64,000 bases of DNA from the NCBI GenBank assembly GCA_002050165.1, contig MWSW01000014.1, forward strand, positions 62,001 to 126,000. The letters are read 5' to 3'. Below the pieces are notes generated by a model. The model saw only the letters and a program-made list of their open reading frames with translations, was not told the origin of the DNA and did no database searches. The translations under genes were made by a program, and so were the position numbers. Position 1 is the first letter of the stretch; each line of letters opens with the position of its first letter. This document shows, piece by piece, positions 1-64,000 of the stretch. The stretch comes from Candidatus Tepidiaquacellales bacterium OLB4/UTCHB1 (GTDB taxonomy: Bacteria; Bacteroidota; Ignavibacteria; Tepidaquicellales; Tepidaquicellaceae).

Positions 1-549
1 AACGTTTCTATCGAATGCAACAACGGTTGACTCAATACCCAAGTTACTTCTTCCGCCGTCGAGTATAAATTCAATTAAAACATCCAAATCTTGTTTGACC
101 TCATGCGCGGTAGTCGGTGAAATTTTTCCAAACCTGTTAGCTGAAGGTGCGCATAATGGAAATCTGCATTGTTCAATGAGCGAATTCATCACTCTGTGCT
201 TTGGGAACCGAATAGCAACAGTATCAAGCCCGGCGGTAACTATATCCGGAATTGTACGCTTTTTTTTCAGAACAAAAGTTAATGCCCCAGGTGAATATTT
301 TTGCATAAGTTTAAATGCGCTTTTAGGGACATAACTGACATACTTCCCTAAATCATCCGTATTGTTTAGATGAACTATCAGAGGATTAAAAGTCGGACGT
401 CTCTTTGTTTGGTAAATTTTTAAAACAGCTTCCGGATTGAGAGCGTTCGCAGCAAGACCATAAACCGTTTCAGTCGGAACTGCGGCTATCCCGCCTTGTT
501 TTAAATGTTCCGCTACAAGCGATATATTTTTAGTAATTCTTGTTACCAA
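1..549 (-). CDS. tsaC: Threonylcarbamoyl-AMP synthase (Sua5/YciO/YrdC), 3' part outside window
   Basis: This enzyme makes threonylcarbamoyl-AMP from threonine, bicarbonate and ATP for the t6A37 modification of ANN-decoding tRNAs. The reverse-strand frame gives about 183 residues with the family signatures: AAVPTETVYGLAANA near residue 22, KRRPTFNPLIVH, SPGALTFVLK, APSANRFG and GIESTVVAFD. It runs off the left edge, so a possible Sua5 C-terminal domain cannot be judged. The best start is TTG at 549, because an in-frame stop lies just upstream and no ATG fits. It starts 7 bases after the stop of the small membrane protein gene and is probably co-transcribed with it. Family identity is secure; the exact start is inferred. 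Confidence 0.88.
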   Translation of the reverse strand, partial: MVTRITKNISLVAEHLKQGGIAAVPTETVYGLAANALNPEAVLKIYQTKRRPTFNPLIVHLNNTDDLGKYVSYVPKSAFKLMQKYSPGALTFVLKKKRTIPDIVTAGLDTVAIRFPKHRVMNSLIEQCRFPLCAPSANRFGKISPTTAHEVKQDLDVLIEFILDGGRSNLGIESTVVAFDRNV

Positions 550-556
550 TCCCGAT

Positions 557-1030
557 TCACATTAAACTGGATTTTTCAATCTCGTAAACTTTTAATTCCA
601 ACGCATTGATTTTATCCCTATACAAAAACAACTTGCCAAGTAAATGAAATACAACACCAAATAAAATTACCATAATTGCAAACCCGAAAGAAGTTAGCCT
701 GTAAAATAATTCAACTATATCTACAATCGGGTTATAAAATGTATTCCGGATAATAAAGTTTTTCTCTTTTTGGTAATCTCTCTCGTCTGGTTTATTATCC
801 GAAAAGAAACTTTTCAATTGTTCAAATCTATATTCAAATCGCTTCTCAATAAAAATAATCTCATCAATCTTATTGTCAGCTACGGTAACATATTCCTCTC
901 TTACACCAGCAATTTCAAGTGAATTTTTTGAAAGTGATTCAAACAAAAATGCAAACAGACTTCCGCCGAATATTGATATAATAATCAACGCAACACCAAA
1001 TATGTAAAGCGCTTTGTAAACCGAATTCAT
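557..1030 (-). CDS. Small two-helix membrane protein of unknown function
   Basis: I do not recognise this 157-residue protein. It has an N-terminal membrane helix (about residues 8-29), a polar stretch of about 80 residues rich in charged residues, and a second helix near residues 112-133. A charged tail with heptad-like spacing (around KINALELKVYEIEK) suggests a short cytoplasmic coiled coil. The central loop is probably outside the membrane. It lies directly upstream of the threonylcarbamoyl-AMP synthase gene on the same strand, with 7 bases between stop and start, so the two are likely transcribed together. No catalytic motif is visible. Confidence 0.75.
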   Translation of the reverse strand: MNSVYKALYIFGVALIIISIFGGSLFAFLFESLSKNSLEIAGVREEYVTVADNKIDEIIFIEKRFEYRFEQLKSFFSDNKPDERDYQKEKNFIIRNTFYNPIVDIVELFYRLTSFGFAIMVILFGVVFHLLGKLFLYRDKINALELKVYEIEKSSLM

Positions 1031-1136
1031 GATTTTAATTTGAATAAAACTAATTAATATCCGATTAAAACAAATGACATAAATGATTCTATAAAATTTG
1101 AATTTTAAGTTTCAATTTAAAAGTTGAACTTTAGGT

Positions 1137-2072
1137 ATGTACACACCTGAGATACAAATAAAGAAGAAAGCTGCACTGATATCAATGTTAATTGGAATAC
1201 TTATGTTTATCGGTAAGATCGGAGCATACGTTCTTACAAATTCAGCAGCAATACTTTCTGATGCGCTTGAATCAATAGTCCATATAGTAGCTGCATCGCT
1301 GGCATTTTACAGTATGATGTTATCACTTCGACCACCTGATAAGAACCAACCATACGGCTACGGGAAAATTGAATACTTTTCAGCCGGATTTGAAGGCTCT
1401 CTGATTATCTTTGCTGCGATAAGCATATTATATTTTGCAATTAAGGATATTGTTGAAGGTCCAGATGTACAAAAAATTGATGTAGGAATTTATATAATAT
1501 TTGCTGCGAGTGCAATTAATCTATTTCTCGGCTTTTACCTGATCAACACAGGCAAACGTACAAACAGTCTTATTCTAGTTGCAGATGGTAAACATGTGCT
1601 GACCGATTCAATTACAAGTTTTGGTGCAATTGCTGCACTCATAGTTGTACTTCTTACAGGCAATGTTTATTTCGATCCGATATTTGCAATCATTATCGCC
1701 ATAAATATTCTCTTCACGGGTTTAAAGCTAATACGTCAATCGTTCAATGGATTAATGAACAGAAGCGATCCAAACGTATTAAAACAACTTGATACTTTCT
1801 TCACAAATATTGTATCAAGCGATAATCGCTTAATAGAATTTCACCGGTTGAGATACTGGTCCTCCGGAGACAAGGTTTTTGTTGACCTGCATTTAACCTG
1901 CAACGATGAATTGACAATTATAGAATCTCACGATTTGTTAACTGAAATCGAAGCTCAAATAAGCGAAGAAATTTTTCCCGGCTCTAAGGTTGAACTTATG
2001 CTTCATTTTGATCCAACTGGTCTGTCTGGTCACGGTATTGAAAACATTTCACACGAATCAGAGGCAAGTTAA
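1137..2072 (+). CDS. Cation diffusion facilitator (CDF) family metal efflux transporter
   Basis: Predicted inner-membrane exporter of divalent metal ions (Zn, Fe, Mn or similar) driven by proton exchange. The 311 residues match the normal CDF length: six hydrophobic segments in the first 210 residues, then a cytoplasmic ferredoxin-like domain. Metal-site motifs are visible: DALESIVH in helix II and DGKHVLTD in helix V, the usual HxxxD type. The C-terminal domain contains FHRLRYW and VDLHLTC, typical of the metal-sensing dimer domain. The ATG at 1137 puts the first helix at the expected place. It is divergent from the membrane protein gene at 1030 and 25 bases upstream of radA. The metal cannot be read from sequence. 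Confidence 0.92.
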   Translation: MYTPEIQIKKKAALISMLIGILMFIGKIGAYVLTNSAAILSDALESIVHIVAASLAFYSMMLSLRPPDKNQPYGYGKIEYFSAGFEGSLIIFAAISILYFAIKDIVEGPDVQKIDVGIYIIFAASAINLFLGFYLINTGKRTNSLILVADGKHVLTDSITSFGAIAALIVVLLTGNVYFDPIFAIIIAINILFTGLKLIRQSFNGLMNRSDPNVLKQLDTFFTNIVSSDNRLIEFHRLRYWSSGDKVFVDLHLTCNDELTIIESHDLLTEIEAQISEEIFPGSKVELMLHFDPTGLSGHGIENISHESEAS

Positions 2073-2097
2073 ATTCTTCGCATTAATGTAATCATTG

Positions 2098-3453
2098 ATG
2101 AAAATAAAGTCACAATATATTTGTCAGAGCTGTGGATTCCGTTCGCTACGCTGGTCAGGGAAATGTCCGGAGTGCGATTCCTGGAATAGCATGGTTGAAG
2201 AAATCGTGTCTCAGAAGTCTGTATCACCACACAAAAAAAACAGAGCGCTGAATGCAAAGCTTGATAACATCAATGAGATTACCTCGACTAATGAACAACG
2301 AATATCAACGAACATAGCCGAACTTGATAGAGTACTCGGCGGCGGTATAGTAAATGGTTCCGTCATTCTCATTGGTGGTGATCCGGGTATAGGTAAATCA
2401 ACTTTAATGTTACAGATTGCCGAGAAAATAGAAAACCTGAAAATAATATATATCAGCGGCGAGGAATCAGCCCGCCAAATTAAAATGAGATCCGAACGGC
2501 TCGGGAGTAGATTCGATAACTTTTACGTGTTGTGTGAAACTGATACCGATATGATTATCTCAATAATTGAAAAGGAAAATCCGGGTCTTGTAATTGTTGA
2601 TTCTGTACAAACTATATACACTCCGATACTTGAAAGCGCTCCGGGAAGTATTTCACAGATTCGTGAATCAACCTCGATACTAATGAACTGCGCTAAAAAA
2701 TTAAATTTACCGATTATCATAATCGGGCATATTACAAAAGACGGCTCTATTGCCGGGCCAAAAGTCCTCGAACATATGGTTGATGTTGTATTGCAGTTTG
2801 AGGGCGAACGAACTCACTCTTTCAGAATTTTGAGGGGTATAAAGAACAGGTTTGGTTCAACAAATGAGATTGGAATTTTCGAGATGACAGACAAGGGACT
2901 TACTGAAGTAAAAAACCCGAGTGAAGTTTTCCTTTCGCAACGTAATTACGGCGCATCAGGTTGCGTTATTTCATCGGCAATTGAAGGTACCAGACCAATT
3001 TTAATTGAAGTTCAGGCGCTCACAGCAACTTCAAATTACGGTCTTCCACAAAGGACTTCAATCGGTTTCGATTATAAACGACTGAACATCATAATTGCAG
3101 TTCTTGAAAAACGCATCGGGCTTTTCCTTAATAAATTTGATATTTTTGTAAATATTGCCGGTGGGGTTAAAATTGACGAACCTGCAATTGACCTTGCAAT
3201 CGCAGCAGGTATTTATTCTTCTTTCAAAGATATCCCTGTGGATTCAGAAACTGTCGTACTCGGTGAAATTGGTTTATCGGGCGAAATCAGAACAATCTCA
3301 TATATCGAGAAAAGATTGAATGAAGCCGTTAAACTCGGATTCAAGCGGATAATAATTCCAAAGAACAACATGAAGGGACTTAAAAAGTCTATGGCAGGTA
3401 TTGAACTCAAAGGTGTTGAACAAATTAAAGAAGCAATTGACCTCTTAATTTAA
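2098..3453 (+). CDS. radA: DNA repair protein RadA
   Basis: RadA is a RecA-like ATPase that promotes branch migration of recombination intermediates. The protein starts with a four-cysteine zinc finger (C9, C12, C23, C26). It then has a RecA-type core with Walker [11 protein letters not shown] at 93-102, the RadA-specific KNRFG motif near residue 248, and a C-terminal Lon-protease-like domain. I chose ATG at 2098 over the in-frame TTG one codon upstream. The length of about 451 residues is standard. It follows the CDF transporter gene and precedes the fructose bisphosphatase gene by 14 bases, so it may share a transcript with both, although the functions are unrelated. Confidence 0.97.
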
Positions 3454-3467
3454 AAATCATAAGAATC

Positions 3468-4478
3468 ATGAAGACAAAATTCACAACTTTTTATCGTCAC
3501 ATCATAAAGGAAGAACGTAAACATCCCGAAGCAACGGGACAGTTATCAGACTTACTTGCAGATATAGCGCTTGCCTGCAAGATAATTTCACTTGAGGTAA
3601 ATCGTGCCGGTTTGGTTGACGTACTTGGATTTACCGGCGAGAAAAACGTTCAGGGTGAGATGGTTAAAAAACTTGATGTCTTCGCAAATGAAATTCTGGT
3701 CAATTCACTTACAGCAGGCGGTCATGTATGTGCGGTTTGTTCGGAAGAAGAAGAACACTTCATTCCGTTAAAAGATGTATATGCCAACAGGCTTTTACAA
3801 AACAGGTATGTTGTACACTTCGATCCGCTTGACGGTTCTTCAAATATAGACGCAAATATTTCCATCGGAACAATTTTTTCGATTTACAAACGATTCTCTG
3901 AAAGCGGTCCGGGAAATGAAGCTGATTGCCTACAGCAAGGGATAAAACAAGTTGCTGCCGGATACGTCGTTTACGGTTCAAGTACAATACTCGTATATAC
4001 TGCAGGACGCGGTGTACACGGTTTTACTCTCGATCCGTCAGTTGGGGAGTTTTTGCTCTTCCATGAAGATATGAAAATTCCAAAAAAATCCTCAACCTAT
4101 TCGATTAACGAAGGGAACTATTGCAAGTGGGACAAAGGGATGCAGAAGTATATTGATTTCATTAAACAACCTGACAAAGGTTCAGGAAGACCTTATTCAT
4201 CGAGGTACGTAGGCTCGCTGGTTGCTGATTTTCACAGGAACCTGCTTTACGGCGGGATATTTATCTATCCCTCTGATGAGAAAAATAAAAATGGGAAGTT
4301 AAGGTTAATGTACGAAGCTAATCCGCTGGCTTTCATCGTTGAGCAGGCAGGTGGGAGGGCAACAAATGGCAACCAAAGAATCCTCGAATTGCAACCGGAG
4401 TCGCTTCATCAGAGAGTACCGCTTTTCATCGGTAGTGAAGATGACGTGAAACTTGCGGAGAAATTTGTTAACGGATAA
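3468..4478 (+). CDS. fbp: Fructose-1,6-bisphosphatase, class 1
   Basis: Hydrolyses fructose 1,6-bisphosphate to fructose 6-phosphate in gluconeogenesis. The 336-residue protein carries the class 1 metal site [11 protein letters not shown] near residue 117, preceded by the acidic EEEE segment of the catalytic loop (about 93). It also has the C-terminal substrate-binding segment [11 protein letters not shown] followed by [17 protein letters not shown]. These are diagnostic of class 1 enzymes and exclude class 2 (GlpX). The start ATG at 3468 gives the usual N-terminus with conserved [10 protein letters not shown]. It lies 14 bases after radA. It converges on the lipoprotein gene, whose end is 2 bases downstream. 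Confidence 0.97.
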
Positions 4479-4480
4479 AA

Positions 4481-5524
4481 CTATTCAGTTTCGGGTGGCG
4501 AGTATAACAGGTTCTTTCTGAATGTTTCAAGGTTACTATCCGTAATTTTCATCTGAATTAAAAGCTCTTTATCGTAAACTTTATTTGTAATACTGTTTAA
4601 AAAATCCTTTTGAACATCTTCTTTATCACCGGCAGCGGAAAGTTTGGAGAGGGTAATTAAACCGTTTACGGTCCTGCGAAGGAATTCAGCATCTTTACTA
4701 TCCTTGCATCCAACCTGAATTGCAAATGTAAGATCATCTCTCAACATTACCGAAAAAGTTACAAAATCTACCCTTTCATAAAATCCCCTTAAATCTTTTT
4801 CAAACGAAACCACTGAATCAGGTTTATTGTATTCTCCTGATAATGCCTGGGATTCAAGATAGTTCAGAAATATTCCGCGTATAAATGTTTTCTCGGTTGC
4901 CGCCATTATTATATTAGATTTGTACATTGCCCTGTCAACCGCATGATACAAGCCCGAACTTTCCTTCATACCCGGCATTCCGGTTGTATCGCTAATCTGC
5001 ATCATATATTCAATTTGCGAAAGTATATTACTCGAACAAATTGTAAATTTATCCTTGAAAAAAATGTAAAGACCGTTTTCAATATTGTTGTAAAGTATAA
5101 TACCATTTGGATAGACTTTAGTAAGATATGCTGAATCGTTTTGTATTACCTGTTTGAATCTTTCAGAGTCGAAATCACCTTTCATAAGAATCGCATTATC
5201 ACCAATCCATGAATTACTGTAGTAGAGTTCATCAAGTCCTTTTGAAATTGAAGCACCAGTTGATTCTCTGAAAATATTCAACAGCGTTCCAAAGGAGTTC
5301 TCTCCTGCAAAAATTGAATCAGAAATATGAGCATTCCAGAATTCGCTCTGTCTCATATTCCTGAAGTTGAAATACATTATAAACTGTGCGTCCGGTTGGA
5401 GGTAACGAAGGTTTTCTTTTACTGATAAAGGCAATTTCTCCGGAACTGGGACAGGCTCAGAACAACTTTGTAACACCAAAAGGACAAACAAAAGCGGATA
5501 TATATAAATCAGCCTCTGCTTCAT
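4481..5524 (-). CDS. Lipoprotein of unknown function in an ABC-transporter operon
   Basis: The protein has 347 residues and begins with a lipoprotein signal peptide ending in the lipobox LQSC (lipidated Cys21), so it should be anchored in the inner or outer membrane. The rest is soluble, alternating strand- and helix-like segments with no motif I recognise. It begins 1 base after the stop of the ABC permease gene and is the last gene of an operon that also holds the ABC ATPase and an HD hydrolase. That context suggests a role with the transporter, perhaps as an envelope partner, but this is inference. Its 3' end abuts the convergent fbp gene. Confidence 0.8.
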   Translation of the reverse strand: MKQRLIYIYPLLFVLLVLQSCSEPVPVPEKLPLSVKENLRYLQPDAQFIMYFNFRNMRQSEFWNAHISDSIFAGENSFGTLLNIFRESTGASISKGLDELYYSNSWIGDNAILMKGDFDSERFKQVIQNDSAYLTKVYPNGIILYNNIENGLYIFFKDKFTICSSNILSQIEYMMQISDTTGMPGMKESSGLYHAVDRAMYKSNIIMAATEKTFIRGIFLNYLESQALSGEYNKPDSVVSFEKDLRGFYERVDFVTFSVMLRDDLTFAIQVGCKDSKDAEFLRRTVNGLITLSKLSAAGDKEDVQKDFLNSITNKVYDKELLIQMKITDSNLETFRKNLLYSPPETE

Positions 5525-5525
5525 T

Positions 5526-6338
5526 TCAATAATCCCGTCGCCTGAAATAAGAAATTGAAATCGTCAGCATTGCAATCGTGAAAAGAGCTGTCGTTATTAA
5601 AGGCTCATAAGATGTTACTTCTTTCCCCTCAAGAATTTTTGCAGAAATATCGGCAATGGCTCCCGGCTTCGGTAAGATGTAATAAAAGAAATCAATCACA
5701 AATCTAACAGCGTCGTTTGATATAAAGCTGAACAACTCGCTCCTTACCGCAAGAACAGGAGTTACAACGAATGCAAGTATAAATCCAGTTATCATTGAAA
5801 CTACCGAGCTTTGAGTGACCAACCCGATAAATATTAAAAGTGAGTAAATTGCGGCAAATGAAAAAGTAAGCCAAAACACGGAATATAAAAACGGAATATG
5901 CCAGTAACCGGTTTTAACTGATAAAATCAACCATACAAATCCAATCAGATACAGCAAACTCACAAAGATTAGTAATACCCCACCTGTAAACTTTCCGATT
6001 ATAATTGCTCCCCTTGAAATAGGTTTTGAAAGCAGTACGTCTATATTCCCTTTTTCAACCATTGACGGGATGAATGAAGATACTGAAATCAGACAAAAAG
6101 TTATAATGAGCAGGTATGAAAAATTTAATACAAGGATTTGAAAACCAATCACCATATCTTTAACTGCGGTATCTCCCGAAGCACCGAACATTGCTATCAT
6201 TCCATCAACGGAGTCGAGATTCACTATAAAAACGAAGGCAAGAATTATCAGTGTTGATATAACCATAAAACCGAGAAATATCTTCTTTGCGATAGCCTCT
6301 CTGAAAATACCAGTAACAATAGCTGCAAACTGAATCAA
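5526..6338 (-). CDS. ABC-2 type transporter permease
   Basis: Membrane subunit of an ABC exporter, 270 residues with about six hydrophobic helices and the arrangement of NosY-like ABC-2 permeases. It includes a helix pair around MVEKGNIDVLLSKPISRGAI, the coupling-helix region of this family. The start is a TTG overlapping the ATPase stop as TTGA (6335-6338), which implies translational coupling. It forms the transporter core with the ATPase encoded upstream. The substrate is unknown. The nos family comparison is structural only, as no nitrous oxide reductase genes are nearby. Confidence 0.88.
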   Translation of the reverse strand: MIQFAAIVTGIFREAIAKKIFLGFMVISTLIILAFVFIVNLDSVDGMIAMFGASGDTAVKDMVIGFQILVLNFSYLLIITFCLISVSSFIPSMVEKGNIDVLLSKPISRGAIIIGKFTGGVLLIFVSLLYLIGFVWLILSVKTGYWHIPFLYSVFWLTFSFAAIYSLLIFIGLVTQSSVVSMITGFILAFVVTPVLAVRSELFSFISNDAVRFVIDFFYYILPKPGAIADISAKILEGKEVTSYEPLITTALFTIAMLTISISYFRRRDY

Positions 6339-7273
6339 TTCACCGCCTCCTTTTCCTGACCGATAAGATTAATAAACATGCTTTCCAATGAACTCTTCTC
6401 CTGATAAAAGCTCCGGATTAAAACATTCTGTTGCCTCAGGTAATCAATTACTTTGTTTAAATCTTCATCATTACTCGAATTGTAAGTAAACTCGCTATTA
6501 CCATGCAACACAGCCTTAAACCCGGTGAGCAGGTAGTTTATTACCTTATCGTTTAATTCCGAAGTAAAGAATCTGAACGTATTCCCCGTTGAGGTTAATT
6601 CATCAACTGAACCGGTTTTTAGTAATTTCCCTTTATTCAGTATTGCAACTTTATCACAAATGAGTTCAACTTCGCTCAGCAAGTGAGAGTTTAGAAAAAT
6701 TGTTTTCCCTTCCGATTTTAGATTAAGCAATAAATCGCGTATCTCTTTTCGTCCAATCGGATCAACTCCATCGGTTGGTTCATCAAGAAATATCAGTTCC
6801 GGATTATTAACAAGCGCCTGAGCTATTCCTATTCGCTGCATCATCCCTTTAGAATATTTTTTAATCTTAACATTTCGCCACTCTTTCATCTTTACCATTT
6901 CCAGAAGTGTATCAATTTTTGAGTCAACCTTAGTACCTTCAATTCCCGACAATTTCCCGAAATATCTGATTACTTGTTCTCCGGTAAGGTAATTAGGGAA
7001 TCGGTGATTTTCGGGTAGATAACCGACTTTCTTTTTATAAGCCACGTTTGAGACTTCGCTTTCAAAAACACGCGCATCACCTGATGTTTTGAGTACAATA
7101 CCCAAAAGAATCTTTATAAGCGTAGTTTTCCCCGCTCCGTTCGGTCCAAGCAATCCGAAAATTTCTCCTTGTTCAACATCAAAAGTAAAATTATCAAGTG
7201 CAGTGATACCATCTTTTGAAAACAATTTCGATTGATAAACCTTGACCAGTTCCTTCGTTGAAATTACTTTCAT
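6335..7273 (-). CDS. ABC transporter ATP-binding protein
   Basis: ATPase subunit of 312 residues for the downstream permease. Walker A GPNGAGKTT lies near residue 43, the signature is KYSKGMMQRIGIAQAL, and Walker B is ELIFLDEPTDGVDP followed by the H-loop NSHLLSEVE. The DGVDP form and a C-terminal extension of about 90 residues are typical of NatA/CcmA/NosF-like exporters. The gene starts 1 base after the HD hydrolase stop and overlaps the permease start by 4 bases, so the four genes 7811-4481 form one tight operon. Confidence 0.94.
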   Translation of the reverse strand: MKVISTKELVKVYQSKLFSKDGITALDNFTFDVEQGEIFGLLGPNGAGKTTLIKILLGIVLKTSGDARVFESEVSNVAYKKKVGYLPENHRFPNYLTGEQVIRYFGKLSGIEGTKVDSKIDTLLEMVKMKEWRNVKIKKYSKGMMQRIGIAQALVNNPELIFLDEPTDGVDPIGRKEIRDLLLNLKSEGKTIFLNSHLLSEVELICDKVAILNKGKLLKTGSVDELTSTGNTFRFFTSELNDKVINYLLTGFKAVLHGNSEFTYNSSNDEDLNKVIDYLRQQNVLIRSFYQEKSSLESMFINLIGQEKEAVN

Positions 7274-7274
7274 T

Positions 7275-7811
7275 TTACTTTAACCTTAAATCTCCTTTCA
7301 TTGCGTCAATAATGTTTTGAATGTGAGTTGAAAGTTCAATTCCAATCTCTTCTGCGCCATTTCGAATATCCTCCCGATTCACATTCCGTGCAAATGCTTT
7401 GTCTTTCAATTTTTTCAATACCCCATTTGGCTTTACGTCATCCAATCCTCCGGGTTTCATATATGAGTATGCAAGAATAAAACCTGTAATTTCGTCGCAC
7501 GCAAAAAGGTATTTGGAAAATTTTGTTTTACGGGGTACATCTGACCGCTCGGGATAAGCATGGCTTAATATGACCTCGATAAATTCATCATCGTATCCGT
7601 TCTCCTTTAAGATCGGAACCGCAGAGCTTGGGTGTGTATCGGGATATATTTCCCAATCAATGTCATGGAGTAAACCTGCAGCTGCCCAACGATCTTCATC
7701 TTCACCGGATTGCCGCGCATAAAAACGCATAGCTGATTCGACCGCGTAACAATGCTTTCGCAGATTCTCGGTTTTAATGTATTCACAAAGAAGGTCATGA
7801 TGCTTTGACAT
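7275..7811 (-). CDS. HD-domain hydrolase
   Basis: The protein has 178 residues and the HD metal-phosphohydrolase fold: H20 in the first helix (KHCYAVESAM), the HD pair in GLLHDIDWE near residues 49-50, a histidine in ILSHAYPER and an aspartate in FACDEITG. Small stand-alone HD proteins of this type act on phosphorylated or nucleotide substrates, but the substrate cannot be deduced. The gene leads an operon with an ABC exporter and a lipoprotein, with only 1 base before the ATPase gene. The reason for that pairing is not obvious. Confidence 0.88.
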   Translation of the reverse strand: MSKHHDLLCEYIKTENLRKHCYAVESAMRFYARQSGEDEDRWAAAGLLHDIDWEIYPDTHPSSAVPILKENGYDDEFIEVILSHAYPERSDVPRKTKFSKYLFACDEITGFILAYSYMKPGGLDDVKPNGVLKKLKDKAFARNVNREDIRNGAEEIGIELSTHIQNIIDAMKGDLRLK

Positions 7812-7994
7812 GAATCAATATAAAAATATGTTGCTCGATAAAATATTTAAAAAACCACAACCGAACAATTAAATCTGAAGGTCAAATTAACCACTTTTCA
7901 AATGATATCAACTTGCTGAATAAATTGAATACACATTGTGAAACCTACTAACCAGAATATATTTTTTCCGGGTTCTGAAGTTCAGTTCCATTAT

Positions 7995-8023
7995 AAAAAA
8001 TATCCGATAGAATGATTCGGATA
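7995..8023 (-). terminator. Rho-independent terminator of the rhodanese gene
   Basis: On the reverse strand a 7-bp stem (TATCCGA with TCGGATA) is followed by six T residues. It lies about 25 bases past the stop of the rhodanese gene. A second perfect 6-bp inverted repeat (GATAAC/GTTATC) overlaps it upstream. Confidence 0.65.
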
Positions 8024-8048
8024 ACATAGGTTATCTCTGTCCGGATTA

Positions 8049-8369
8049 TTATTTTTTAACTTCAAATCCCTGTCTGCTCCAGGATAAAATTCCTCCTTTA
8101 AGATCATATGCTTCCTTAAATCCGCACATTTGCATTAACTGTAAAGTCATCATGCTACGACTCCCGGAGCGGCAATAAATTAAAAATTTCTTCTCTTTGT
8201 CAAGTTTGTTAATGTTTTCCTGAAATTCACTATCGTACGCATCAATGAGGAGACAATCGTCTAACCTTGCTTTATCATACTCTTGTTTCGTACGCACATC
8301 TATTAGTTCATACTCTCCTGTTTCAAGTAGCGCCTTGAATCTATGCGGATCAATATTATCAATTTTCAT
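8049..8369 (-). CDS. Single-domain rhodanese-like protein
   Basis: A 106-residue rhodanese fold, a candidate sulfurtransferase or sulfur carrier in the cytoplasm. It has the N-terminal segment ELIDVRTKQEYDKARLDD and the active-site loop YCRSGSRS with the catalytic cysteine near residue 66, then GFKEAYDLKGGILSW, which is standard for the PspE/GlpE type. No signal peptide is present. The gene stands alone on the reverse strand with its own terminator just downstream. The physiological sulfur donor and acceptor are not evident. Confidence 0.92.
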   Translation of the reverse strand: MKIDNIDPHRFKALLETGEYELIDVRTKQEYDKARLDDCLLIDAYDSEFQENINKLDKEKKFLIYCRSGSRSMMTLQLMQMCGFKEAYDLKGGILSWSRQGFEVKK

Positions 8370-8459
8370 TTAATGATTTTTTTGGATTAAAAGAATACTG
8401 TGATTGTAATAACTTCCGTTTTCCCGGATGAGTTTATTTCTTAAATTGTTATACCTTTG

Positions 8460-8915
8460 CTATGAAAAATATTTTCTGAATTCGTCTAAATCCTTTTTAC
8501 TCATCCTTTCAGGTTTTTCATATTCTTCGGGTGGTATATAGAGTTGATTAATATTTTTATTGCTAACCGGGTTGTTTATCTCAGCCCAGAATTTTTCCGA
8601 TAATTTTATTTTGCAACTGCATACTTCTGCGAACTCCGTTATTCCACGATCTGTGCTGATAACTGTGATTACTTCTCTCAAGTAATTTTTTTCGATGTAA
8701 TTTTTCATAAGTTCATCGGCAGTTTTATCATACGAAAATATTATGTCGTCTTTCGAAGACTCACCGTATCCATCAAAGAAAAAAATACACTTCTGATGCA
8801 ACCCTAACCTAGATTTAACTTTTTCATAAAGGGTTAATCTGTCGTCTTCACCCGAGCCTTTGATATTTGATTTTCTCAACAGATTGTTACCGTCAATAAT
8901 AATAATTTCTTTCAT
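8460..8915 (-). CDS. YacP-like NYN/PIN-fold RNase domain protein
   Basis: The protein has 151 residues and starts with IIIIDGNNLLRK, the first acidic strand of the NYN (PIN-like) nuclease fold. It continues with FFFDGYGES, ADELMKNYIEKN and VISTDRGITEFAEVCSCK, matching the YacP/Rae1 type (DUF901), whose Bacillus member cleaves mRNA on the ribosome. Acidic residues expected of the active site (D8, the D of DGYG, D of TADELM, D of STDRG) are present. The C-terminal tail is charged. The gene is monocistronic between the rhodanese and asnS genes. Family is likely; nuclease activity is inferred. Confidence 0.75.
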   Translation of the reverse strand: MKEIIIIDGNNLLRKSNIKGSGEDDRLTLYEKVKSRLGLHQKCIFFFDGYGESSKDDIIFSYDKTADELMKNYIEKNYLREVITVISTDRGITEFAEVCSCKIKLSEKFWAEINNPVSNKNINQLYIPPEEYEKPERMSKKDLDEFRKYFS

Positions 8916-9042
8916 TGAATTTTAATTGCTTATCAACTTAACCGACCGGGATTCGTATGTCCCGACAATAAACATTCCTCACTGACAAAATTTATCTGAA
9001 AAATTATTCTCATTTCAATAAAGATGACTTACTTCACAACCT

Positions 9043-9075
9043 AAAAATTCCGGTTTGCTCTTAATCAAAAACCGG
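9043..9075 (-). terminator. Rho-independent terminator of asnS
   Basis: Read on the reverse strand, a 7-bp stem CCGGTTT/AAACCGG with a 12-base loop is followed by AATTTTTAG. It sits about 30 bases after the asnS stop codon. Confidence 0.7.
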
Positions 9076-9106
9076 TACTGTAAGCGTTACATAAATGCCT
9101 TTCTGG

Positions 9107-10444
9107 TCAAGGTGTAATTCTATTTGGTCGTCTTGGAAACGGAATAGCTTCCCTGATATGATCGAGATTACAAACCCAACTAACTAATCTCTCGAGCCCG
9201 AGTCCGAAACCCGAATGAGGAACGCTACCGAATCTTCTGAGATCAATGTACCAACTGAAAGCTTCGATTGGCAAATCGTGTTCAATAATTCTTTGTTTCA
9301 GAAGTTCAAGGTTATCTTCCCTTTGCGAACCGCCGATTATTTCACCGAATCCTTCGGGAGCAAGCACGTCAACCCCCAGTACAATTTTCGGATCTTTCGG
9401 ATCGCGCTTCATGTAAAATGCTTTTGCTTCAGCCGGCCAACGGTGAACCATTACGGGTTTATTAAAATTCTCGACAATGGCTTCCTCATGCGGCGCTCCG
9501 AAATCCTCACCAAACGGAAATGGTCTTATGTGTTCTTCTCCGTTTTCTGTTTTTTTAATTAGTGGAATATCCTTCTCCCTCAGTATTTCAACAGCTTCCT
9601 CATAAGTAATCCTTGGAAATGGTTTTAATACATTTTCAAGTTTAGATGTATCTCTTCCAATTGATTTAAGTTCTTTACTGCAATTTTTCAAAACACGCTG
9701 AATGACATATTCTAGAAAATCCTCAATCAGGTCCATATTGTCGTCAATATCGTAATAAGCCATTTCGGGTTCCATCATCCAGAACTCCGTTATGTGCCTC
9801 CTCGTCATCGAATTCTCCGCCCGGAACGTGGGACCGAATGTATAAACTTTTCCCAGAGCAATCGCTCCGGCTTCAGCATATAACTGCCCGGATTGCGACA
9901 GATAAGCTTTTCCAAGATCAAAATAATCCGTTGCAAAAAGTGTGGATGTTCCCTCGCATGCGTTAGGGGTAAAAATTGGTGTGTCAAATAAAATGAACCC
10001 GTTGTTGTACATATATTCTCTGATTGACTGAACAAGTTCATTCCGTATTCTTAAAATTGCTGCCTGCCTTTGCGAACGAAGCCATAGATGTCTCCTGTCT
10101 GATAGAAAATCAACTCCGTGCTCCTTTGGAGTAATCGGATACGGTTCGGCAATTTGAATGATTTCCAAATTCTTAACCTGAATTTCGTATGTGTCTTCCT
10201 TTTTAGGATGTTTGGTAACAAGCCCTGTAACTATAACAGATGACTCCTGAGTTAAATCATTGAAGTCGTTCCATACTTTTTCATCTACCTCATTTTTGGA
10301 AACAACCCCTTGAATCAAACCTGTCCCATCTCGAAATTCGGGAAATATAAGTTTACCCGATGATCTGATATTGTACAACCAGCCTTTTAACGTTACTTCT
10401 TTTCCTTCGTGTCCGGAAATTGTGTTTATGTAAACTCTCTCCAT
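9107..10444 (-). CDS. asnS: Asparaginyl-tRNA synthetase
   Basis: Class IIb aminoacyl-tRNA synthetase that charges tRNA-Asn. The 445 residues have an N-terminal OB-fold anticodon-binding domain ([19 protein letters not shown], about 13-105). The class II core follows, with motif 2 [22 protein letters not shown] and motif 3 [12 protein letters not shown] near the C-terminus. The motif 2 spacing and the [13 protein letters not shown] segment are those of AsnRS rather than AspRS. Its presence suggests direct Asn-tRNA charging, not only the transamidation route. It is monocistronic, with a terminator downstream. Confidence 0.97.
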
Positions 10445-10649
10445 TAATTGATTTTATTTCTTACAATTTACCCATTTGGCATTGTTTAATAAATGCTCAA
10501 TTAAATACAACTACAAGTTTAAAAACAATCGGACACAATCAAATTTTTAAACGCAATTAACTTAATTTTTTAATAATGTCATTTCATTTAATTGGTGAAA
10601 ATGTTATTGCTTTTTCCTACCTTTAAAAAATTAAAAAAGGGGTTATCTC

Positions 10650-11153
10650 ATGAAAAAGTATTCAGGGATTTTAATTGGATTTTTTATTCTTCTTAACCTT
10701 TTACTATCCGGCGCAGTTTACTTCTTATATAAAGGTTATGAAAAATACAAAACACTGGCTGATTACAAATCGGAGAAGTTTGACAAACTCGCGACAAATT
10801 TCAACTCCGTTAGAGACCGGAATATTGAACTGGTAGAGAAACTGGATGAACTTACGGATAAAACGGAAACTCTGGAAAGACACAATCGGTATCTGACAAC
10901 TCAAAACCGTAAACTTCAAAATACAACCTCGAGCCTTCTCGCTTACAAGAACAGGTATAAGCGGATTTACTCAGCTGGTAACAAGACGAAAAAATACAAT
11001 AAGAAATTTAAGACGAAACGAAAAAAGTGCAACAATTACTCAGGGAGAAATAAATACTCAAAACGTTACCACTCCGGCAAGAAGTACAAACACACAACGA
11101 AAAGATATACCCATAAAACGGGATATAAAATCTCCCGTAACCGCAACCGCTAA
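10650..11153 (+). CDS. Membrane-anchored coiled-coil protein, likely frameshifted near its 3' end
   Basis: As read, 167 residues: one N-terminal helix (about 6-27), a coiled coil (about 35-105) and then an extremely basic tail rich in Lys, Tyr, Arg and His. From about 10985 the +1 frame looks more like coding sequence. It uses A/T-ending codons as its neighbours do, yields a normal hydrophilic tail (for example SATITQGEINTQNVTTPARS) and ends at a TAA at 11164-11166, just before a good terminator. One extra A in either A6 run (10989-10994 or 11021-11026) would explain this. A purine-rich ribosome binding site (AAGGGG) precedes the ATG. Function unknown; topology suggests a membrane-tethered cytoplasmic or periplasmic scaffold. 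Confidence 0.6.
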   Translation: MKKYSGILIGFFILLNLLLSGAVYFLYKGYEKYKTLADYKSEKFDKLATNFNSVRDRNIELVEKLDELTDKTETLERHNRYLTTQNRKLQNTTSSLLAYKNRYKRIYSAGNKTKKYNKKFKTKRKKCNNYSGRNKYSKRYHSGKKYKHTTKRYTHKTGYKISRNRNR

Positions 11154-11176
11154 ATCCGTCAGTTAAACTTTTTCAG

Positions 11177-11213
11177 AATCGCTCCGTATTTTTTATGCGG
11201 GGCGATTTTTTTT
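11177..11213 (+). terminator. Rho-independent terminator after the coiled-coil protein gene
   Basis: The stem AATCGCTCCGTA pairs with TATGCGGGGCGATT (some wobble) and runs into eight T residues. It lies 10 bases after the stop of the +1 frame discussed for the coiled-coil gene. Confidence 0.75.
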
Positions 11214-11246
11214 CTAAACTTTTTCCGTTCGACCGGCATAATATAT

Positions 11247-11792
11247 ATGAACGCTGAACTCAATGTCCATAGTGAAATGACTGATGATCTCCTTATCAAA
11301 AACGCGTTAGGCGGTGATAAGAATTCATTCGGTAAACTGTTCAACAAATACTCCGGTAAAGTACTAAAGTTTACATTCCGCTTATCGGGAGATATTGATT
11401 CTGCAAATGATCTAACACAAAGAACCTTCATAAAGGTATGGGAAAACCTAAATACATTTAATCCGGGAAAAAGTTTTTCTCCATGGATAAAGAAAATTGC
11501 ACTAAATGAGTTTCTAATGGATATGAGGACAGAAAAACGTTTAAGTCAGAAGCATAGTGAAATGGAAAAATTAAGTCAACAAAAGCAGGTTCCGGGTACA
11601 GATAATAAGATGGATCTGGAATACTCAATATCAAAATTACCGGAAAATCAAAGATTGGTATTTTGCCTCTTTCATTTAGAAGGGTTCAGTATTAAGGAGA
11701 TTTCTTCTTTGCTTGATTTAAACGAAGGGACGGTGAAGTCTCACCTGCATACATCGAGAAAAAAATTATCTGAGGTTTTACAAAATGGATAA
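11247..11792 (+). CDS. ECF-type RNA polymerase sigma factor
   Basis: A 181-residue extracytoplasmic-function sigma factor. The sigma-2 region spans about 17-90 (KNSFGKLFNKYSGKVLKFTFRLSGD, then the -10 recognition helix DLTQRTFIKVWENL). The sigma-4 region spans about 125-178 (LPENQRLVFCLFHLEGFSIKEISSLLDLNEGTVKSHLHTSRKKL), containing the helix-turn-helix. There is no C-terminal extension. It overlaps the FecR-like anti-sigma gene by 8 bases, the usual sigma/anti-sigma arrangement, so its activity is probably held in check at the membrane. The target promoters are unknown. Confidence 0.94.
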   Translation: MNAELNVHSEMTDDLLIKNALGGDKNSFGKLFNKYSGKVLKFTFRLSGDIDSANDLTQRTFIKVWENLNTFNPGKSFSPWIKKIALNEFLMDMRTEKRLSQKHSEMEKLSQQKQVPGTDNKMDLEYSISKLPENQRLVFCLFHLEGFSIKEISSLLDLNEGTVKSHLHTSRKKLSEVLQNG

Positions 11793-13485
11793 AGAATATT
11801 TTGAAGATTTGGTCAATAAATATTTTGATGGGGATATAACCCCTGATGAATTTACATTGCTCAATGAAGCGAAAAACTCAAATGAAGAGTTCACAAAAAT
11901 ATTTAAACGGTACGAAATGCTAATGGATCAAATTACTTTGCTTCCTGACGAATCAGGATCAACAGAAGGTTTGTGGGAAAAAGTAAAAGCGGGTATCTCT
12001 GAAAGCGATCAAAAGATACAAAAGATTTCCGAAAACCTTTTCAAATACACTTCTCCGCAAGCGACGGTTGTACCCGACCGAAAGAAAGGAAACATGGTAA
12101 AACCAATTTGGATCTGGAGCACTGTAACAATAACATGTATTGTCCTTATAGTGATAGCGTTGTACAGTGGTTTCAATTCCGGTAATACACTTGATAACAG
12201 CACGATTGGTATGCTAGGGCATAATTGGAGAATTACGGAATTCACCGGAAACGTTCTTGTCAACGGTAAACCCGCCTCAGATGTGTCAGGGTTGGTCCCC
12301 GGCGATTGGATTGAAACTGACGATAGCTCTTTTGTAATTATTGAAATCCCCGATATCGGTATTGTAAAATTAGAGCCCGGTACAAAGATAAAATTAATAG
12401 AGAGCAGTGAGCATAATAATAAATTTGAACTTAAGTATGGAAGCGTTAATTCAGACACAAGATCTTCAAAGGGAAATCTTTATATATTTTCTGACAGAAC
12501 TACCGCGATTGACCCTGGAAGCGTTTATAAATTCGCTGTTGACAGAAATGGTGAAGGATTGATTTATGTAAAAGCCGGAACGGTGAGATTAACTTCTGAT
12601 AACCGCAGTTCGGTTGTTCCAGCTAATCAGTACTGCATTATCAAAACAGGCTACGGGCCGGGAACACCCTATAATTCCAATGCCTCTGAAAATCTGAAAA
12701 AAGCATTAATAAAATTTGATTTTTATCACGGAGGAACTGAGGTGCTTGACCAAATTTATAACTATACCGACGTTAAAGATTACGCGACCCTCGTAAATCT
12801 CATACCATTTGTAAATGCTAAAATGAAATTTTCATTTATCACTAAAGCTTCCGGCGGTCAAAAATCTGTTGCTAATATATATCTTGATAGCAACAAACAT
12901 TTCACTCTTGATGAAATAAATAAATTGATAATTGAAATCCAAGATGAAGTTCTAAATTCTTTGGAGAAGAATACAGACATGATCGTTAATGAACTCAGCA
13001 TTAACATCCCCGACATATCGGAAAACGAATATGAAATTGAGCGTTTCAAAAAAGAAATGCAGGAAATGAGAATTGAACTAAATGAAATGAACCTTGAAGT
13101 ATCAAAGTTTGCTGAAAAAATTAAACAGGAAACTTTTAATACTCTCAAAGAAGATTTTAATTATAATTTTAACGGGAAAGAACTTATGTTTTTCGATACT
13201 GCAAACTTTGAATTCAACTTTGAGGAATTTGAAGATGAACTCAATAAAGAATTAAAAATATTGGAATCTGACCTTCCTGAGTTACATAAATTGGATAGTA
13301 GCGGAAATGAAATGAAAAAAGTTATTGAGGAACTTAAAGAAACAGAAAAAGAGCTTGAATCTGAAATTAATAATTCAACCGGAATCGAATATGACATTAT
13401 TAAAAAGACGCAGGATATGATTAAAAAGACAAGAGAAAAACTTGAGAACACAGAGGAGAAACATGATAACGATCAGATGAAATGA
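11785..13485 (+). CDS. FecR-type anti-sigma factor with long acidic coiled-coil C-terminus
   Basis: The protein has 566 residues. The N-terminal cytoplasmic part (about 1-100) has the DGDITPDEFTLLNEA pattern of anti-sigma domains, followed by one membrane helix (about 107-128). A periplasmic FecR domain (about 145-300) includes GDWIETDDSSFVIIEIPDIG, VKLEPGTKI and VKAGTVRL. The last 170 or so residues are strongly charged heptad-like helices (KEMQEMRIELNEMNLEVSKF and others), a coiled-coil extension not found in ordinary FecR proteins. It overlaps the sigma gene by 8 bases and should regulate it in response to an envelope signal. The role of the extension is unknown. Confidence 0.85.
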   Translation: MDKEYFEDLVNKYFDGDITPDEFTLLNEAKNSNEEFTKIFKRYEMLMDQITLLPDESGSTEGLWEKVKAGISESDQKIQKISENLFKYTSPQATVVPDRKKGNMVKPIWIWSTVTITCIVLIVIALYSGFNSGNTLDNSTIGMLGHNWRITEFTGNVLVNGKPASDVSGLVPGDWIETDDSSFVIIEIPDIGIVKLEPGTKIKLIESSEHNNKFELKYGSVNSDTRSSKGNLYIFSDRTTAIDPGSVYKFAVDRNGEGLIYVKAGTVRLTSDNRSSVVPANQYCIIKTGYGPGTPYNSNASENLKKALIKFDFYHGGTEVLDQIYNYTDVKDYATLVNLIPFVNAKMKFSFITKASGGQKSVANIYLDSNKHFTLDEINKLIIEIQDEVLNSLEKNTDMIVNELSINIPDISENEYEIERFKKEMQEMRIELNEMNLEVSKFAEKIKQETFNTLKEDFNYNFNGKELMFFDTANFEFNFEEFEDELNKELKILESDLPELHKLDSSGNEMKKVIEELKETEKELESEINNSTGIEYDIIKKTQDMIKKTREKLENTEEKHDNDQMK

Positions 13486-13773
13486 ACTTTTCCCAATCTG
13501 ATTAAATTCCGGATTTGGAAACTATATCATTTTTCTGACATTCTTCAAAACGAATGTTCCAACTGCATTTTCAAACGTAAAATTTGTCTTATAGACGATT
13601 TCCATTCGAGGCAATTAGAAATTCTAATTTTTTTAGACTGTCCTTATCCCGGTTTATATTACAATTCCCGCTTTTTGAATTTACTACATATTTAATTATT
13701 GAAATGTGAACGCATTTCTAAGTTAATATTTCAAATCAATTCCGGTATTTTAAACGAAAACCTAAAACTTGTC

Positions 13774-16692
13774 ATGAAACACATTCTATTGCTTATCTCT
13801 TATCTTTTTATTATTTCAGGCAGTGTTCAAAGTCAAACGCACACAATCACAACCGGAAAATATCCTTATCAAATTGTTGATAATGATCCACTGAATGCCA
13901 GGATTTATAAACTTGATAATGGTTTAACGGTTTTTTTAACTGTAAACAAAAAAGAACCACGCATACAAACTTTTATTGCAGTAAGGGCCGGAAGCAAGAA
14001 TGACCCTTCCGATGCAACCGGACTGGCACACTACCTTGAACACATGCTTTTTAAAGGAACGGATAAATACGGTTCACTTGATTTCAGCAAAGAAGAACCG
14101 CTTATAAATGAAATTATCAGACTATATGAAATATACAGAGTCACGACAAATGAATCTGACCGAAAGTCAATTTATTCGCAAATAGACAGTGTTTCAAAAA
14201 TAGCTTCAACTTACGCGATTGCCAATGAATACGACCGGATGATGAGCTATATCGGTGCGAGAGGAACTAATGCATACACTTCTAACGAGCAGACAGTTTA
14301 CACGAACGAGATTCCAAGTAATCAGATAGAGAACTGGCTTACGATAGAGGCAGAGCGATTCAGAAATCCCGTAATGAGATTATTCCACACCGAGCTTGAA
14401 GTTGTTTACGAGGAAAAGAACCGTTCTCTTGATAACGATGCATCAAAACTATGGGATGCTTTAAGCAGAGGATTATTCCCAAAGCATCAATACGGAACTC
14501 AGACAACCATTGGAACGATTGAAGATTTAAAAAATCCATCGATTCAGAAAGTCATCGAATATTATCACCAATATTATGTACCGAACAACATGGCGATATC
14601 AATGTCAGGAGATTTCAATCCCGATCAGGTAATAGAAATAATTGCTTCAAAGTTTGGAGCTTTTAAACCCGGTGTGATTCCTGAGTTCGTACCTGCAGTC
14701 GAAGATCCGATTTTATCGCCGGTTGAGTTTACTGTCTACGGGCCAAATCCGGAAAGTTTGGCATTGGCATACAGGTTTGATGGTGCAAATTCAAGAGAGG
14801 CTGACCTCTTGTCAATGATTGATATGATTCTCAGCAACAGCGCTGCAGGGCTGATTGATATTAACCTTAATCAGGATCAGAAAATTCTTGAAGGTAATTC
14901 CTATGCAAGAATTATGAAAGATTATTCCTACCTTAGCCTTAGCGGATCACCGCGCGAGGGACAATCGCTAAATGAAGTAAAGGACTTATTACTTGAACAA
15001 ATTGAAAATATAAAGACGGGCAATTTCCCCGACTGGCTTCCCGAAGCAATTGTCAATAACATGAAACTGAGGGAACTTCGCAGTTTCCAAAACAATGGCA
15101 GCAGGGCGCATGCGTTTGTAAGCGCTTTTACTTCCGGTCAGGATTGGGAGTATTACATAGGTAAGATAAACCGACTTGCCAAAATCACCAAACAGGATAT
15201 TATTAATTTTGCAAATGAAAAATTTGGCAATAACTATGTTGTAGTTTACAAAAGAACAGGCGAAGATCCGAATAAAATTCAAATTGAAAAACCCCAGATT
15301 ACACCGGTTGAAATTAATCGTACCGAACAATCAGAATTTGTTCAGGATATAAAAAATAATGTGTCAGACCCGATTGAGCCTGTCTTCCTTGATTTCAGTA
15401 AAGACCTGACTAAAACGAAAATGAAAAACGATATTGATGTGTATTACGTCAGGAACAACAACAACGAGCTTTTCGAGTTATACTATGTTCTCGATATGGG
15501 CAGTAATGAAGATAAACGTTTACCGCTTGCTTTAGATTATCTGGAATATCTAGGCACTTCCGAATTATCACCATCCGAGATCAGCCGTGAGTTTTACAAG
15601 CTGGGTTGTTCTTTTAGCGTCAATTCATCTAATGAGCAAGTTTATGTTTCATTGACGGGCTTAAACAACAATTTTGTTCCTGCACTTAATCTTTTTGAAA
15701 AATTACTGACCGATGCCCAGCCGAATGATTCGGCGCTTTCAAACCTGAAGAAAGACATTTTCAAAATTAGAGCAGATAACAAACTATCAAAAAATGTTAT
15801 TCAAAGTATGCTTCTCGCTTTTGGACAATACGGTCCGATATCTCCGGCAACCAACATCCTGTCCGACAATGAGCTGAGAAACATTACTTCGTCTGAATTA
15901 CTTGAAATAATAAAAAGCCTTACATCATATGTCCATGATGTTTATTATTTCGGTCCGGTTGAAGTCCCTCAATTATTGTCTGACCTAAATCGCGAGAAGA
16001 TTTTACCTGAAACACTGAAACCTCTTACTGAGAAAGTTATATTCCAGACAGCGCCGACTAATCGAGGTAAAGTTTATGTCGTAAATTACGATATGGTTCA
16101 GGCTGAAATTTTTCTCCTCTCTCAAAAAGGTTTGTACAATAAAGATGAAGTCCCGATCATTCAACTATTCAATGATTACTTCGGGTCGGGAATGTCTTCT
16201 GTTACTTTTCAGGAGTTACGTGAATCACAAGCGCTGGCATATTCAACGTACGCTTATGTTTCAACCCCCTCAGACAATGAAAAAGAGCGTTTCTTTATTG
16301 CATATATCGGCACACAGGCGGATAAGCTTCCGGAAGCGCTTAAAGGTATGATGGGTTTAATGAATAATTTACCCGAATCCCAAAGTTCTTTTATACCTGC
16401 GCAACAGGGAATAATTAGCTCGATTCAAAGTCAAAGAATCCGTGATGCTGAAATCATATTCAACTATGTTAATGCACAAAAGCACGGCCTCGATTACGAT
16501 ATAAGGCGAGATATTTACGAACAGGTTCAAAAAATGACTTTGGATGATATAAAAAGATTTCATGAGAATTTTATCCGGAACAGCAGTTTTACGATGGTTG
16601 TATTAGGTGACAAGAGTAAACTTAATATTACCGAATTGCAGAAATATGGCGATGTGGAATTCCTTGAATTGGAGGATATCTTCGGATATTAG
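13774..16692 (+). CDS. M16 family zinc metalloprotease (two-domain, exported)
   Basis: A protein of about 972 residues that begins with a signal peptide ending near SGSVQS. I prefer ATG 13774 to the upstream in-frame TTG at 13699, which would bury the signal peptide. The inverted zinc motif HYLEH is at 86-90 and the third ligand lies in VVYEEKN near 213-214. The first M16 unit is active. The second half holds the inactive M16 repeat (LRESQALAYSTYAYVSTP region). It resembles pitrilysin-like two-unit peptidases of Bacteroidota, probably periplasmic. It is monocistronic and ends 25 bases from the convergent DUF5683 gene. Confidence 0.93.
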   Translation: MKHILLLISYLFIISGSVQSQTHTITTGKYPYQIVDNDPLNARIYKLDNGLTVFLTVNKKEPRIQTFIAVRAGSKNDPSDATGLAHYLEHMLFKGTDKYGSLDFSKEEPLINEIIRLYEIYRVTTNESDRKSIYSQIDSVSKIASTYAIANEYDRMMSYIGARGTNAYTSNEQTVYTNEIPSNQIENWLTIEAERFRNPVMRLFHTELEVVYEEKNRSLDNDASKLWDALSRGLFPKHQYGTQTTIGTIEDLKNPSIQKVIEYYHQYYVPNNMAISMSGDFNPDQVIEIIASKFGAFKPGVIPEFVPAVEDPILSPVEFTVYGPNPESLALAYRFDGANSREADLLSMIDMILSNSAAGLIDINLNQDQKILEGNSYARIMKDYSYLSLSGSPREGQSLNEVKDLLLEQIENIKTGNFPDWLPEAIVNNMKLRELRSFQNNGSRAHAFVSAFTSGQDWEYYIGKINRLAKITKQDIINFANEKFGNNYVVVYKRTGEDPNKIQIEKPQITPVEINRTEQSEFVQDIKNNVSDPIEPVFLDFSKDLTKTKMKNDIDVYYVRNNNNELFELYYVLDMGSNEDKRLPLALDYLEYLGTSELSPSEISREFYKLGCSFSVNSSNEQVYVSLTGLNNNFVPALNLFEKLLTDAQPNDSALSNLKKDIFKIRADNKLSKNVIQSMLLAFGQYGPISPATNILSDNELRNITSSELLEIIKSLTSYVHDVYYFGPVEVPQLLSDLNREKILPETLKPLTEKVIFQTAPTNRGKVYVVNYDMVQAEIFLLSQKGLYNKDEVPIIQLFNDYFGSGMSSVTFQELRESQALAYSTYAYVSTPSDNEKERFFIAYIGTQADKLPEALKGMMGLMNNLPESQSSFIPAQQGIISSIQSQRIRDAEIIFNYVNAQKHGLDYDIRRDIYEQVQKMTLDDIKRFHENFIRNSSFTMVVLGDKSKLNITELQKYGDVEFLELEDIFGY

Positions 16693-16717
16693 AATTGTAA
16701 CGAATTATTCCCGGATT

Positions 16718-17272
16718 TTAAAAGGAGACTGAGAAGTTTATCTTTCCAAATCCGGGATTTAATTTTACGCTACTATCATCACTCACATCGAAGTCATAGA
16801 GATGGGCATCAACATACGCATCAATTATATTTACAAGATACGTTATGGATAAATATATAATGAAATTATCCCTCTGGCTATTATAAAAATCTCTTGACGC
16901 TTTTAACGTTGGATCTCCCTCTGGATTTGACGAAGTTTGAGAACGAACATACTTTTCTCCGAAATCATTTGCTTTGTTGTTATTGTTGACAATACCATAA
17001 ACAAAATAACCTCCAAGCGCACCGATTACCGGAATTTTCCAATAAGATTCATTGTAAAACTGACCTGCACCCGGTAGTATTGCTGAATAAATCATAGCCC
17101 TTAATGGTACTTTTGTCATCTCTATTTCCGGTACTACCCGGTCTGAAATGGAAATATTGTTGGTCTCGGATATTAAGTGTTGAACATTATTTTTTTGTTC
17201 AATTATTTCCTGAGATGAAACACAAACCGGAATAAAGAATATCAGACTTATTGACAGTAGGTAATTAATCAT
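16718..17272 (-). CDS. DUF5683-type membrane protein
   Basis: A 184-residue protein with an N-terminal signal peptide (to about VCVSSQ). The core has the pattern MIYSAILPGAGQFYNESYWKIPVIGALGGYF, then a conserved polar segment (SRDFYNSQRDNFIIYL) and NIIDAYVDAHLYDFDVS. This matches the DUF5683 family of Bacteroidota, small membrane proteins of unknown role whose helices resemble those of TM2-type proteins. It follows secG on the same strand, with a terminator hairpin between them, so it may be transcribed by read-through or separately. Confidence 0.8.
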   Translation of the reverse strand: MINYLLSISLIFFIPVCVSSQEIIEQKNNVQHLISETNNISISDRVVPEIEMTKVPLRAMIYSAILPGAGQFYNESYWKIPVIGALGGYFVYGIVNNNNKANDFGEKYVRSQTSSNPEGDPTLKASRDFYNSQRDNFIIYLSITYLVNIIDAYVDAHLYDFDVSDDSSVKLNPGFGKINFSVSF

Positions 17273-17284
17273 GTCGGAAATAAA

Positions 17285-17313
17285 AAAAGCATCCTTATAA
17301 TACAGGATGCTTA
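17285..17313 (-). terminator. Rho-independent terminator of secG
   Basis: On the reverse strand a perfect 9-bp stem AAGCATCCT/AGGATGCTT with an 8-base loop is followed by a T run. It lies between secG and the DUF5683 gene. Confidence 0.85.
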
Positions 17314-17337
17314 ATTCAAAAATTCTTCAAATAAACG

Positions 17338-17763
17338 TTAATTCCCTTCAGGTTTTTTATTATCATTCGCATTGTCATTTACATTATCCTGCGGTGATTT
17401 TTGTTCGTTGCCTGTAGGCGGGGCTTGCTCTTCGCCGGTTTGTGGCATCTGTCCGTCTATCGGAGGCGCAGTCGGCGGTGGCACCTGAATCTGATTGCTC
17501 TGACGCTGTATCATACTCTCTTCAACTCCGGTATCAGAACTTATATACAGATTGATTAACAGACAGGAAATCAGAAATACAGTTGCGAGAACAACGGTTG
17601 ACTTTGAAAGAAAATCTGAGGTTCGCCTTGAACCAAACATTGCTGAAACGTTGGAACCGCCGAACGTACCTGAAAGACCACCACCCTTTGCTGACTGCAA
17701 TAACACTACCAACATCATCGCAACACAAAGTAGGATCAGTAATATTATGAATAAGGTTAACAT
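17338..17763 (-). CDS. secG: Preprotein translocase subunit SecG
   Basis: Small subunit of the SecYEG channel. The 141 residues have the SecG pattern: helix 1 (about 2-21), the conserved loop LLQSAKGGGLSGTFGGSNVSAMFGSRRTSDFLSKST, and helix 2 (about 55-75). A tail of about 65 residues rich in Pro, Gln, Asn and Glu follows. The long low-complexity tail is common in this lineage. A strong terminator follows the gene. Confidence 0.95.
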   Translation of the reverse strand: MLTLFIILLILLCVAMMLVVLLQSAKGGGLSGTFGGSNVSAMFGSRRTSDFLSKSTVVLATVFLISCLLINLYISSDTGVEESMIQRQSNQIQVPPPTAPPIDGQMPQTGEEQAPPTGNEQKSPQDNVNDNANDNKKPEGN

Positions 17764-18487
17764 TGATTATTTTTAACAGTTTGTAAGATATAAAATATAA
17801 CTTTCAAAAAGTATGTCATAATTTGTTTGCAATTGTTAAGAGATTGATTAACCAACCGATGGAAATTATATAGTTTCGGATAAAGACATTTGAAACTCCA
17901 ATTTTACTTGGCAAATACATCCGGGATTATCAGCTATGCAAACAAATATACTAAAGGGAAATAATAAACCGGGTTTAAGAGAATCCAAACAGGTTGAGTT
18001 TAATTAAAATGCGAATCACGATGAATATACTGCACGACAAGAATAGACTTAAGTGCAATAATAACTTTAAATTTTAAATTTTTATTTTGTGATTGAATAA
18101 ATCTAATTGAGATTCTAATTAATGCAACAAACAATGACCTTAATAATTTTTCCATAATGATTAACTTCGTTAGAGTTGTAAGGTATAATTTATTTTGATT
18201 TATAATTGACGGAACTATATTCGTGACATAAATAAATTTACCGAATAATTGATCAATCAAACGCTGCTGCATCCTGTTGCATCAATCTTTTTGTACAAAT
18301 TAGTCGTCTGATGACCATTATTCGTTCTACGAAAAACTACAGGTCGGTTGTGAATCCAGAAACGATGAAAGTACACATATTGTTCTCAATTATGGATATC
18401 CGGTTAACCTTAAGATGAATCCGGGTATTTATTTTTACAGGCTAACATCGGAAACGCAGATAATATTTTGAAATTACAATTTAAATT
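17764..18487. other. Gene-poor AT-rich interval with a decayed secretion tail at its end
   Basis: This 724-base stretch between secG and the aldehyde dehydrogenase gene holds no convincing intact gene. A reverse-strand frame at 18000-18272 (90 codons) has no recognisable motif, a skewed composition and no ribosome binding site, so I do not call it. The right-hand part holds a fragment resembling a type IX secretion C-terminal tail, listed separately. The interval may be the remains of a deleted secreted-protein gene. Confidence 0.5.
18382..18471 (+). pseudogene. Remnant of a type IX secretion C-terminal (Por-type) tail
   Basis: A forward frame reads NPGIYFYRLTSETQIIF before a TGA at 18469-18471. 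This is close to the end of Por_Secre_tail domains, which typically finish with GVYFYRL followed by an exposed threonine-rich or lysine-rich strand. Upstream the same frame gives VLNYGYPVNLK, only loosely like the domain, and no start codon or upstream passenger is present. It is best read as the 3' scrap of a secreted-protein gene lost by deletion. The match is short, so confidence is moderate to low. Confidence 0.4.
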
Positions 18488-19924
18488 ATGGAACCGGAAA
18501 AATTTTTAGTTGGAAATAATTTTAAAACATCTGAAGAAACAATTGACATCGTTAATCCGTATTCGGGTAAAGTTGTGAAAAGGATTTATCGTTCACAAGA
18601 CCGCGATACAATGGATGCATTTGAATACCTTACTGAATCGTTTAAAGAATATTCATCATTACCGGCATATATCAGATCCCGACTACTTTACGAAATCTCA
18701 AAACGAGTTTTCCGAAAGCGCGAAGAACTGGCAGACCTGATTACCCTCGAAACGGGTAAACCTATTAAATATTCAAAAATAGAAATTGAAAGAGCGGTAC
18801 TCACATTTCGACTTGGTGTAAATGCATCGGGAAACATCCCGGGTGAAATTATCAACCTTGATCAACTTCCCGGTTCAGAGGGTAAAACCGGTTATATAAA
18901 ACGTTTTCCACTGGGAATAATTTTTGCAATTACCCCGTGGAATTTTCCAATAAACTTAGTGGCTCATAAAATTTCACCTGCACTTGCCTCAGGGAATGTT
19001 GTACTTTTAAAACCTGCTACTGCCTCCATGGCGTGTGGTCTTGAAGTCGGGAAGATTGTTTATGACGCAGCCCGGTTTGTCGGTATTAAAAATCCGCCGA
19101 TAAATGTAATTACATCCGCAGGTAGCAGTACTGAAAAATTTATTTCCGATGGACGCGTAAAAATGGTAAGTTTTACCGGTAGCCACGATGTCGGATGGAA
19201 CCTGAAACGAATTGCACATAAACAAAAAGTTTCCCTTGAGCTTGGAGGAAATGCGGCTGCGGTAATTGAAGACTCAAATGACATTGATTTAACTGCTCAG
19301 AAAATCGCTCTCGGTGGTTTTGCTCAAGCAGGACAAAGTTGTATCTCAGTGCAAAGGGTTTTGGTTAATGAAAATATTTACGAAACTTTTCGCGAAATGC
19401 TGATTGAGAAAACTAAAAACCTGAAATACGGCGATCCGTTTGACCCAGAAACGATTGTGGGACCTATGATAAATAGTAGTGAAGCTGAACGTGTTGAGAC
19501 ATGGGTGAATGAAGCTGAAAAAAATAATGCTAAGATAATTTGTGGCGGTCAGAGAACGGGGGCGGTTTATTTGCCGACTTTGATTGAAAATGTTAACGAC
19601 CGTGATAAGGTCAACTGTAACGAAGTATTCGCACCGGTTATCACATTAACTCCGTTTACTTATTTTGAAGGAGCAATCGAAAAAGTAAACGATTCAGATT
19701 TCGGATTGCAGGCGGGTATATTTACAAGCAACATTAACAACGCGCTTCTTGCATTCGAGAAAATTGATTGCGGTGGAGTCATAGTAAACGATGTTCCAAC
19801 TTACAGAATGGATTCAATGCCTTACGGTGGCGTTAAGGATTCAGGTAACTCGAGGGAGGGGATAAATTATGCAATTAAAGAAATGACAGAATTAAAAATT
19901 ATGGTAATTACAAACAAAATGTAA
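18488..19924 (+). CDS. NAD(P)-dependent aldehyde dehydrogenase family protein
   Basis: A 478-residue aldehyde dehydrogenase oxidising an aldehyde to the acid with NAD(P). The general base Glu251 lies in SLELGGNAA and the nucleophile Cys285 in AGQSCISVQRV. The cofactor segment ITPWNFPINLVAHKISPALASGN is intact, and the C-terminal MPYGGVKDSGNSREG loop is standard. The closest subgroup by pattern is the lactaldehyde/glycolaldehyde or succinate-semialdehyde type, but the substrate cannot be decided from sequence. The epimerase gene follows 28 bases later and may be co-transcribed. Confidence 0.93.
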   Translation: MEPEKFLVGNNFKTSEETIDIVNPYSGKVVKRIYRSQDRDTMDAFEYLTESFKEYSSLPAYIRSRLLYEISKRVFRKREELADLITLETGKPIKYSKIEIERAVLTFRLGVNASGNIPGEIINLDQLPGSEGKTGYIKRFPLGIIFAITPWNFPINLVAHKISPALASGNVVLLKPATASMACGLEVGKIVYDAARFVGIKNPPINVITSAGSSTEKFISDGRVKMVSFTGSHDVGWNLKRIAHKQKVSLELGGNAAAVIEDSNDIDLTAQKIALGGFAQAGQSCISVQRVLVNENIYETFREMLIEKTKNLKYGDPFDPETIVGPMINSSEAERVETWVNEAEKNNAKIICGGQRTGAVYLPTLIENVNDRDKVNCNEVFAPVITLTPFTYFEGAIEKVNDSDFGLQAGIFTSNINNALLAFEKIDCGGVIVNDVPTYRMDSMPYGGVKDSGNSREGINYAIKEMTELKIMVITNKM

Positions 19925-19952
19925 ATTCCGGCTCAACAAAAAATTTCAATAA

Positions 19953-20888
19953 ATGCAAAAAGACAACAAGATTACAGTATTCGGTGGCACTGGTATGCTT
20001 GGCGGTGCGATCACCAGACAACTCAGCAGGAACGGGTACAAGAATATTTCAACTCCATCACGCGCAAATGGATTTGATTTGTTAAATAAATCAAAAATTG
20101 ACGAATATCTCAAAGCTGAAAAGCCGGAGTATATCTTTATGGTTGCGGGTTTGGTAGGTGGCATTCAGGCTAACAATTCCAGACAAGCTGATTTTTTATA
20201 TCAAAACACATTGATGATTTTATACCTTCTCGAATCAATGAAACAATTCGCACCGGGCGCTAAATTGCTCTACACCGGCTCAACCTGCATATACCCTAAA
20301 GAAAATCCGCAACCAATAAGTGAAAACAGGTTCATGGCAGGTCCTCTTGAAGAAACAAACAAGGGATACGCAGTAGCAAAAGGTACTGGAATTATTGCCT
20401 GTCAATTGTATCGCAATCAATACGGATTAAATACGATAGCTGCTATGCCGACTAATTTGTATGGTCCGGGTGACAACTACGACCTCGATTCAGGTCACTT
20501 CATTGGCGCAATGATTAAGAAATTTCATAATGCAAAAACAAAAGGTACTGAACTCGTATTCTGGGGCTCCGGTAAACCAAGACGGGAAGCTCTCTATTCC
20601 GAAGATTGCGCTGATGCTTGCATTTATTTAATGGAAAATTATAACTCATCTGAAATTATCAATATCGGTACAGGGTACGACCACTCAATTAAAGAGTACA
20701 TTGAGATCGCTAAAAAGGTGTTTGATTACGATGGTTCGATAAGTTGGGATACAACAAAACCAGATGGAATGTTTGAGAAGAGAACAGATATTACAAAACT
20801 GAAATCCATTATGCCTGATTTTTCACCAAGACATTTTGAAGAAGGTTTGAAAGAGGTGTTGAATATAGATTTCAACTCTGCCTATTAA
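19953..20888 (+). CDS. fcl: GDP-L-fucose synthase-like epimerase/reductase
   Basis: A 311-residue extended short-chain dehydrogenase matching GDP-L-fucose synthase (WcaG), which converts GDP-4-keto-6-deoxymannose to GDP-L-fucose for surface polysaccharides. NADP-binding GGTGMLGGAI is at the N-terminus. The catalytic residues are Ser110 (GSTCIYP), Tyr139 and Lys143 (YAVAK). The family-specific segments VGGIQANN, PTNLYGPGDNYD and GSGKPRREALYSEDCADAC are all present. No GDP-mannose dehydratase (gmd) gene lies beside it in this window, so the pathway partner must be elsewhere, or the substrate differs. Confidence 0.88.
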   Translation: MQKDNKITVFGGTGMLGGAITRQLSRNGYKNISTPSRANGFDLLNKSKIDEYLKAEKPEYIFMVAGLVGGIQANNSRQADFLYQNTLMILYLLESMKQFAPGAKLLYTGSTCIYPKENPQPISENRFMAGPLEETNKGYAVAKGTGIIACQLYRNQYGLNTIAAMPTNLYGPGDNYDLDSGHFIGAMIKKFHNAKTKGTELVFWGSGKPRREALYSEDCADACIYLMENYNSSEIINIGTGYDHSIKEYIEIAKKVFDYDGSISWDTTKPDGMFEKRTDITKLKSIMPDFSPRHFEEGLKEVLNIDFNSAY

Positions 20889-20959
20889 AAAATTCATTTT
20901 GAAGGTTCGTTAACTTTACCTTTCGAACTTTAAAACGCAGTTAAGCATTAATCTCATTA

Positions 20960-21544
20960 CTACCTATACAATAAAAGATTTTCGCTGATCTTGTTAAGTA
21001 TTTCCTGAATTTCACTTGCAACTTTCCGGGAGTTAATTTTTTCTTCGGTCTTCTCCTGCCCTACGATCGAAACAATTATGTAGCTGTAACTATCAGAGTG
21101 AAACTGCGGTATCTCAATCAAACGACTTTCCAGCTCCCATTGTTTTTCATGGTACGGACAGGTTTCGTAATCCTCACTATCCGATTCCGGATTAAATATA
21201 TTTCCATTTAAATCACCGTTAGAATTCCTTTCAAACACTGATATACCGCACTTTTCCTGCAATTTTATTAACTGAGATTTAATCCTGTTGTTGTGAATAT
21301 TTGCATTTGCATATTTTTCGATTGTCCATAATGGTACAACTTTAAGAACAATTTTCGGGATAACTTTACATTCCGACAACTCATCGCGGAAAAATATTAT
21401 AGTATCTTTAATTGTTATCGTACTCCAGGCTTCTGGTAAAGTTGAAATTACCGGGATTAATTCATCATCGAAAAGATTTCCATCCGGTTGAGGAAATACA
21501 ACCGTATAAGGGATTACGAGAAATAAAAAAATCAATTTCCTCAT
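20960..21544 (-). CDS. Secreted protein of unknown function
   Basis: A 194-residue protein with an N-terminal signal peptide (RKLIFLFLVIPYTVVFPQ). The mature part is hydrophilic with no motif I recognise. It contains four cysteines, including one in the region SDSEDYETCPYHEK. It overlaps the upstream 200-residue membrane protein gene by 4 bases (ATGA at 21541-21544), so the pair is translationally coupled and probably functions together in the envelope. No further function can be supported. Confidence 0.75.
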   Translation of the reverse strand: MRKLIFLFLVIPYTVVFPQPDGNLFDDELIPVISTLPEAWSTITIKDTIIFFRDELSECKVIPKIVLKVVPLWTIEKYANANIHNNRIKSQLIKLQEKCGISVFERNSNGDLNGNIFNPESDSEDYETCPYHEKQWELESRLIEIPQFHSDSYSYIIVSIVGQEKTEEKINSRKVASEIQEILNKISENLLLYR

Positions 21545-22143
21545 AGTTCAACTCTGATAATTTTTGAGTGAGGTGCTAAAAGAACATTTTCAATATTAAA
21601 GTAATTCATGAACTCGTCAAACTTTTCAAACCCTATTTCAACATTCCTGGTCAGTTCAGGTACCGGATCATACAGGTTAATAAAGAATATGTTTTCATTA
21701 CCGGTTAACCCGATCAATGTATCGCCAGCTTTATTTGACTCATCATTTAAAAGAATTAAGTCATTATTTGAATCGGACTGTTCCTGCATGTATCCGTAAA
21801 CCCTTTTCAGTCCTGTAGTGCGGCTTACAAGATTGTAATAATCGGGGGTGGGAAACTCTTTGGGAAACTCCAAAATCTCCGAATCATTCAATGAATAATA
21901 TTTTAAGATGTATTCTGCATCTCCTTTGCTTACAAATTTTGAATACGAACTTAATTCAAGTCTAAGATTTTGAGCGTCTGTTGCTTTGAATACTATATAT
22001 CTCTTGTATGTATTATTATATATTCTGAATTTTCTTCCGGGTATTCTATTGTAAATCTTCGTCTGATTATTATGTTTATTGTAGAGAAAAAATAAAAATC
22101 CCATAATAACCACTACAAATAAAATTATCCAAAGTTCATCCAT
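21541..22143 (-). CDS. Single-helix membrane protein of unknown function
   Basis: A 200-residue protein with one N-terminal membrane helix (about 4-22, WIILFVVVIMGFLFFLYNK) and a soluble remainder of about 175 residues with mixed strand and helix character. No family is recognised. It is the first gene of a two-gene unit with the secreted protein gene, overlapping by 4 bases. The membrane anchor suggests it presents a soluble domain at the inner membrane, but the orientation is not certain. Confidence 0.72.
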   Translation of the reverse strand: MDELWIILFVVVIMGFLFFLYNKHNNQTKIYNRIPGRKFRIYNNTYKRYIVFKATDAQNLRLELSSYSKFVSKGDAEYILKYYSLNDSEILEFPKEFPTPDYYNLVSRTTGLKRVYGYMQEQSDSNNDLILLNDESNKAGDTLIGLTGNENIFFINLYDPVPELTRNVEIGFEKFDEFMNYFNIENVLLAPHSKIIRVEL

Positions 22144-22174
22144 TACAATCTGTTCACGATTTATCTTACGACAT

Positions 22175-22203
22175 AAAAAAAGCGATACACAATGGTATCG
22201 CCT
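22175..22203 (-). terminator. Rho-independent terminator at the end of the liv-aminotransferase operon
   Basis: On the reverse strand the stem GCGATAC/GTATCGC with a 6-base loop is followed by seven T residues. It lies about 20 bases after the stop of the PNPOx-like gene. Confidence 0.85.
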
Positions 22204-22221
22204 TTCGAAGAGGGAGTAAAA

Positions 22222-22662
22222 TTACGCCCGCTTTTCATAAACCTTTGCAGGGAACCATCCCTCAGCAAGTGATGAAACGAAATATTTTGAAATATTGAGT
22301 TTCACCGGAACGATGGGAGTGTACGTTTTAAACCACGGTATCCTGTCAGTTATCATTTTCAAAACTTTCTCAGTATCTGACTGTGGTAATATTTCCACAA
22401 CTCCAAATCCCTGAAGGAAATCTTTTGAGGCATCATTTTGTGATATTTCAATTGCAATATTGCGATTGACCGAAACATTCGAAAAAGATTTTCCGTGTGT
22501 CTCAAGAACACAGTAAATATCAAGTCCGTCATAGGCGAAATAGGCTCCGAGTATCCATGGTGAATATTCACCACCGGAAGTTGCGATATGTATTGCAACA
22601 TTATCCGAAAAAATATTTAGGATTTTATCTTTTATTTCTTGTTCCATTTTTATGTTTTTCAA
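22222..22662 (-). CDS. PNPOx-like split-barrel flavin-binding protein
   Basis: A 146-residue protein of the pyridoxamine-5'-phosphate-oxidase-like split-barrel superfamily. It has N-terminal FSDNVAIHIATSGGEYSPWI, a central LDIYCVLETHGKSFSNVSVNRNIAIEI pattern and GFGVVEIL. Many such small proteins bind FMN or F420, or are heme-related, and specific activity cannot be assigned. It starts 7 bases after the aminotransferase gene and ends at the operon terminator. A start at the internal Met six residues later is equally possible. Confidence 0.78.
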   Translation of the reverse strand: MKNIKMEQEIKDKILNIFSDNVAIHIATSGGEYSPWILGAYFAYDGLDIYCVLETHGKSFSNVSVNRNIAIEISQNDASKDFLQGFGVVEILPQSDTEKVLKMITDRIPWFKTYTPIVPVKLNISKYFVSSLAEGWFPAKVYEKRA

Positions 22663-22669
22663 TTTTTGT

Positions 22670-23830
22670 TTACAAAACTTCTTTAATACGCTTTATAGCT
22701 TCTTTAATATTCTCCCGTGAATTTGCATACGAAAATCTCAGATATCCTTCACCAAATTCACCGAAAGCAGTACCTGACAATGCGGCTACACCAGCGTTAT
22801 TCAGAAGGTGATCAGTCAATTCACGCGATGAGTAACCTGTTTTAGAAATATTGGGGAAAGCATAGAAAGCACCTGCCGGTACAATACAAGAAAATCCATT
22901 AATTGAATTCAAACCTTCAACTATAATCTCCCGCCTTGCGAGGAATTCCTCACGGAACTTATCAACTGAGTCCTGCGGTCCATCAAGTGCTTCAATACAC
23001 GCCTTTTGTACAAATGAATTTGTGCATGAATTACTATTTGTTATTAACCTGGAAATTTTCGATGCAATCTCCGGATGCATTACACCGTAGCCGGCGCGCC
23101 AGCCGGTCATTGCATAATACTTTGAGAAACCATCGAGTATGATTGTCCTCTCTTTAAATCCGGGAATTTGTGTTATGCTGAAATGTTTACCTTCAAAAAT
23201 TAATCTACTGTAAATTTCATCACTCAAAATAATTAAATCGGTATTCTTAATAATTTCGGTGATTTTGCGTATATCCTCTTCAGTTAAAATTCCACCGGTT
23301 GGATTCTGAGGCGTGTTGATGATAAGCATTTTTGTTTTCGGGGAAATGAGTGACCTCAACTCTTCCGGATCAAAAGCGAAACCTCTCTCCTCTTTAAGCG
23401 CGACAGGTACGGGCTTTCCACCGACAAAGTTAATCATAGATTCGTAAATTGGAAAACCTGGATTAGGGTAAATTACTTCATCACCCGGATTGACAAGCGC
23501 CATTATGGCAAAAAACATAATTGGTTTTGCACCCGGAGTTACAACAACCTCGTCCGCTGAAAAATCCACTCCTCGTGTTTTTGACATGTATTTGGCGATT
23601 GATTCCCTTAACGGAAGAATTCCGTTTGAAGGTGTATAATGTGTATCACCGCTTTGCAATGATTTGATTGCGGCAGCAATTATATTTTGGGGAGTATCAA
23701 AATCAGGTTCACCTAATTCAAGATGAATGATATGTTTCCCCTGCGCTTCGAGAGCCTTAGCTTTAGCGAGTACCTCGAATGCTGTCTCCGTTCCCAAACG
23801 TGACATTGAATCTGCAAATTTGAAATCCAT
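22670..23830 (-). CDS. Class I/II pyridoxal-phosphate aminotransferase
   Basis: A 386-residue fold-type I aminotransferase, aspartate-aminotransferase subgroup 1b. It opens with HIIHLELGEPDFDTP, has SGDTHYTPSNGILPLRESIAKY, and carries the PLP lysine in FSKYYAMTGWRAGYG. INTPQNPTGG and FRFSYANS-like segments are standard. The likely reaction is transamination between an amino acid (aspartate, tyrosine, or branched or aromatic) and 2-oxoglutarate. It follows livF in the same operon, consistent with using imported amino acids. Substrate specificity is not resolved. Confidence 0.9.
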   Translation of the reverse strand: MDFKFADSMSRLGTETAFEVLAKAKALEAQGKHIIHLELGEPDFDTPQNIIAAAIKSLQSGDTHYTPSNGILPLRESIAKYMSKTRGVDFSADEVVVTPGAKPIMFFAIMALVNPGDEVIYPNPGFPIYESMINFVGGKPVPVALKEERGFAFDPEELRSLISPKTKMLIINTPQNPTGGILTEEDIRKITEIIKNTDLIILSDEIYSRLIFEGKHFSITQIPGFKERTIILDGFSKYYAMTGWRAGYGVMHPEIASKISRLITNSNSCTNSFVQKACIEALDGPQDSVDKFREEFLARREIIVEGLNSINGFSCIVPAGAFYAFPNISKTGYSSRELTDHLLNNAGVAALSGTAFGEFGEGYLRFSYANSRENIKEAIKRIKEVL

Positions 23831-23851
23831 AATAAATATTATTTAATTTTT

Positions 23852-24559
23852 TTAACCGCCTAAATAGGCTTTTTTAACTTCTTCGTTTTGAATTAGCTCT
23901 TTCGCATCGCCCTCTATAATTAATTCGCCTGTTTCAAGTACGTAACCATAATTTGAATTTTGTAAAGCGAGATAGGCATTTTGCTCAACTATAAGTACAG
24001 TTATACCCGTTTCCCGGTTAAGTTTTACGATTTGTTCAAAGATTGTTTTCACAAGTAACGGAGCAATTCCGAGCGAAGGTTCATCCAGCAATAACAATTT
24101 TGGTTTAGACATCAGCGCTCTTGAGATAGCGAGCATCTGTTGTTCACCCCCTGATAGTGTACCGCCATACTGTTTCAGTCGTTCTTTAAGTCTAGGGAAG
24201 AAATGAAAAATAAATTCCAGGTCATCTTTAAGTTTATATTTGTCCTTTCTTGTGTAAGCTCCCATCTCGAGATTTTCAAGTACAGTCAGATTTGAGAATA
24301 TCAACCTGCCTTCGGGTGATTGTGAAATACCCCTTTGTACAATTTTATCTGCAGAAAGATTTGTTATATCCTCATTACAATAGATTACTTTGCCTGAAGC
24401 CGGTTTTATTAAACCTGAAATTGTTCTTAAGGTCGTAGTTTTTCCTGCACCGTTCGCACCGATAAGAGTTACAATGCTTCCCTCTTTAACCTGAATGTTA
24501 ATACCTCGTATTGCTTTAATTGCGCCATAATTTACGTACATATTCTCAATCTTTAGCAT
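23852..24559 (-). CDS. livF: Branched-chain amino acid ABC transporter ATPase LivF
   Basis: Second ATPase of the Liv-type importer. Starting at ATG 24559, preceded by GGGAG six bases upstream, it has about 235 residues. Walker A is IGANGAGKTT, the signature is GGTLSGGEQQMLAISRALM, and Walker B is LLLLDEPSLGI. The typical LivF opening is MLKIENMYVNYGAIKAIRG. The start overlaps the end of livG by 14 bases. An upstream in-frame ATG at 24583 is possible but lacks this ribosome site. It works with LivG, LivM and LivH and the periplasmic binding lipoprotein LivJ. Confidence 0.94.
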   Translation of the reverse strand: MLKIENMYVNYGAIKAIRGINIQVKEGSIVTLIGANGAGKTTTLRTISGLIKPASGKVIYCNEDITNLSADKIVQRGISQSPEGRLIFSNLTVLENLEMGAYTRKDKYKLKDDLEFIFHFFPRLKERLKQYGGTLSGGEQQMLAISRALMSKPKLLLLDEPSLGIAPLLVKTIFEQIVKLNRETGITVLIVEQNAYLALQNSNYGYVLETGELIIEGDAKELIQNEEVKKAYLGG

Positions 24560-25322
24560 GGTAATCTCCCAAATATGCTTCAATCACTTTTGAATCTTTT
24601 TGAATTTCTTCCGGAAGACCTTCAGCGATCTTTTCTCCGTAGTCCAGCACAAATATTCTCTTGCAAACACCCATAACAACCGACATATCATGTTCAATCA
24701 ATAGAATAGAAATGTTAAATTCATCTTTGACCCTTTGGATTAACTTCATGAGTTCCTGTTTTTCAGTAGGGTTCATTCCTGCCGCAGGTTCATCCAACAA
24801 AAGTAAACGCGGTGAAGTAGCCAACGCCCGTACAATCTCAAGTTTCCTTTGTTCGCCGTACGACAACGATGTCGCCTGTTCTTCACCATCAGCAAGTAAA
24901 TCAAACATCTCAAGTAACTCGCTAATCTTATTCTCAACTTTACCCTCTTCTCTAAAATATGTGGGAAGTTTTAAAATTGAGGAAATGAAACCGCTTTGAA
25001 GATTTTTATTAAATGAGACACGAACATTATCCCGTACGCTTAGGCTTGGAAACAATCTGATATTCTGAAACGTTCTGCTGATACCCAGCGCTGAAACCTC
25101 GTAAGGTTTTTTCCCGATGATAGAGCTACCCTCCAAAGTTATTTCTCCTTCAGTAGGTTTATATACCCCGGTGATCATATTGAATACAGTGGTTTTACCT
25201 GCACCGTTCGGTCCAATCATGCCGGCAAGTTCACCTTGATTTACATAAGCGTCAAGTTTATCCACACACGTTAAGCCACCAAATTTCATTGTTACATTAT
25301 TTAATCGGAGCAATTCAGTCAT
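24546..25322 (-). CDS. livG: Branched-chain amino acid ABC transporter ATPase LivG
   Basis: First ATPase of the Liv importer, 258 residues. Walker A is IGPNGAGKTT, the LivG-type segment is ISRTFQNIRLFPSLSV, the signature is SLSYGEQRKLEIVRAL, and Walker B is LLLLDEPAAGM. It lies between livM (6-base gap) and livF (14-base overlap). The permease LivH and the binding protein are not nearby but at 56.5-58.7 kb. Confidence 0.95.
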   Translation of the reverse strand: MTELLRLNNVTMKFGGLTCVDKLDAYVNQGELAGMIGPNGAGKTTVFNMITGVYKPTEGEITLEGSSIIGKKPYEVSALGISRTFQNIRLFPSLSVRDNVRVSFNKNLQSGFISSILKLPTYFREEGKVENKISELLEMFDLLADGEEQATSLSYGEQRKLEIVRALATSPRLLLLDEPAAGMNPTEKQELMKLIQRVKDEFNISILLIEHDMSVVMGVCKRIFVLDYGEKIAEGLPEEIQKDSKVIEAYLGDYHAKD

Positions 25323-25328
25323 ACATGA

Positions 25329-26345
25329 TTACTTTTTTGATTTTAACAATTTCACGCCGAACAATCCCTGCGGTCTGGTTAGCATTAAAATTACAAGAAG
25401 CAGGGAGTACACAATCATTCTGTATTCTGAAACACCTCTCAGAACTTCAGGTAATATTGTAAGCAAAACGGCGGCAATAACAACACCAATCATACTTCCC
25501 ATTCCGCCCAGGATTACCATAACAAGAATTTCCACCGATCGGAGGAAATTGAAATCCTCCGGTGTAACGAATGTAACGAAGTGTCCGTAAAGTGATCCTG
25601 CAACGCCGGCAAAAAAAGCTCCGCTTACGAATGCGATTACTTTAAATTTAGTTGTGTTGATTCCCATTGCTTCCGCTGCAACTTCATCGTCCTTTACTGC
25701 CACAAATGCTCTACCGTAGGTTGAATTCATAAGGTTATTAACAAAGAAAATACAAATTGCGGTCATCGCAAAAACCCAGAAGAAATCGGTATAAGACGGA
25801 ACTGAATAAAATTTATATCCGATTCCGGTTACATCAGGGAGCATTTCGAGCGATCTGATACCGTTATCGTAAATATACACACCTCTGAACCCTTGAGCTG
25901 CTCCGATGAAATCCATCCCTTGAATTGAAACACGAATTATTTCCGCAAACCCAAGTGTAACGATCGCAAGATAATCACCTTTCAACCTCAGTGACGGAAC
26001 TCCGACCAGTAAACCTACAATACCCGCAGACAAACCCGCAATAAGCATCAGAATTAAAAAAGTAACTGAAGTGCCGATTGATCCAGTTCCAAACATACTA
26101 TTGAATACCGGAGCAAAATATGTTGAAAGCCCCAGTGAAACGTAAGCGCCAATTGCCATGAATCCTGCATGTCCCAATGAAAACTGTCCCGTGTAACCGT
26201 TTATTAAATTCAGACTCGTGGCGAGAATGATATTGATACCTACAAAAATAATAATCGTATGAAAATACGGATCAAGTTTATCTGCAAAAAGATTGATGAC
26301 AAAAACAACAACAAGTGCAACAAGCAGAATAAACTTATCCTTCAT
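25329..26345 (-). CDS. livM: Branched-chain amino acid ABC transporter permease LivM
   Basis: One of the two permeases of the Liv system, 338 residues with about nine membrane helices. It has the LivM signatures NLINGYTGQFSLGHAGFMAIGAYV near the N-terminus and the cytoplasmic loop GRAFVAVKDDEVAAEAMGINTTKFKVIAF, the ATPase-interacting EAA-like segment. It is first in the livM-livG-livF-aminotransferase-PNPOx operon. The tRNA-Val gene lies just upstream on the same strand. LivH, its usual partner, is encoded about 30 kb away. Confidence 0.95.
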   Translation of the reverse strand: MKDKFILLVALVVVFVINLFADKLDPYFHTIIIFVGINIILATSLNLINGYTGQFSLGHAGFMAIGAYVSLGLSTYFAPVFNSMFGTGSIGTSVTFLILMLIAGLSAGIVGLLVGVPSLRLKGDYLAIVTLGFAEIIRVSIQGMDFIGAAQGFRGVYIYDNGIRSLEMLPDVTGIGYKFYSVPSYTDFFWVFAMTAICIFFVNNLMNSTYGRAFVAVKDDEVAAEAMGINTTKFKVIAFVSGAFFAGVAGSLYGHFVTFVTPEDFNFLRSVEILVMVILGGMGSMIGVVIAAVLLTILPEVLRGVSEYRMIVYSLLLVILMLTRPQGLFGVKLLKSKK

Positions 26346-26413
26346 CTGTTAAGTTTATCTTAATGGGGTACATAATACAGAAATGATATTTTTATGAATA
26401 ACGGAAGAAAGTG

Positions 26414-26487
26414 TGGGCGATAAAGGACTCGAACCTATAACCCCCTCGGTGTAAGCGAGGTGCTCTAGCCAATTGAGCTAATCGCCC
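26414..26487 (-). tRNA. tRNA-Val (anticodon TAC)
   Basis: The reverse strand folds into a full cloverleaf: 7-bp acceptor GGGCGAT/ATCGCCC, D arm with TAGCTCAATTGGCTAGAGCA, and anticodon stem CCTCG/CGAGG with loop CTTACAC (TAC). The variable loop GGGGT and T arm GTTCGAGTCC are present. Discriminator A; CCA is not encoded. It is upstream of livM and probably transcribed from the promoter at 26503-26534. Confidence 0.96.
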
Positions 26488-26502
26488 ATAAATGAACGAG
26501 CA

Positions 26503-26534
26503 CAAAAATATATATTAAAGGATTCAAACTCAAT
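26503..26534 (-). promoter_or_regulatory. Bacteroidota-type promoter for tRNA-Val
   Basis: On the reverse strand ATTG is separated by 20 bases from TATTTTTG, matching the Bacteroidota -33/-7 consensus (TTTG-N19-21-TAnnTTTG). The -7 box ends 16 bases before the mature tRNA 5' end, as expected for a short 5' leader. The rplM promoter has identical spacing. Confidence 0.6.
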
Positions 26535-26623
26535 TCAGAATATTTATTGTTCATTGCCTATCATGTAGTTTTCAATAAACGTATATTTATAGCTACTCAA
26601 TTTTAATTAAATTAAAAGTATTG

Positions 26624-27676
26624 ATGTCAAATTTTATCAGAACAGGAAAGTATATTTTTATCTTTCTGACAGCAACCTTACTATTTCTTCAGTCGTGCGA
26701 TGAAAAAGTTAACAATAATACCTCCGGGAAAAATTCTGATTTAATCAGAGAAGCTAACGGTAAAACTTACGTTAACGCAAAATACAATCCTGAACTAAAT
26801 TCAAAATTCAGCTATAAAATTATCGCAGAAACTTCATCAAGCGATAAAAGTCCCGCGACTAACAATCAGGAGATGAAGTCCCGGCAAACGATGACTTATT
26901 ACTACACCCAGGAAGTGGAAAGCATAGACAATGAAGGTATAATTACTATGAAGATGTCTTTCGATAGCATTCAGGTTTTATCTGCTGCTGAAATGAACGA
27001 CTCTACTATTACAGAACTATACAATTCAAACGTTAAAGATTCTATTTACAATTTACCGGATTTCATTCAATACAATGCGCTTATTAACCAACGTTTCTAC
27101 CTTAGAATAGATAAGACAGGTGATATTCTGGATGTTTACGGTCTTGAGAAAGTTTATGAGAATATATACAAAGCATTAGGAGATACGTTAAGCGAACAGG
27201 ATAAATCGCTTGTCAAGGAATCGTTCGGAAAAGAATCAATTAAGGGAATTATCCAGAATCAATTCCAGATTTTTCCGCAAACTGAAATTACGATTGACTC
27301 AGCATGGACAAGGTCTTATGAAACGAACCTGCTTGTGTTTCCTGTAAGAAACAACCTTTCTTATACGCTCCTGGAAATTAATGAAGAGGGTGATCAGTCT
27401 ATACTGAAAATTAAAGCTGACCTTGGAATTGATTTCCTCAACAAAGAGATAAACGAGGAGGGCGCTAAATATACTTTAACTAAATCTGACGCAAGCGGTA
27501 CAGGTGAAGTCCTGTTTGATCTCAAAAGTGGCTGGATTGTAAAAAAGAATACCCAAACCACAATCGAGATGGAAGCCAAATTATCTGCGCGAGGGCAATC
27601 AGTTACTTCGGTACAAAAACTAACAACTAATTTAACTGTCGAACGTCTTCAGCATGAGGAACCTAAAACTGATTAA
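26624..27676 (+). CDS. Lipoprotein, DUF6263-like
   Basis: The protein has about 350 residues starting at ATG 26624, preferred over the TTG one codon upstream. The signal peptide ends in the lipobox LQSC, so it is a membrane-anchored lipoprotein. The mature part is strand-rich, with repeated motifs such as YTQEVESIDNEGIITMKMSFDSI, FYLRIDKTGDILDVYG and GEVLFDLKSGWIVKKNTQTTIEM. This pattern of substrate-like beta-repeats resembles the uncharacterised DUF6263 group, a tentative match. It overlaps upp by 23 bases, so the two are probably co-transcribed although functionally unrelated. Confidence 0.72.
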   Translation: MSNFIRTGKYIFIFLTATLLFLQSCDEKVNNNTSGKNSDLIREANGKTYVNAKYNPELNSKFSYKIIAETSSSDKSPATNNQEMKSRQTMTYYYTQEVESIDNEGIITMKMSFDSIQVLSAAEMNDSTITELYNSNVKDSIYNLPDFIQYNALINQRFYLRIDKTGDILDVYGLEKVYENIYKALGDTLSEQDKSLVKESFGKESIKGIIQNQFQIFPQTEITIDSAWTRSYETNLLVFPVRNNLSYTLLEINEEGDQSILKIKADLGIDFLNKEINEEGAKYTLTKSDASGTGEVLFDLKSGWIVKKNTQTTIEMEAKLSARGQSVTSVQKLTTNLTVERLQHEEPKTD

Positions 27677-28298
27677 TCACCCTTTGGTTGAGCATTATCT
27701 CTCGATCCTCAGGGACAAAGAAACCGACCACATAAATTTCAAGTTTTGCCTTGATAAAGTATCATATTTAATTGCATCGGAAGTTTTTTCATCACTGTCA
27801 GTAAAAAGAATAAATATTGAAACTCCGATAAAAAAAACCAAAGGATTTCAGATTAATGACGACGTAATTCTCCTTCCGATTTTAAGAGCCGGTTTGGGTC
27901 TCCTCACCGGCTTTATGGAACTTTTCCCAAAAGTAAGGACAGGTCATATCGGCTTGTACCGAAACGAGGAAACTTTGGAACCGATTAAATATTACTATCG
28001 GTTCCCTGCAATAAAGGACAAAAGAAAAGTATTCATAATAATTGTTGACCCTATGCTTGCAACAGGCGGAAGCACAGCTTACACAATCAAGCAGATGCTT
28101 GAAAACGGGTACAGAAAAATAGCCGTTGCTTCTTTGCTGGCAGCTCCAGAAGGAATTAATCATATCAATAAACAGTTCAAATCATTAGAGCAACAGATTA
28201 CAATTTATACCTGCAGCCTGGATGAAAAGCTCAATGAGCTTGGTTATATTGTACCAGGTCTGGGTGATGCAGGTGACAGGTTATTTGGAACTATTTGA
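27654..28298 (+). CDS. upp: Uracil phosphoribosyltransferase
   Basis: Salvages uracil to UMP using PRPP. The 214-residue protein has the UPRT hallmarks: NHPLVEHYLSILRDKETD at the N-terminus, ILRAGLGLLTGFMEL, the PRPP loop IIVDPMLATGGSTAYTI, and the C-terminal uracil site YIVPGLGDAGDRLFGT. The ATG at 27654 lies inside the end of the lipoprotein gene. The relA-type gene begins 40 bases downstream. Confidence 0.96.
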   Translation: MRNLKLINHPLVEHYLSILRDKETDHINFKFCLDKVSYLIASEVFSSLSVKRINIETPIKKTKGFQINDDVILLPILRAGLGLLTGFMELFPKVRTGHIGLYRNEETLEPIKYYYRFPAIKDKRKVFIIIVDPMLATGGSTAYTIKQMLENGYRKIAVASLLAAPEGINHINKQFKSLEQQITIYTCSLDEKLNELGYIVPGLGDAGDRLFGTI

Positions 28299-28338
28299 TT
28301 AGAATTCATCGCTTACAGTATTTTAACTGAAGTTCACA

Positions 28339-30561
28339 ATGTTAAGCAATTATTACAAGAAAAAACTAGATGAGCTTTTAGCACATTGCAGAGCTAACAT
28401 CTCCACTTCCAAATTTGATGAAAACTTAATTGCAAAAGCGTTTAAGTTCTCTGTTGACGCTCACAGAAATGATAAACGTGCTTCGGGGGAACCTTACTTT
28501 TCGCATCCTTACGAAGTTGCGGTAATACTTGCTACTGAAATTCCTCTCGACGATGTTTTAATTGCTTCCGCATTGCTTCACGATGTTGTAGAAGATACAA
28601 AGTTTGAACTCAAAGATATTAAAGCGGAGTTTGGAAATCAGGTTGCTGAGATTGTTGATGGTGCAACGAAAATTGACGGAATCTTTGAAAACTACGAACT
28701 CCAACAGGTTGAATCATACAAGAAACTGTTGCTCTCAATGACTTCCGATATCCGCGTAATGTTGATTAAATTCGCTGACCGTCTGCACAATCTAAGAACT
28801 CTTGAATTCCTTTCAAACCCCAAACAGATGCGGATGGCTCAGGAAACACTTGAAATCTATGCGCCGTTTGCCCATAGGTTTGGATTATCTAAAGTTAAAA
28901 CCGAGCTCGAAGATTTATCATTTAAATACATTGACCGGAAATCGTATGATGAAATCGCAAAGAACCTTAAAGAGAAAAAACGTGAACGTGAAAGGTTCAT
29001 AAAAAAATTTATTCAACCTATCAAAGAGAAACTTCAGGAACAGGGGTTGAAATTCGAGGTATATGGCAGGGCAAAACATCTTTATAGCATTTACAAAAAA
29101 ATTAAAACGAGGAATAAAAATTTTGACGAAATATACGATCTTTTCGCAATCCGGATTATAATAGATTCCGCTAATAAAAATGACTGTTTTATTGCCTATG
29201 GAATCTGTTCAGAAATTTACCTTCCCGTTCCCGAGCGGTTTAAGGATTACATCTCAATCCCAAAACAAAACGGTTATCAATCAATCCATACAACTCTTGT
29301 AAGCAAAGAAGGTAAAATGGTTGAAGTTCAAATCCGTACCCGTGAGATGCATGAGATTGCGGAGAAAGGTGTTGCCGCCCACTGGAAATACAAAGAGAAT
29401 ACTACCATTACCGATAAACATATTGAGGACTGGATGAAGTGGATCCGGGAAACTCTTGAAGCGCAGTCGTCGGATGAAATGCCGAAAGATTTAATGGAAA
29501 GCTTTAAACTCAACCTATACCAAGACGAAATATATTGCTTCACTCCGAAGGGTGATTTGAAAATTCTGCCTGCCGGCGCAACTGCACTTGATTTCGCCTT
29601 TGAAATTCATACCCAGGTTGGAATGACTTGTATCGGCGCAAAAGTTGATGGTAAAATTGTAACACTGGATACAAAATTGCACAGCGGCAGCCAAGTTGAA
29701 ATTATCACCTCAAAAACTCAAGCCCCTAAACGGGATTGGGAAATGTTCGTAGTAACTCATAAAGCTAAATCCGATATACGGAAATTTTTCAACATTGAAA
29801 AAAGAAAAACAGCAGAAGCAGGTAGGGAAACATGGGAGAAAAAAGTTAAAAAGTTCAAGATTCATGTTAACGAAGACGATCTCGTCCGGCTTACACATAA
29901 GCTGAAATACAAAGATTTAAGTGCCTTTTACTACGAAATCGGCAAATACGAATCAGTCGCTGACGAGGTTATAAACATTTTAAAGGATAAAAATAAACTT
30001 CATCAGATTGAATACAAGCAAACTCTTACCGAACAGGTTCAAACCGAATTATTTCACAAGTTCATTAAAGACGCACGGGCATCTACTGATGGTATTATGT
30101 TTAAAAATGGGTTCGATAATAACGAACTACAAGGATTGCAATACAGTTTTGCTAAATGTTGTAACCCAATCCCCGGTGATGAAGTAATCGGTTTTGTAAC
30201 GAAAACTGAAGGCATAAAGATTCACAGAAAGAATTGCAATAATGTTGTGAACTTATTTCTGCATCACCAGGATAGGATATTGGAGGTGAAATGGAACGAC
30301 TCCGGAATGGGTGAATTCACCGGTGGAATAAAACTTATTGGCGAAGACAGAGCAGGGATTTTAAATGAACTGACTAATGCGATTTCAAAAAAATTTAAAA
30401 CCAATATTAAAAGTGTCGTGATAAATACAAGGGGTTCGATATTCGAAGGAACCCTGATACTCAGCATCAGAAATTTAAAACAACTGAACGACATAATAGA
30501 AACTCTCAACAAGCAACAGGGAATCTTCAGTGCAACACGCTTGTATGAGGTTGATCACTAA
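28339..30561 (+). CDS. relA: RelA/SpoT family (p)ppGpp synthetase/hydrolase
   Basis: A long RSH protein of 740 residues controlling the stringent response. Domains in order: HD hydrolase (about 30-150, with HPYEVA and LLHDVVEDT near 78), synthetase (about 235-345, with GRAKHLYSIYKK and YQSIHTTLV), TGS (about 397-455, IYCFTPKGDLKILPAGATALDFAFEIHT), a CC/zinc-finger-like region near 605 (AKCCNPIPGDEVIGFV), and a C-terminal ACT domain from about 659 (FTGGIKLIGEDRAGILNELT). HD residues are intact, so it is probably bifunctional. The ATG at 28339 gives a normal N-terminus. Confidence 0.97.
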   Translation: MLSNYYKKKLDELLAHCRANISTSKFDENLIAKAFKFSVDAHRNDKRASGEPYFSHPYEVAVILATEIPLDDVLIASALLHDVVEDTKFELKDIKAEFGNQVAEIVDGATKIDGIFENYELQQVESYKKLLLSMTSDIRVMLIKFADRLHNLRTLEFLSNPKQMRMAQETLEIYAPFAHRFGLSKVKTELEDLSFKYIDRKSYDEIAKNLKEKKRERERFIKKFIQPIKEKLQEQGLKFEVYGRAKHLYSIYKKIKTRNKNFDEIYDLFAIRIIIDSANKNDCFIAYGICSEIYLPVPERFKDYISIPKQNGYQSIHTTLVSKEGKMVEVQIRTREMHEIAEKGVAAHWKYKENTTITDKHIEDWMKWIRETLEAQSSDEMPKDLMESFKLNLYQDEIYCFTPKGDLKILPAGATALDFAFEIHTQVGMTCIGAKVDGKIVTLDTKLHSGSQVEIITSKTQAPKRDWEMFVVTHKAKSDIRKFFNIEKRKTAEAGRETWEKKVKKFKIHVNEDDLVRLTHKLKYKDLSAFYYEIGKYESVADEVINILKDKNKLHQIEYKQTLTEQVQTELFHKFIKDARASTDGIMFKNGFDNNELQGLQYSFAKCCNPIPGDEVIGFVTKTEGIKIHRKNCNNVVNLFLHHQDRILEVKWNDSGMGEFTGGIKLIGEDRAGILNELTNAISKKFKTNIKSVVINTRGSIFEGTLILSIRNLKQLNDIIETLNKQQGIFSATRLYEVDH

Positions 30562-30863
30562 TCAATATAACGCTTTTCTTTTTACATATAGTAGATTATA
30601 TATATTGTTTGACGTTCAATTAATTTTGGATACCTGAATAATTTGAGAATATTTATCGGTAATTTTTTTATTCTATAACTGAACTAATAGCAAACGGTAA
30701 AAACCAATCTCACAATAATTGATCCATAACAATGTAGAATGTATAGTGTTTAAATTAGCTGTTTTTTTCTTCTGCACGGTGTGGAATTTTTCGTTCTTTT
30801 ATTAAATTGAAATAGGAATAACGTTTAGTTAACTTGCATATCTCTGCAACATTCAAATCAACA
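30562..30863. other. Intergenic region before prs
   Basis: About 300 AT-rich bases between the relA-type gene and prs. No tRNA, terminator or convincing reading frame was seen on either strand. It presumably holds the prs promoter, but no box is clear enough to call. Confidence 0.5.
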
Positions 30864-31802
30864 ATGTCAGATCTTAAAATATTCTCCGGGCGGGCTTCTA
30901 AATATTTAGCACAGAGAATTGCAAAAGCTGCGAGACTAAAACTCGGGAAGTGTGAGTTTAAAACCTTTTCCGATGGCGAGATTTGGATGAAATATAACGA
31001 GAACATCCGCGGTACAGACCTGTTCGTTGTTCAATCCACAAATCCGCCGTTTGAGAATATTATGGAGTTGTTGCTGATGATAGATGCTGGCAGACGTGCA
31101 TCAGCGCGACGTATTAATGCAGTGATTCCCTATTTCGGATACGCAAGACAAGACCGGAAAGACCAGCCAAGAGTTTCAATCTCAGCAAAGCTGATAGCCA
31201 ACTTGCTGACGAAGGCAGGAGCTGACAGGGTTATTACAATGGATTTGCACGCACCGCAGATTCAGGGATTTTTTGATATTCCGGTAGATCACCTTTATTC
31301 TTCAAAGGTATTCATCACGCATATCCGAAAACTAAATATCAAGAATCTCGTCGTGGCAACTCCTGATGTAGGTGGTATTAAAATGGCGAGGTCTTACGCT
31401 AAGAGACTTGATGCCGACCTCATCGTAATTGATAAACGTCGTCCGAAACCTAACGTTGCAGAGATTATGAATATAATTGGAAACGCCGCAGGAAAAAATG
31501 TGCTCATTGTTGATGATATGATTGATACAGGCGGTACTTTCGTTAATGCAGTGGAAGCGCTGAAGAAAAATGGCGCAAAATCAATTTATGGTTTCTGTAC
31601 TCACGCCATCTTATCTGGGCATGCAGTGAATGAAATAAATAAGAGCCACTTGACAAAGCTGTTTATTACCGATACTTTACCATTAAAGCAAAAGTCCGAC
31701 AAAATTACAGTTCTCTCAATTGCTGATACTTTTGCGGATGCTATTTTAAGGACGAATCAGAATAAATCTATCAGTTCTTTGTTCGATGTGAATAAAGATT
31801 GA
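30864..31802 (+). CDS. prs: Ribose-phosphate pyrophosphokinase
   Basis: Makes PRPP from ribose 5-phosphate and ATP for nucleotide, His and Trp synthesis. Starting at ATG 30864 (an upstream TTG would add ten non-conserved residues) it has 312 residues, the family length. Signatures: FSDGEIWMKYNENIRGTDLFVVQST, YFGYARQDRKDQPRVSISAKLIAN, MDLHAPQIQGFFDIPVDHLY, and the PRPP loop VLIVDDMIDTGGTFVNA. It is monocistronic or leads the acyltransferase gene 48 bases downstream. Confidence 0.97.
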   Translation: MSDLKIFSGRASKYLAQRIAKAARLKLGKCEFKTFSDGEIWMKYNENIRGTDLFVVQSTNPPFENIMELLLMIDAGRRASARRINAVIPYFGYARQDRKDQPRVSISAKLIANLLTKAGADRVITMDLHAPQIQGFFDIPVDHLYSSKVFITHIRKLNIKNLVVATPDVGGIKMARSYAKRLDADLIVIDKRRPKPNVAEIMNIIGNAAGKNVLIVDDMIDTGGTFVNAVEALKKNGAKSIYGFCTHAILSGHAVNEINKSHLTKLFITDTLPLKQKSDKITVLSIADTFADAILRTNQNKSISSLFDVNKD

Positions 31803-31850
31803 TTTAATTCATTTATTTATAATAAAAAAGAACAACAGGAGAAATAATTT

Positions 31851-33212
31851 ATGGCAGTTGATGTAGTAATGCCGAAAATGGGTGAGTCAATTATGGAAGG
31901 GACTATCCTCACATGGCACAAAAAACCAGGTGATAAAGTGGAACGTGACGAAACAATACTGGAAATCTCTACCGACAAAGTTGATACTGAAGTTCCTTCA
32001 CCTGAAAGCGGAACAATCACTGAAATTTTATATAATGAGGGTGATGTAGTCGGCGTTGGCAATGTTATCGCCAGAATCGATACAGGTAACGGAAGTGTTA
32101 GTTCAACTACACATCAAACGTCGGATGAGCCGAAACCAATTGCTGAAGGACAAAAGCAGGAGCAGGCAACCCAAAAACAAGTACAGGAAAACAATCCGGA
32201 TGATACACCGGTAGAATCTCCCTCTCAGGAGAAAGCGAAATCTCAATCAGGACGATTTTATTCGCCCTTAGTATTGAACATTGCGAAAGCCGAAGGTATT
32301 TCGATGGCAGAGCTTGAGAATATTACCGGAACCGGAAGTGAAGGACGTGTAACAAAGAAAGATATACTTGCATTCGTTTCCAATAGAAGTATAGCACCGG
32401 TTAAACCTGAATCAAAACCGATTCCAACAGAACCGAAAAAAATTATTACACCTGCAAAAAAAGAAGTCTCGCTCCCCAGATACGAAGTTGATTATAACGA
32501 AGAGGGATTATCGGTACTTGAATTCGATAACATCAGACAAAAGATGGCGGAGCATATGGTGGCTTCAATGAGCATATCACCGCACGTAAATTGCATTGCT
32601 GAGTGTGATCTTACAACAGTCGATAAAATTCGAAAGGAAATGAACAAAGATTTCGAATCAAAAGAAGGTTTTAAAATATCGTATATGCCATTCATTGCCG
32701 AGGCTACAATTAAAGCGCTGAAAGATTTTCCTCTCGTTAATTCGGTCATTGATGATTCAGCTGTTCCTTTCAAAGCCATTATGAGAAATCGTATAAACCT
32801 CGGGATGGCAGTTGCAATGGACAACGGTGGTTTAATAGTTCCTGTAATCCATGATTCTGACGGAATGAACCTCGTCGGATTAGCCAGGTCAATCAACGAC
32901 CTTGCAAAACGAGCGCGTGTTAAAAAACTTTCCCTAGATGAAATTCAGGGCGGGACATTTACAATTTCCAATTACGGAGTCTTTGGAAATATCATGGGAA
33001 CTATGGTAATCAATCAACCACAGGTTGCTATCCTTGGTATAGGTGCAGTTAAAAAGAGACCAACAGTACTTGAGACAACTGAAGGGGACTTCGTTGTAAT
33101 TAAACCAATGCTCTACCTTACGCTATCCTTCGATCACAGGTTAATTGATGGCGCTCTTGGCGGACAGTTCATTATGCGAATTGTTCACTATTTGGAAAAC
33201 TTTACGGTTTGA
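31851..33212 (+). CDS. 2-oxo acid dehydrogenase E2 (lipoyl acyltransferase) component
   Basis: A 453-residue E2 subunit of a pyruvate, branched-chain or 2-oxoglutarate dehydrogenase complex. The lipoyl domain has the lipoylated lysine at residue 43 (STDKVDTE). A Glu/Gln/Pro-rich linker leads to the E3/E1-binding domain (about 133-168, SPLVLNIAKAEGISMAELENITGTGSEGRVTKKDI) and the catalytic acyltransferase domain with the active site FDHRLIDG near 427-434. E1 and E3 genes are not adjacent, and lplA at 54.8 kb may supply its lipoyl group. SD AGGAG lies 9 bases before the ATG. The exact complex cannot be told; the single lipoyl domain fits the branched-chain or succinyl type. Confidence 0.93.
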   Translation: MAVDVVMPKMGESIMEGTILTWHKKPGDKVERDETILEISTDKVDTEVPSPESGTITEILYNEGDVVGVGNVIARIDTGNGSVSSTTHQTSDEPKPIAEGQKQEQATQKQVQENNPDDTPVESPSQEKAKSQSGRFYSPLVLNIAKAEGISMAELENITGTGSEGRVTKKDILAFVSNRSIAPVKPESKPIPTEPKKIITPAKKEVSLPRYEVDYNEEGLSVLEFDNIRQKMAEHMVASMSISPHVNCIAECDLTTVDKIRKEMNKDFESKEGFKISYMPFIAEATIKALKDFPLVNSVIDDSAVPFKAIMRNRINLGMAVAMDNGGLIVPVIHDSDGMNLVGLARSINDLAKRARVKKLSLDEIQGGTFTISNYGVFGNIMGTMVINQPQVAILGIGAVKKRPTVLETTEGDFVVIKPMLYLTLSFDHRLIDGALGGQFIMRIVHYLENFTV

Positions 33213-33236
33213 TAATACGGTTTAAAAATTTTTTAT

Positions 33237-33269
33237 AAATGGGGATGAGCAAGCTTGTTCCCATTTTTT
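33237..33269 (+). terminator. Rho-independent terminator after the acyltransferase gene
   Basis: A 9-bp outer stem AAATGGGGA/TTCCCATTT with an inner palindrome (CAAGCTTG) is followed by six T residues. It overlaps an ATG that opens the downstream frame early, which supports starting the subtilase later. Confidence 0.8.
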
Positions 33270-33316
33270 GTTTAAATTCAAAGTCTTTTAAAGTACCGAA
33301 CAATAAAACTTTTATT

Positions 33317-35119
33317 ATGAGAAAAATCCGCTCGCTAAAAACAATACTTCTAATGATAATGATTTCCGGTAATGTTGCATTCGCACAGGATAAAGCCGAC
33401 ACAAAGTATTGGATGATTTTTAAAGACAAGGGAGAGTTTAAACCAGATGATATAATCTCACAGGGTTCAGACGCGTACGTTACGGGATTAAATTTACTTT
33501 CCGAGAGGGCAATTAAAAGGCGGCTAAAAGTAAGGACAGAAGAAAAGTTAATTGACTATCAGGATTTACCAGTAAATAAGAAATACATTGAACAAATTGA
33601 GAAGATCGGAATTGATATCATCGCCATATCACGGTGGCTCAACGGTGTGAGCGCATATCTCAACCAGAAACAATTAAGAGAGTTGAAAGGATTGGACTTT
33701 ATTGAAAAGTTCAAGGTAGTCGGATATTTGCAAACGCAGGGCTCTGTACTGATGCCACATGCAGGGGAGGATGAGTATAGGAATTTAATCTTCGCACGCA
33801 ATTATAGTATTGATTCAATCAAACACAGACTTAACTACGGAAAATCACTCAAGCAAATGCAGGTTGTGAACGTTCCGAAACTTCATGATATGTTCATTAC
33901 CGGGAGAGGTGTATTAATTGCAAACTTAGATGACGGTTTCGATTGGAGAAATCATGAAGCTTTAAGGGATTTAAATATTATAGCCGAATACGATTTTATA
34001 AATAAGGACAGCAGTACATTTCAACAGGATAATCAAAAATATCCCGATTTGTACGATCAGGGCGGTCACGGTACTGCAACGTTATCATCTCACAGCGGCT
34101 TTATGCCCGGTAAGTTAATAAGTCCCGCATTTGATTCAGAAATAATCCTTTCAAAAACTGAATACGTTTCCTCCGAAACCCCGATGGAGGAAGATTTCTG
34201 GCTTGAAGCGGCTGAATGGGCAGAAGCGATGGGTGCCGATATAATTACAAGCTCATTAATTTATAAAGTATACGATCCGCCGTTTGGGGGAAATTCTTAT
34301 TCGTATGAAGATTTTAACGGTGAAACGGCGATTACATCATTGGCAGCCACAAGGTCAGCGCAACTCGGAATTGTTGTGTTAAATGCAATGGGGAATTACT
34401 TTCAAACCGCTATTCCGTCACTTGGGTCAGCTGCAGATGCCGATTCGATTTTATCTGTTGGTGCGATTACTTTAAGCGGAGATATTGCCACATTCAGTTC
34501 TAACGGCCCGACCAGTGACGGGAGAATCAAACCTGAAGTTGTCGCCCCCGGTGTTATGGTTTATGTTGCCCAAATGGATAAGAAAAGTAACAACAAATAT
34601 TCATATTCAAACGGCACATCATTTTCTACACCTATTACGGCAGGCGTAACGGCTTTGATACTTTCTGCTCACCCATACCTCACACCAATGCAGGTAAGGG
34701 AAGCCCTTATGAATACAGCCTCTAACAGCAGCAACCCTAACAATATTTTCGGTTGGGGAATAGTAAACGGGTATGAAGCAGCGCTTTATTTTGGAATGAT
34801 CTGGAGCAACGTTCCCCAATTTTCCATTGTAGGATCAGAGCTGAATATTTCAACTTATCTTGCCTCAAAAAACCTGATAAGAGATAATTCAGTTGAATTT
34901 CATTATTCGGTTAATGATGGTATTAGTTTCGAGACGGTAACAATGAGGCTTTCCGATTTGAAATTCGATAGTAATAATTCCGGAAAATATATTGCAACAA
35001 TTCCGTTTAAATCTGGTCAGATAATTAAGTATTACTTTACAGCAGAAGAAACCGGTGGGACAAAATCAATTTATCCGCATTTTGCACCGGAGGAAACGAT
35101 GGAGTTTCAGGCTGATTAA
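33317..35119 (+). CDS. S8 family (subtilisin-like) serine protease, exported
   Basis: Starting at ATG 33317, about 600 residues with a signal peptide ending near AFAQDKA. The catalytic triad is Asp206 (IANLDDGFDW), His251 (GGHGTATLSSH) and Ser435 (NGTSFSTPITAG). The region before the triad is a prodomain-like segment (YWMIFKDKGEF, then IKRRLKVR). A strand-rich C-terminal domain of about 100 residues follows. It lacks the typical type IX tail, so it is probably periplasmic or released by another route. An upstream ATG at 33239 lies inside the terminator hairpin and is rejected as start. Its 3' end overlaps gmhA by 4 bases tail-to-tail. Confidence 0.92.
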   Translation: MRKIRSLKTILLMIMISGNVAFAQDKADTKYWMIFKDKGEFKPDDIISQGSDAYVTGLNLLSERAIKRRLKVRTEEKLIDYQDLPVNKKYIEQIEKIGIDIIAISRWLNGVSAYLNQKQLRELKGLDFIEKFKVVGYLQTQGSVLMPHAGEDEYRNLIFARNYSIDSIKHRLNYGKSLKQMQVVNVPKLHDMFITGRGVLIANLDDGFDWRNHEALRDLNIIAEYDFINKDSSTFQQDNQKYPDLYDQGGHGTATLSSHSGFMPGKLISPAFDSEIILSKTEYVSSETPMEEDFWLEAAEWAEAMGADIITSSLIYKVYDPPFGGNSYSYEDFNGETAITSLAATRSAQLGIVVLNAMGNYFQTAIPSLGSAADADSILSVGAITLSGDIATFSSNGPTSDGRIKPEVVAPGVMVYVAQMDKKSNNKYSYSNGTSFSTPITAGVTALILSAHPYLTPMQVREALMNTASNSSNPNNIFGWGIVNGYEAALYFGMIWSNVPQFSIVGSELNISTYLASKNLIRDNSVEFHYSVNDGISFETVTMRLSDLKFDSNNSGKYIATIPFKSGQIIKYYFTAEETGGTKSIYPHFAPEETMEFQAD

Positions 35120-35706
35120 CCGGTGGGATACATTTCACGTTCTATAATCTCACACAAAATATGCGCAACCGTTATATGACCTTCCTGTATCCGTTGTACG
35201 TTTCGGGAAGGTATTTTTATACATACATCGCAAAGCGGTAACATTTTTCCGCCTGTATCACCTGATAAACCGGCTATTACCATTCCCGTTGATTTCGCCT
35301 GATGAATTGCTTTTAGAATGTTTGGTGAATTCCCGCTTGTAGAGATACAAAACAATACATCGCCCGTTTTTCCGAGCGCTTCAACACTCCTTGCAAAAAT
35401 ATTTTCAAATCCGATATCGTTCCCGCCCGCAGTTAAATTGGATGTATCTGTCGTTATCGCAATGGCGGCAATTGCAGGCCTATTCAGGTCATGCGACAGA
35501 CGTACTACAAGCTCGGTTGCAATATGCTGGCAATCTGCTGCGCTACCGCCGTTACCGCATAAAAGTATTTTCCCACCCGATTTCAATGAGGATATAACCT
35601 TATCCGCAAAGAGGTTTATATCGGTCAGGCATTCAGATAAAATTCGCTCTTTGACCTGACTGCTTTCCTGCAATGAATCCCGTATAAATGAAAACCTATC
35701 GAACAT
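35116..35706 (-). CDS. gmhA: Phosphoheptose isomerase (SIS domain)
   Basis: Converts sedoheptulose 7-phosphate to D-glycero-D-manno-heptose 7-phosphate for LPS inner-core heptose. The 196 residues match the GmhA pattern: LLCGNGGSAADCQHIATELVVRL, DTSNLTAGGNDIGFENIFARSVEAL, FCISTSGNSPNILKAI and C-terminal QEGHITVAHILCEIIEREM. DiaA-like proteins share this fold, but the pairing with waaA favours LPS. It overlaps waaA by 11 bases and is the last gene of the ribosomal operon. Confidence 0.9.
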   Translation of the reverse strand: MFDRFSFIRDSLQESSQVKERILSECLTDINLFADKVISSLKSGGKILLCGNGGSAADCQHIATELVVRLSHDLNRPAIAAIAITTDTSNLTAGGNDIGFENIFARSVEALGKTGDVLFCISTSGNSPNILKAIHQAKSTGMVIAGLSGDTGGKMLPLCDVCIKIPSRNVQRIQEGHITVAHILCEIIEREMYPTG

Positions 35707-36994
35707 TTCTTTGATTTATAATTTGAACAATTTTTTCTGCAATTCCTTCAGAACCTATAAAAACTTTCCTGCAATTTTCTCCGACTTTTCTTCTGTAATC
35801 GCTGTCGGATAAAAACTTCCTTAATAATCTGTACACATCCTTTTGGCCAGAAACTGCAAAACCACATCCGGCATTCATGAGAATTTCATCCTCGTCAGAA
35901 TTTTTTACTGTGTTGGAAAATAATATCGGTATATTGTAAATTGCCGGCTCGAGAATATTATGCAATCCTGACTTAAATCCACCGCCTACATAACTAACCT
36001 GAGCAATTGAATATAACCTCATTAACAATCCAATCCGGTCAACTATTATTAAGTTTTCATTTTTAAAGTTCTCAATCAATGAATATCTGATTGGAGAAAT
36101 ATTATTGAAATCGGAATGAATTTTTTTTAGAATAATATCAATTTTCTTTTCTTTAGGTTCATGGGGAACTAAAAAGGTCATTAAATCAGGCTCAAACTGT
36201 AACAATTTATCAATAACAGGGAAAAGTACATTTTCATCCTCTTTCCACGAGCTACCAATTACAAATATTTTTTTATTTCCTGAAATGACATCCGATAACT
36301 CCGGGACACCCGAAATCCCTTCACCTGCCTGCTTAACCCGTTCATATTTAGAATCTCCTATAAGATATACTTTCGTGTTTTTTCCTGAAAGCACTTTCTT
36401 GTATTCTTGTTCATCTTTCTTATCAATAGTAAAAATTCCGGTTAACAGTCCATATAGTTCAATTTTAAATGACCTTAAAACCGGAAAAGTCCAAGTGAGA
36501 TCTCTTTTGTCAAACCTCGCATTTGCAATATACATCGGGATATCTCTCCGCTTAGCGCTATCCATTAAGTTCATCCACAAATCATATCTCATAAACACTA
36601 TAAACGCTGGGTTAATCATATCAAGAAATAGTTCCCCGGATTGTATTGTATCGAGCGGTAAATAAGTTTTAATGCAGTTGTTAAAGGAGATGTTTGAATT
36701 TGCATAACCTGACGGAGAAAAGAAACTTACGACAACATTAAAACCCAACTTTGAAAATTCGTTAATCAGGGGAATTGCCTGCTGATATTCTCCAAGCGAA
36801 GAGCAATGTATCAGGATGTTACCGTTTTTGCTCTCATTAAAAACAGAAAGAGACCTGCTTAATTTGTTAAACAGGTCTCTCCTTCCGTAAAATCCTTTTC
36901 TAACCTTTGAATTAACTAAGGCGTATATTGAGAAAAATACGCAGATTGCAGGCAGTAATATAATATTGTATAATACTTTCCAGAGTTTATACAT
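35696..36994 (-). CDS. waaA: 3-deoxy-D-manno-octulosonic acid (Kdo) transferase
   Basis: Transfers Kdo from CMP-Kdo to lipid IVA in LPS assembly at the inner membrane. It has 432 residues: an N-terminal membrane helix (about 8-26), the conserved HCSSLGEYQQAIPLI near residue 63, the IYIANARFDKRD segment, the nucleotide-sugar domain with GDSKYERVKQA and FVIGSSWKEDE, and C-terminal YVGGGFKSGLHNILEPAIYNIPILFS. This is a GT-30 family layout. It shares an 11-base overlap with gmhA, tying it to LPS biosynthesis. Confidence 0.95.
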   Translation of the reverse strand: MYKLWKVLYNIILLPAICVFFSIYALVNSKVRKGFYGRRDLFNKLSRSLSVFNESKNGNILIHCSSLGEYQQAIPLINEFSKLGFNVVVSFFSPSGYANSNISFNNCIKTYLPLDTIQSGELFLDMINPAFIVFMRYDLWMNLMDSAKRRDIPMYIANARFDKRDLTWTFPVLRSFKIELYGLLTGIFTIDKKDEQEYKKVLSGKNTKVYLIGDSKYERVKQAGEGISGVPELSDVISGNKKIFVIGSSWKEDENVLFPVIDKLLQFEPDLMTFLVPHEPKEKKIDIILKKIHSDFNNISPIRYSLIENFKNENLIIVDRIGLLMRLYSIAQVSYVGGGFKSGLHNILEPAIYNIPILFSNTVKNSDEDEILMNAGCGFAVSGQKDVYRLLRKFLSDSDYRRKVGENCRKVFIGSEGIAEKIVQIINQRNVR

Positions 36995-37004
36995 TGCATC
37001 GGGG

Positions 37005-37562
37005 TTAAACCTCCATTATCTCTTTCTCTTTTGAGATAAGATTGTTATCAATCTCTTTTATGTATTTATCTGTAAGCTTTTGAATTTCTACCTCCGCATG
37101 TTTACGCTCATCTTCGGAAATGTGTTCTTCCTTTTCCGTTTTCTTGAGTTTATCAATCTCATCCCTGCGAATATTTCTGATTGAAATTCGTCCCTCCTCA
37201 GCAACTTTCTTCGCGAGTTTAACATACTCTTTCCTTCTCTCTTCGTTCAACGGAGGAATCGGAATTCTTACGATATTTCCATCGTTGCTGGGATTAAGTC
37301 CGAGATCTGAATTCAGAATAGCTCTCTCTATTAATGAAATTACCGATTTATCCCATGGCTGTATCGCAATAGTCTGTGAATCAGGTATACTGATATTCCC
37401 AACTTGGTTTAACGGAGTGGGTGTCCCGTAGTAATCAATTTTTACATTATCAACTAAACCGGTTGACGCCCGTCCGGTCCTTATTCTAAGAAATTCATTT
37501 TTGACAAACTCGAGAGCTTTTTTCATTCGCTCCTCAGACTCCCTTAAAATAACTTTAACCAT
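37005..37562 (-). CDS. frr: Ribosome recycling factor
   Basis: With EF-G, splits the ribosome after termination. The 185 residues include MKKALEFVKNEFLRIRTGRAST, KIDYYGTPTPLNQVGNISIPDSQTIAIQPWD, and the C-terminal RRDEIDKLKK...HAEVEIQKLTDKYIKEID helices of the L-shaped RRF. It sits 17 bases downstream of pyrH and 10 bases upstream of waaA, a common rpsB-tsf-pyrH-frr order. Confidence 0.98.
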   Translation of the reverse strand: MVKVILRESEERMKKALEFVKNEFLRIRTGRASTGLVDNVKIDYYGTPTPLNQVGNISIPDSQTIAIQPWDKSVISLIERAILNSDLGLNPSNDGNIVRIPIPPLNEERRKEYVKLAKKVAEEGRISIRNIRRDEIDKLKKTEKEEHISEDERKHAEVEIQKLTDKYIKEIDNNLISKEKEIMEV

Positions 37563-37579
37563 ATTTAATTGAGGTTAAT

Positions 37580-38290
37580 TTATGAAATAATTGTTCCAAC
37601 TTTCTCACCTTGAATCAGTTTAAGCAGGTTACCTTTTTTATTCATATTAAACACGAGAATCGGAAGCGAATTTTCTCTGCACAAAGTAATAGCAGTAAGA
37701 TCCATTACCCTTAGATTTTTTTCAAGTACATCTGCAAAGGTCAGTTGGTTGAACATTTTTGCATTTGGGTTTTTTTCCGGATCATCGTCGTAAACACCGT
37801 CAACCCTTGTTCCTTTGATAATTAAATCGGCATTGATCTCTATAGCCCTGAGTGCAGCAGCCGTATCGGTCGTAAAGTACGGACTTCCCGTACCCGCTGA
37901 AAAAATTACTATCCGATTTTTTTCAAGGTGTCTCCTTGCTCTTCGCAATATAAATGGTTCAGCGACTTCATCCATCATTATAGCAGATTGCACGCGCGTA
38001 AACAAATTTTTCCGTTCAAGTGCATTTTGCAGAGCGAGTGAATTTATCACAGTCGCAAGCATTCCCATCAGATCACCTGTAACCCTGTCAATTCCCTGTT
38101 TTGATGCCGACAAACCGCGATAGATATTTCCGCCTCCGATTACGATTCCAATCTGCACATTGAGTTCGGCTACCGCTTGTATTTCAGTTGAAAGGTGTTC
38201 GAGAAAATCCGCATCAATCCCGAAATTCTGTGATCCCATGAGGGATTCCCCGCTAAGTTTCAGCAATATGCGTTTGTATTTCAGCTCCAT
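37580..38290 (-). CDS. pyrH: UMP kinase
   Basis: Phosphorylates UMP to UDP. The 236-residue amino acid kinase fold protein has [14 protein letters not shown] at the N-terminus, [71 protein letters not shown] and [15 protein letters not shown]. The gene lies between tsf and frr in the standard order. Confidence 0.98.
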
Positions 38291-38299
38291 ATTTTTTAT

Positions 38300-39148
38300 C
38301 TAACCAAGTTGATATATAACCATCTCAGTGATTTCAAAACTTTTGCCTGTCTTCTCTTTATAATCTGCTATGAAATCCATTACTGCCATTTTTGAATCCT
38401 GAATGAACTCCTGTTCCAGCAATACATTTTCCTGAAAGTATTTTTCAGTCTTATTCTGGACAATTTTATCAATTATGTTTTCAGGTTTACCTTCATTTTT
38501 TACCTGTGATGTATAAATCTCTTTCTCCTTTTCAATGATTTCAGCCGGGACATCTTCGCGTTTAATAGCGATTGGATTCATTGCAACAACCTGCATTGCA
38601 ATCTTATTTAAAATATCACCGGCTTCTTCGGTGTATTCACCCTTTGCACCTACAAGAGATCCCAGTTTACTTCCGAAATGGTTGTAATCCCCAAAGAAAC
38701 CATCTTCAATATGCAAATAACAGACTCGTTTAATTTCCGTCTTTTCTGCAACTGCCGCCATAAGTGAATCCAATCGTTCTTTAATAGTAAGCTCACCAAT
38801 TTTAGTTTCAAGAACGGTATTAATATCGTTAGACTTTGCCAGCAAGGTAGCTTCAGCAACATTATCAGAAAATTCCTGAAAAGCCTCACCTTTTGAGACA
38901 AAGTCAGTTTCACAATTCACTTCAATAATTGCGGCGCTTTTTTTGTCATCGCTGATTTTAGATTTAATAGCGCCTTCGTTGGTAGATTTATCAGCCCTCT
39001 TCGTTGCAAGTGCAGCTCCCTTCTTTCTGAGTATTTCAATTGCCTTTTCGATATTTCCATCGGAATCCTCAAGCGCTTTTTTACAATCAGCCATGCCTGC
39101 ACCCGTCTTATTCCGGAGTTCTTTAATTTGATCTATGCTTATCGTCAT
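38300..39148 (-). CDS. tsf: Translation elongation factor Ts
   Basis: Exchanges GDP for GTP on EF-Tu. The 282 residues begin with the UBA-like domain MTISIDQIKELRNKTGAGMADCKKALEDSDGNIEKAIEILRKKG. The core contains NCETDFVSKGEAFQEF and HFGSKLGSLVGAKG. The C-terminus is VLLEQEFIQDSKMAVMDF. It lies between rpsB (14-base gap) and pyrH. Confidence 0.98.
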   Translation of the reverse strand: MTISIDQIKELRNKTGAGMADCKKALEDSDGNIEKAIEILRKKGAALATKRADKSTNEGAIKSKISDDKKSAAIIEVNCETDFVSKGEAFQEFSDNVAEATLLAKSNDINTVLETKIGELTIKERLDSLMAAVAEKTEIKRVCYLHIEDGFFGDYNHFGSKLGSLVGAKGEYTEEAGDILNKIAMQVVAMNPIAIKREDVPAEIIEKEKEIYTSQVKNEGKPENIIDKIVQNKTEKYFQENVLLEQEFIQDSKMAVMDFIADYKEKTGKSFEITEMVIYQLG

Positions 39149-39162
39149 TTTATTGTTGTTTA

Positions 39163-39900
39163 TTATTGTTCCATTTTTTCCTGCATCTCAGCAGATTCAT
39201 CCATTTGTTTTTCTTTCGCAGCTGCGTTACCCTCAATTACCGCATCTGCTATTGCTTTGGTTATAATCTCAATTGACTTAACTGCATCGTCATTCGCCGG
39301 AATCGGATAATCTATAAGGTCGGGATCACAATTAGTATCAACAATCGCGTAGATAGGAATTCTAAGTTTTCTTGCTTCATCAATTGCAATGTGTTCTTTT
39401 TTAACGTCAACCAAAAATATTGCTCCCGGAAGTCTTGTCATATCGGCAATCCCGCTTAGTACTTTTTCAAGTTTATCTTTTTCCCTCGCCATAATGAGCC
39501 TCTCTTTTTTTACAAAACTATCAATAGTACCGTCAACCTCCATTTTTTGGAGATTCTGTAGTTTCTTTATGCTCCGCCTCACAGTATTGAAGTTCGTTAA
39601 CATACCGCCAAGCCATCTTTCACAGACATAGTAAGCGCCACAGCGTTCTGCCTGTTCTTTTATAATAGCTTTTGCTTGCTTTTTGGTACCAACGAAAAGC
39701 ATCTTCTTTCCTTGAGAAGATATGTTGGATATGGAATTGCAGGCTTCTTCCAATAACTGTAAAGTTTTCTTTAGGTCAACAATGTGGATTCCGTTTCGCT
39801 CCATGAAGATATATTTCTTCATTTTCGGATTCCACCGCCTGGTTAAATGACCGAAATGTGACCCTGCTAAAAGAAGGTCTTCAATTTGCACCTTGAACAT
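39163..39900 (-). CDS. rpsB: 30S ribosomal protein S2
   Basis: The protein has 245 residues: [45 protein letters not shown] at the N-terminus, [40 protein letters not shown], and [45 protein letters not shown]. The C-terminal tail is acidic. A good SD (AGGAG) lies 11 bases before the ATG. The 190-base gap to rpsI contains a structured leader. Confidence 0.98.
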
Positions 39901-39911
39901 GCTGGATTTTT

Positions 39912-39999
39912 CTCCTAATTATTTTCAAAGCCATACTACATCTGAAAAAGTCTTAGAACCGGTTGGTTCAACGAGATTGGTTAAAATGTGTTGGCTTTT
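39912..39999 (-). promoter_or_regulatory. Structured 5' leader of rpsB, candidate S2 autoregulatory element
   Basis: Between rpsI and rpsB the reverse strand can form a 7-bp closing stem (39992-39998 with 39927-39933, AAAGCCA against TGGCTTT). It encloses a perfect 5-bp hairpin GAACC/GGTTC at 39956-39969, and the element ends just before the SD AGGAG (39912-39916). Placement directly upstream of the S2 start is what an S2-binding autoregulatory leader would need, but no known S2 leader consensus was matched by eye. Confidence 0.4.
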
Positions 40000-40091
40000 G
40001 TTATTCTTCTATTTCCGTCTTTTCCATAGCTAACATCACTAAAAGTGACACAGGTAAGCATGGATCGGGAAATATGTTTATTAAAAAATTT

Positions 40092-40484
40092 TTATCTCTT
40101 GGAAAACTGGAATCTTTTCCTTGCTTTAGGTCTGCCGTATTTCTTTCTCTCTACCATTCTTGGATCCCGGGTCATAAGGTCAAACCTTTTTAATTCAGGT
40201 TTTAGTTCTTCGTTCGATTTAACTAATGCACGTGATAAAGCCAATGTGATCGCACCAACCTGTCCGCTTACGCCACCGCCATTAACATTAATTTTAATGT
40301 CAAAATTTCCGGTTGTGTTTGTAATTTCCAGAGGTGAGAGCGCATTTCTCATCAGCGAATCATTAACGAAATAATCTTTCGGTTCTTTTGAATTAACCAA
40401 AATTTTTCCGGATCCCGGTGTGAGATATACTCTTGCTGTTGATGTCTTTCTTCTACCTACCGCAATTATTGGTGTAGATGCCAT
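40092..40484 (-). CDS. rpsI: 30S ribosomal protein S9
   Basis: The protein has 130 residues with [46 protein letters not shown], and the C-terminal [17 protein letters not shown], whose basic end reaches the P-site tRNA. It follows rplM by 14 bases, the usual L13-S9 pair. Confidence 0.98.
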
Positions 40485-40498
40485 TATAAAAAATTAAA

Positions 40499-40960
40499 TT
40501 AAGTTTCTATATTAAGGATTTCCGGTATTTGAGCAGAGTGCGGATGATTTTCTCCACTGTAAACTTTCAGTTTATTTATAAGCTTTCTTCCTAGCCTGTT
40601 CTTAGGAAGCATTCGTCTGACCGCAAGTTGTATGACCCTTTCAGGATGCTTCTTCATCATTTCATTGAATGAGGTTGACCGCTGACCACCGGGATATCCG
40701 GTGTGTCTTAAATAAACCTTTTGTTCCGCGCGCCTTGGCGCAATTGAAACTTTATCAGCATTAATTACAACAACCCAATCACCAGTGTCAGAATTGGGCG
40801 TAAACTGAGGGTTTCTCTTGCCCCTGATACGCATTGCTATTTCAGTTGCAAGTCGTCCCAGTGTCTTTCCGTTTGCATCAACCAAATACCACTTGTGCTG
40901 GTTGTCGGTCGTCCTAAGAAATCTTGTAACTCTGTTGGATTTTGCTATCGCTGTTTTCAT
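40499..40960 (-). CDS. rplM: 50S ribosomal protein L13
   Basis: The protein has 153 residues with KWYLVDANGKTLGRLATEIAMRIRGKRNPQFTPNSDTGDWVVVINADKV, YLRHTGYPGGQRSTSFNEMMKKHPERVIQLAVRRMLPKNRLGRK and KVYSGENHPHSAQIPE. It is the first gene of the operon rplM-rpsI-rpsB-tsf-pyrH-frr-waaA-gmhA and has a recognisable Bacteroidota promoter upstream. Confidence 0.98.
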   Translation of the reverse strand: MKTAIAKSNRVTRFLRTTDNQHKWYLVDANGKTLGRLATEIAMRIRGKRNPQFTPNSDTGDWVVVINADKVSIAPRRAEQKVYLRHTGYPGGQRSTSFNEMMKKHPERVIQLAVRRMLPKNRLGRKLINKLKVYSGENHPHSAQIPEILNIET

Positions 40961-40982
40961 CTTGACGAATTTTTACGAATCA

Positions 40983-41014
40983 CAAAAGTAGTATTATTGT
41001 TTTTTAAAATCAAT
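40983..41014 (-). promoter_or_regulatory. Bacteroidota-type promoter of the rplM operon
   Basis: On the reverse strand ATTG-N20-TACTTTTG fits the -33/-7 consensus of the Bacteroidota primary sigma factor. The -7 box ends 22 bases before the rplM ATG, leaving a short leader. Confidence 0.6.
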
Positions 41015-41169
41015 GCGAAGTTTGTTCTCAATATGCTGGTTGATAACTATTGCAGCCTGATATTCTCAAAGTTGAGAAACCCTTTGTTTCATTTCCCTTC
41101 GTGACAAAACTCAACTTAAATTATTACAATGAAACTTACATACGCTTTAATTATCTTGTTATCCGCAAA

Positions 41170-42366
41170 ATGAGTAAATCCCAAAAAAGAGAAAGACGAT
41201 ACGACCTCGACTGGCTTAAAGTTATTGCTATAATACTTTTACTCTATTTTCACGCAGGCATGGTATTCATCAGTTGGTCTTGGTATTTCATTCAGGATTC
41301 TGTTTCAGATCCGTTTTTGGATATCTTCACTGAATTCCTTTCCCACTGGAGAATGCCGTTATTATTTGTGATTTCAGGTGCAGGAACATTGTTTGCATTC
41401 GGATATAGAAACGGATTCCAGTATTTTCGTGAACGTTCAAGCAGGCTATTGATACCTCTCGCATTTGGCATGTTTATATTAATCCCACACCAACAATATT
41501 TCGAACTAATTAAGCAGGGTTGGGAATTCTCAAGCTACCTTGATTTCAAACAAAGATTTTTAAATCCGAGCGAGGGTAAAATTTACGGACTGGGTATACT
41601 TGGAAATTTCAGCTGGCATCACTTATGGTTTATCGGATATTTGTTTATCTATTCTGTAATCGGGATCCCACTTTTCACATTTTTCAGGTCGGAAAATGGG
41701 AAAAACCTTTTAAAAATTATTACAGACTTTCTCGTACCGGTTTTTAGAATTAACCTTCTTGTAATACCGCTCGTGATTGCACAAATTTTACTTCGCGATA
41801 AATTTTCCGGATTTCATAATTTGGTTGATGACGGTGCGAACTTTGTTTACTTCTTCATTTTTTTCTGTTACGGTTACCTGATTTGTTCAAGTGAAAAACT
41901 TTGGGAATCACTTAAAGACCAGAGATTAACTTCACTGATACTGGCGATAACATTCACGGTTATACACATATTCACGAAAAATAACGACAACACCTCGTCT
42001 GCTTATTTTATATATTGGATTACCGAAACCCTGCTTGCATGGTTTTGGGTTTTGTCTATCCTTGGTTACGGCAGACGATACCTGAACGTTAAATCAAAGT
42101 TACTCTCGTATGCAACCGAAGGAATTTATCCCCTATATATAATACATCAATCTGTTTTGATTGTTGTTGCATTTTATGTAATTCAATTAGATCAACCTGT
42201 TCTCATAAAGTTTATGATTATAGGTAACACTACCCTTCTTGGATCGCTAGCTATATATGAATTCATTATCCGGCGATTTAATTTCCTCAGGGTGTTGTTT
42301 GGAATGAAATTGATTAAAAAAGAAAAAGCGGGAGAAATAAAACTAATTGAGCAAAGCTCCGGTTAA
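41170..42366 (+). CDS. Acyltransferase 3 family membrane protein
   Basis: About 398 residues from ATG 41170 with about ten membrane helices. The opening [24 protein letters not shown] is typical of acyltransferase 3 proteins, and the helix-1 histidine (YFHAG) and a central arginine-containing loop ([17 protein letters not shown]) are kept. These proteins O-acylate surface glycans or other substrates in the cytoplasmic membrane. An upstream TTG at 41050 would add a non-conserved segment, so I reject it. Its 3' end overlaps the [2Fe-2S] protein start by 20 bases. Substrate unknown. Confidence 0.85.
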
Positions 42367-42703
42367 AAAAGCCCTGAAACTGGGTATTGATAAAATAGAA
42401 AGACATATTTTCCTGTGTTGCGATCAAACGAAAGACAAATGTTGCAGCAGGCAAAAATCTCTTGAATCCTGGGACTACCTGAAGTCAAGGCTCGAAGAAC
42501 TTAATCTCACGGGTGATGGCGGAGTTTTCAGAACTAAGGCAAATTGTCTGAGGATCTGCGAAAGCGGACCAATTGCCGTTGTCTATCCCGAAGGCGTCTG
42601 GTATCACTCCTGCTCTCCTAAAGTGCTTGAAAAAATTATTAAGCAACACCTCATAGATGGTAAACCGGTTGAAAAATATCAAATCAAATTTTCCAAAAAA
42701 TAA
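42347..42703 (+). CDS. Thioredoxin-like [2Fe-2S] ferredoxin
   Basis: A 118-residue thioredoxin-fold ferredoxin that should bind one [2Fe-2S] cluster. Cluster cysteines are visible in [12 protein letters not shown] near residues 24-33 and in CLRICESGP near 70, with the [13 protein letters not shown] strand after it. This is the thioredoxin-like ferredoxin (TLF) pattern found as stand-alone proteins or as the NuoE-like fold. TTG at 42347 is the only start that keeps the N-terminal helix, and it overlaps the acyltransferase gene by 20 bases. The redox partner is unknown. Confidence 0.85.
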
Positions 42704-42717
42704 ATGCCATTTCTATT

Positions 42718-44412
42718 ATGAAATTTAACGATTACGTATACAAACGACCCGACTTGGAAGCTTACAAAGAAAAATTTAATAACTTACTATTACAATTTAA
42801 TGATGCTTCATCCGTTGAACAACAGATTGAAACTATCAAATTAATAAATGCACTGAGAAATGATTTCGAAACTATGAGCACAATTGCATCAATTAATTTT
42901 ACCCGAAATACAACCGATAAGTTTTTTGAAAAGGAGCATAACTTTTTCGATGAAAATAAACCAATAGTTGACGGATTAATTTTTGATTACTACAAATCAT
43001 TAACTAATTCCGTCTTCAAGAGTGAGCTTTTCTCGGAGTTTGGTGAACAATTGTTTAACATCGCAAATGCTACATTGAAAGCATTTAGTCCACAGATTGT
43101 CCCAGACTTACAGGAAAGCAACAAGTTTGTAAGCCAGTATGTAAAATTATTATCATCTGCAAAAATTAATTTTGAGGGCAAGACAATAAATATTTCAGGT
43201 ATGGCTCCGTATTCCACTTCGACTGACCGCGAAATACGGCGCAAAGCTGCTATTGCGAAATGGGGTTTCTTTGAAAATAACTCGAAAGAATTGGATGAGA
43301 TATACGATAAGCTTGTCAAAGTCCGCACCAAAATGGCACGGAAGCTCGGATATGAAAATTACACAGATATGGCCTATGCAAAATTATATCGCACGGATTA
43401 CGATAAAACTGATGTAGGCAAATTTCGCAATCACGTTTTAAAATACATAGTTCCGATTGCAACTAAACTGAAATATAAACAAATGGAACGGGCAGGAATT
43501 GATAATCCCAAATATTACGATTACGACCTGATATTCAAAACCGGCAACGCAAAACCAAAGGGAAATCCTGAATGGATTGTAGAGCGTGCTAGAGAAATGT
43601 ATGCACAACTCTCAGAGGAAACGAATTTATTTATGGACACAATGATTGAGAATAACCTGATGGACTTGTATAATAAAGAGGGTAAAGCACCGGGTGGTTA
43701 TTGTACTTTTATTCCCGAATATAAAACACCGTACATATTCGCCAACATGAACGGCACATCCGATGATATCCGCGTACTTACCCATGAAGCCGGTCACGCA
43801 TTTCAGGCGTTTTCCAGCAGAAATTTTTCTGTTCCGGAATACGTTTTCCCAACACTCGAATCTGCGGAAATACATTCCATGAGTATGGAGTTCATCACCT
43901 GGCCATGGATGAAATTATTTTTTAACGGTGAGACTGAAAAATTTAAAACCGGACACCTCGAAAAGTCAATCCTTTTTATTCCCTATGGAGTTACTGTTGA
44001 CGAGTTTCAGCACATAATTTATGAAAACCCGGATATGACTCCTTCGGAAAGGAATCAGGCATGGAGGGAAACTGAAAGAAAATATCTCCCATGGAAAGAT
44101 TACGATGAGAATTTTTACCTCAATAACGGTGGCTATTGGCAGTCACAGCCACATATTTACAGAATGCCGTTTTACTATATTGATTACTGTCTCGCTATGA
44201 TTTGCGCTCTTCAGTTCTTGATAAAATCAAACAAGGACAGATCTAAAGCATGGGATGAATATCTTGCACTCTGTCGTGCCGGAGGTAGCAAGTCGTTCAA
44301 AGAGCTTATAAAGCTGGGTAATTTAAACTCACCCTTTGAAGAGAGTTCCATTTCAAGTGTAATCAATGAAATCAGTAGTTGGATAGAAAATCCCACAGGT
44401 TCAAATTTATAA
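42718..44412 (+). CDS. pepF: M3 family oligoendopeptidase (PepF-like)
   Basis: A 564-residue zinc metallopeptidase. The zinc motif HEAGH is at 356-360 (LTHEAGHAFQAF), and the third ligand lies in ESAEIHSMSMEF shortly after. PGGYCTFIPEYKTPYIFANMNGTSDD and the C-terminal YYIDYCLAMICALQF are typical of the M3 family oligoendopeptidase F branch. No signal peptide is seen, so it is probably cytosolic and degrades short peptides. It follows the ferredoxin gene by 14 bases and precedes trhO by 4. Confidence 0.94.
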   Translation: MKFNDYVYKRPDLEAYKEKFNNLLLQFNDASSVEQQIETIKLINALRNDFETMSTIASINFTRNTTDKFFEKEHNFFDENKPIVDGLIFDYYKSLTNSVFKSELFSEFGEQLFNIANATLKAFSPQIVPDLQESNKFVSQYVKLLSSAKINFEGKTINISGMAPYSTSTDREIRRKAAIAKWGFFENNSKELDEIYDKLVKVRTKMARKLGYENYTDMAYAKLYRTDYDKTDVGKFRNHVLKYIVPIATKLKYKQMERAGIDNPKYYDYDLIFKTGNAKPKGNPEWIVERAREMYAQLSEETNLFMDTMIENNLMDLYNKEGKAPGGYCTFIPEYKTPYIFANMNGTSDDIRVLTHEAGHAFQAFSSRNFSVPEYVFPTLESAEIHSMSMEFITWPWMKLFFNGETEKFKTGHLEKSILFIPYGVTVDEFQHIIYENPDMTPSERNQAWRETERKYLPWKDYDENFYLNNGGYWQSQPHIYRMPFYYIDYCLAMICALQFLIKSNKDRSKAWDEYLALCRAGGSKSFKELIKLGNLNSPFEESSISSVINEISSWIENPTGSNL

Positions 44413-44416
44413 TAAC

Positions 44417-45337
44417 ATGAACGCGAAAAGTACATACCGGGTATTGTTGTATTACAAATATGTTAAAATTAATAACCCGGAAATGTATGCATCAAAACAT
44501 CTGGAGTTTTGTAAATTATTAGGTGTAAAAGGTCGAATCCTGATTGCTGCCGAAGGGATAAACGGAACTATTTGCGGATCGGTTAATCAGACAAGGGCAT
44601 ATATAAATGCAGTTCAAATGGATGAAAGATTCAGCGATATGGTTTTTAAAATTGACGAGGCAGACGAACCGGCATTCAGAAAAATATTTGTCAGAGTCAG
44701 AGATGAAATTGTAACTTTAGGTTTACCTAAGGAAGAAGACATAAACCCAAACGAATTAAGCGGTGAGCGGTTAAAACCTGAAGAATTCATGAAACACCTC
44801 GAAGCCGACGATGCAATAATAATTGACGGCAGAAACAATTATGAATTTGATCTTGGACACTTCAGGGGCGCAATCCGACCTGAAGTTAAATCCTTTAAAG
44901 AATTTCCCGGATGGTTAATGCAAAATCTCGCTGATAAAAAGGATCAGAAGATACTCGCGTATTGCACAGGTGGCATCAGATGTGAAAAGTTAACCGGGTT
45001 TCTCAAAAGGCAAGGTTTTAAAAATGTTTTTCAGCTTGACGGCGGAATTGTAACTTACGCTAAAGATCCCGCAGTCCGGGGAAAATATTTCGATGGTAAA
45101 TGCTACGTGTTTGACGCAAGAATTTCAGTTCCGGTTAATACTGCGGAAGAATACAAACCGGTATCAACGTGTAAGCATTGTGGGAAACCATGTGACAGAT
45201 ATATAAATTGCGGTAATATGGAGTGCAATTTACAGTTTTTTTGCTGTTATGAATGTGAACAGAAAAATTTCGCCTCCTGCAGCAAACCTTGTATGAACGC
45301 TGAGCATCACAAGCTCAAAGTACAAAATATTGGTTGA
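44417..45337 (+). CDS. trhO: tRNA uridine(34) hydroxylase TrhO (YceA), rhodanese-like
   Basis: Oxygen-dependent enzyme that hydroxylates U34 of tRNAs to ho5U, the first step to cmo5U or mo5U. The 306 residues have the N-terminal ferredoxin-like domain (GVKGRILIAAEGINGTICGS) and a rhodanese domain with active cysteine near 183 (AYCTGGIRCEKL). A C-terminal cysteine-rich zinc segment (CKHCGKPCDRYINCGNMECN) follows. This is the full-length bacterial form. It starts 4 bases after the M3 peptidase stop and probably shares its transcript. Confidence 0.93.
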   Translation: MNAKSTYRVLLYYKYVKINNPEMYASKHLEFCKLLGVKGRILIAAEGINGTICGSVNQTRAYINAVQMDERFSDMVFKIDEADEPAFRKIFVRVRDEIVTLGLPKEEDINPNELSGERLKPEEFMKHLEADDAIIIDGRNNYEFDLGHFRGAIRPEVKSFKEFPGWLMQNLADKKDQKILAYCTGGIRCEKLTGFLKRQGFKNVFQLDGGIVTYAKDPAVRGKYFDGKCYVFDARISVPVNTAEEYKPVSTCKHCGKPCDRYINCGNMECNLQFFCCYECEQKNFASCSKPCMNAEHHKLKVQNIG

Positions 45338-45540
45338 TGACTGTTCTACCCTATCTTTAAAAGCCTCTTATTTTGCCTTCGGAACCTTGTATAGTTTGTA
45401 ATCTATTTTTGAAATAAATTCATTCATCAAATTTCAAAAACTAATTTTTACCGTTTCGAATATTTTTTCATATTAATTGAAATTGAATACTCAGCCGTTT
45501 ATCTTACAATCATTAAATCCAAAATCATTACCCACAGATT

Positions 45541-47292
45541 ATGCGAGCTTTAAAATCACCCGCAGCGTGGTTATTTCTTTTATTTGTTGCGGCCTCATTT
45601 CTTGCAGGTTATTACGTTACTCCAACATACACGATTGAAAAAATCAGCCTTGACATTCAAACCGATGGTAACGGTAAAGAGTATTTCATTTATAAAGAAA
45701 AGCCTAAATACATTGAAGACGCAAAACCGATTTCCAAATCCGGGTTAAATCCCGATAAGCTGGAAGAGATCAATCGAAGTGGGGTTGCTCCTAAGATAAG
45801 CGAAGATTTCGTTTATGAAACTGAAACAATTAAGGGTGAAGAAAAACAAAACTATTATCAATTAATAGCACAGAGGCATTGGGGTTTCTGGTCGCTTTTA
45901 CCCGCGTTTGTAGCGATAATTCTATGTTGGCAAACCCGCGAGCCAATTTCTTCACTTGCAGCGGGAATTATCTGTGGCGCTTTACTTATGAGCCAGTACG
46001 ATATCACTGAAGTTGTAATTCTTCCTGCATTGGGTACAACCGGAGCAGCAGGGATTTTAATTTTATATCTCTGGATGCTGGGCGGGTTACTGGGTATTTG
46101 GTCTAAAACCGGCGCAGCACAGGCGTTTGCGGACCTTATAACAAGAAAGTTTGTTAAGGGTCCTCGTTCAGCTAAACTTGTTGCGTGGTCGTTGGGCGTA
46201 ATTTTTTTTCAGGGTGGAACAATGAGTTCAGTACTCGTTGGCACAACAGTCAGACCAATTGCGGATAAACAAAAAGTCAGCCATGAAGAACTTTCCTATA
46301 TAGTTGATTCGACTTCTTCACCAATTGCATCCTTACTTGCTTTCAATGCTTGGCCGGGATACATACAGGCTTTCATCTTCGTTGCCGGAGTTTCATGGCT
46401 TGCAACTGAAGCAGACCGGATTGCGTTCTTTTTCAAAAGCATTCCATTTTGCTTTTATGCTTTCTTTGCAGTATTGGGAACATTATTCCTTAGCATAGAT
46501 AAACCATATTTCGTTGGTAAAAAAATGAAAGCTGCAATAACAAGAGTCAGGACTACGGGTGAATTAGACGCTCCAGATGCACAACCGCTCGCTTCAAAAG
46601 AATTTCATAGCGACAAAGTAGCAAAAGGTTACAAACCTAATGTATTTGAATTTTTCATTCCACTCGGTTTAATAATTTTCATTTCAATCGGTACATTTAT
46701 TTTAGAAGGTTCACCACAAATCAGATGGGCATTTGGTGCAGCGCTGATCGCAGCTCTTTTCATTGCAATCTTCAGAGGGATGAGGCTTACCGACGCAATG
46801 ACCGGGATAATTGATGGTATGAAGGGTGTGGTTGGCGGTTCTGTAATTCTCATGCTGGCAATCGTTATTGGTGAAATCAGTAAACAAGCCGGTGGCGGTG
46901 TTTACCTTATTGATCTTCTTGGACAATCAATCCCGTATTGGATTCTGCCGGTGATGCTCCAGTTGCTAACAATGTTGATTTCTTTTTCAACCGGCACAAG
47001 CTGGGGGACTTATGCGGTCGCGTTTCCGCTCGCAATGCCACTGAGCTGGGCAATTGCTAATTCACAGTCTCTGGCGCATCCTGAACTTTACATGATGATA
47101 TGTTTTGCAGCAGTAATGGATGGATCGGTTTATGGTGATCAATGTTCACCGATTTCTGATACTACTGTGTTAAGTGCAATGACAACCGGAAGCGACCTGA
47201 TGGATCACGTTAATACCCAATTACCTCAGGCAACTTTTGCTGCAGCAATCGCTGCTGTTTTATGGACGGCGGTAACTATTATCTTTGTATGA
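45541..47292 (+). CDS. nhaC: NhaC-family Na+/H+ antiporter with long N-terminal extracytoplasmic insert
   Basis: A 583-residue antiporter. The first helix (about 8-26) is followed by a polar segment of about 85 residues rich in Lys and Glu, then the regular NhaC core: WGFWSLLPAFVAIILCWQTREPISSLAAGIICGALL, GGLLGIWSKTGAAQAFAD, FFQGGTMSSVLVGTTVRPIADKQKVSHEELSYIVDSTSSPIAS and the C-terminal FSTGTSWGTYAVAFPLAMPLSWA. The polar segment most likely lies outside the membrane. Length exceeds ordinary NhaC (about 460-500). It overlaps the MutS-like gene by 4 bases (ATGA at 47289-47292). Confidence 0.9.
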   Translation: MRALKSPAAWLFLLFVAASFLAGYYVTPTYTIEKISLDIQTDGNGKEYFIYKEKPKYIEDAKPISKSGLNPDKLEEINRSGVAPKISEDFVYETETIKGEEKQNYYQLIAQRHWGFWSLLPAFVAIILCWQTREPISSLAAGIICGALLMSQYDITEVVILPALGTTGAAGILILYLWMLGGLLGIWSKTGAAQAFADLITRKFVKGPRSAKLVAWSLGVIFFQGGTMSSVLVGTTVRPIADKQKVSHEELSYIVDSTSSPIASLLAFNAWPGYIQAFIFVAGVSWLATEADRIAFFFKSIPFCFYAFFAVLGTLFLSIDKPYFVGKKMKAAITRVRTTGELDAPDAQPLASKEFHSDKVAKGYKPNVFEFFIPLGLIIFISIGTFILEGSPQIRWAFGAALIAALFIAIFRGMRLTDAMTGIIDGMKGVVGGSVILMLAIVIGEISKQAGGGVYLIDLLGQSIPYWILPVMLQLLTMLISFSTGTSWGTYAVAFPLAMPLSWAIANSQSLAHPELYMMICFAAVMDGSVYGDQCSPISDTTVLSAMTTGSDLMDHVNTQLPQATFAAAIAAVLWTAVTIIFV

Positions 47293-49127
47293 AAACTATA
47301 AATCCCGTTCACCGGTCGCTAAATTTTCAAAACAAAAGGTTATTACATTACAGCCAATACCTTTCCCGTAAATCTGATAAATATTCAAATATCAGATTAT
47401 GGACTTTCCTTTCAACAATTGTAGTTTCCGCTTTATTATTCATTTTAGATTTTCAAGTTATATCAATTGGAACGTTTCTTACAGGAATTCTCGCCTTCTC
47501 AATCTTAGTGAACAGTCACAATAAGTTTTTAATGTTTTATAAAAAAATTAACCTTCTGTCGGAAAGAAAAAAAGTTGGAGTTGCAAGAATTGAACTTAAG
47601 TGGGAGGATATTCCACCTTATGTTGTGGATACAGAATCAGATAACGGTCTTTTTAACGATCTCGATATCACAGGTGAAAAATCTCTCTTCAGATTAATAA
47701 ACGATACCGTTTCAATCGAAGGCAGGCAACTTTTAATCGAATGGTTATCGCTCAGGAAATCATCCGGATCCGATGCTGTATGGAAATCAGAAATTGTAAA
47801 AGAATTGAAAAACTTTCATCTCCTTCGCGAGCGATTGTTTATTTCAATGAACCTTTTTTCAAAGCGAAGTTTATCTTTTAACCGTGTATCATCAGTTGTA
47901 AATAAGAAAACTAAATTAAAACCTTTAAACGGAATTATTTTCTTCAGTTCATTTCTAATGACCACGTCCTTTGTTTTACTTTTCATTCTAAAGGAAACTG
48001 CAATAATCGAATCTCCGCTTTGGTTGATACCATTGATATTGTATATTGTAATTTATTATACAAAATCAAAAATGATTGATGATGGGTTTAATGGAATAGG
48101 TGAAATTTCCGATGAACTTAATAAACTCAGTGCTATTGTAAGTGTTGCCGAATCCCTTAAAGCGAAAAACATAAATCATGTCAGACAAATTCTAAATCCG
48201 GTTTTTGAAAATAACCCTTCAACTTCGATTAAAAACATTCAGCAAATTTCCTCAGCCGTACTTGCAAGGGAAAATGCACTGATGAAAATTATCCTCAATT
48301 TAGTCTTCCCATGGGATATTTTTTTTTACAGAAAATTGGTTGAGGTGGTATCACCGCTTAAAATTGGTTTTAACTCGTGCATTGAGGCATTGATAAAGTT
48401 TGATGCATTCAACTCCATTGCAGAATTTTCTTATCTGAACTGTAATTATATCAATGCATCCATAACAGAGGACAGATTCAGGCTACGGTTTCAATCCTGT
48501 GGGCATCCGCTTATTCCTTCATCACAAAGGGTTGGAAACGATTTTTCCTTCAAGGAGGTGAACGAGATAGTAATTATCACCGGTTCAAATATGTCCGGGA
48601 AAAGCACCTTCCTCAGAACTATCGGGATTAATTTGGTTCTCGCATATAACGGTATGCCGGTTTGCGCTGAAGAATTTACAACTTCATTTTATCAGGTTTT
48701 CACTTGTATAAGGATAAATGATTCGGTTTCGGAAGGTATCTCATACTTTTACTCAGAAGTGAAAAGGTTAAAGGAATTGTTCGAGTTCGCCAGTTTAAAA
48801 TCACGCGGTGATATAATATTTTTTATTGATGAAATTTTCAAAGGCACGAACAATATTGAACGTTTAACAGGAAGCAGGGATTTTATTAAATCCATAGCAG
48901 GAAAGAATGTTTGCGGATTCATCAGCACACATGACTTCGAGCTTACGAAACTTGAAGATGAAATTCAAAATCTCAGGAATTTTCATTTCAGGGAAGAGGT
49001 TGAAAATGAAGTTATGATTTTTGATTACAAATTACATCCCGGCGCATGTCCGACCACGAATGCCATCCGGCTTATGCAATACGCAGGGCTACCGGTAGGA
49101 AAACCGGCGAATAAATCTGAAGATTGA
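47289..49127 (+). CDS. Membrane-bound MutS-like ATPase
   Basis: About 612 residues from ATG 47289, which overlaps the NhaC stop. Two hydrophobic segments (about 36-70 and about 215-255) precede or interrupt the lever-like region. The C-terminus is a complete MutS-type ATPase: Walker A GSNMSGKST at 432-440, Walker B FFIDEIFKGTNNIE, and the trans-acting region FISTHDFELTKL. It lacks the mismatch-recognition domain of MutS1 and the Smr domain of MutS2. Similar membrane-associated MutS-related proteins are seen in Bacteroidota, function unknown. ATPase assignment is firm. Confidence 0.85.
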   Translation: MKTINPVHRSLNFQNKRLLHYSQYLSRKSDKYSNIRLWTFLSTIVVSALLFILDFQVISIGTFLTGILAFSILVNSHNKFLMFYKKINLLSERKKVGVARIELKWEDIPPYVVDTESDNGLFNDLDITGEKSLFRLINDTVSIEGRQLLIEWLSLRKSSGSDAVWKSEIVKELKNFHLLRERLFISMNLFSKRSLSFNRVSSVVNKKTKLKPLNGIIFFSSFLMTTSFVLLFILKETAIIESPLWLIPLILYIVIYYTKSKMIDDGFNGIGEISDELNKLSAIVSVAESLKAKNINHVRQILNPVFENNPSTSIKNIQQISSAVLARENALMKIILNLVFPWDIFFYRKLVEVVSPLKIGFNSCIEALIKFDAFNSIAEFSYLNCNYINASITEDRFRLRFQSCGHPLIPSSQRVGNDFSFKEVNEIVIITGSNMSGKSTFLRTIGINLVLAYNGMPVCAEEFTTSFYQVFTCIRINDSVSEGISYFYSEVKRLKELFEFASLKSRGDIIFFIDEIFKGTNNIERLTGSRDFIKSIAGKNVCGFISTHDFELTKLEDEIQNLRNFHFREEVENEVMIFDYKLHPGACPTTNAIRLMQYAGLPVGKPANKSED

Positions 49128-49185
49128 TAATATTGAATATTTTGGTATCAATATATATTTTCGGAAATCTTTAACAAGTCGCACT

Positions 49186-50163
49186 ATAAAAAAGGTTTAT
49201 CTTTTAATATCGTTTTTGTTTGTTCAGCTGACAACGTGCTTTGTTCTGATTAATTCAAAATATATCAATCAAGGTTTAAACCTTGATCATTTCGATATAA
49301 CAAAGTCAGGAAACCTGTTCACCTTTTTGTTCTTCGGTTTAATATCTGCTCTAACTTTTGTAAACCTCTTTTTTTCAAAGAAGCTTCGCCATTCATCAGT
49401 CTTGATACTTCTTATCACTTCACTTATTGGATTGATCATGGTATTGTTCGTTAATTACGTTTCAATGAAGGGAGAGAAAGTTATCTTTTCGTCATTATAC
49501 ATATTCCTCGCACTTTTTGCTTTATACTCGCTTTTAACACTGTTATTCAGCAGGTCAAAAAAAATTCACCTGTTTTCAAATGTGGTATCAACTCTTTTTG
49601 TTTTTTTATTTATTACAATAATTATCTTTTTGCAGATATATAATTTCAAGGATGACACCGATATATTCAGCAACGGATTACAGGATCCGGCAGACGCAGG
49701 AATTATATTCGGAGCTGCTGTATGGGGTGGTAACAGACCTTCTCCCGTATTAAGGGAGCGCATTAACAAGGGTTATGAAATCTTCAAAAAGGGTTTGATA
49801 AGAAATATCGTCTTGACCGGCGGCGGATCACCCAATGAATTGACTGAAGCTGATGTAGCTAGAAATGAATTAATCAAATATGGGATACCGAAAGATTTAT
49901 TAATTGTTGAAAACACTTCGAGCTCAACTATGGAACAACTTCTGTTCGTCAGAGATAATTTGTACGTAGTTAACAACTGGAAGAAAGTTATACTAATCTC
50001 GGATTTTTATCACCTCTACAGGATTACCGAAATTTGTAAGTTTAATAATATGAATTCAGACGCAATTTCATCGGATACCCCCCTTTCACCAAATGCAGGA
50101 ATTCTATTCAGTTTTAAAGAAACATTTGCTGTTTTAATGTTTTGGGTTTTCGGTTACGGTTAA
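49186..50163 (+). CDS. YdcF/DUF218-type membrane protein
   Basis: The protein has several N-terminal membrane helices (about the first 130 residues), then a DUF218 (YdcF-like) domain: AGIIFGAAVWGGNRPSPVLRERINKGYEIFKKGLIRNIVLTGGGSPN, ENTSSSTMEQLLF and VILISDFYHLYRI. The family acts in envelope or glycan metabolism, but the activity of this one is unknown. The start is uncertain. The first conventional codon is TTG at 49216, but the frame is open upstream and gives a better membrane segment (IKKVYLLISFLFVQL) if an ATA at 49186 or ATT is used. No ATG, GTG or CTG fits better. Confidence 0.75.
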   Translation: MKKVYLLISFLFVQLTTCFVLINSKYINQGLNLDHFDITKSGNLFTFLFFGLISALTFVNLFFSKKLRHSSVLILLITSLIGLIMVLFVNYVSMKGEKVIFSSLYIFLALFALYSLLTLLFSRSKKIHLFSNVVSTLFVFLFITIIIFLQIYNFKDDTDIFSNGLQDPADAGIIFGAAVWGGNRPSPVLRERINKGYEIFKKGLIRNIVLTGGGSPNELTEADVARNELIKYGIPKDLLIVENTSSSTMEQLLFVRDNLYVVNNWKKVILISDFYHLYRITEICKFNNMNSDAISSDTPLSPNAGILFSFKETFAVLMFWVFGYG

Positions 50164-50219
50164 TTTTAATTCCGGATTACTTGAGTTTTTATTGAAATTT
50201 GATTTACATAAATTAACTT

Positions 50220-50690
50220 ATGGTTGTAAAACGCAGAGATGTCCGAATAAAGGTTATGCAGGTAATTTATGCACATCAGATGTCAAAAGATCCAATCTCA
50301 AAAGTGAAGAGTGATATTATCGGAACGTATGATGAAGTTGAGAATATTGAGTTTTCGGATGAGTTGATAAACCGTGTATTGGAGAACTCAGAAGAATTCG
50401 ACGGAATTATTTCCCGCAAAGTTAACAACTGGGAACTCGACAGGATAGGAGTTTTGGAGAGGATATTAATTAAAATGGCAATCTCAGAATTGCTTTACTT
50501 TCCTGAAATACCCCCGAAAGTTTCTATAAACGAAGTAATAGAAATTTCCAAAATGTATTGCTCCAGAAATACAGGGAGGTTTATCAACGGAATCCTCGAC
50601 TCAATTCTCGATGATTTAAAAAAAGAAAATAAATTAAATAAAAGAGGACGCGGCTTAGTTGACCTCCCAAAAAAGTCCAATCCAGGTTAA
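50220..50690 (+). CDS. nusB: Transcription antitermination factor NusB
   Basis: A 156-residue helical protein that with NusE binds boxA RNA in rRNA antitermination. It begins with VKRRDVRIKVMQVIYAHQMS and has the family core NNWELDRIGVLERILIKMAISELLYFPEIPPKVSINEVIEISKMYCSRNTGRFINGILD. The tail is short and basic. It follows the YdcF gene by 56 bases and precedes the MFS gene. Confidence 0.96.
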   Translation: MVVKRRDVRIKVMQVIYAHQMSKDPISKVKSDIIGTYDEVENIEFSDELINRVLENSEEFDGIISRKVNNWELDRIGVLERILIKMAISELLYFPEIPPKVSINEVIEISKMYCSRNTGRFINGILDSILDDLKKENKLNKRGRGLVDLPKKSNPG

Positions 50691-50750
50691 TACCTCCCCC
50701 GAGAAAAAATTGAATCGCAGGATTCTTAAATCTGATAATCAACACGATTC

Positions 50751-52097
50751 ATGATTCACACAGAACCGGCGAAGTTTGAAAAAAATAATAAAAAAATTGT
50801 AAATGCCTGGTGTATGTATGACTGGGCTAATTCGGTTTATTCTCTTGTAATTACTTCTGCAATCTTTCCGGTCTATTTCCAAAACGTTACTACCTTACGA
50901 GACGTTCAAGGGAAAATAATAAATGACGTTGTCAATTTCTTCGGATTTGAAATTGTGAATTCCGTATTATACTCCTACGCAGTATCCTTCTCGTTCATAC
51001 TGATTTCGATTCTCAGTCCGATTTTATCCTCGATTGCTGATTATTCCGGTAAGAAAAAATTGTTCATGCAGTTCTTTTGTTACTTGGGGGCAATTTCTTG
51101 CGGATTACTTTACTTTTTCACCGACCAAACTGTTTCATACGCCGTAATTTTGTTTGTAACAGCAAGTATCGGGTTCAGCGGAAGTGTGGTTTTCTACAAT
51201 GCGTATCTGCCTGAAATTGCAACGGAAGATAAATTCGATTTATATAGCGCACGTGGATTCGCACTCGGCTATGTGGGAAGCATTATTTTACTGGTTATAA
51301 ATCTTGCAACGATTTTATCACCGGAGACATTTGGATTTTATGATAGCAGTATTGCAACACGGTTTTCATTTTTAACTGTCGGGCTTTGGTGGTTTGGATT
51401 CGCTCAATACTCATTCCGATATCTGCCTGACAATCTTCATCATAAAACTTTCACGGGAAATTTAGTCTCGAAAGGGTTTAAAGAACTTTCAACTGTCCTT
51501 AAACAAGTTCAAATCAATTCCCTTTTGAAGAAATTTATTCTCGCATTTTTCTTTTATAATATGGGAGTTCAAACCGTAATTTATCTTGCTACTGTATTCG
51601 GAGAGAAGGAATTAAACCTTCCGGGCGAATTATTGATTGGGACTATTCTGGTTCTGCAACTTGTCGCGATTGCAGGTTCGTATTTGTTTTCATTCCTTTC
51701 GAAGAAGTATGGTAATATATATTCGCTGATGATTTCTATTTCTGTGTGGACTATTGTATGTATATCTGCTTATTTTATAAACACTCCTTTGCAATTCATC
51801 ATTGTTGCAGGTATCGTTGGACTTGTACTCGGTGGGATACAGGCAATATCGCGTTCGACTTACGCTAAAATGATTCCGGATAATACGACCGATACAGCTT
51901 CCTATTTTAGCTTTTATGATGTGGCGGAAAAGGTTTCAATTGTAATTGGAACTTTCGTTTATGGCTTCATCAATCATCTGACCGGTAGCATGCGTATAAG
52001 CTCGATTTGTTTGGCTATGTTCTTTATTACAGGATTTATTTTACTATCAAGGATACCGTCCAGGCAAGTTTATACAAACGCAATTGATCGAGAATGA
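50751..52097 (+). CDS. MFS transporter, UMF1 (Atg22-like) family
   Basis: A 448-residue protein with about 12 membrane helices, starting IVNAWCMYDWANSVYSLVITSAIFPVYFQNV, the diagnostic UMF1/Atg22-like opening. The central and C-terminal parts have GFSGSVVFYNAYLPEIA and GGIQAISRSTYAKMIPDN. Vacuolar Atg22 exports amino acids in yeast; the substrate of bacterial members is unknown. Probably monocistronic. The reverse-strand terminator and the tRNA-Leu gene lie downstream. Confidence 0.92.
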   Translation: MIHTEPAKFEKNNKKIVNAWCMYDWANSVYSLVITSAIFPVYFQNVTTLRDVQGKIINDVVNFFGFEIVNSVLYSYAVSFSFILISILSPILSSIADYSGKKKLFMQFFCYLGAISCGLLYFFTDQTVSYAVILFVTASIGFSGSVVFYNAYLPEIATEDKFDLYSARGFALGYVGSIILLVINLATILSPETFGFYDSSIATRFSFLTVGLWWFGFAQYSFRYLPDNLHHKTFTGNLVSKGFKELSTVLKQVQINSLLKKFILAFFFYNMGVQTVIYLATVFGEKELNLPGELLIGTILVLQLVAIAGSYLFSFLSKKYGNIYSLMISISVWTIVCISAYFINTPLQFIIVAGIVGLVLGGIQAISRSTYAKMIPDNTTDTASYFSFYDVAEKVSIVIGTFVYGFINHLTGSMRISSICLAMFFITGFILLSRIPSRQVYTNAIDRE

Positions 52098-52157
52098 AAT
52101 AACAGTATAACCCATTTTACACGGTTATTAATTTTAACTGGAATGTTATTAAAAGAA

Positions 52158-52194
52158 AAACCTCCGGATAGTCTTTTTTAAAAACCGGAGGTTT
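52158..52194 (-). terminator. Rho-independent terminator of tRNA-Leu
   Basis: On the reverse strand a perfect 10-bp stem AAACCTCCGG/CCGGAGGTTT is followed by TTTTTCTTTT. It lies 5 bases beyond the tRNA-Leu 3' end. The forward strand lacks a T run. Confidence 0.8.
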
Positions 52195-52198
52195 ATTG

Positions 52199-52284
52199 TG
52201 CCCAGGATCGGAATCGAACCGATACTGCCTTTACAGGCAACAGGATTTTAAGTCCTGCGCGTCTACCAGTTCCGCCACCTGGGC
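52199..52284 (-). tRNA. tRNA-Leu (anticodon TAA)
   Basis: The reverse strand forms a class II tRNA with a long variable arm: acceptor GCCCAGG/CCTGGGC, anticodon stem CAGGA/TCCTG with loop CTTAAAA (TAA), variable stem TTGCCTG...CAG, and T arm GGTTCGATTCC. Discriminator A; CCA not encoded. Confidence 0.96.
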
Positions 52285-52417
52285 GTTAAGAACTGCAATA
52301 TTCAAAAAGTGATATTTACATACAATTCTAAAACCAAAATCTATCATTATTCATTTTATAGTAAATTTTTTTAATTTATTTTATTGTTTCATTAAATAAA
52401 ATATCTACTTGAGATAT

Positions 52418-53440
52418 ATGTTGAAAAGTTTAATCATTACTTTTTTATTTTCGGTTTTTGCAATCCAGTTTTACTCATGTGAATGGAAGCCAGATCCCGA
52501 AGAATTAGGTATTGATACGACCAATGTTGACAATCAATTCGGTGTAGGTTTACTATACGGACTTTCAGGACCCGCTGACGGTGGACTTAACCAACAAGCA
52601 CAGAATGTAATAATGAAGTTAAGAGCAGTACATAGTTTTGAATTGGAAGCGGTTTCAATATTTGGTGAAAACGAGAGATACTCTATCGTTTCCGGAATGG
52701 CTAACTCACCAGACAAGGATTTAATCATAGGTGTTGGTCCGGAATTTTCATCTGTATTAGATACAATGGCAAGGCTGCATCCCGATAAAAAGTTCATTTG
52801 TCTGGATTATTATTCGGTAAATTTTGATAATATGCCCCCAAATCTTTTCGGGATAAGATTTGCAGATGATAAAGCCGCTGTACTCGCCGGTGTTATGGCA
52901 GGTATGGTAACAAAAACAAATAAGGTTGGTTTTATCGGTGGCGATAACTCAACTCGCATACAGGGTATAGTCAAAGAATATCGAAACGGTGTAAGTAGTG
53001 TTAATGGCAACGCCACTGTTAGTGTAATGTATGTTGATACCAATATCATGGGCTATAAGGACGAACAAAAGGGCATTAAACTTGCTGATAGCCTGTATAA
53101 ATCCGGTGTTGATATCATATATCATACAGCCGGGGTTTCAGGAGTCGGCGTAATTAAATCTGCCGAAAAGAATTCGAAATATGCAATCGGATTCGGGCGC
53201 GATGAATCTTTTATTGCACCCGGGGCTGTTGTTGGTAGCATTGAAAAGTATTGTAATACTTACCTGTCCGATGCTGTGGAAAAAGCAATCCTTGGAAATT
53301 TTAAAGGTGGAATTTTAATTATCGGAATCGGCGACGGCGCAATCGGATACAGATTGAATGAAAACACTAAGATTCCACTTGATAACTTGCGCAAAAAACT
53401 TGAAGAGACAAAAACAAAATTAATTAAAAATATTATATGA
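52418..53440 (+). CDS. BMP family ABC transporter substrate-binding lipoprotein
   Basis: About 340 residues with a lipoprotein-type signal peptide (lipobox FYSC). The mature protein has the BmpA/PnrA (Med) pattern: GLLYGLSGPADGGLNQQAQNVI, LIIGVGPEFSSVLDTMARLHPDKKFICLDY, AVLAGVMAGMVTKTNKVGFIGG and a periplasmic-binding fold. These bind nucleosides or related ligands for an ABC importer, or act as receptors. No cognate permease or ATPase is adjacent. I chose ATG 52418 over the TTG at 52409. The stop overlaps the next lipoprotein gene (ATGA). Confidence 0.9.
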   Translation: MLKSLIITFLFSVFAIQFYSCEWKPDPEELGIDTTNVDNQFGVGLLYGLSGPADGGLNQQAQNVIMKLRAVHSFELEAVSIFGENERYSIVSGMANSPDKDLIIGVGPEFSSVLDTMARLHPDKKFICLDYYSVNFDNMPPNLFGIRFADDKAAVLAGVMAGMVTKTNKVGFIGGDNSTRIQGIVKEYRNGVSSVNGNATVSVMYVDTNIMGYKDEQKGIKLADSLYKSGVDIIYHTAGVSGVGVIKSAEKNSKYAIGFGRDESFIAPGAVVGSIEKYCNTYLSDAVEKAILGNFKGGILIIGIGDGAIGYRLNENTKIPLDNLRKKLEETKTKLIKNII

Positions 53441-53844
53441 AACTTTCGAAAATTCTTATCTCTCTGAAAATAATATTTGTGTTCAACCTGTTAATTTCCT
53501 TTGCAGGTTGCGATGAGATTTCAAAAATCGGTCAAGACTCCCCGGAAGACGTGGATTATCCCAGCCGGGATGAAATTGTTCAATATCGAATGTCATATAC
53601 CAACACGGGTACTAAAGATCTTGTCATTGACCTTATGGAAGGCAAGGTAACTTTTGCTTATGATTACAGGGGTACAGGTTATTTCAATGCGGAACTATTC
53701 GATGGCGACAGGAACAAACTTTTAACTATTGCAAACAATGTACAGGGACCGGCGAGAAATACCGTGAGCTATAATGTACCTTCAACAGCTGGATATGTCC
53801 TCCGGGTTTCCGGTGAAGGCGAGTGGAGAATAGAACACAGATAA
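53437..53844 (+). CDS. Small lipoprotein of unknown function
   Basis: A 135-residue protein with a lipoprotein signal peptide (lipobox FAGC). The mature region has the strand-rich pattern YRMSYTNTGTKDLVIDLMEGKVTFAYDYRGTGYFNAELFDGD, reminiscent of a small jelly-roll or beta-sandwich, but I do not recognise the family. It overlaps the BMP gene by 4 bases, so it is probably its partner. No ligand can be assigned. Confidence 0.75.
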   Translation: MKLSKILISLKIIFVFNLLISFAGCDEISKIGQDSPEDVDYPSRDEIVQYRMSYTNTGTKDLVIDLMEGKVTFAYDYRGTGYFNAELFDGDRNKLLTIANNVQGPARNTVSYNVPSTAGYVLRVSGEGEWRIEHR

Positions 53845-53848
53845 AAAA

Positions 53849-53874
53849 AAGGCTTCATTAAATAATGAAGCCTT
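53849..53874. terminator. Bidirectional hairpin between convergent genes
   Basis: A perfect 11-bp stem AAGGCTTCATT/AATGAAGCCTT with a 4-base loop. The reverse direction runs into a T run (terminator of the TPR lipoprotein gene). The forward direction runs into AAAATT, so it may serve both. Confidence 0.8.
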
Positions 53875-53895
53875 AAAATTAATTTCCGTTTCAGG

Positions 53896-54675
53896 TTACA
53901 AATCCAATAACCTGATTCTTTGCATTAGCTCCTCTCTGTATGCGGGATTCAATTGAATCGCCATTTGCCAGTCATCCCTCGAACGTTCGAGATTTCCCAA
54001 TTGTTCATTTGAAATACCACGATTGTAATAAGCTTTTGCAAGGCGCGGGTCTTTGCTTATTGCAAGGGAATATTCCTGAACTGCTAGATCAAATCTACCA
54101 AGATAATCATATACAACTCCTTTATTGAAATGCGCAATTGTATCATCCGGCTTCAATTCCAGCACCTTATCGTAATCCCTCAACGCTTGGTCGAAATGTT
54201 GAAGCCTCTCATGCGCATTGCCTCTGTTCATATACGCGGATTGGTTGTACGGATTTAACTGGATATATTTGTCGTAATCACGGATTGCTTCAACATACAT
54301 CTTAATATTCTGAAAATGATTCCCTCTGTCAAGATACGGACCAGGATTGGTTGTGTCCTGCCTGATTAGATAATTCAGCGATGCAAATTCTTTAATGTTG
54401 TGAACTTTATATGCACTGTCTCTCGGGATACTGTATCCCATGTGAAAAGTCGCCAAGGAATCCCTGTAATCGAAATATTTTGTCCCGTAAATATCTGAGC
54501 TATCCAACCTTCGTAGATCTTCTCCTGTCACATCTTCAAGAACTTGTTTCTCCTGCTCCCTTTGCTTCTCGAAACGAGATTGTTCCATTATGTCTTCCCG
54601 TACCTCGTTACAACCAGTGAAAATAATTCCACTAATTAAGAAGACTGAAAAAATTATTGCTATTTGTTTAACCAT
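53896..54675 (-). CDS. TPR-repeat lipoprotein
   Basis: A 259-residue protein with a lipoprotein signal peptide (lipobox FTGC), a charged spacer (about 30-95) and at least four tetratricopeptide repeats in the last 150 residues (YLDRGNHFQNIKMYVEAIRDYDKYIQLNP, then AYMNRGNAHERLQHFDQALRDYDKVLELKP and others). TPRs mediate protein-protein contacts. Its partner is unknown. Likely anchored in the outer membrane or inner membrane facing the periplasm. It is followed by the shared hairpin terminator. Confidence 0.88.
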   Translation of the reverse strand: MVKQIAIIFSVFLISGIIFTGCNEVREDIMEQSRFEKQREQEKQVLEDVTGEDLRRLDSSDIYGTKYFDYRDSLATFHMGYSIPRDSAYKVHNIKEFASLNYLIRQDTTNPGPYLDRGNHFQNIKMYVEAIRDYDKYIQLNPYNQSAYMNRGNAHERLQHFDQALRDYDKVLELKPDDTIAHFNKGVVYDYLGRFDLAVQEYSLAISKDPRLAKAYYNRGISNEQLGNLERSRDDWQMAIQLNPAYREELMQRIRLLDL

Positions 54676-54838
54676 CGGTTGTTTTATTAATGCTTGATTA
54701 AATCAGTTTAATTTAGTCCAAAATCATAATTAAAAAAATCGTATTTACTACCATTCTACATACAATAACCATACCAAATATAAAAAGGTTTAATAAAATT
54801 ATATATCTATTTACTTCCTACACATAATTCAAAATAAA

Positions 54839-55804
54839 TCAATACACTTTATCCGCAAGTTCAACCGCCGAAATTCCATTTACAGGATTATCTGTTGAAA
54901 ATAATGTTACAATATTATCGTATAGGTACTCAATACCTATCATTTTTTCGAAATTAATAAACCGACCGTCAGAGGTTTCAAATGACATTTCCCTAACGAT
55001 ACCTTTTTCAACTGCAACGAAATATTTAATCCCGATATTACCTGAATGAAAGTTTCTCATCATCTTGAAATCCGGACAAGCGAGATAATTCCACGTGCTG
55101 CTCCTGTATTTAGTTTTAGCAAGCAACTCCACTTCCCTTTTGATAACTTCACTCAGCCTGAATTCATCGTAACTATTACCTAGAATATTTTTTTTCAACA
55201 TAGTGAGGAAACTCATCAAGTCAATTTCAACTGAAACGTGTTCTCTGATATTAGTAACGTTGCTGATTACTGATTTTACGTGTTTACTTTCAATTAATTG
55301 TTCCTTCACCCTGAGCGAACGCTTTATCTCATCCAGATCTGATTCAAACAACAATGTACCATGACTGAACATAACTCTCATATTTGAGAACTGTGCATTT
55401 CCTGAAATTTTCTTGTCACCAATCAGGATATTGTTGCGTTCATTTAATCTACAGTTTACACCTACGTCAAAGAGCGTTTTTAAGACCGGTCGGGTAAATT
55501 CAGAGTAGTTGTTAATTTCTCTATCGGAAAATTTCCTGATATAGCTGAAGTTGATATTTCCTCTGTCATGATAGACTGCGCCGCCACCGGATATCCTTCG
55601 GATTATTGGAACTGATTTCTGTCTCAGATAAGAAGTATTGCACTCGGCAAAAACATTCTGATGCTTGCCTATGACAACACACGGATTGTTTATGTAAATC
55701 AAAAGATATTGTTCCGATGAAAGGTCTAAATTCCTTACACAGTACTCCTCGAGGGCGAGATTATAAGCAGGATCAGTACAATCCGAATTACAGACAAGCT
55801 TCAA
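54839..55804 (-). CDS. lplA: Lipoate-protein ligase A
   Basis: Attaches lipoate (via lipoyl-AMP) to E2 and H-proteins. The 321 residues have YLLIYINNPCVVIGKHQNVFAE, the RRISGGGAVYHDRGNINFSYI signature, and the catalytic lysine segment GDKKISGNAQFS. A C-terminal accessory domain (about 230-321) is present, as in LplA rather than LipL. It is the last gene of a livJ-livH-PIG-L-lplA reverse array, 1 base after the deacetylase gene. The E2 subunit at 31.9 kb is a plausible substrate. Confidence 0.93.
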   Translation of the reverse strand: MKLVCNSDCTDPAYNLALEEYCVRNLDLSSEQYLLIYINNPCVVIGKHQNVFAECNTSYLRQKSVPIIRRISGGGAVYHDRGNINFSYIRKFSDREINNYSEFTRPVLKTLFDVGVNCRLNERNNILIGDKKISGNAQFSNMRVMFSHGTLLFESDLDEIKRSLRVKEQLIESKHVKSVISNVTNIREHVSVEIDLMSFLTMLKKNILGNSYDEFRLSEVIKREVELLAKTKYRSSTWNYLACPDFKMMRNFHSGNIGIKYFVAVEKGIVREMSFETSDGRFINFEKMIGIEYLYDNIVTLFSTDNPVNGISAVELADKVY

Positions 55805-55805
55805 T

Positions 55806-56528
55806 CTAATGCAGGTTGTCAGTTAACGATGAAAGAGGGGGTTTGAAATCTTCATTAAAAAATTCAAAACTTATATGATCCTTTATAGATGATTTAATTC
55901 CCATTCTGTCAATAGTATCTTTATAAGTTTTGTAACAATCCAACGAGTCTATCATTTTTTGTAAATCATCTGCAGTTATTTTTTCTTCACAGTCAATTAA
56001 TTCCATTGTTGAAGTATTGAGCTTAAATGGATTGCTGTCTTTAATCTTTTCCCAATCGTTTTCACTAATTGTATAAAAAGCGAGTCGCCTCAGGAAATCT
56101 GCTCCTTTACTTTTCATCTCGAGATAAACCCGTTTAACAACTGCGTGTGTAACAAGGTGATCGTGAAATCCACTGATACCGTGAACTGCATAGGTTACAA
56201 CAATGTCCGGTTTAATTTTGTTAATTTCCGTTTCGCATACTTGTTCTATTTGTCTCGGATCCATTTCTTTTAAACCGCTATCAGGTAGATCATACACGGT
56301 CATACTGTTTAGTCCCAAAACTTTCTCAACCTCAAGCATTTCACTATACCTTACTTCGCCCATCTGCTTAACTGAATAGCCGAACTTGTGTCGTTGTTTC
56401 GTTGCACCACCTTTAGTCAGACAAAGTAGGTGAACTTCATTACCGCTTTTAATTTGAGCAGATATTGCAGCGGCGGGTCCGAACGACTCATCATCGGGAT
56501 GTGGGAATATATATAAAATTTTTGCCAT
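55806..56528 (-). CDS. bshB1: PIG-L family deacetylase (BshB1-like)
   Basis: A zinc-dependent N-acetylglucosaminyl deacetylase of the LmbE/PIG-L type, 240 residues. Zinc ligands lie in PHPDDE (residues 9-14) and HGISGFHDHLVTH. The form resembles BshB1, which deacetylates GlcNAc-malate in bacillithiol synthesis. Whether bacillithiol is made here cannot be told without bshA and bshC, which are not in this window. It lies between livH and lplA with 1-base gaps. Confidence 0.8.
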   Translation of the reverse strand: MAKILYIFPHPDDESFGPAAAISAQIKSGNEVHLLCLTKGGATKQRHKFGYSVKQMGEVRYSEMLEVEKVLGLNSMTVYDLPDSGLKEMDPRQIEQVCETEINKIKPDIVVTYAVHGISGFHDHLVTHAVVKRVYLEMKSKGADFLRRLAFYTISENDWEKIKDSNPFKLNTSTMELIDCEEKITADDLQKMIDSLDCYKTYKDTIDRMGIKSSIKDHISFEFFNEDFKPPLSSLTDNLH

Positions 56529-56529
56529 G

Positions 56530-57426
56530 TCAGACTTTTTCTATTTCTTTGGTTCCTAACAAACCTGTCGGTTTAAAAATTAAAATTATTATCAAAATCG
56601 AAAATGCTATTGCATCCCTGAACGTAGATGAAATGTAACCTACGGTTAGAGTTTCGATTGTTCCAATGAGAACTCCGCCGAGAGCGGCGCCCGGAAAATT
56701 ACCAATTCCTCCGAGAACAGCTGCAATGAATGCTTTCAATCCGGGGAGTAATCCCATCAATGGGTCTATACTTGGGTAATTAATTGCATATAAAATTCCT
56801 GCTGCTCCTGCCATTGATGAACCTAATATAAAGGTAAAAGAAATAACATTGTTGATGTTTATTCCCATTAACGAGGCCGCCGTTATATTATTTGATACTG
56901 CCCGAATTGCCGTTCCCGTTTTTGTTTTCATTACAATAATCCTTAAAATTAGCATAAGCAATACAGAGGAAAGAATAACGACGATCTGGTTAGAACTTAT
57001 TTTTACATTTGCAATTTGTAAAGTTGTACTTTCAATTAAAGTTGGAAAGGATTTCGGATCGGCGCCGAATATTAATTGCCCTGTGTACTGAAAAAAAAGT
57101 GAAACTCCAATCGCCGTTATTAGAACAGTAAGTTTTGAACTTCTTCGCAACGGCTTATAAGCAAATTTCTCAATTAACGCGCCGATAATTGCCGTTATCA
57201 TCATCGTAATGAGCAAAATAATAATTGCCATTGTAATGTCGGGTGAAGTTATCCCAAACTGTCCTGCCAAGTAGAATCCCGAAAATGCACCAAGCATAAA
57301 AATTTCACCGTGTGCAAAATTGATGAACTTTAGGATACCGTAAACCATAGTATAACCTAACGCTATCAGCGCATAAATACTACCGAGCGATATTCCGTTA
57401 ATCAATTGTTGAAAAAATTCTGCCAT
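56530..57426 (-). CDS. livH: Branched-chain amino acid ABC transporter permease LivH
   Basis: Second permease of the Liv importer, 298 residues and about eight helices. It starts FFQQLINGISLGSIYALIALGYTMVYGILKFINFAHGEIFMLGAFSGFY, the LivH signature, and has the loop KTGTAIRAVSNNITAASLMGININNVISF that docks on the ATPases. It is separated from livM, livG and livF by about 30 kb. An attenuator-like hairpin lies between it and livJ. Confidence 0.95.
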   Translation of the reverse strand: MAEFFQQLINGISLGSIYALIALGYTMVYGILKFINFAHGEIFMLGAFSGFYLAGQFGITSPDITMAIIILLITMMITAIIGALIEKFAYKPLRRSSKLTVLITAIGVSLFFQYTGQLIFGADPKSFPTLIESTTLQIANVKISSNQIVVILSSVLLMLILRIIVMKTKTGTAIRAVSNNITAASLMGININNVISFTFILGSSMAGAAGILYAINYPSIDPLMGLLPGLKAFIAAVLGGIGNFPGAALGGVLIGTIETLTVGYISSTFRDAIAFSILIIILIFKPTGLLGTKEIEKV

Positions 57427-57437
57427 TTTAATTAATT

Positions 57438-57470
57438 AAAAAGGGTATCTACAAACAGCGAGGATACCCT
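57438..57470 (-). terminator. Hairpin between livJ and livH (terminator/attenuator)
   Basis: On the reverse strand an 8-bp stem AGGGTATC/GATACCCT with a 13-base loop is followed by TTTTT. It lies about 55 bases after livJ. It may reduce expression of livH and downstream genes relative to the binding protein. Confidence 0.7.
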
Positions 57471-57526
57471 AAATTATCTAAAAAAATGTTGGAGTAATTT
57501 GAATTTCCATTAACATCGGTATCCGG

Positions 57527-58666
57527 TCACGGTGCAATAGTTTCCTTATAAGTAAATTTACCGTCGTGCACCATCATTACAACAGCAGGTTTTACTGCAT
57601 TTCTTTGTTCGTTAATGGTAATACTTCCGGTTACACCGGCAAAGTCAACCGTCTTAGCCAGCGCATCCCGGATTGCTTCATTATTTGTTGAACCGGCTTT
57701 TTTAATTGCTTCGAATAGAATATGTCCGGCATCATATGATAATAACGCCATTGCATCCGGAGTCTCGCCGTATTTCTCTTTATACTTCGCGATGAAGTTT
57801 TGAACTTTCGGATTTGGGTCTTCAATTGAGACGTGAGTTGAAAAGAAACAACCTTCGAGCGCATCTTTCGCTTTGCCGTCAAGTAACTGTGGTGATTCCC
57901 AACCGTCACCACCTAATAGGGGTACGGTAATTCCAAGATCTCTTGCCTGAATTGAGATTAAATTCACGTCGGTATAATACCCGGGAATAAAAATAGCTTC
58001 AGGGTTGGAATTCTTTATGTCAGTTAATTGAGCCTTAAAATCTTTATCACCCGCTGAATATTTCTGAACTGCAGTAATTACACCTCCCATTTCCTTAAAC
58101 ACCCGTTGAAAGTTATCTGCTAATCCGGTTGAATAAGCATTCTTTTGATCAATAAGGACCGCAATTTTTTTAATCTTCATTGAGTTGAGCGCAAACTTTG
58201 ACATAACGGTTGCCTGAAATGGATCAATAAAACACACCCTGAAAATATATTCACCTATCGCTGTAACTTCAGGGTTAGTTGAAGCGGGCGAAATCATGGG
58301 GATTTTATATTTCTCGCAAATGGGCGCTGCGGCTATACTTCGGGATGAAGCAACTTCACCTATGATTGCTATTACTTTATCACGGTTTATTAGTTTCTCA
58401 ACAACAGTAATGGTTTCGTTGGTTTTTCCCTGATTATCGGCGGTAATTAATTCAATTTTCTTACCGAGAACTCCACCGCTCTGGTTTACCTCCTCAACTG
58501 CAAGTTTTAAACCATTGTCCGATGAAATCCCAAAAGTCGCCTCGCTACCTGTTAACGAGGTAAATTGACCTACCTTTATTACATCATCTGATGTTTCCTG
58601 CTTGCACGAAGTAAAAATTAATAACGTACAAATTACAATAAAAAATGGAAATAACTTCTTTGACAT
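57527..58666 (-). CDS. livJ: Branched-chain amino acid ABC transporter binding lipoprotein (LivJ-type)
   Basis: A 379-residue type I periplasmic-binding protein with a lipoprotein signal peptide (lipobox FTSC, Cys21), so a lipid-anchored substrate receptor. Characteristic segments: IKVGQFTSLTGSEATFGISSDNGLKLAVEEVNQSGGVLGKKIEL, IIGEVASSRSIAAAPICEKYKIPMISPASTNP, and IFIPGYYTDVNLISIQARDLG. It leads livH, the PIG-L deacetylase gene and lplA. Ligand preference (Leu, Ile, Val or other) cannot be read. Confidence 0.92.
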   Translation of the reverse strand: MSKKLFPFFIVICTLLIFTSCKQETSDDVIKVGQFTSLTGSEATFGISSDNGLKLAVEEVNQSGGVLGKKIELITADNQGKTNETITVVEKLINRDKVIAIIGEVASSRSIAAAPICEKYKIPMISPASTNPEVTAIGEYIFRVCFIDPFQATVMSKFALNSMKIKKIAVLIDQKNAYSTGLADNFQRVFKEMGGVITAVQKYSAGDKDFKAQLTDIKNSNPEAIFIPGYYTDVNLISIQARDLGITVPLLGGDGWESPQLLDGKAKDALEGCFFSTHVSIEDPNPKVQNFIAKYKEKYGETPDAMALLSYDAGHILFEAIKKAGSTNNEAIRDALAKTVDFAGVTGSITINEQRNAVKPAVVMMVHDGKFTYKETIAP

Positions 58667-58875
58667 TTTAATTACATTGGTTTTATAGGATATAAATTTA
58701 ATTCTAATAGATTTTAATTACAACTTAGTTAGTTCAAAAAATGAATGAAGTTCAGGGAGCATATATACACTAATTTAACTTGCCCGGGCTTGTTCATTAT
58801 AGGTTTATAACTATTACTTTTAACGTCTCATGATTATTATTAAGTGTCGCAATTAAAATTTAAACGGATTCATTT

Positions 58876-59202
58876 ATGGACTACAACAAACGTCTACTGA
58901 GAGAATTAAATGCAAGAGTGCTTGAGTTAATCAATATTAATGGTAACGATTACGAAAGTAAACCTATACGTTTTCATTTTTATTCTAAAGACGAAAATCA
59001 AGCAACTAACCTTTCAATTGAACTTTATGAGATGGGAGGGAAAATAAAGCCGGTAGTTAAGTTTGAAGACAGGTGGTCAATTGTCGCAGAGTTCAATAAC
59101 ATTCAAATTGAAAAGAACGATATTGATAATTTCACGGATGTCATGGTTTCCCTTGCTGAAGAATTTGATTGTTCGTATGATGGTTGGGAAACAGAGATGT
59201 AG
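58876..59202 (+). CDS. RraB-like protein leading the ubiquitin-like cassette
   Basis: A 108-residue protein ending in MVSLAEEFDCSYDGWETEM, matching the C-terminal signature of RraB, the regulator of RNase E inhibition (LAEKFDVEYDGWGT in E. coli). The body also fits the RraB layout: FHFYSKDENQATNLSIELYEMG, then two strands. Its one cysteine is near the C-terminus, so it is unlikely to be an E2. Its stop is 45 bases before the ubiquitin-like gene start, same strand, so it is probably co-transcribed. Whether it binds RNase E or has been recruited to the modification system is unknown. Confidence 0.75.
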   Translation: MDYNKRLLRELNARVLELININGNDYESKPIRFHFYSKDENQATNLSIELYEMGGKIKPVVKFEDRWSIVAEFNNIQIEKNDIDNFTDVMVSLAEEFDCSYDGWETEM

Positions 59203-59247
59203 AGCAGAATCCATTTTAAAACTTCTTCGGGTTAAATAAATTTGTAT

Positions 59248-59517
59248 ATGCCAAAAATAAACGTAACAATAATAGATGCAACCGGTAACAAGGAGCAGGA
59301 GGCAGCATTGCCCGATGACGCGCCGATTAGCAGGATTATGGAGGTATTACTACCAAAGATGAAAATGCCTTTAACCGGTCCGGATAACGAACCGTTATCT
59401 TACAAGTTTCACCATAAAGCATCCGGCAGACAACTTAAAGATTCGCAAACCTTATCTGAGGCCGGTGTTAAAGAAGGCGATGTTTTACGTCTTCACCCGG
59501 AAATTACTGCGGGATAA
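59248..59517 (+). CDS. YukD/EsaB-type ubiquitin-like protein ending in Ala-Gly
   Basis: Starting at ATG 59248 (TTG two codons upstream is weaker) it has 89 residues with a beta-grasp pattern: KINVTIIDATGNKEQEAALPD, a central helix around ISRIMEVLLPKMKMPL, and LSYKFHHKASGRQLKDSQTLSEAGVKEGDVLRLHPE. This is like WXG100-associated EsaB/YukD proteins. The chain ends in I-T-A-G, so the terminal glycine is exposed without processing. The E1-like gene begins 31 bases downstream. No EssC-like secretion gene is present, so a modifier role is more likely than secretion. Conjugation has not been shown. Confidence 0.8.
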   Translation: MPKINVTIIDATGNKEQEAALPDDAPISRIMEVLLPKMKMPLTGPDNEPLSYKFHHKASGRQLKDSQTLSEAGVKEGDVLRLHPEITAG

Positions 59518-59548
59518 TCCCGGGATTTCTTACCTAACACTTTCACAA

Positions 59549-60706
59549 ATGATTGAAATAAACCAATCGCGTTATTCAAGGTTAGAAATAATAAACTGGT
59601 GGGATCAGGAAATACTTTCCAAAAGTAAAGTCCTCGTTATCGGTTGCGGTGCGCTTGGTAATGAAATAATTAAAAATCTCGCAATGCTTGGCGTCGGCAA
59701 TATTTTTGTTGTTGACCTTGACCTTGTCGAAGAAAGCAACCTTACCCGCAGCGTACTTTTCAGGAAAGGTGATCTTGGAATGCCTAAGGCGCAGGTTGCT
59801 GCAATTCGCGCAAATGAAATTAATGACGAAATTAACGTTAAGTACTTTAATGGAAATGTTTTTGAAATCGGATTAAATGTGTTCAGGAATATGGATGTTG
59901 TAATTTGCGGTTTGGATAATCGTGAAGCGAGATTGTTTGTTGACCGATCTTGCTGGAAAGTTAATGTACCGTGGATTGACGGAGCAATTGAAGTTCTTAG
60001 CGGCGTTGCAAGAATGTTCATCCCCCCTGATGGTGTTGATTACCAAAGTACTATGAGCGAAGTAGATTTTACACTCCTCAATAAGCGTCGTTCATGTATG
60101 TTGCTTGGACTTGACGATATTCAGCAAGGGAAAATTCCCACCACCCCGACTATTGCTTCAATTATTGCCGGCATTCAGGTTCAGGAAGCCGTGAAATTTC
60201 TTCATAAAAGACAAGACCTGATTTTACTTGACGGAAGGGGATTTCATTTCAACGGAGCTACTAATGAATCATATATAATTGAATATCAAATTGATGAGGA
60301 CAGTGATTCAAGATATTCTATCAATAAAATTGTTGACATCAAAATTAACTCCGGTGAATTATCTATCAAGGAAGCGTTTGAAATCGCATACCGGCAGTTA
60401 AAAACCGATGAAATGATACTTTCCTTCAACAATGAAGTTTTATATGAATTGGAAGACACGACTTCCGGAATAAAGAGAGCTTTTTATAAAAATTTCAATC
60501 TCGCAACACCGACTGATTTCAAAAAAGATAATGTCATGCTAAAACCAATTATGACAAGTTCGATAAAAAATAATTCCCCGCTATTTGAAAAATTGAAATC
60601 AAAAACTCTGGCTGAACTTGACATTCCCTTTAATGACATCATTGTAATTTCATCGAGTAATAAGGAAGTTGGCATTGCAACTGTGTTCACTGATATATTT
60701 AAGTGA
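59549..60706 (+). CDS. ThiF-type E1-like ubiquitin-like activating enzyme
   Basis: 385 residues from ATG 59549. A typical ThiF/MoeB/E1 adenylation domain: RYSRLEIINWWDQE, nucleotide loop GCGALG (32-37), Asp56 with Arg67 in DLDLVEESNLTR, Lys80 in GMPKA, and Asp123 in GLDNREAR. A candidate catalytic cysteine is Cys183 (RRSC), followed by GKIPTTPTIASIIAGIQVQEAVKFL. About 150 further residues end in TLAELDIPFNDIIVISS and probably form a C-terminal domain that engages the modifier. It should adenylate the glycine of the upstream protein and may carry it as a thioester. Its stop overlaps the RING gene GTG (GTGA at 60703-60706). Confidence 0.9.
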   Translation: MIEINQSRYSRLEIINWWDQEILSKSKVLVIGCGALGNEIIKNLAMLGVGNIFVVDLDLVEESNLTRSVLFRKGDLGMPKAQVAAIRANEINDEINVKYFNGNVFEIGLNVFRNMDVVICGLDNREARLFVDRSCWKVNVPWIDGAIEVLSGVARMFIPPDGVDYQSTMSEVDFTLLNKRRSCMLLGLDDIQQGKIPTTPTIASIIAGIQVQEAVKFLHKRQDLILLDGRGFHFNGATNESYIIEYQIDEDSDSRYSINKIVDIKINSGELSIKEAFEIAYRQLKTDEMILSFNNEVLYELEDTTSGIKRAFYKNFNLATPTDFKKDNVMLKPIMTSSIKNNSPLFEKLKSKTLAELDIPFNDIIVISSSNKEVGIATVFTDIFK

Positions 60707-61560
60707 ATCCGTTGGTAACTGAAAGTAGAAATAAAAATTGTCCGTATTGTCAATCCCCTGTTAAACGAAACGAGGCAACAGTGGTATGTCCGGAGTGTGG
60801 CATCTCACACCATCCGGAATGTTGGGAAGAGAATGAGGGTTGTACGACATTTGGTTGCCGTAACCAAAAAATTTTACGGCAACAGGTTTTGAATATAGGT
60901 AACCTTACACCGGACGAAGCTGTCAGGCTGGAGGTACAGGGAGATTCAGGCCTTTTAATAAATTGTCCTGAATGCAATGGACTGATTGAAGAGAATTCTG
61001 TTTATTGTAAATTTTGCGGTAAAAGAATAAATACTGACAGGGGAACAGATACATTTTACTCCGAATTCAGGGAGCGTTACGAACAAAAAGCATCATTACA
61101 CAAAAAACAAAAAATACTGACTCTCATTAGTTCCGTTATTCTTTCGATTGTAATTATTGTTTCTGTTACCATCTCAGTATCAGAACTTAGTGAAATCCTT
61201 ACACCCCGATATCCGGAACAAATCGACTTTCTCAACAAATGGTCTCATATATGGGAAAGTAAAGACCTCAATGCTATGGCGGATTTAATGGCAGAAGATT
61301 ACCGCTATATCGGACCAGATAAAAAGGAAACTAGCAAACATGAGAAACTGCTAAGATTGAAGTGGACATTTGAAAATTATAAATACATTGATTTGAAAAT
61401 CAAAAATGTTTTGGTTAATGCAGACAGTGTTTCCTCTATGCTTGAATTCAACCAAGAATATGAATCGGATAAATTTTCTGAAACGGGGATTAAGAGACTT
61501 TACTTAAAAAAAACGGACGGATCATGGAAAATATACCAGGAAGAATTCATGGAACAATAA
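60703..61560 (+). CDS. Membrane-anchored prokaryotic RING finger protein with NTF2-like domain
   Basis: A GTG start overlapping the E1 stop by 4 bases gives 285 residues. An N-terminal RING-type binuclear site has Cys13, Cys16, Cys29, Cys32, His36/His37, Cys40, Cys47 and Cys52 (CPYC...CPECGISHHPECWEENEGC), matching prokaryotic RING family 1. A zinc ribbon follows (Cys88, Cys91, Cys102, Cys105). After a basic KKQK, one membrane helix (about 139-160) leads to an NTF2/SnoaL-like domain (about 168-285). The basic flank suggests RING inside and the NTF2 domain outside. It is a candidate E3-like ligase for the upstream modifier; this is inference from context. Confidence 0.85.
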   Translation: MNPLVTESRNKNCPYCQSPVKRNEATVVCPECGISHHPECWEENEGCTTFGCRNQKILRQQVLNIGNLTPDEAVRLEVQGDSGLLINCPECNGLIEENSVYCKFCGKRINTDRGTDTFYSEFRERYEQKASLHKKQKILTLISSVILSIVIIVSVTISVSELSEILTPRYPEQIDFLNKWSHIWESKDLNAMADLMAEDYRYIGPDKKETSKHEKLLRLKWTFENYKYIDLKIKNVLVNADSVSSMLEFNQEYESDKFSETGIKRLYLKKTDGSWKIYQEEFMEQ

Positions 61561-61582
61561 TTTCTCAATTGAAGGATAAAAA

Positions 61583-61612
61583 AATCCCACCTTAACTCCG
61601 TAAGGCAGGATT
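61583..61612 (-). terminator. Rho-independent terminator of the menA-like gene
   Basis: On the reverse strand AATCC-CCTTA pairs with TAAGG-GGATT around an internal loop, followed by a T run. It lies just downstream of the prenyltransferase gene and close to the convergent RING gene, so it may act on both. Confidence 0.65.
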
Positions 61613-61635
61613 GTATTACTTACCAAAATTTAAAA

Positions 61636-62595
61636 TCAGAAAAAGAAGTAGTAAATCAACACTCCGATAATCACCATCAGACCGAACTGCATATTAAATT
61701 GAGCAGTCATTACAATTGTTTGTGTACCGACATTAAATCTTTCATGCGGCTCCTGCGGAATCCCGCGAATCATTTTCATCAGTTTTATTCCGATTGGCAA
61801 CGTCAGCAATACCAAGAGCGAAGTCCATGGCAAATAACTCAGGACAACAAAAACAATCACTGAAAGGTAAGCCCCAGAAATCAGCAGGTAATAAATTTTC
61901 TTTGAGGCATTCTCACCAATTAGTATCGGCAATGTTTTCACACCAAATTTACCATCGAAGTTTATATCGCGGATATTATTTGCGTGAAGTATAGCATCTA
62001 TCAACAATCCAAAAGGAATCGAAAGGATAACAGGAATCCATGAGAACGATCCGGTTTGCACTATATAAGCACCAAGGGTCATCCCGACCCCGAAAGAGAG
62101 GATCACCTGCAAATCGCCCAGAGCCTTATATTTCAATGAAACCGGTGTTGCCGTATAAAATATCGCCGACAGCAAACCAAATAAACTAAGATAAAGTATC
62201 CATTCACCCGCGTGCGTAAAAAGAAAGACTCCTATAAGCGATGCAATTGTTAGCGATACAATAGCAATCATTTTCATTTGTTTCTCGGTAGCCCATCCGA
62301 AAGACAACACCATTGACCCTCCTGCCGGAACGCCGTTCTCTTTATCCTCCTTATCCATTCCTGTACGGTAATCGTAAATGTCGTTAATTACATTTGAACC
62401 GATGTGAACAAGAATGGCACCTGTTAATGTAATTGCAAACAAGCCCCAATTAAAGCTCAGATCAGGGTTTAAAGCAACAGCAAGCACTGAACCGAAAAGT
62501 ATTGGTATAACTGATGCAGGAAATGAATAGGCTCTCACTGCCATCAGCCATAGTTTAATTCCCGTAGGTTTCAGTTGATTATTATTCTCTGTCAT
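61636..62595 (-). CDS. menA: UbiA-family prenyltransferase, MenA-like
   Basis: Transfers a polyprenyl group to 1,4-dihydroxy-2-naphthoate in menaquinone synthesis, in the inner membrane. The 319 residues form about nine helices, with the first Asp-rich motif NDIYDYRTGMDKED and the second around DILHANNIRDINFDGKFGVKTLPILIG. This is the MenA type; a Fe-S or other quinone variant cannot be excluded. A terminator follows. Other men genes are not in the window. Confidence 0.88.
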   Translation of the reverse strand: MTENNNQLKPTGIKLWLMAVRAYSFPASVIPILFGSVLAVALNPDLSFNWGLFAITLTGAILVHIGSNVINDIYDYRTGMDKEDKENGVPAGGSMVLSFGWATEKQMKMIAIVSLTIASLIGVFLFTHAGEWILYLSLFGLLSAIFYTATPVSLKYKALGDLQVILSFGVGMTLGAYIVQTGSFSWIPVILSIPFGLLIDAILHANNIRDINFDGKFGVKTLPILIGENASKKIYYLLISGAYLSVIVFVVLSYLPWTSLLVLLTLPIGIKLMKMIRGIPQEPHERFNVGTQTIVMTAQFNMQFGLMVIIGVLIYYFFF

Positions 62596-62673
62596 TATAG
62601 AATTATTTTATGATAAATTATTTTTGCGCTGAGATCGTAATTATGGATTTTAAACTGTAATCTAAAAGGATTA

Positions 62674-63162
62674 TTAATCTAAAATAACAATTCCTGTAGC
62701 CTCCAGGATAAACGCAGTTTGAGGACCCGTGATTTCACTTGGATCAACCGGATTTTGTGATTCCGAATTGTAGTGCTCTGCGGTTTCCTTTGAAATTTCT
62801 GTAATTTTAAAAATCCCTGCAACTTTTACATTCTTTCCGCTTGCATCCTTCGGTATAAAGAATTCATGTTTCGTCATTACTCTAACATTTTCCTTACCTT
62901 CGCCAAATGTAAACCAGCATCCGGAATTCTGACAAACCTCATTGACTTTTCCCTCAACAATAATCTCCTGCCCGTCGTACTGTATGGCTGACGGAATCAG
63001 ATTATCGTACGATACCATTGTAAGATCATTTTTTAGTTCTGTCCCGTATAATATACCGCCCTCAACCTTTTCTCCAACCGGTTCATCATCGTTGCTAAAT
63101 GAAATATTGGAGGATAGTAGTAACACAATAATAAGTAAAAAAAATGTTTTGAGTTTTTTCAT
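62674..63162 (-). CDS. DUF4920 exported protein
   Basis: A 162-residue protein with a signal peptide (to about SNISFSNDD). The body matches DUF4920: GQEIIVEGKVNEVCQNSGCWFTFGEGKENVRVMTKHEFFIPKDASGKNVKVAGIF, with a CxxxGCW motif whose two cysteines may bind a metal or form a disulfide. The OB-like fold family is exported and of unknown function. It lies 78 bases upstream of the menA-like gene and follows the methyltransferase gene by 15 bases. Confidence 0.85.
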   Translation of the reverse strand: MKKLKTFFLLIIVLLLSSNISFSNDDEPVGEKVEGGILYGTELKNDLTMVSYDNLIPSAIQYDGQEIIVEGKVNEVCQNSGCWFTFGEGKENVRVMTKHEFFIPKDASGKNVKVAGIFKITEISKETAEHYNSESQNPVDPSEITGPQTAFILEATGIVILD

Positions 63163-63177
63163 TTAATTTTTTAAAAT

Positions 63178-63993
63178 TTAATTTTTTGCAATATAATTCA
63201 AAAACGAATCCATGGCAAAAATATTAAATAATTCCTTCGATTTAGTGTATAAAAAATTTCTCCCGGGTACGTTATAGGAAATATTCAGCCGTTTTACCGT
63301 TTTAAAGCCGGAACGTAATAACATTTCTCGCAAATTCCGCCCGGTAAAAAATGACCTGTGGTATAACGGGTGGTTTCCGCCTTGCCATTTCCTGCCTGAT
63401 AACCTGAACTTTGCGCTGTTTAAATTCGGAACTTCAATAAATAAAACCCCATCGGGTTTTAGCATCGTACGGATTTTTTTTAAATCATCCAATGGATTAA
63501 CGAGGTGTTCCAGTACATGCCAGAGAGTTATTACGTCAAACTGCATATCGCTTGGGTTGAGATCGGAAATAAGTTTTCTGTCCGCATTGATTCCGAACTG
63601 CTCCCTCGCATTCTTAATCGCAACATTAGAGACATCAATTCCGGTAACATCGAATCCGTAATTTGATGCAGTTTTCAGAAACAAACCTGTGCCACATCCT
63701 ATATCAAGGATTGAACCCTTAATCTTTAATTTTCTGATATAATATAACCGTTGTTCATTAATTGCATAAATCTCCGCAAGAAATTTCTCTTTTGAAAATT
63801 TTGTATAGTCTTTACTGTAAATTGTTTGTTCAAAATAATCCTCATATATCTCCGATTCATCCGGCAGGTTATCAAGAAAAACAAATCCGCACATATTGCA
63901 TTTGACTAATCGCAGTTCACCTTCGGATAAGTAAGGTGATTTTTTATCAGCGTTGCAGAGCGGACAATTCCTTGTTTGAGAGATAAACTTCAT
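63178..63993 (-). CDS. Class I SAM-dependent methyltransferase with N-terminal zinc ribbon
   Basis: A 271-residue protein with an N-terminal zinc ribbon (Cys10, Cys13, Cys32, Cys35) and a Rossmann-type SAM domain: GSILDIGCGTGLFLKTASNYG, FDVTGIDVSN, FDVITLWHVLEHLVNPLDDLKKIRTMLKPDGVLFIEVPN. The SAM motif GCGTG is near residue 100. This combination is frequent in methyltransferases modifying surface sugars or small molecules; the substrate is unknown. The gene begins 7 bases from the right edge, so its upstream neighbours are outside the window. Confidence 0.9.
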   Translation of the reverse strand: MKFISQTRNCPLCNADKKSPYLSEGELRLVKCNMCGFVFLDNLPDESEIYEDYFEQTIYSKDYTKFSKEKFLAEIYAINEQRLYYIRKLKIKGSILDIGCGTGLFLKTASNYGFDVTGIDVSNVAIKNAREQFGINADRKLISDLNPSDMQFDVITLWHVLEHLVNPLDDLKKIRTMLKPDGVLFIEVPNLNSAKFRLSGRKWQGGNHPLYHRSFFTGRNLREMLLRSGFKTVKRLNISYNVPGRNFLYTKSKELFNIFAMDSFLNYIAKN

Positions 63994-64000
63994 TGTGCAA

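Follow-up and report, generated by a model that had tools for sequence, protein, structure and literature searches.

RING1, a protein encoded in the 64,000-nucleotide stretch of DNA analysed here (the window), probably acts as an E3-like, membrane-anchored protein in a ubiquitin-like conjugation system, one of a kind predicted in the literature. Its gene follows those of a ubiquitin-like modifier (UBL) and an E1-like enzyme, while other loci encode an E2, a JAMM (JAB) protease and RING2, another membrane protein with a RING (Table 1). Every part of a RING-containing bacterial ubiquitin-like cascade can be named here, and the modifier is highly conserved.

Table 1. Features of the predicted conjugation system in the window and at other loci
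Feature	Position	Strand	Basis and remarks
UBL, ubiquitin-like modifier, YukD family, 89 aa, end ...PEITAG	59248..59517	+	PF08817 5e-15
E1-like protein (ThiF family), 385 aa, C-terminal domain aa ~250-385	59549..60706	+	PF00899 3.8e-48
RING1, RING-zinc ribbon-TM-NTF2 protein, predicted E3-like	60703..61560	+	GTG start, 285 aa
RING1: RING domain, aa 9-52	60727..60858	+	PF14446; C4HC3 ligands C13 C16 C29 C32 H37 C40 C47 C52
RING1: zinc ribbon, aa 86-109 (CPEC-x10-CKFC)	60958..61029	+	Pfam Zn_ribbon_3/DZR, below cut-off
RING1: single membrane helix, aa 141-159, N side basic	61123..61179	+	hydropathy, K/R counts
RING1: NTF2-like domain, aa 172-282, predicted periplasmic	61216..61548	+	PF24125, PF13474; Foldseek
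E2, window genome	contig C13, L062: 7679-8224	minus	Pfam E2 model; HPN + catalytic Cys
JAMM (JAB) protease, window genome	contig C13, L062: 8228-9115	minus	Pfam JAB model
RING2, second membrane RING, 499 aa	G000:C6, L002:1495-2994		weak TPR match

The original prediction of four modules in this single chain, namely RING finger, zinc ribbon, transmembrane helix and NTF2-like domain, is borne out for all four. The N-terminal part matches Prok-RING_1 well above the curated cut-off (E 8e-11; 42.1 bits against 29.1), and the C-terminal part exceeds the Pfam cut-offs of both the Cds6_C NTF2-like family (residues 175-281; 7e-8) and SnoaL_3 (5e-7). The ribbon scores under its cut-off (1.7e-4); all four of its cysteines are retained in 21 of the 22 orthologs. 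An absence of conserved cysteines in orthologs had been named as grounds for abandoning the assignment, and the eight zinc ligands of the RING are invariant in all 22, at about 35% identity. The AlphaFold model, one of the checks proposed at the outset, has a mean pLDDT of 83, mostly above 90 in the NTF2 domain, and contains one long helix spanning residues 115-166. Foldseek returns Bd1075 (7o21; E 1e-7) as the top fold match of the C-terminal domain, and profile and fold together place it in the NTF2-like superfamily. Lysine and arginine average 6.4 in the 15 residues before the helix and 1.6 after it, a bias that by the positive-inside rule predicts an N-in/C-out orientation. The RING is therefore predicted to be cytoplasmic and the NTF2-like domain periplasmic, the topology first proposed.

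Why does RING1 lie beside a UBL and an E1? Its start overlaps the E1 stop by four bases (GTGA), from which obligatory co-expression had been proposed. This was too strong, as the overlap occurs in some lineages only and relatives elsewhere have gaps of up to about 100 bases; RING1 genes start with GTG, TTG or ATG. What the relatives conserve is not the overlap but the gene order UBL>E1>RING. Of 20 neighbourhoods retrieved, all from one family of Ignavibacteria, 17 show this order, two of them with an extra frame between UBL and E1. The eighteenth keeps E1>RING with the UBL on a different contig, and the remaining two, both of genus g8, have neither UBL nor E1. In three genomes of genus g2 (L013, L014, L015), no in-frame ATG, GTG or TTG precedes the RING, and ATT is a possible start. 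Comparison with relatives favours ATG at 59248 over TTG at 59242 as the start of the UBL. The operon lies beside menA. An RraB-like gene (58876-59202; PF06877, 7e-12) lies upstream of the UBL; its position is not conserved in relatives, and it was dropped as a part of the system because it is not kept beside the UBL.

Could the UBL and E1 instead serve sulfur transfer or cofactor synthesis, in the manner of ThiS/MoaD and ThiF/MoeB, with the RING unrelated? The E1 does belong to the ThiF superfamily. However, its NCBIfam ThiF/MoeB scores fall far under the cut-offs, the UBL ends in AG with precursor-like tails, and an E2 with an adjoining JAMM protease co-occurs with the UBL and E1; we regard this explanation as extremely improbable. 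The PDB sequence matches of the E1 are ubiquitin E1s, and in Foldseek its best matches are to UBA3 across both domains, at high rmsd. Residue C183, which falls in a low-confidence loop of the model, shows no variation in 18 rows from the family and 14 from across phyla and is a candidate for the catalytic cysteine. A search by sequence for a ubiquitin-fold domain in the C-terminal domain of the E1 turned up nothing in Pfam, and the PDB hits were noise. In other phyla this domain often carries two zinc-ribbon-like C-x2-C pairs, absent in the two Ignavibacteria E1s aligned.

No E2 or JAB gene was found beside the window operon; both were located elsewhere in the genome by a Pfam family search. 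Pfam E2 and JAB models, applied to 29 genomes of the family, show the E2, the JAMM protease and a gamma-carbonic-anhydrase-like gene side by side at this second locus in about 20. E2 residues H94, P95, N96 and C106 are invariant in 19 rows, as are JAMM residues E64, H128, H130, S138 and D141 in 26 cross-phylum rows; the JAMM motif of the window-genome copy is HSHPGHSVFMSDYD. The C-terminal glycine of the UBL, the HPN and cysteine of the E2 and the intact JAMM motif are features of ubiquitin-like conjugation systems. A membrane helix in the JAMM protein is followed by a LysM domain in most family relatives; the window genome's copy is without the LysM part. RING2 occurs in most genomes of the family, even where UBL, E1 and E2 are absent. 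Among 396 genomes of the phylum, UBL matches were confined to the window's family and E2 matches occurred in five, including two in family f41 and one in f39. E2-like (UQ_con) matches were seen in G196, G272 and G461, from other families of the phylum.

The UBL, E1, E2 and JAB parts and UBL-type chemistry are also those of the anti-phage systems Bil and type II CBASS, and PADLOC JAB models give moderate matches here. The other PADLOC models argue against a defence system: the E1 matches over partial length only, the E2 and UBL have no match and the RING match is not convincing. A chromosomal position beside menA and a family-wide presence are likewise unlike a defence island. Membership in Bil or CBASS was rejected, as the parts have no full-length match to defence-system models, and we consider a defence role very unlikely.

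A profile scan of genome contigs with the RING alignment detected 58 loci. Those outside Ignavibacteria include records titled as Clostridia, Synergistales, Acidobacteria, Zipacnadia, Verrucomicrobia, Planctomycetes, a deltaproteobacterium and Roseiflexaceae, and most of them hold UBL, E1, E2, JAB and RING together in a single locus. At six of the 40 other-phylum RING loci, no convincing partner gene was found within the stretch fetched. RING1 shows the profile, the C4HC3 ligands and the UBL/E1/E2/JAB association of the Prok-RING_1 family, with the E2 and JAB at a separate locus in the window's family. The architecture of RING1 had been called unusual. This stands for the NTF2-like part, found here only in the Ignavibacteria family and absent from the 25 commonest Pfam families in the other-phylum RINGs. 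It does not stand for the membrane anchor, which is the rule: by hydropathy, 34 of 35 RINGs from other phyla (the exception being a 61-aa frame) and 26 of 26 JAMM proteins have a membrane helix. LysM occurs in six of those 26 JAMM proteins. Four other-phylum loci (L111, L120, L124 and L142) have extra FHA domains, some fused to the E2, and trypsin-like proteases.

The UBLs of other phyla are 60-69% identical to the window copy, and all 27 rows compared across phyla share the PEITAG end, followed by nothing or by a variable tail. In L135 (6905-8125), as in L127, L137 and L144, the UBL forms the N-terminus of a frame of about 410 aa with no stop after PEITAG; the remainder of these frames has no Pfam match. 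The mean pairwise identity of the UBL is 88.6%, the highest of 13 proteins compared in up to eleven shared genomes (KBL 80%, an ABC substrate protein 76%, TopA 70%). Identity falls to 62% for the E1 and E2, 41% for the RING and 40% for the JAB. A slow modifier with faster writers and erasers, as these alignments suggest, is a ubiquitin-like pattern of conservation.

The window's family also contains natural losses. The genomes without UBL, strong E1 and E2 form one set, namely five of genus g8 together with G023, G025 and G014, to be read with the caveats that G005 is fragmentary and that the E2 of G022 would fall past a contig end. JAB matches in the loss genomes are few, under cut-off and never adjoining an E2. 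In a MenA tree, g8 groups with G015, G023 and G025, nested inside the family, while G014 sits unplaced on a long branch. Since G015, within that group, has the system, two losses are the simplest reading, and the UBL, E1 and E2 are best read as having been lost together at least twice.

What becomes of the RINGs in these genomes? All zinc ligands are retained in the 11 RINGs concerned (five RING1 and six RING2), and two other positions differ. G51, the glycine that precedes the final zinc ligand, is present in 71 of 71 RINGs outside the loss genomes and in none of the 11 within them (D, E, S or I instead), a count that treats related sequences as independent where the independent events number about three. 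The 71 comprise 21 RING1 and 15 RING2 from family genomes with the system and 35 RINGs from other phyla. An asparagine at position 44 occurs in all 71 and in two of the 11, partly by ascertainment, as only RINGs with N or H at this position could match the pattern used to scan other phyla; G51 lay outside that pattern and is unbiased. N44 belongs to the helix that separates ligands 6 and 7, and G51 to loop 2, between ligands 7 and 8; in known RING-E2 structures, both sites face the E2. Where the machinery is lost, the RINGs appear to change at sites expected to touch the E2, and the losses single out G51 and N44 as residues that a bacterial RING may need with its E2. The original suggestion of a ligase-like RING tied to the E1 is supported, and much more strongly once the E2 and JAB had been located and these correlated losses seen.

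The same genomes supply the best case for reading the RING as a structural zinc module, with the NTF2-like domain doing the real job and the placement with UBL and E1 due to operon coincidence or scaffolding. RING1 survives in g8 without UBL, E1 or E2, so that it has, or has acquired, another role there. Zinc ribbons are structural modules in TcaA/YvbJ-like membrane proteins, and the ribbon-helix stretch of RING1 has a weak TcaA match (NCBIfam NF053815). At the linchpin position, directly after the last zinc ligand, the window's RING1 has R53, but relatives vary freely there and do not conserve an Arg/Lys. Against this, N44 and G51 are kept only alongside the machinery, in two paralogs and two clades, and in other phyla, too, RINGs with very different tails are associated with UBL, E1, E2 and JAB. 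A purely structural RING is thus quite unlikely.

The missing linchpin and the membrane anchors of nearly all RINGs and all JABs of these systems would also suit a RING protein that is a target, anchor or receptor, bringing the E2 to the membrane while the UBL is conjugated without its catalysis. The E2-facing location of N44 and G51 suits recruitment and catalysis alike, and so distinguishes the two only in part; we judge a non-catalytic RING1 unlikely. An E3-like role for RING1 appears quite probable. As the linchpin is not conserved, it is uncertain whether E2~UBL is activated in the canonical way, and the claim is accordingly that RING1 works like an E3, not that it is a canonical RING E3.

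How might such a system operate? Comparison shows the parts, their conserved residues, their joint occurrence and RINGs that vary along with the machinery; the following chemistry, with the docking of the E2, is inferred. The JAMM protease would trim any tail after the PEITAG end of the UBL, and the E1 would adenylate the terminal glycine and hand the modifier on to the cysteine of the E2, probably via C183. On the cytoplasmic side of the inner membrane, the RING would dock the charged E2 and promote transfer to membrane-proximal targets, with the membrane-anchored JAMM protease reversing the tagging. The predicted periplasmic NTF2-like domain might localise or regulate the ligase; its input, perhaps the cell wall or a small ligand, and the targets of tagging are speculative. 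The idea that RING1 senses an external signal is plausible on its anatomy. Periplasmic regulation by the NTF2-like domain is held plausible on the grounds that the best relatives of this domain are parts of periplasmic cell-wall enzymes, and we rate it as possible, if somewhat short of probable. More tentative still, and rather unlikely as a whole, is a trans-envelope switch in which RING1, with its NTF2-like domain, and RING2 write, JAMM-LysM erases, all span the inner membrane and the state of the wall sets the tagging; it is suggested by the extracytoplasmic domains of writers and eraser, which are of kinds known to touch peptidoglycan. If the envelope link were true, bacteria would have a signalling route by which the cell wall influences the tagging of proteins.

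Systems of Prok-RING_1, YukD-like UBL, E1, E2 and JAB were reportedly predicted by Burroughs, Iyer and Aravind in 2011 (Mol BioSyst). The system described here shares with them Prok-RING_1 with its C4HC3 ligands, the YukD-type UBL, E1, E2, JAMM and the RING membrane helices, and differs in its split loci, the NTF2-like domain on RING1, the second membrane RING and the LysM domain on most relatives' JAMM. TcaA/YvbJ-type proteins have the layout of RING1 in their cytoplasmic zinc ribbon, single helix and extracytoplasmic NTF2-like part; unlike RING1, they have neither a RING nor a UBL operon. A passage of PMC11354881 cites the 2011 prediction, complete bacterial operons of this type are mentioned in PMC5654768 and LysM-associated JAMMs in PMC6043591. 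Within the literature searched, we found no biochemistry on bacterial UBL/E1/E2/JAMM/RING systems of the present kind. In the archaeon Caldiarchaeum subterraneum, biochemical work has demonstrated a cascade with a RING E3 and the processing of the ubiquitin precursor by a JAMM protease (PMC5654768, PMC6043591), and RING mutants at I30 and W58 bear on E2 binding (PMC5654768). That system (Ub/E1/E2/srfp/Rpn11) has in common with ours the full E1-E2-RING cascade and JAMM trimming of a precursor; it is archaeal, with a small RING protein and a Gly-Gly end, whereas ours is YukD-type, Ala-Gly-ended and membrane-anchored. Among periplasmic NTF2-like domains, that of Pgp2 is reported to bind peptidoglycan fragments and that of Bd1075 targets the protein in the cell (PMC8938487). 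In Bd1075, the top match to the RING1 C-terminal domain in sequence as well as fold, and in Csd6 and Pgp2, the domain is fused to an LD-carboxypeptidase, whereas in RING1 it is fused to a membrane helix and a RING. To our knowledge, what is new is the dispersal of the genes over separate loci, the NTF2-like domain on a RING protein, the presence of RING2 and the change in the RINGs that accompanies joint loss of the machinery.
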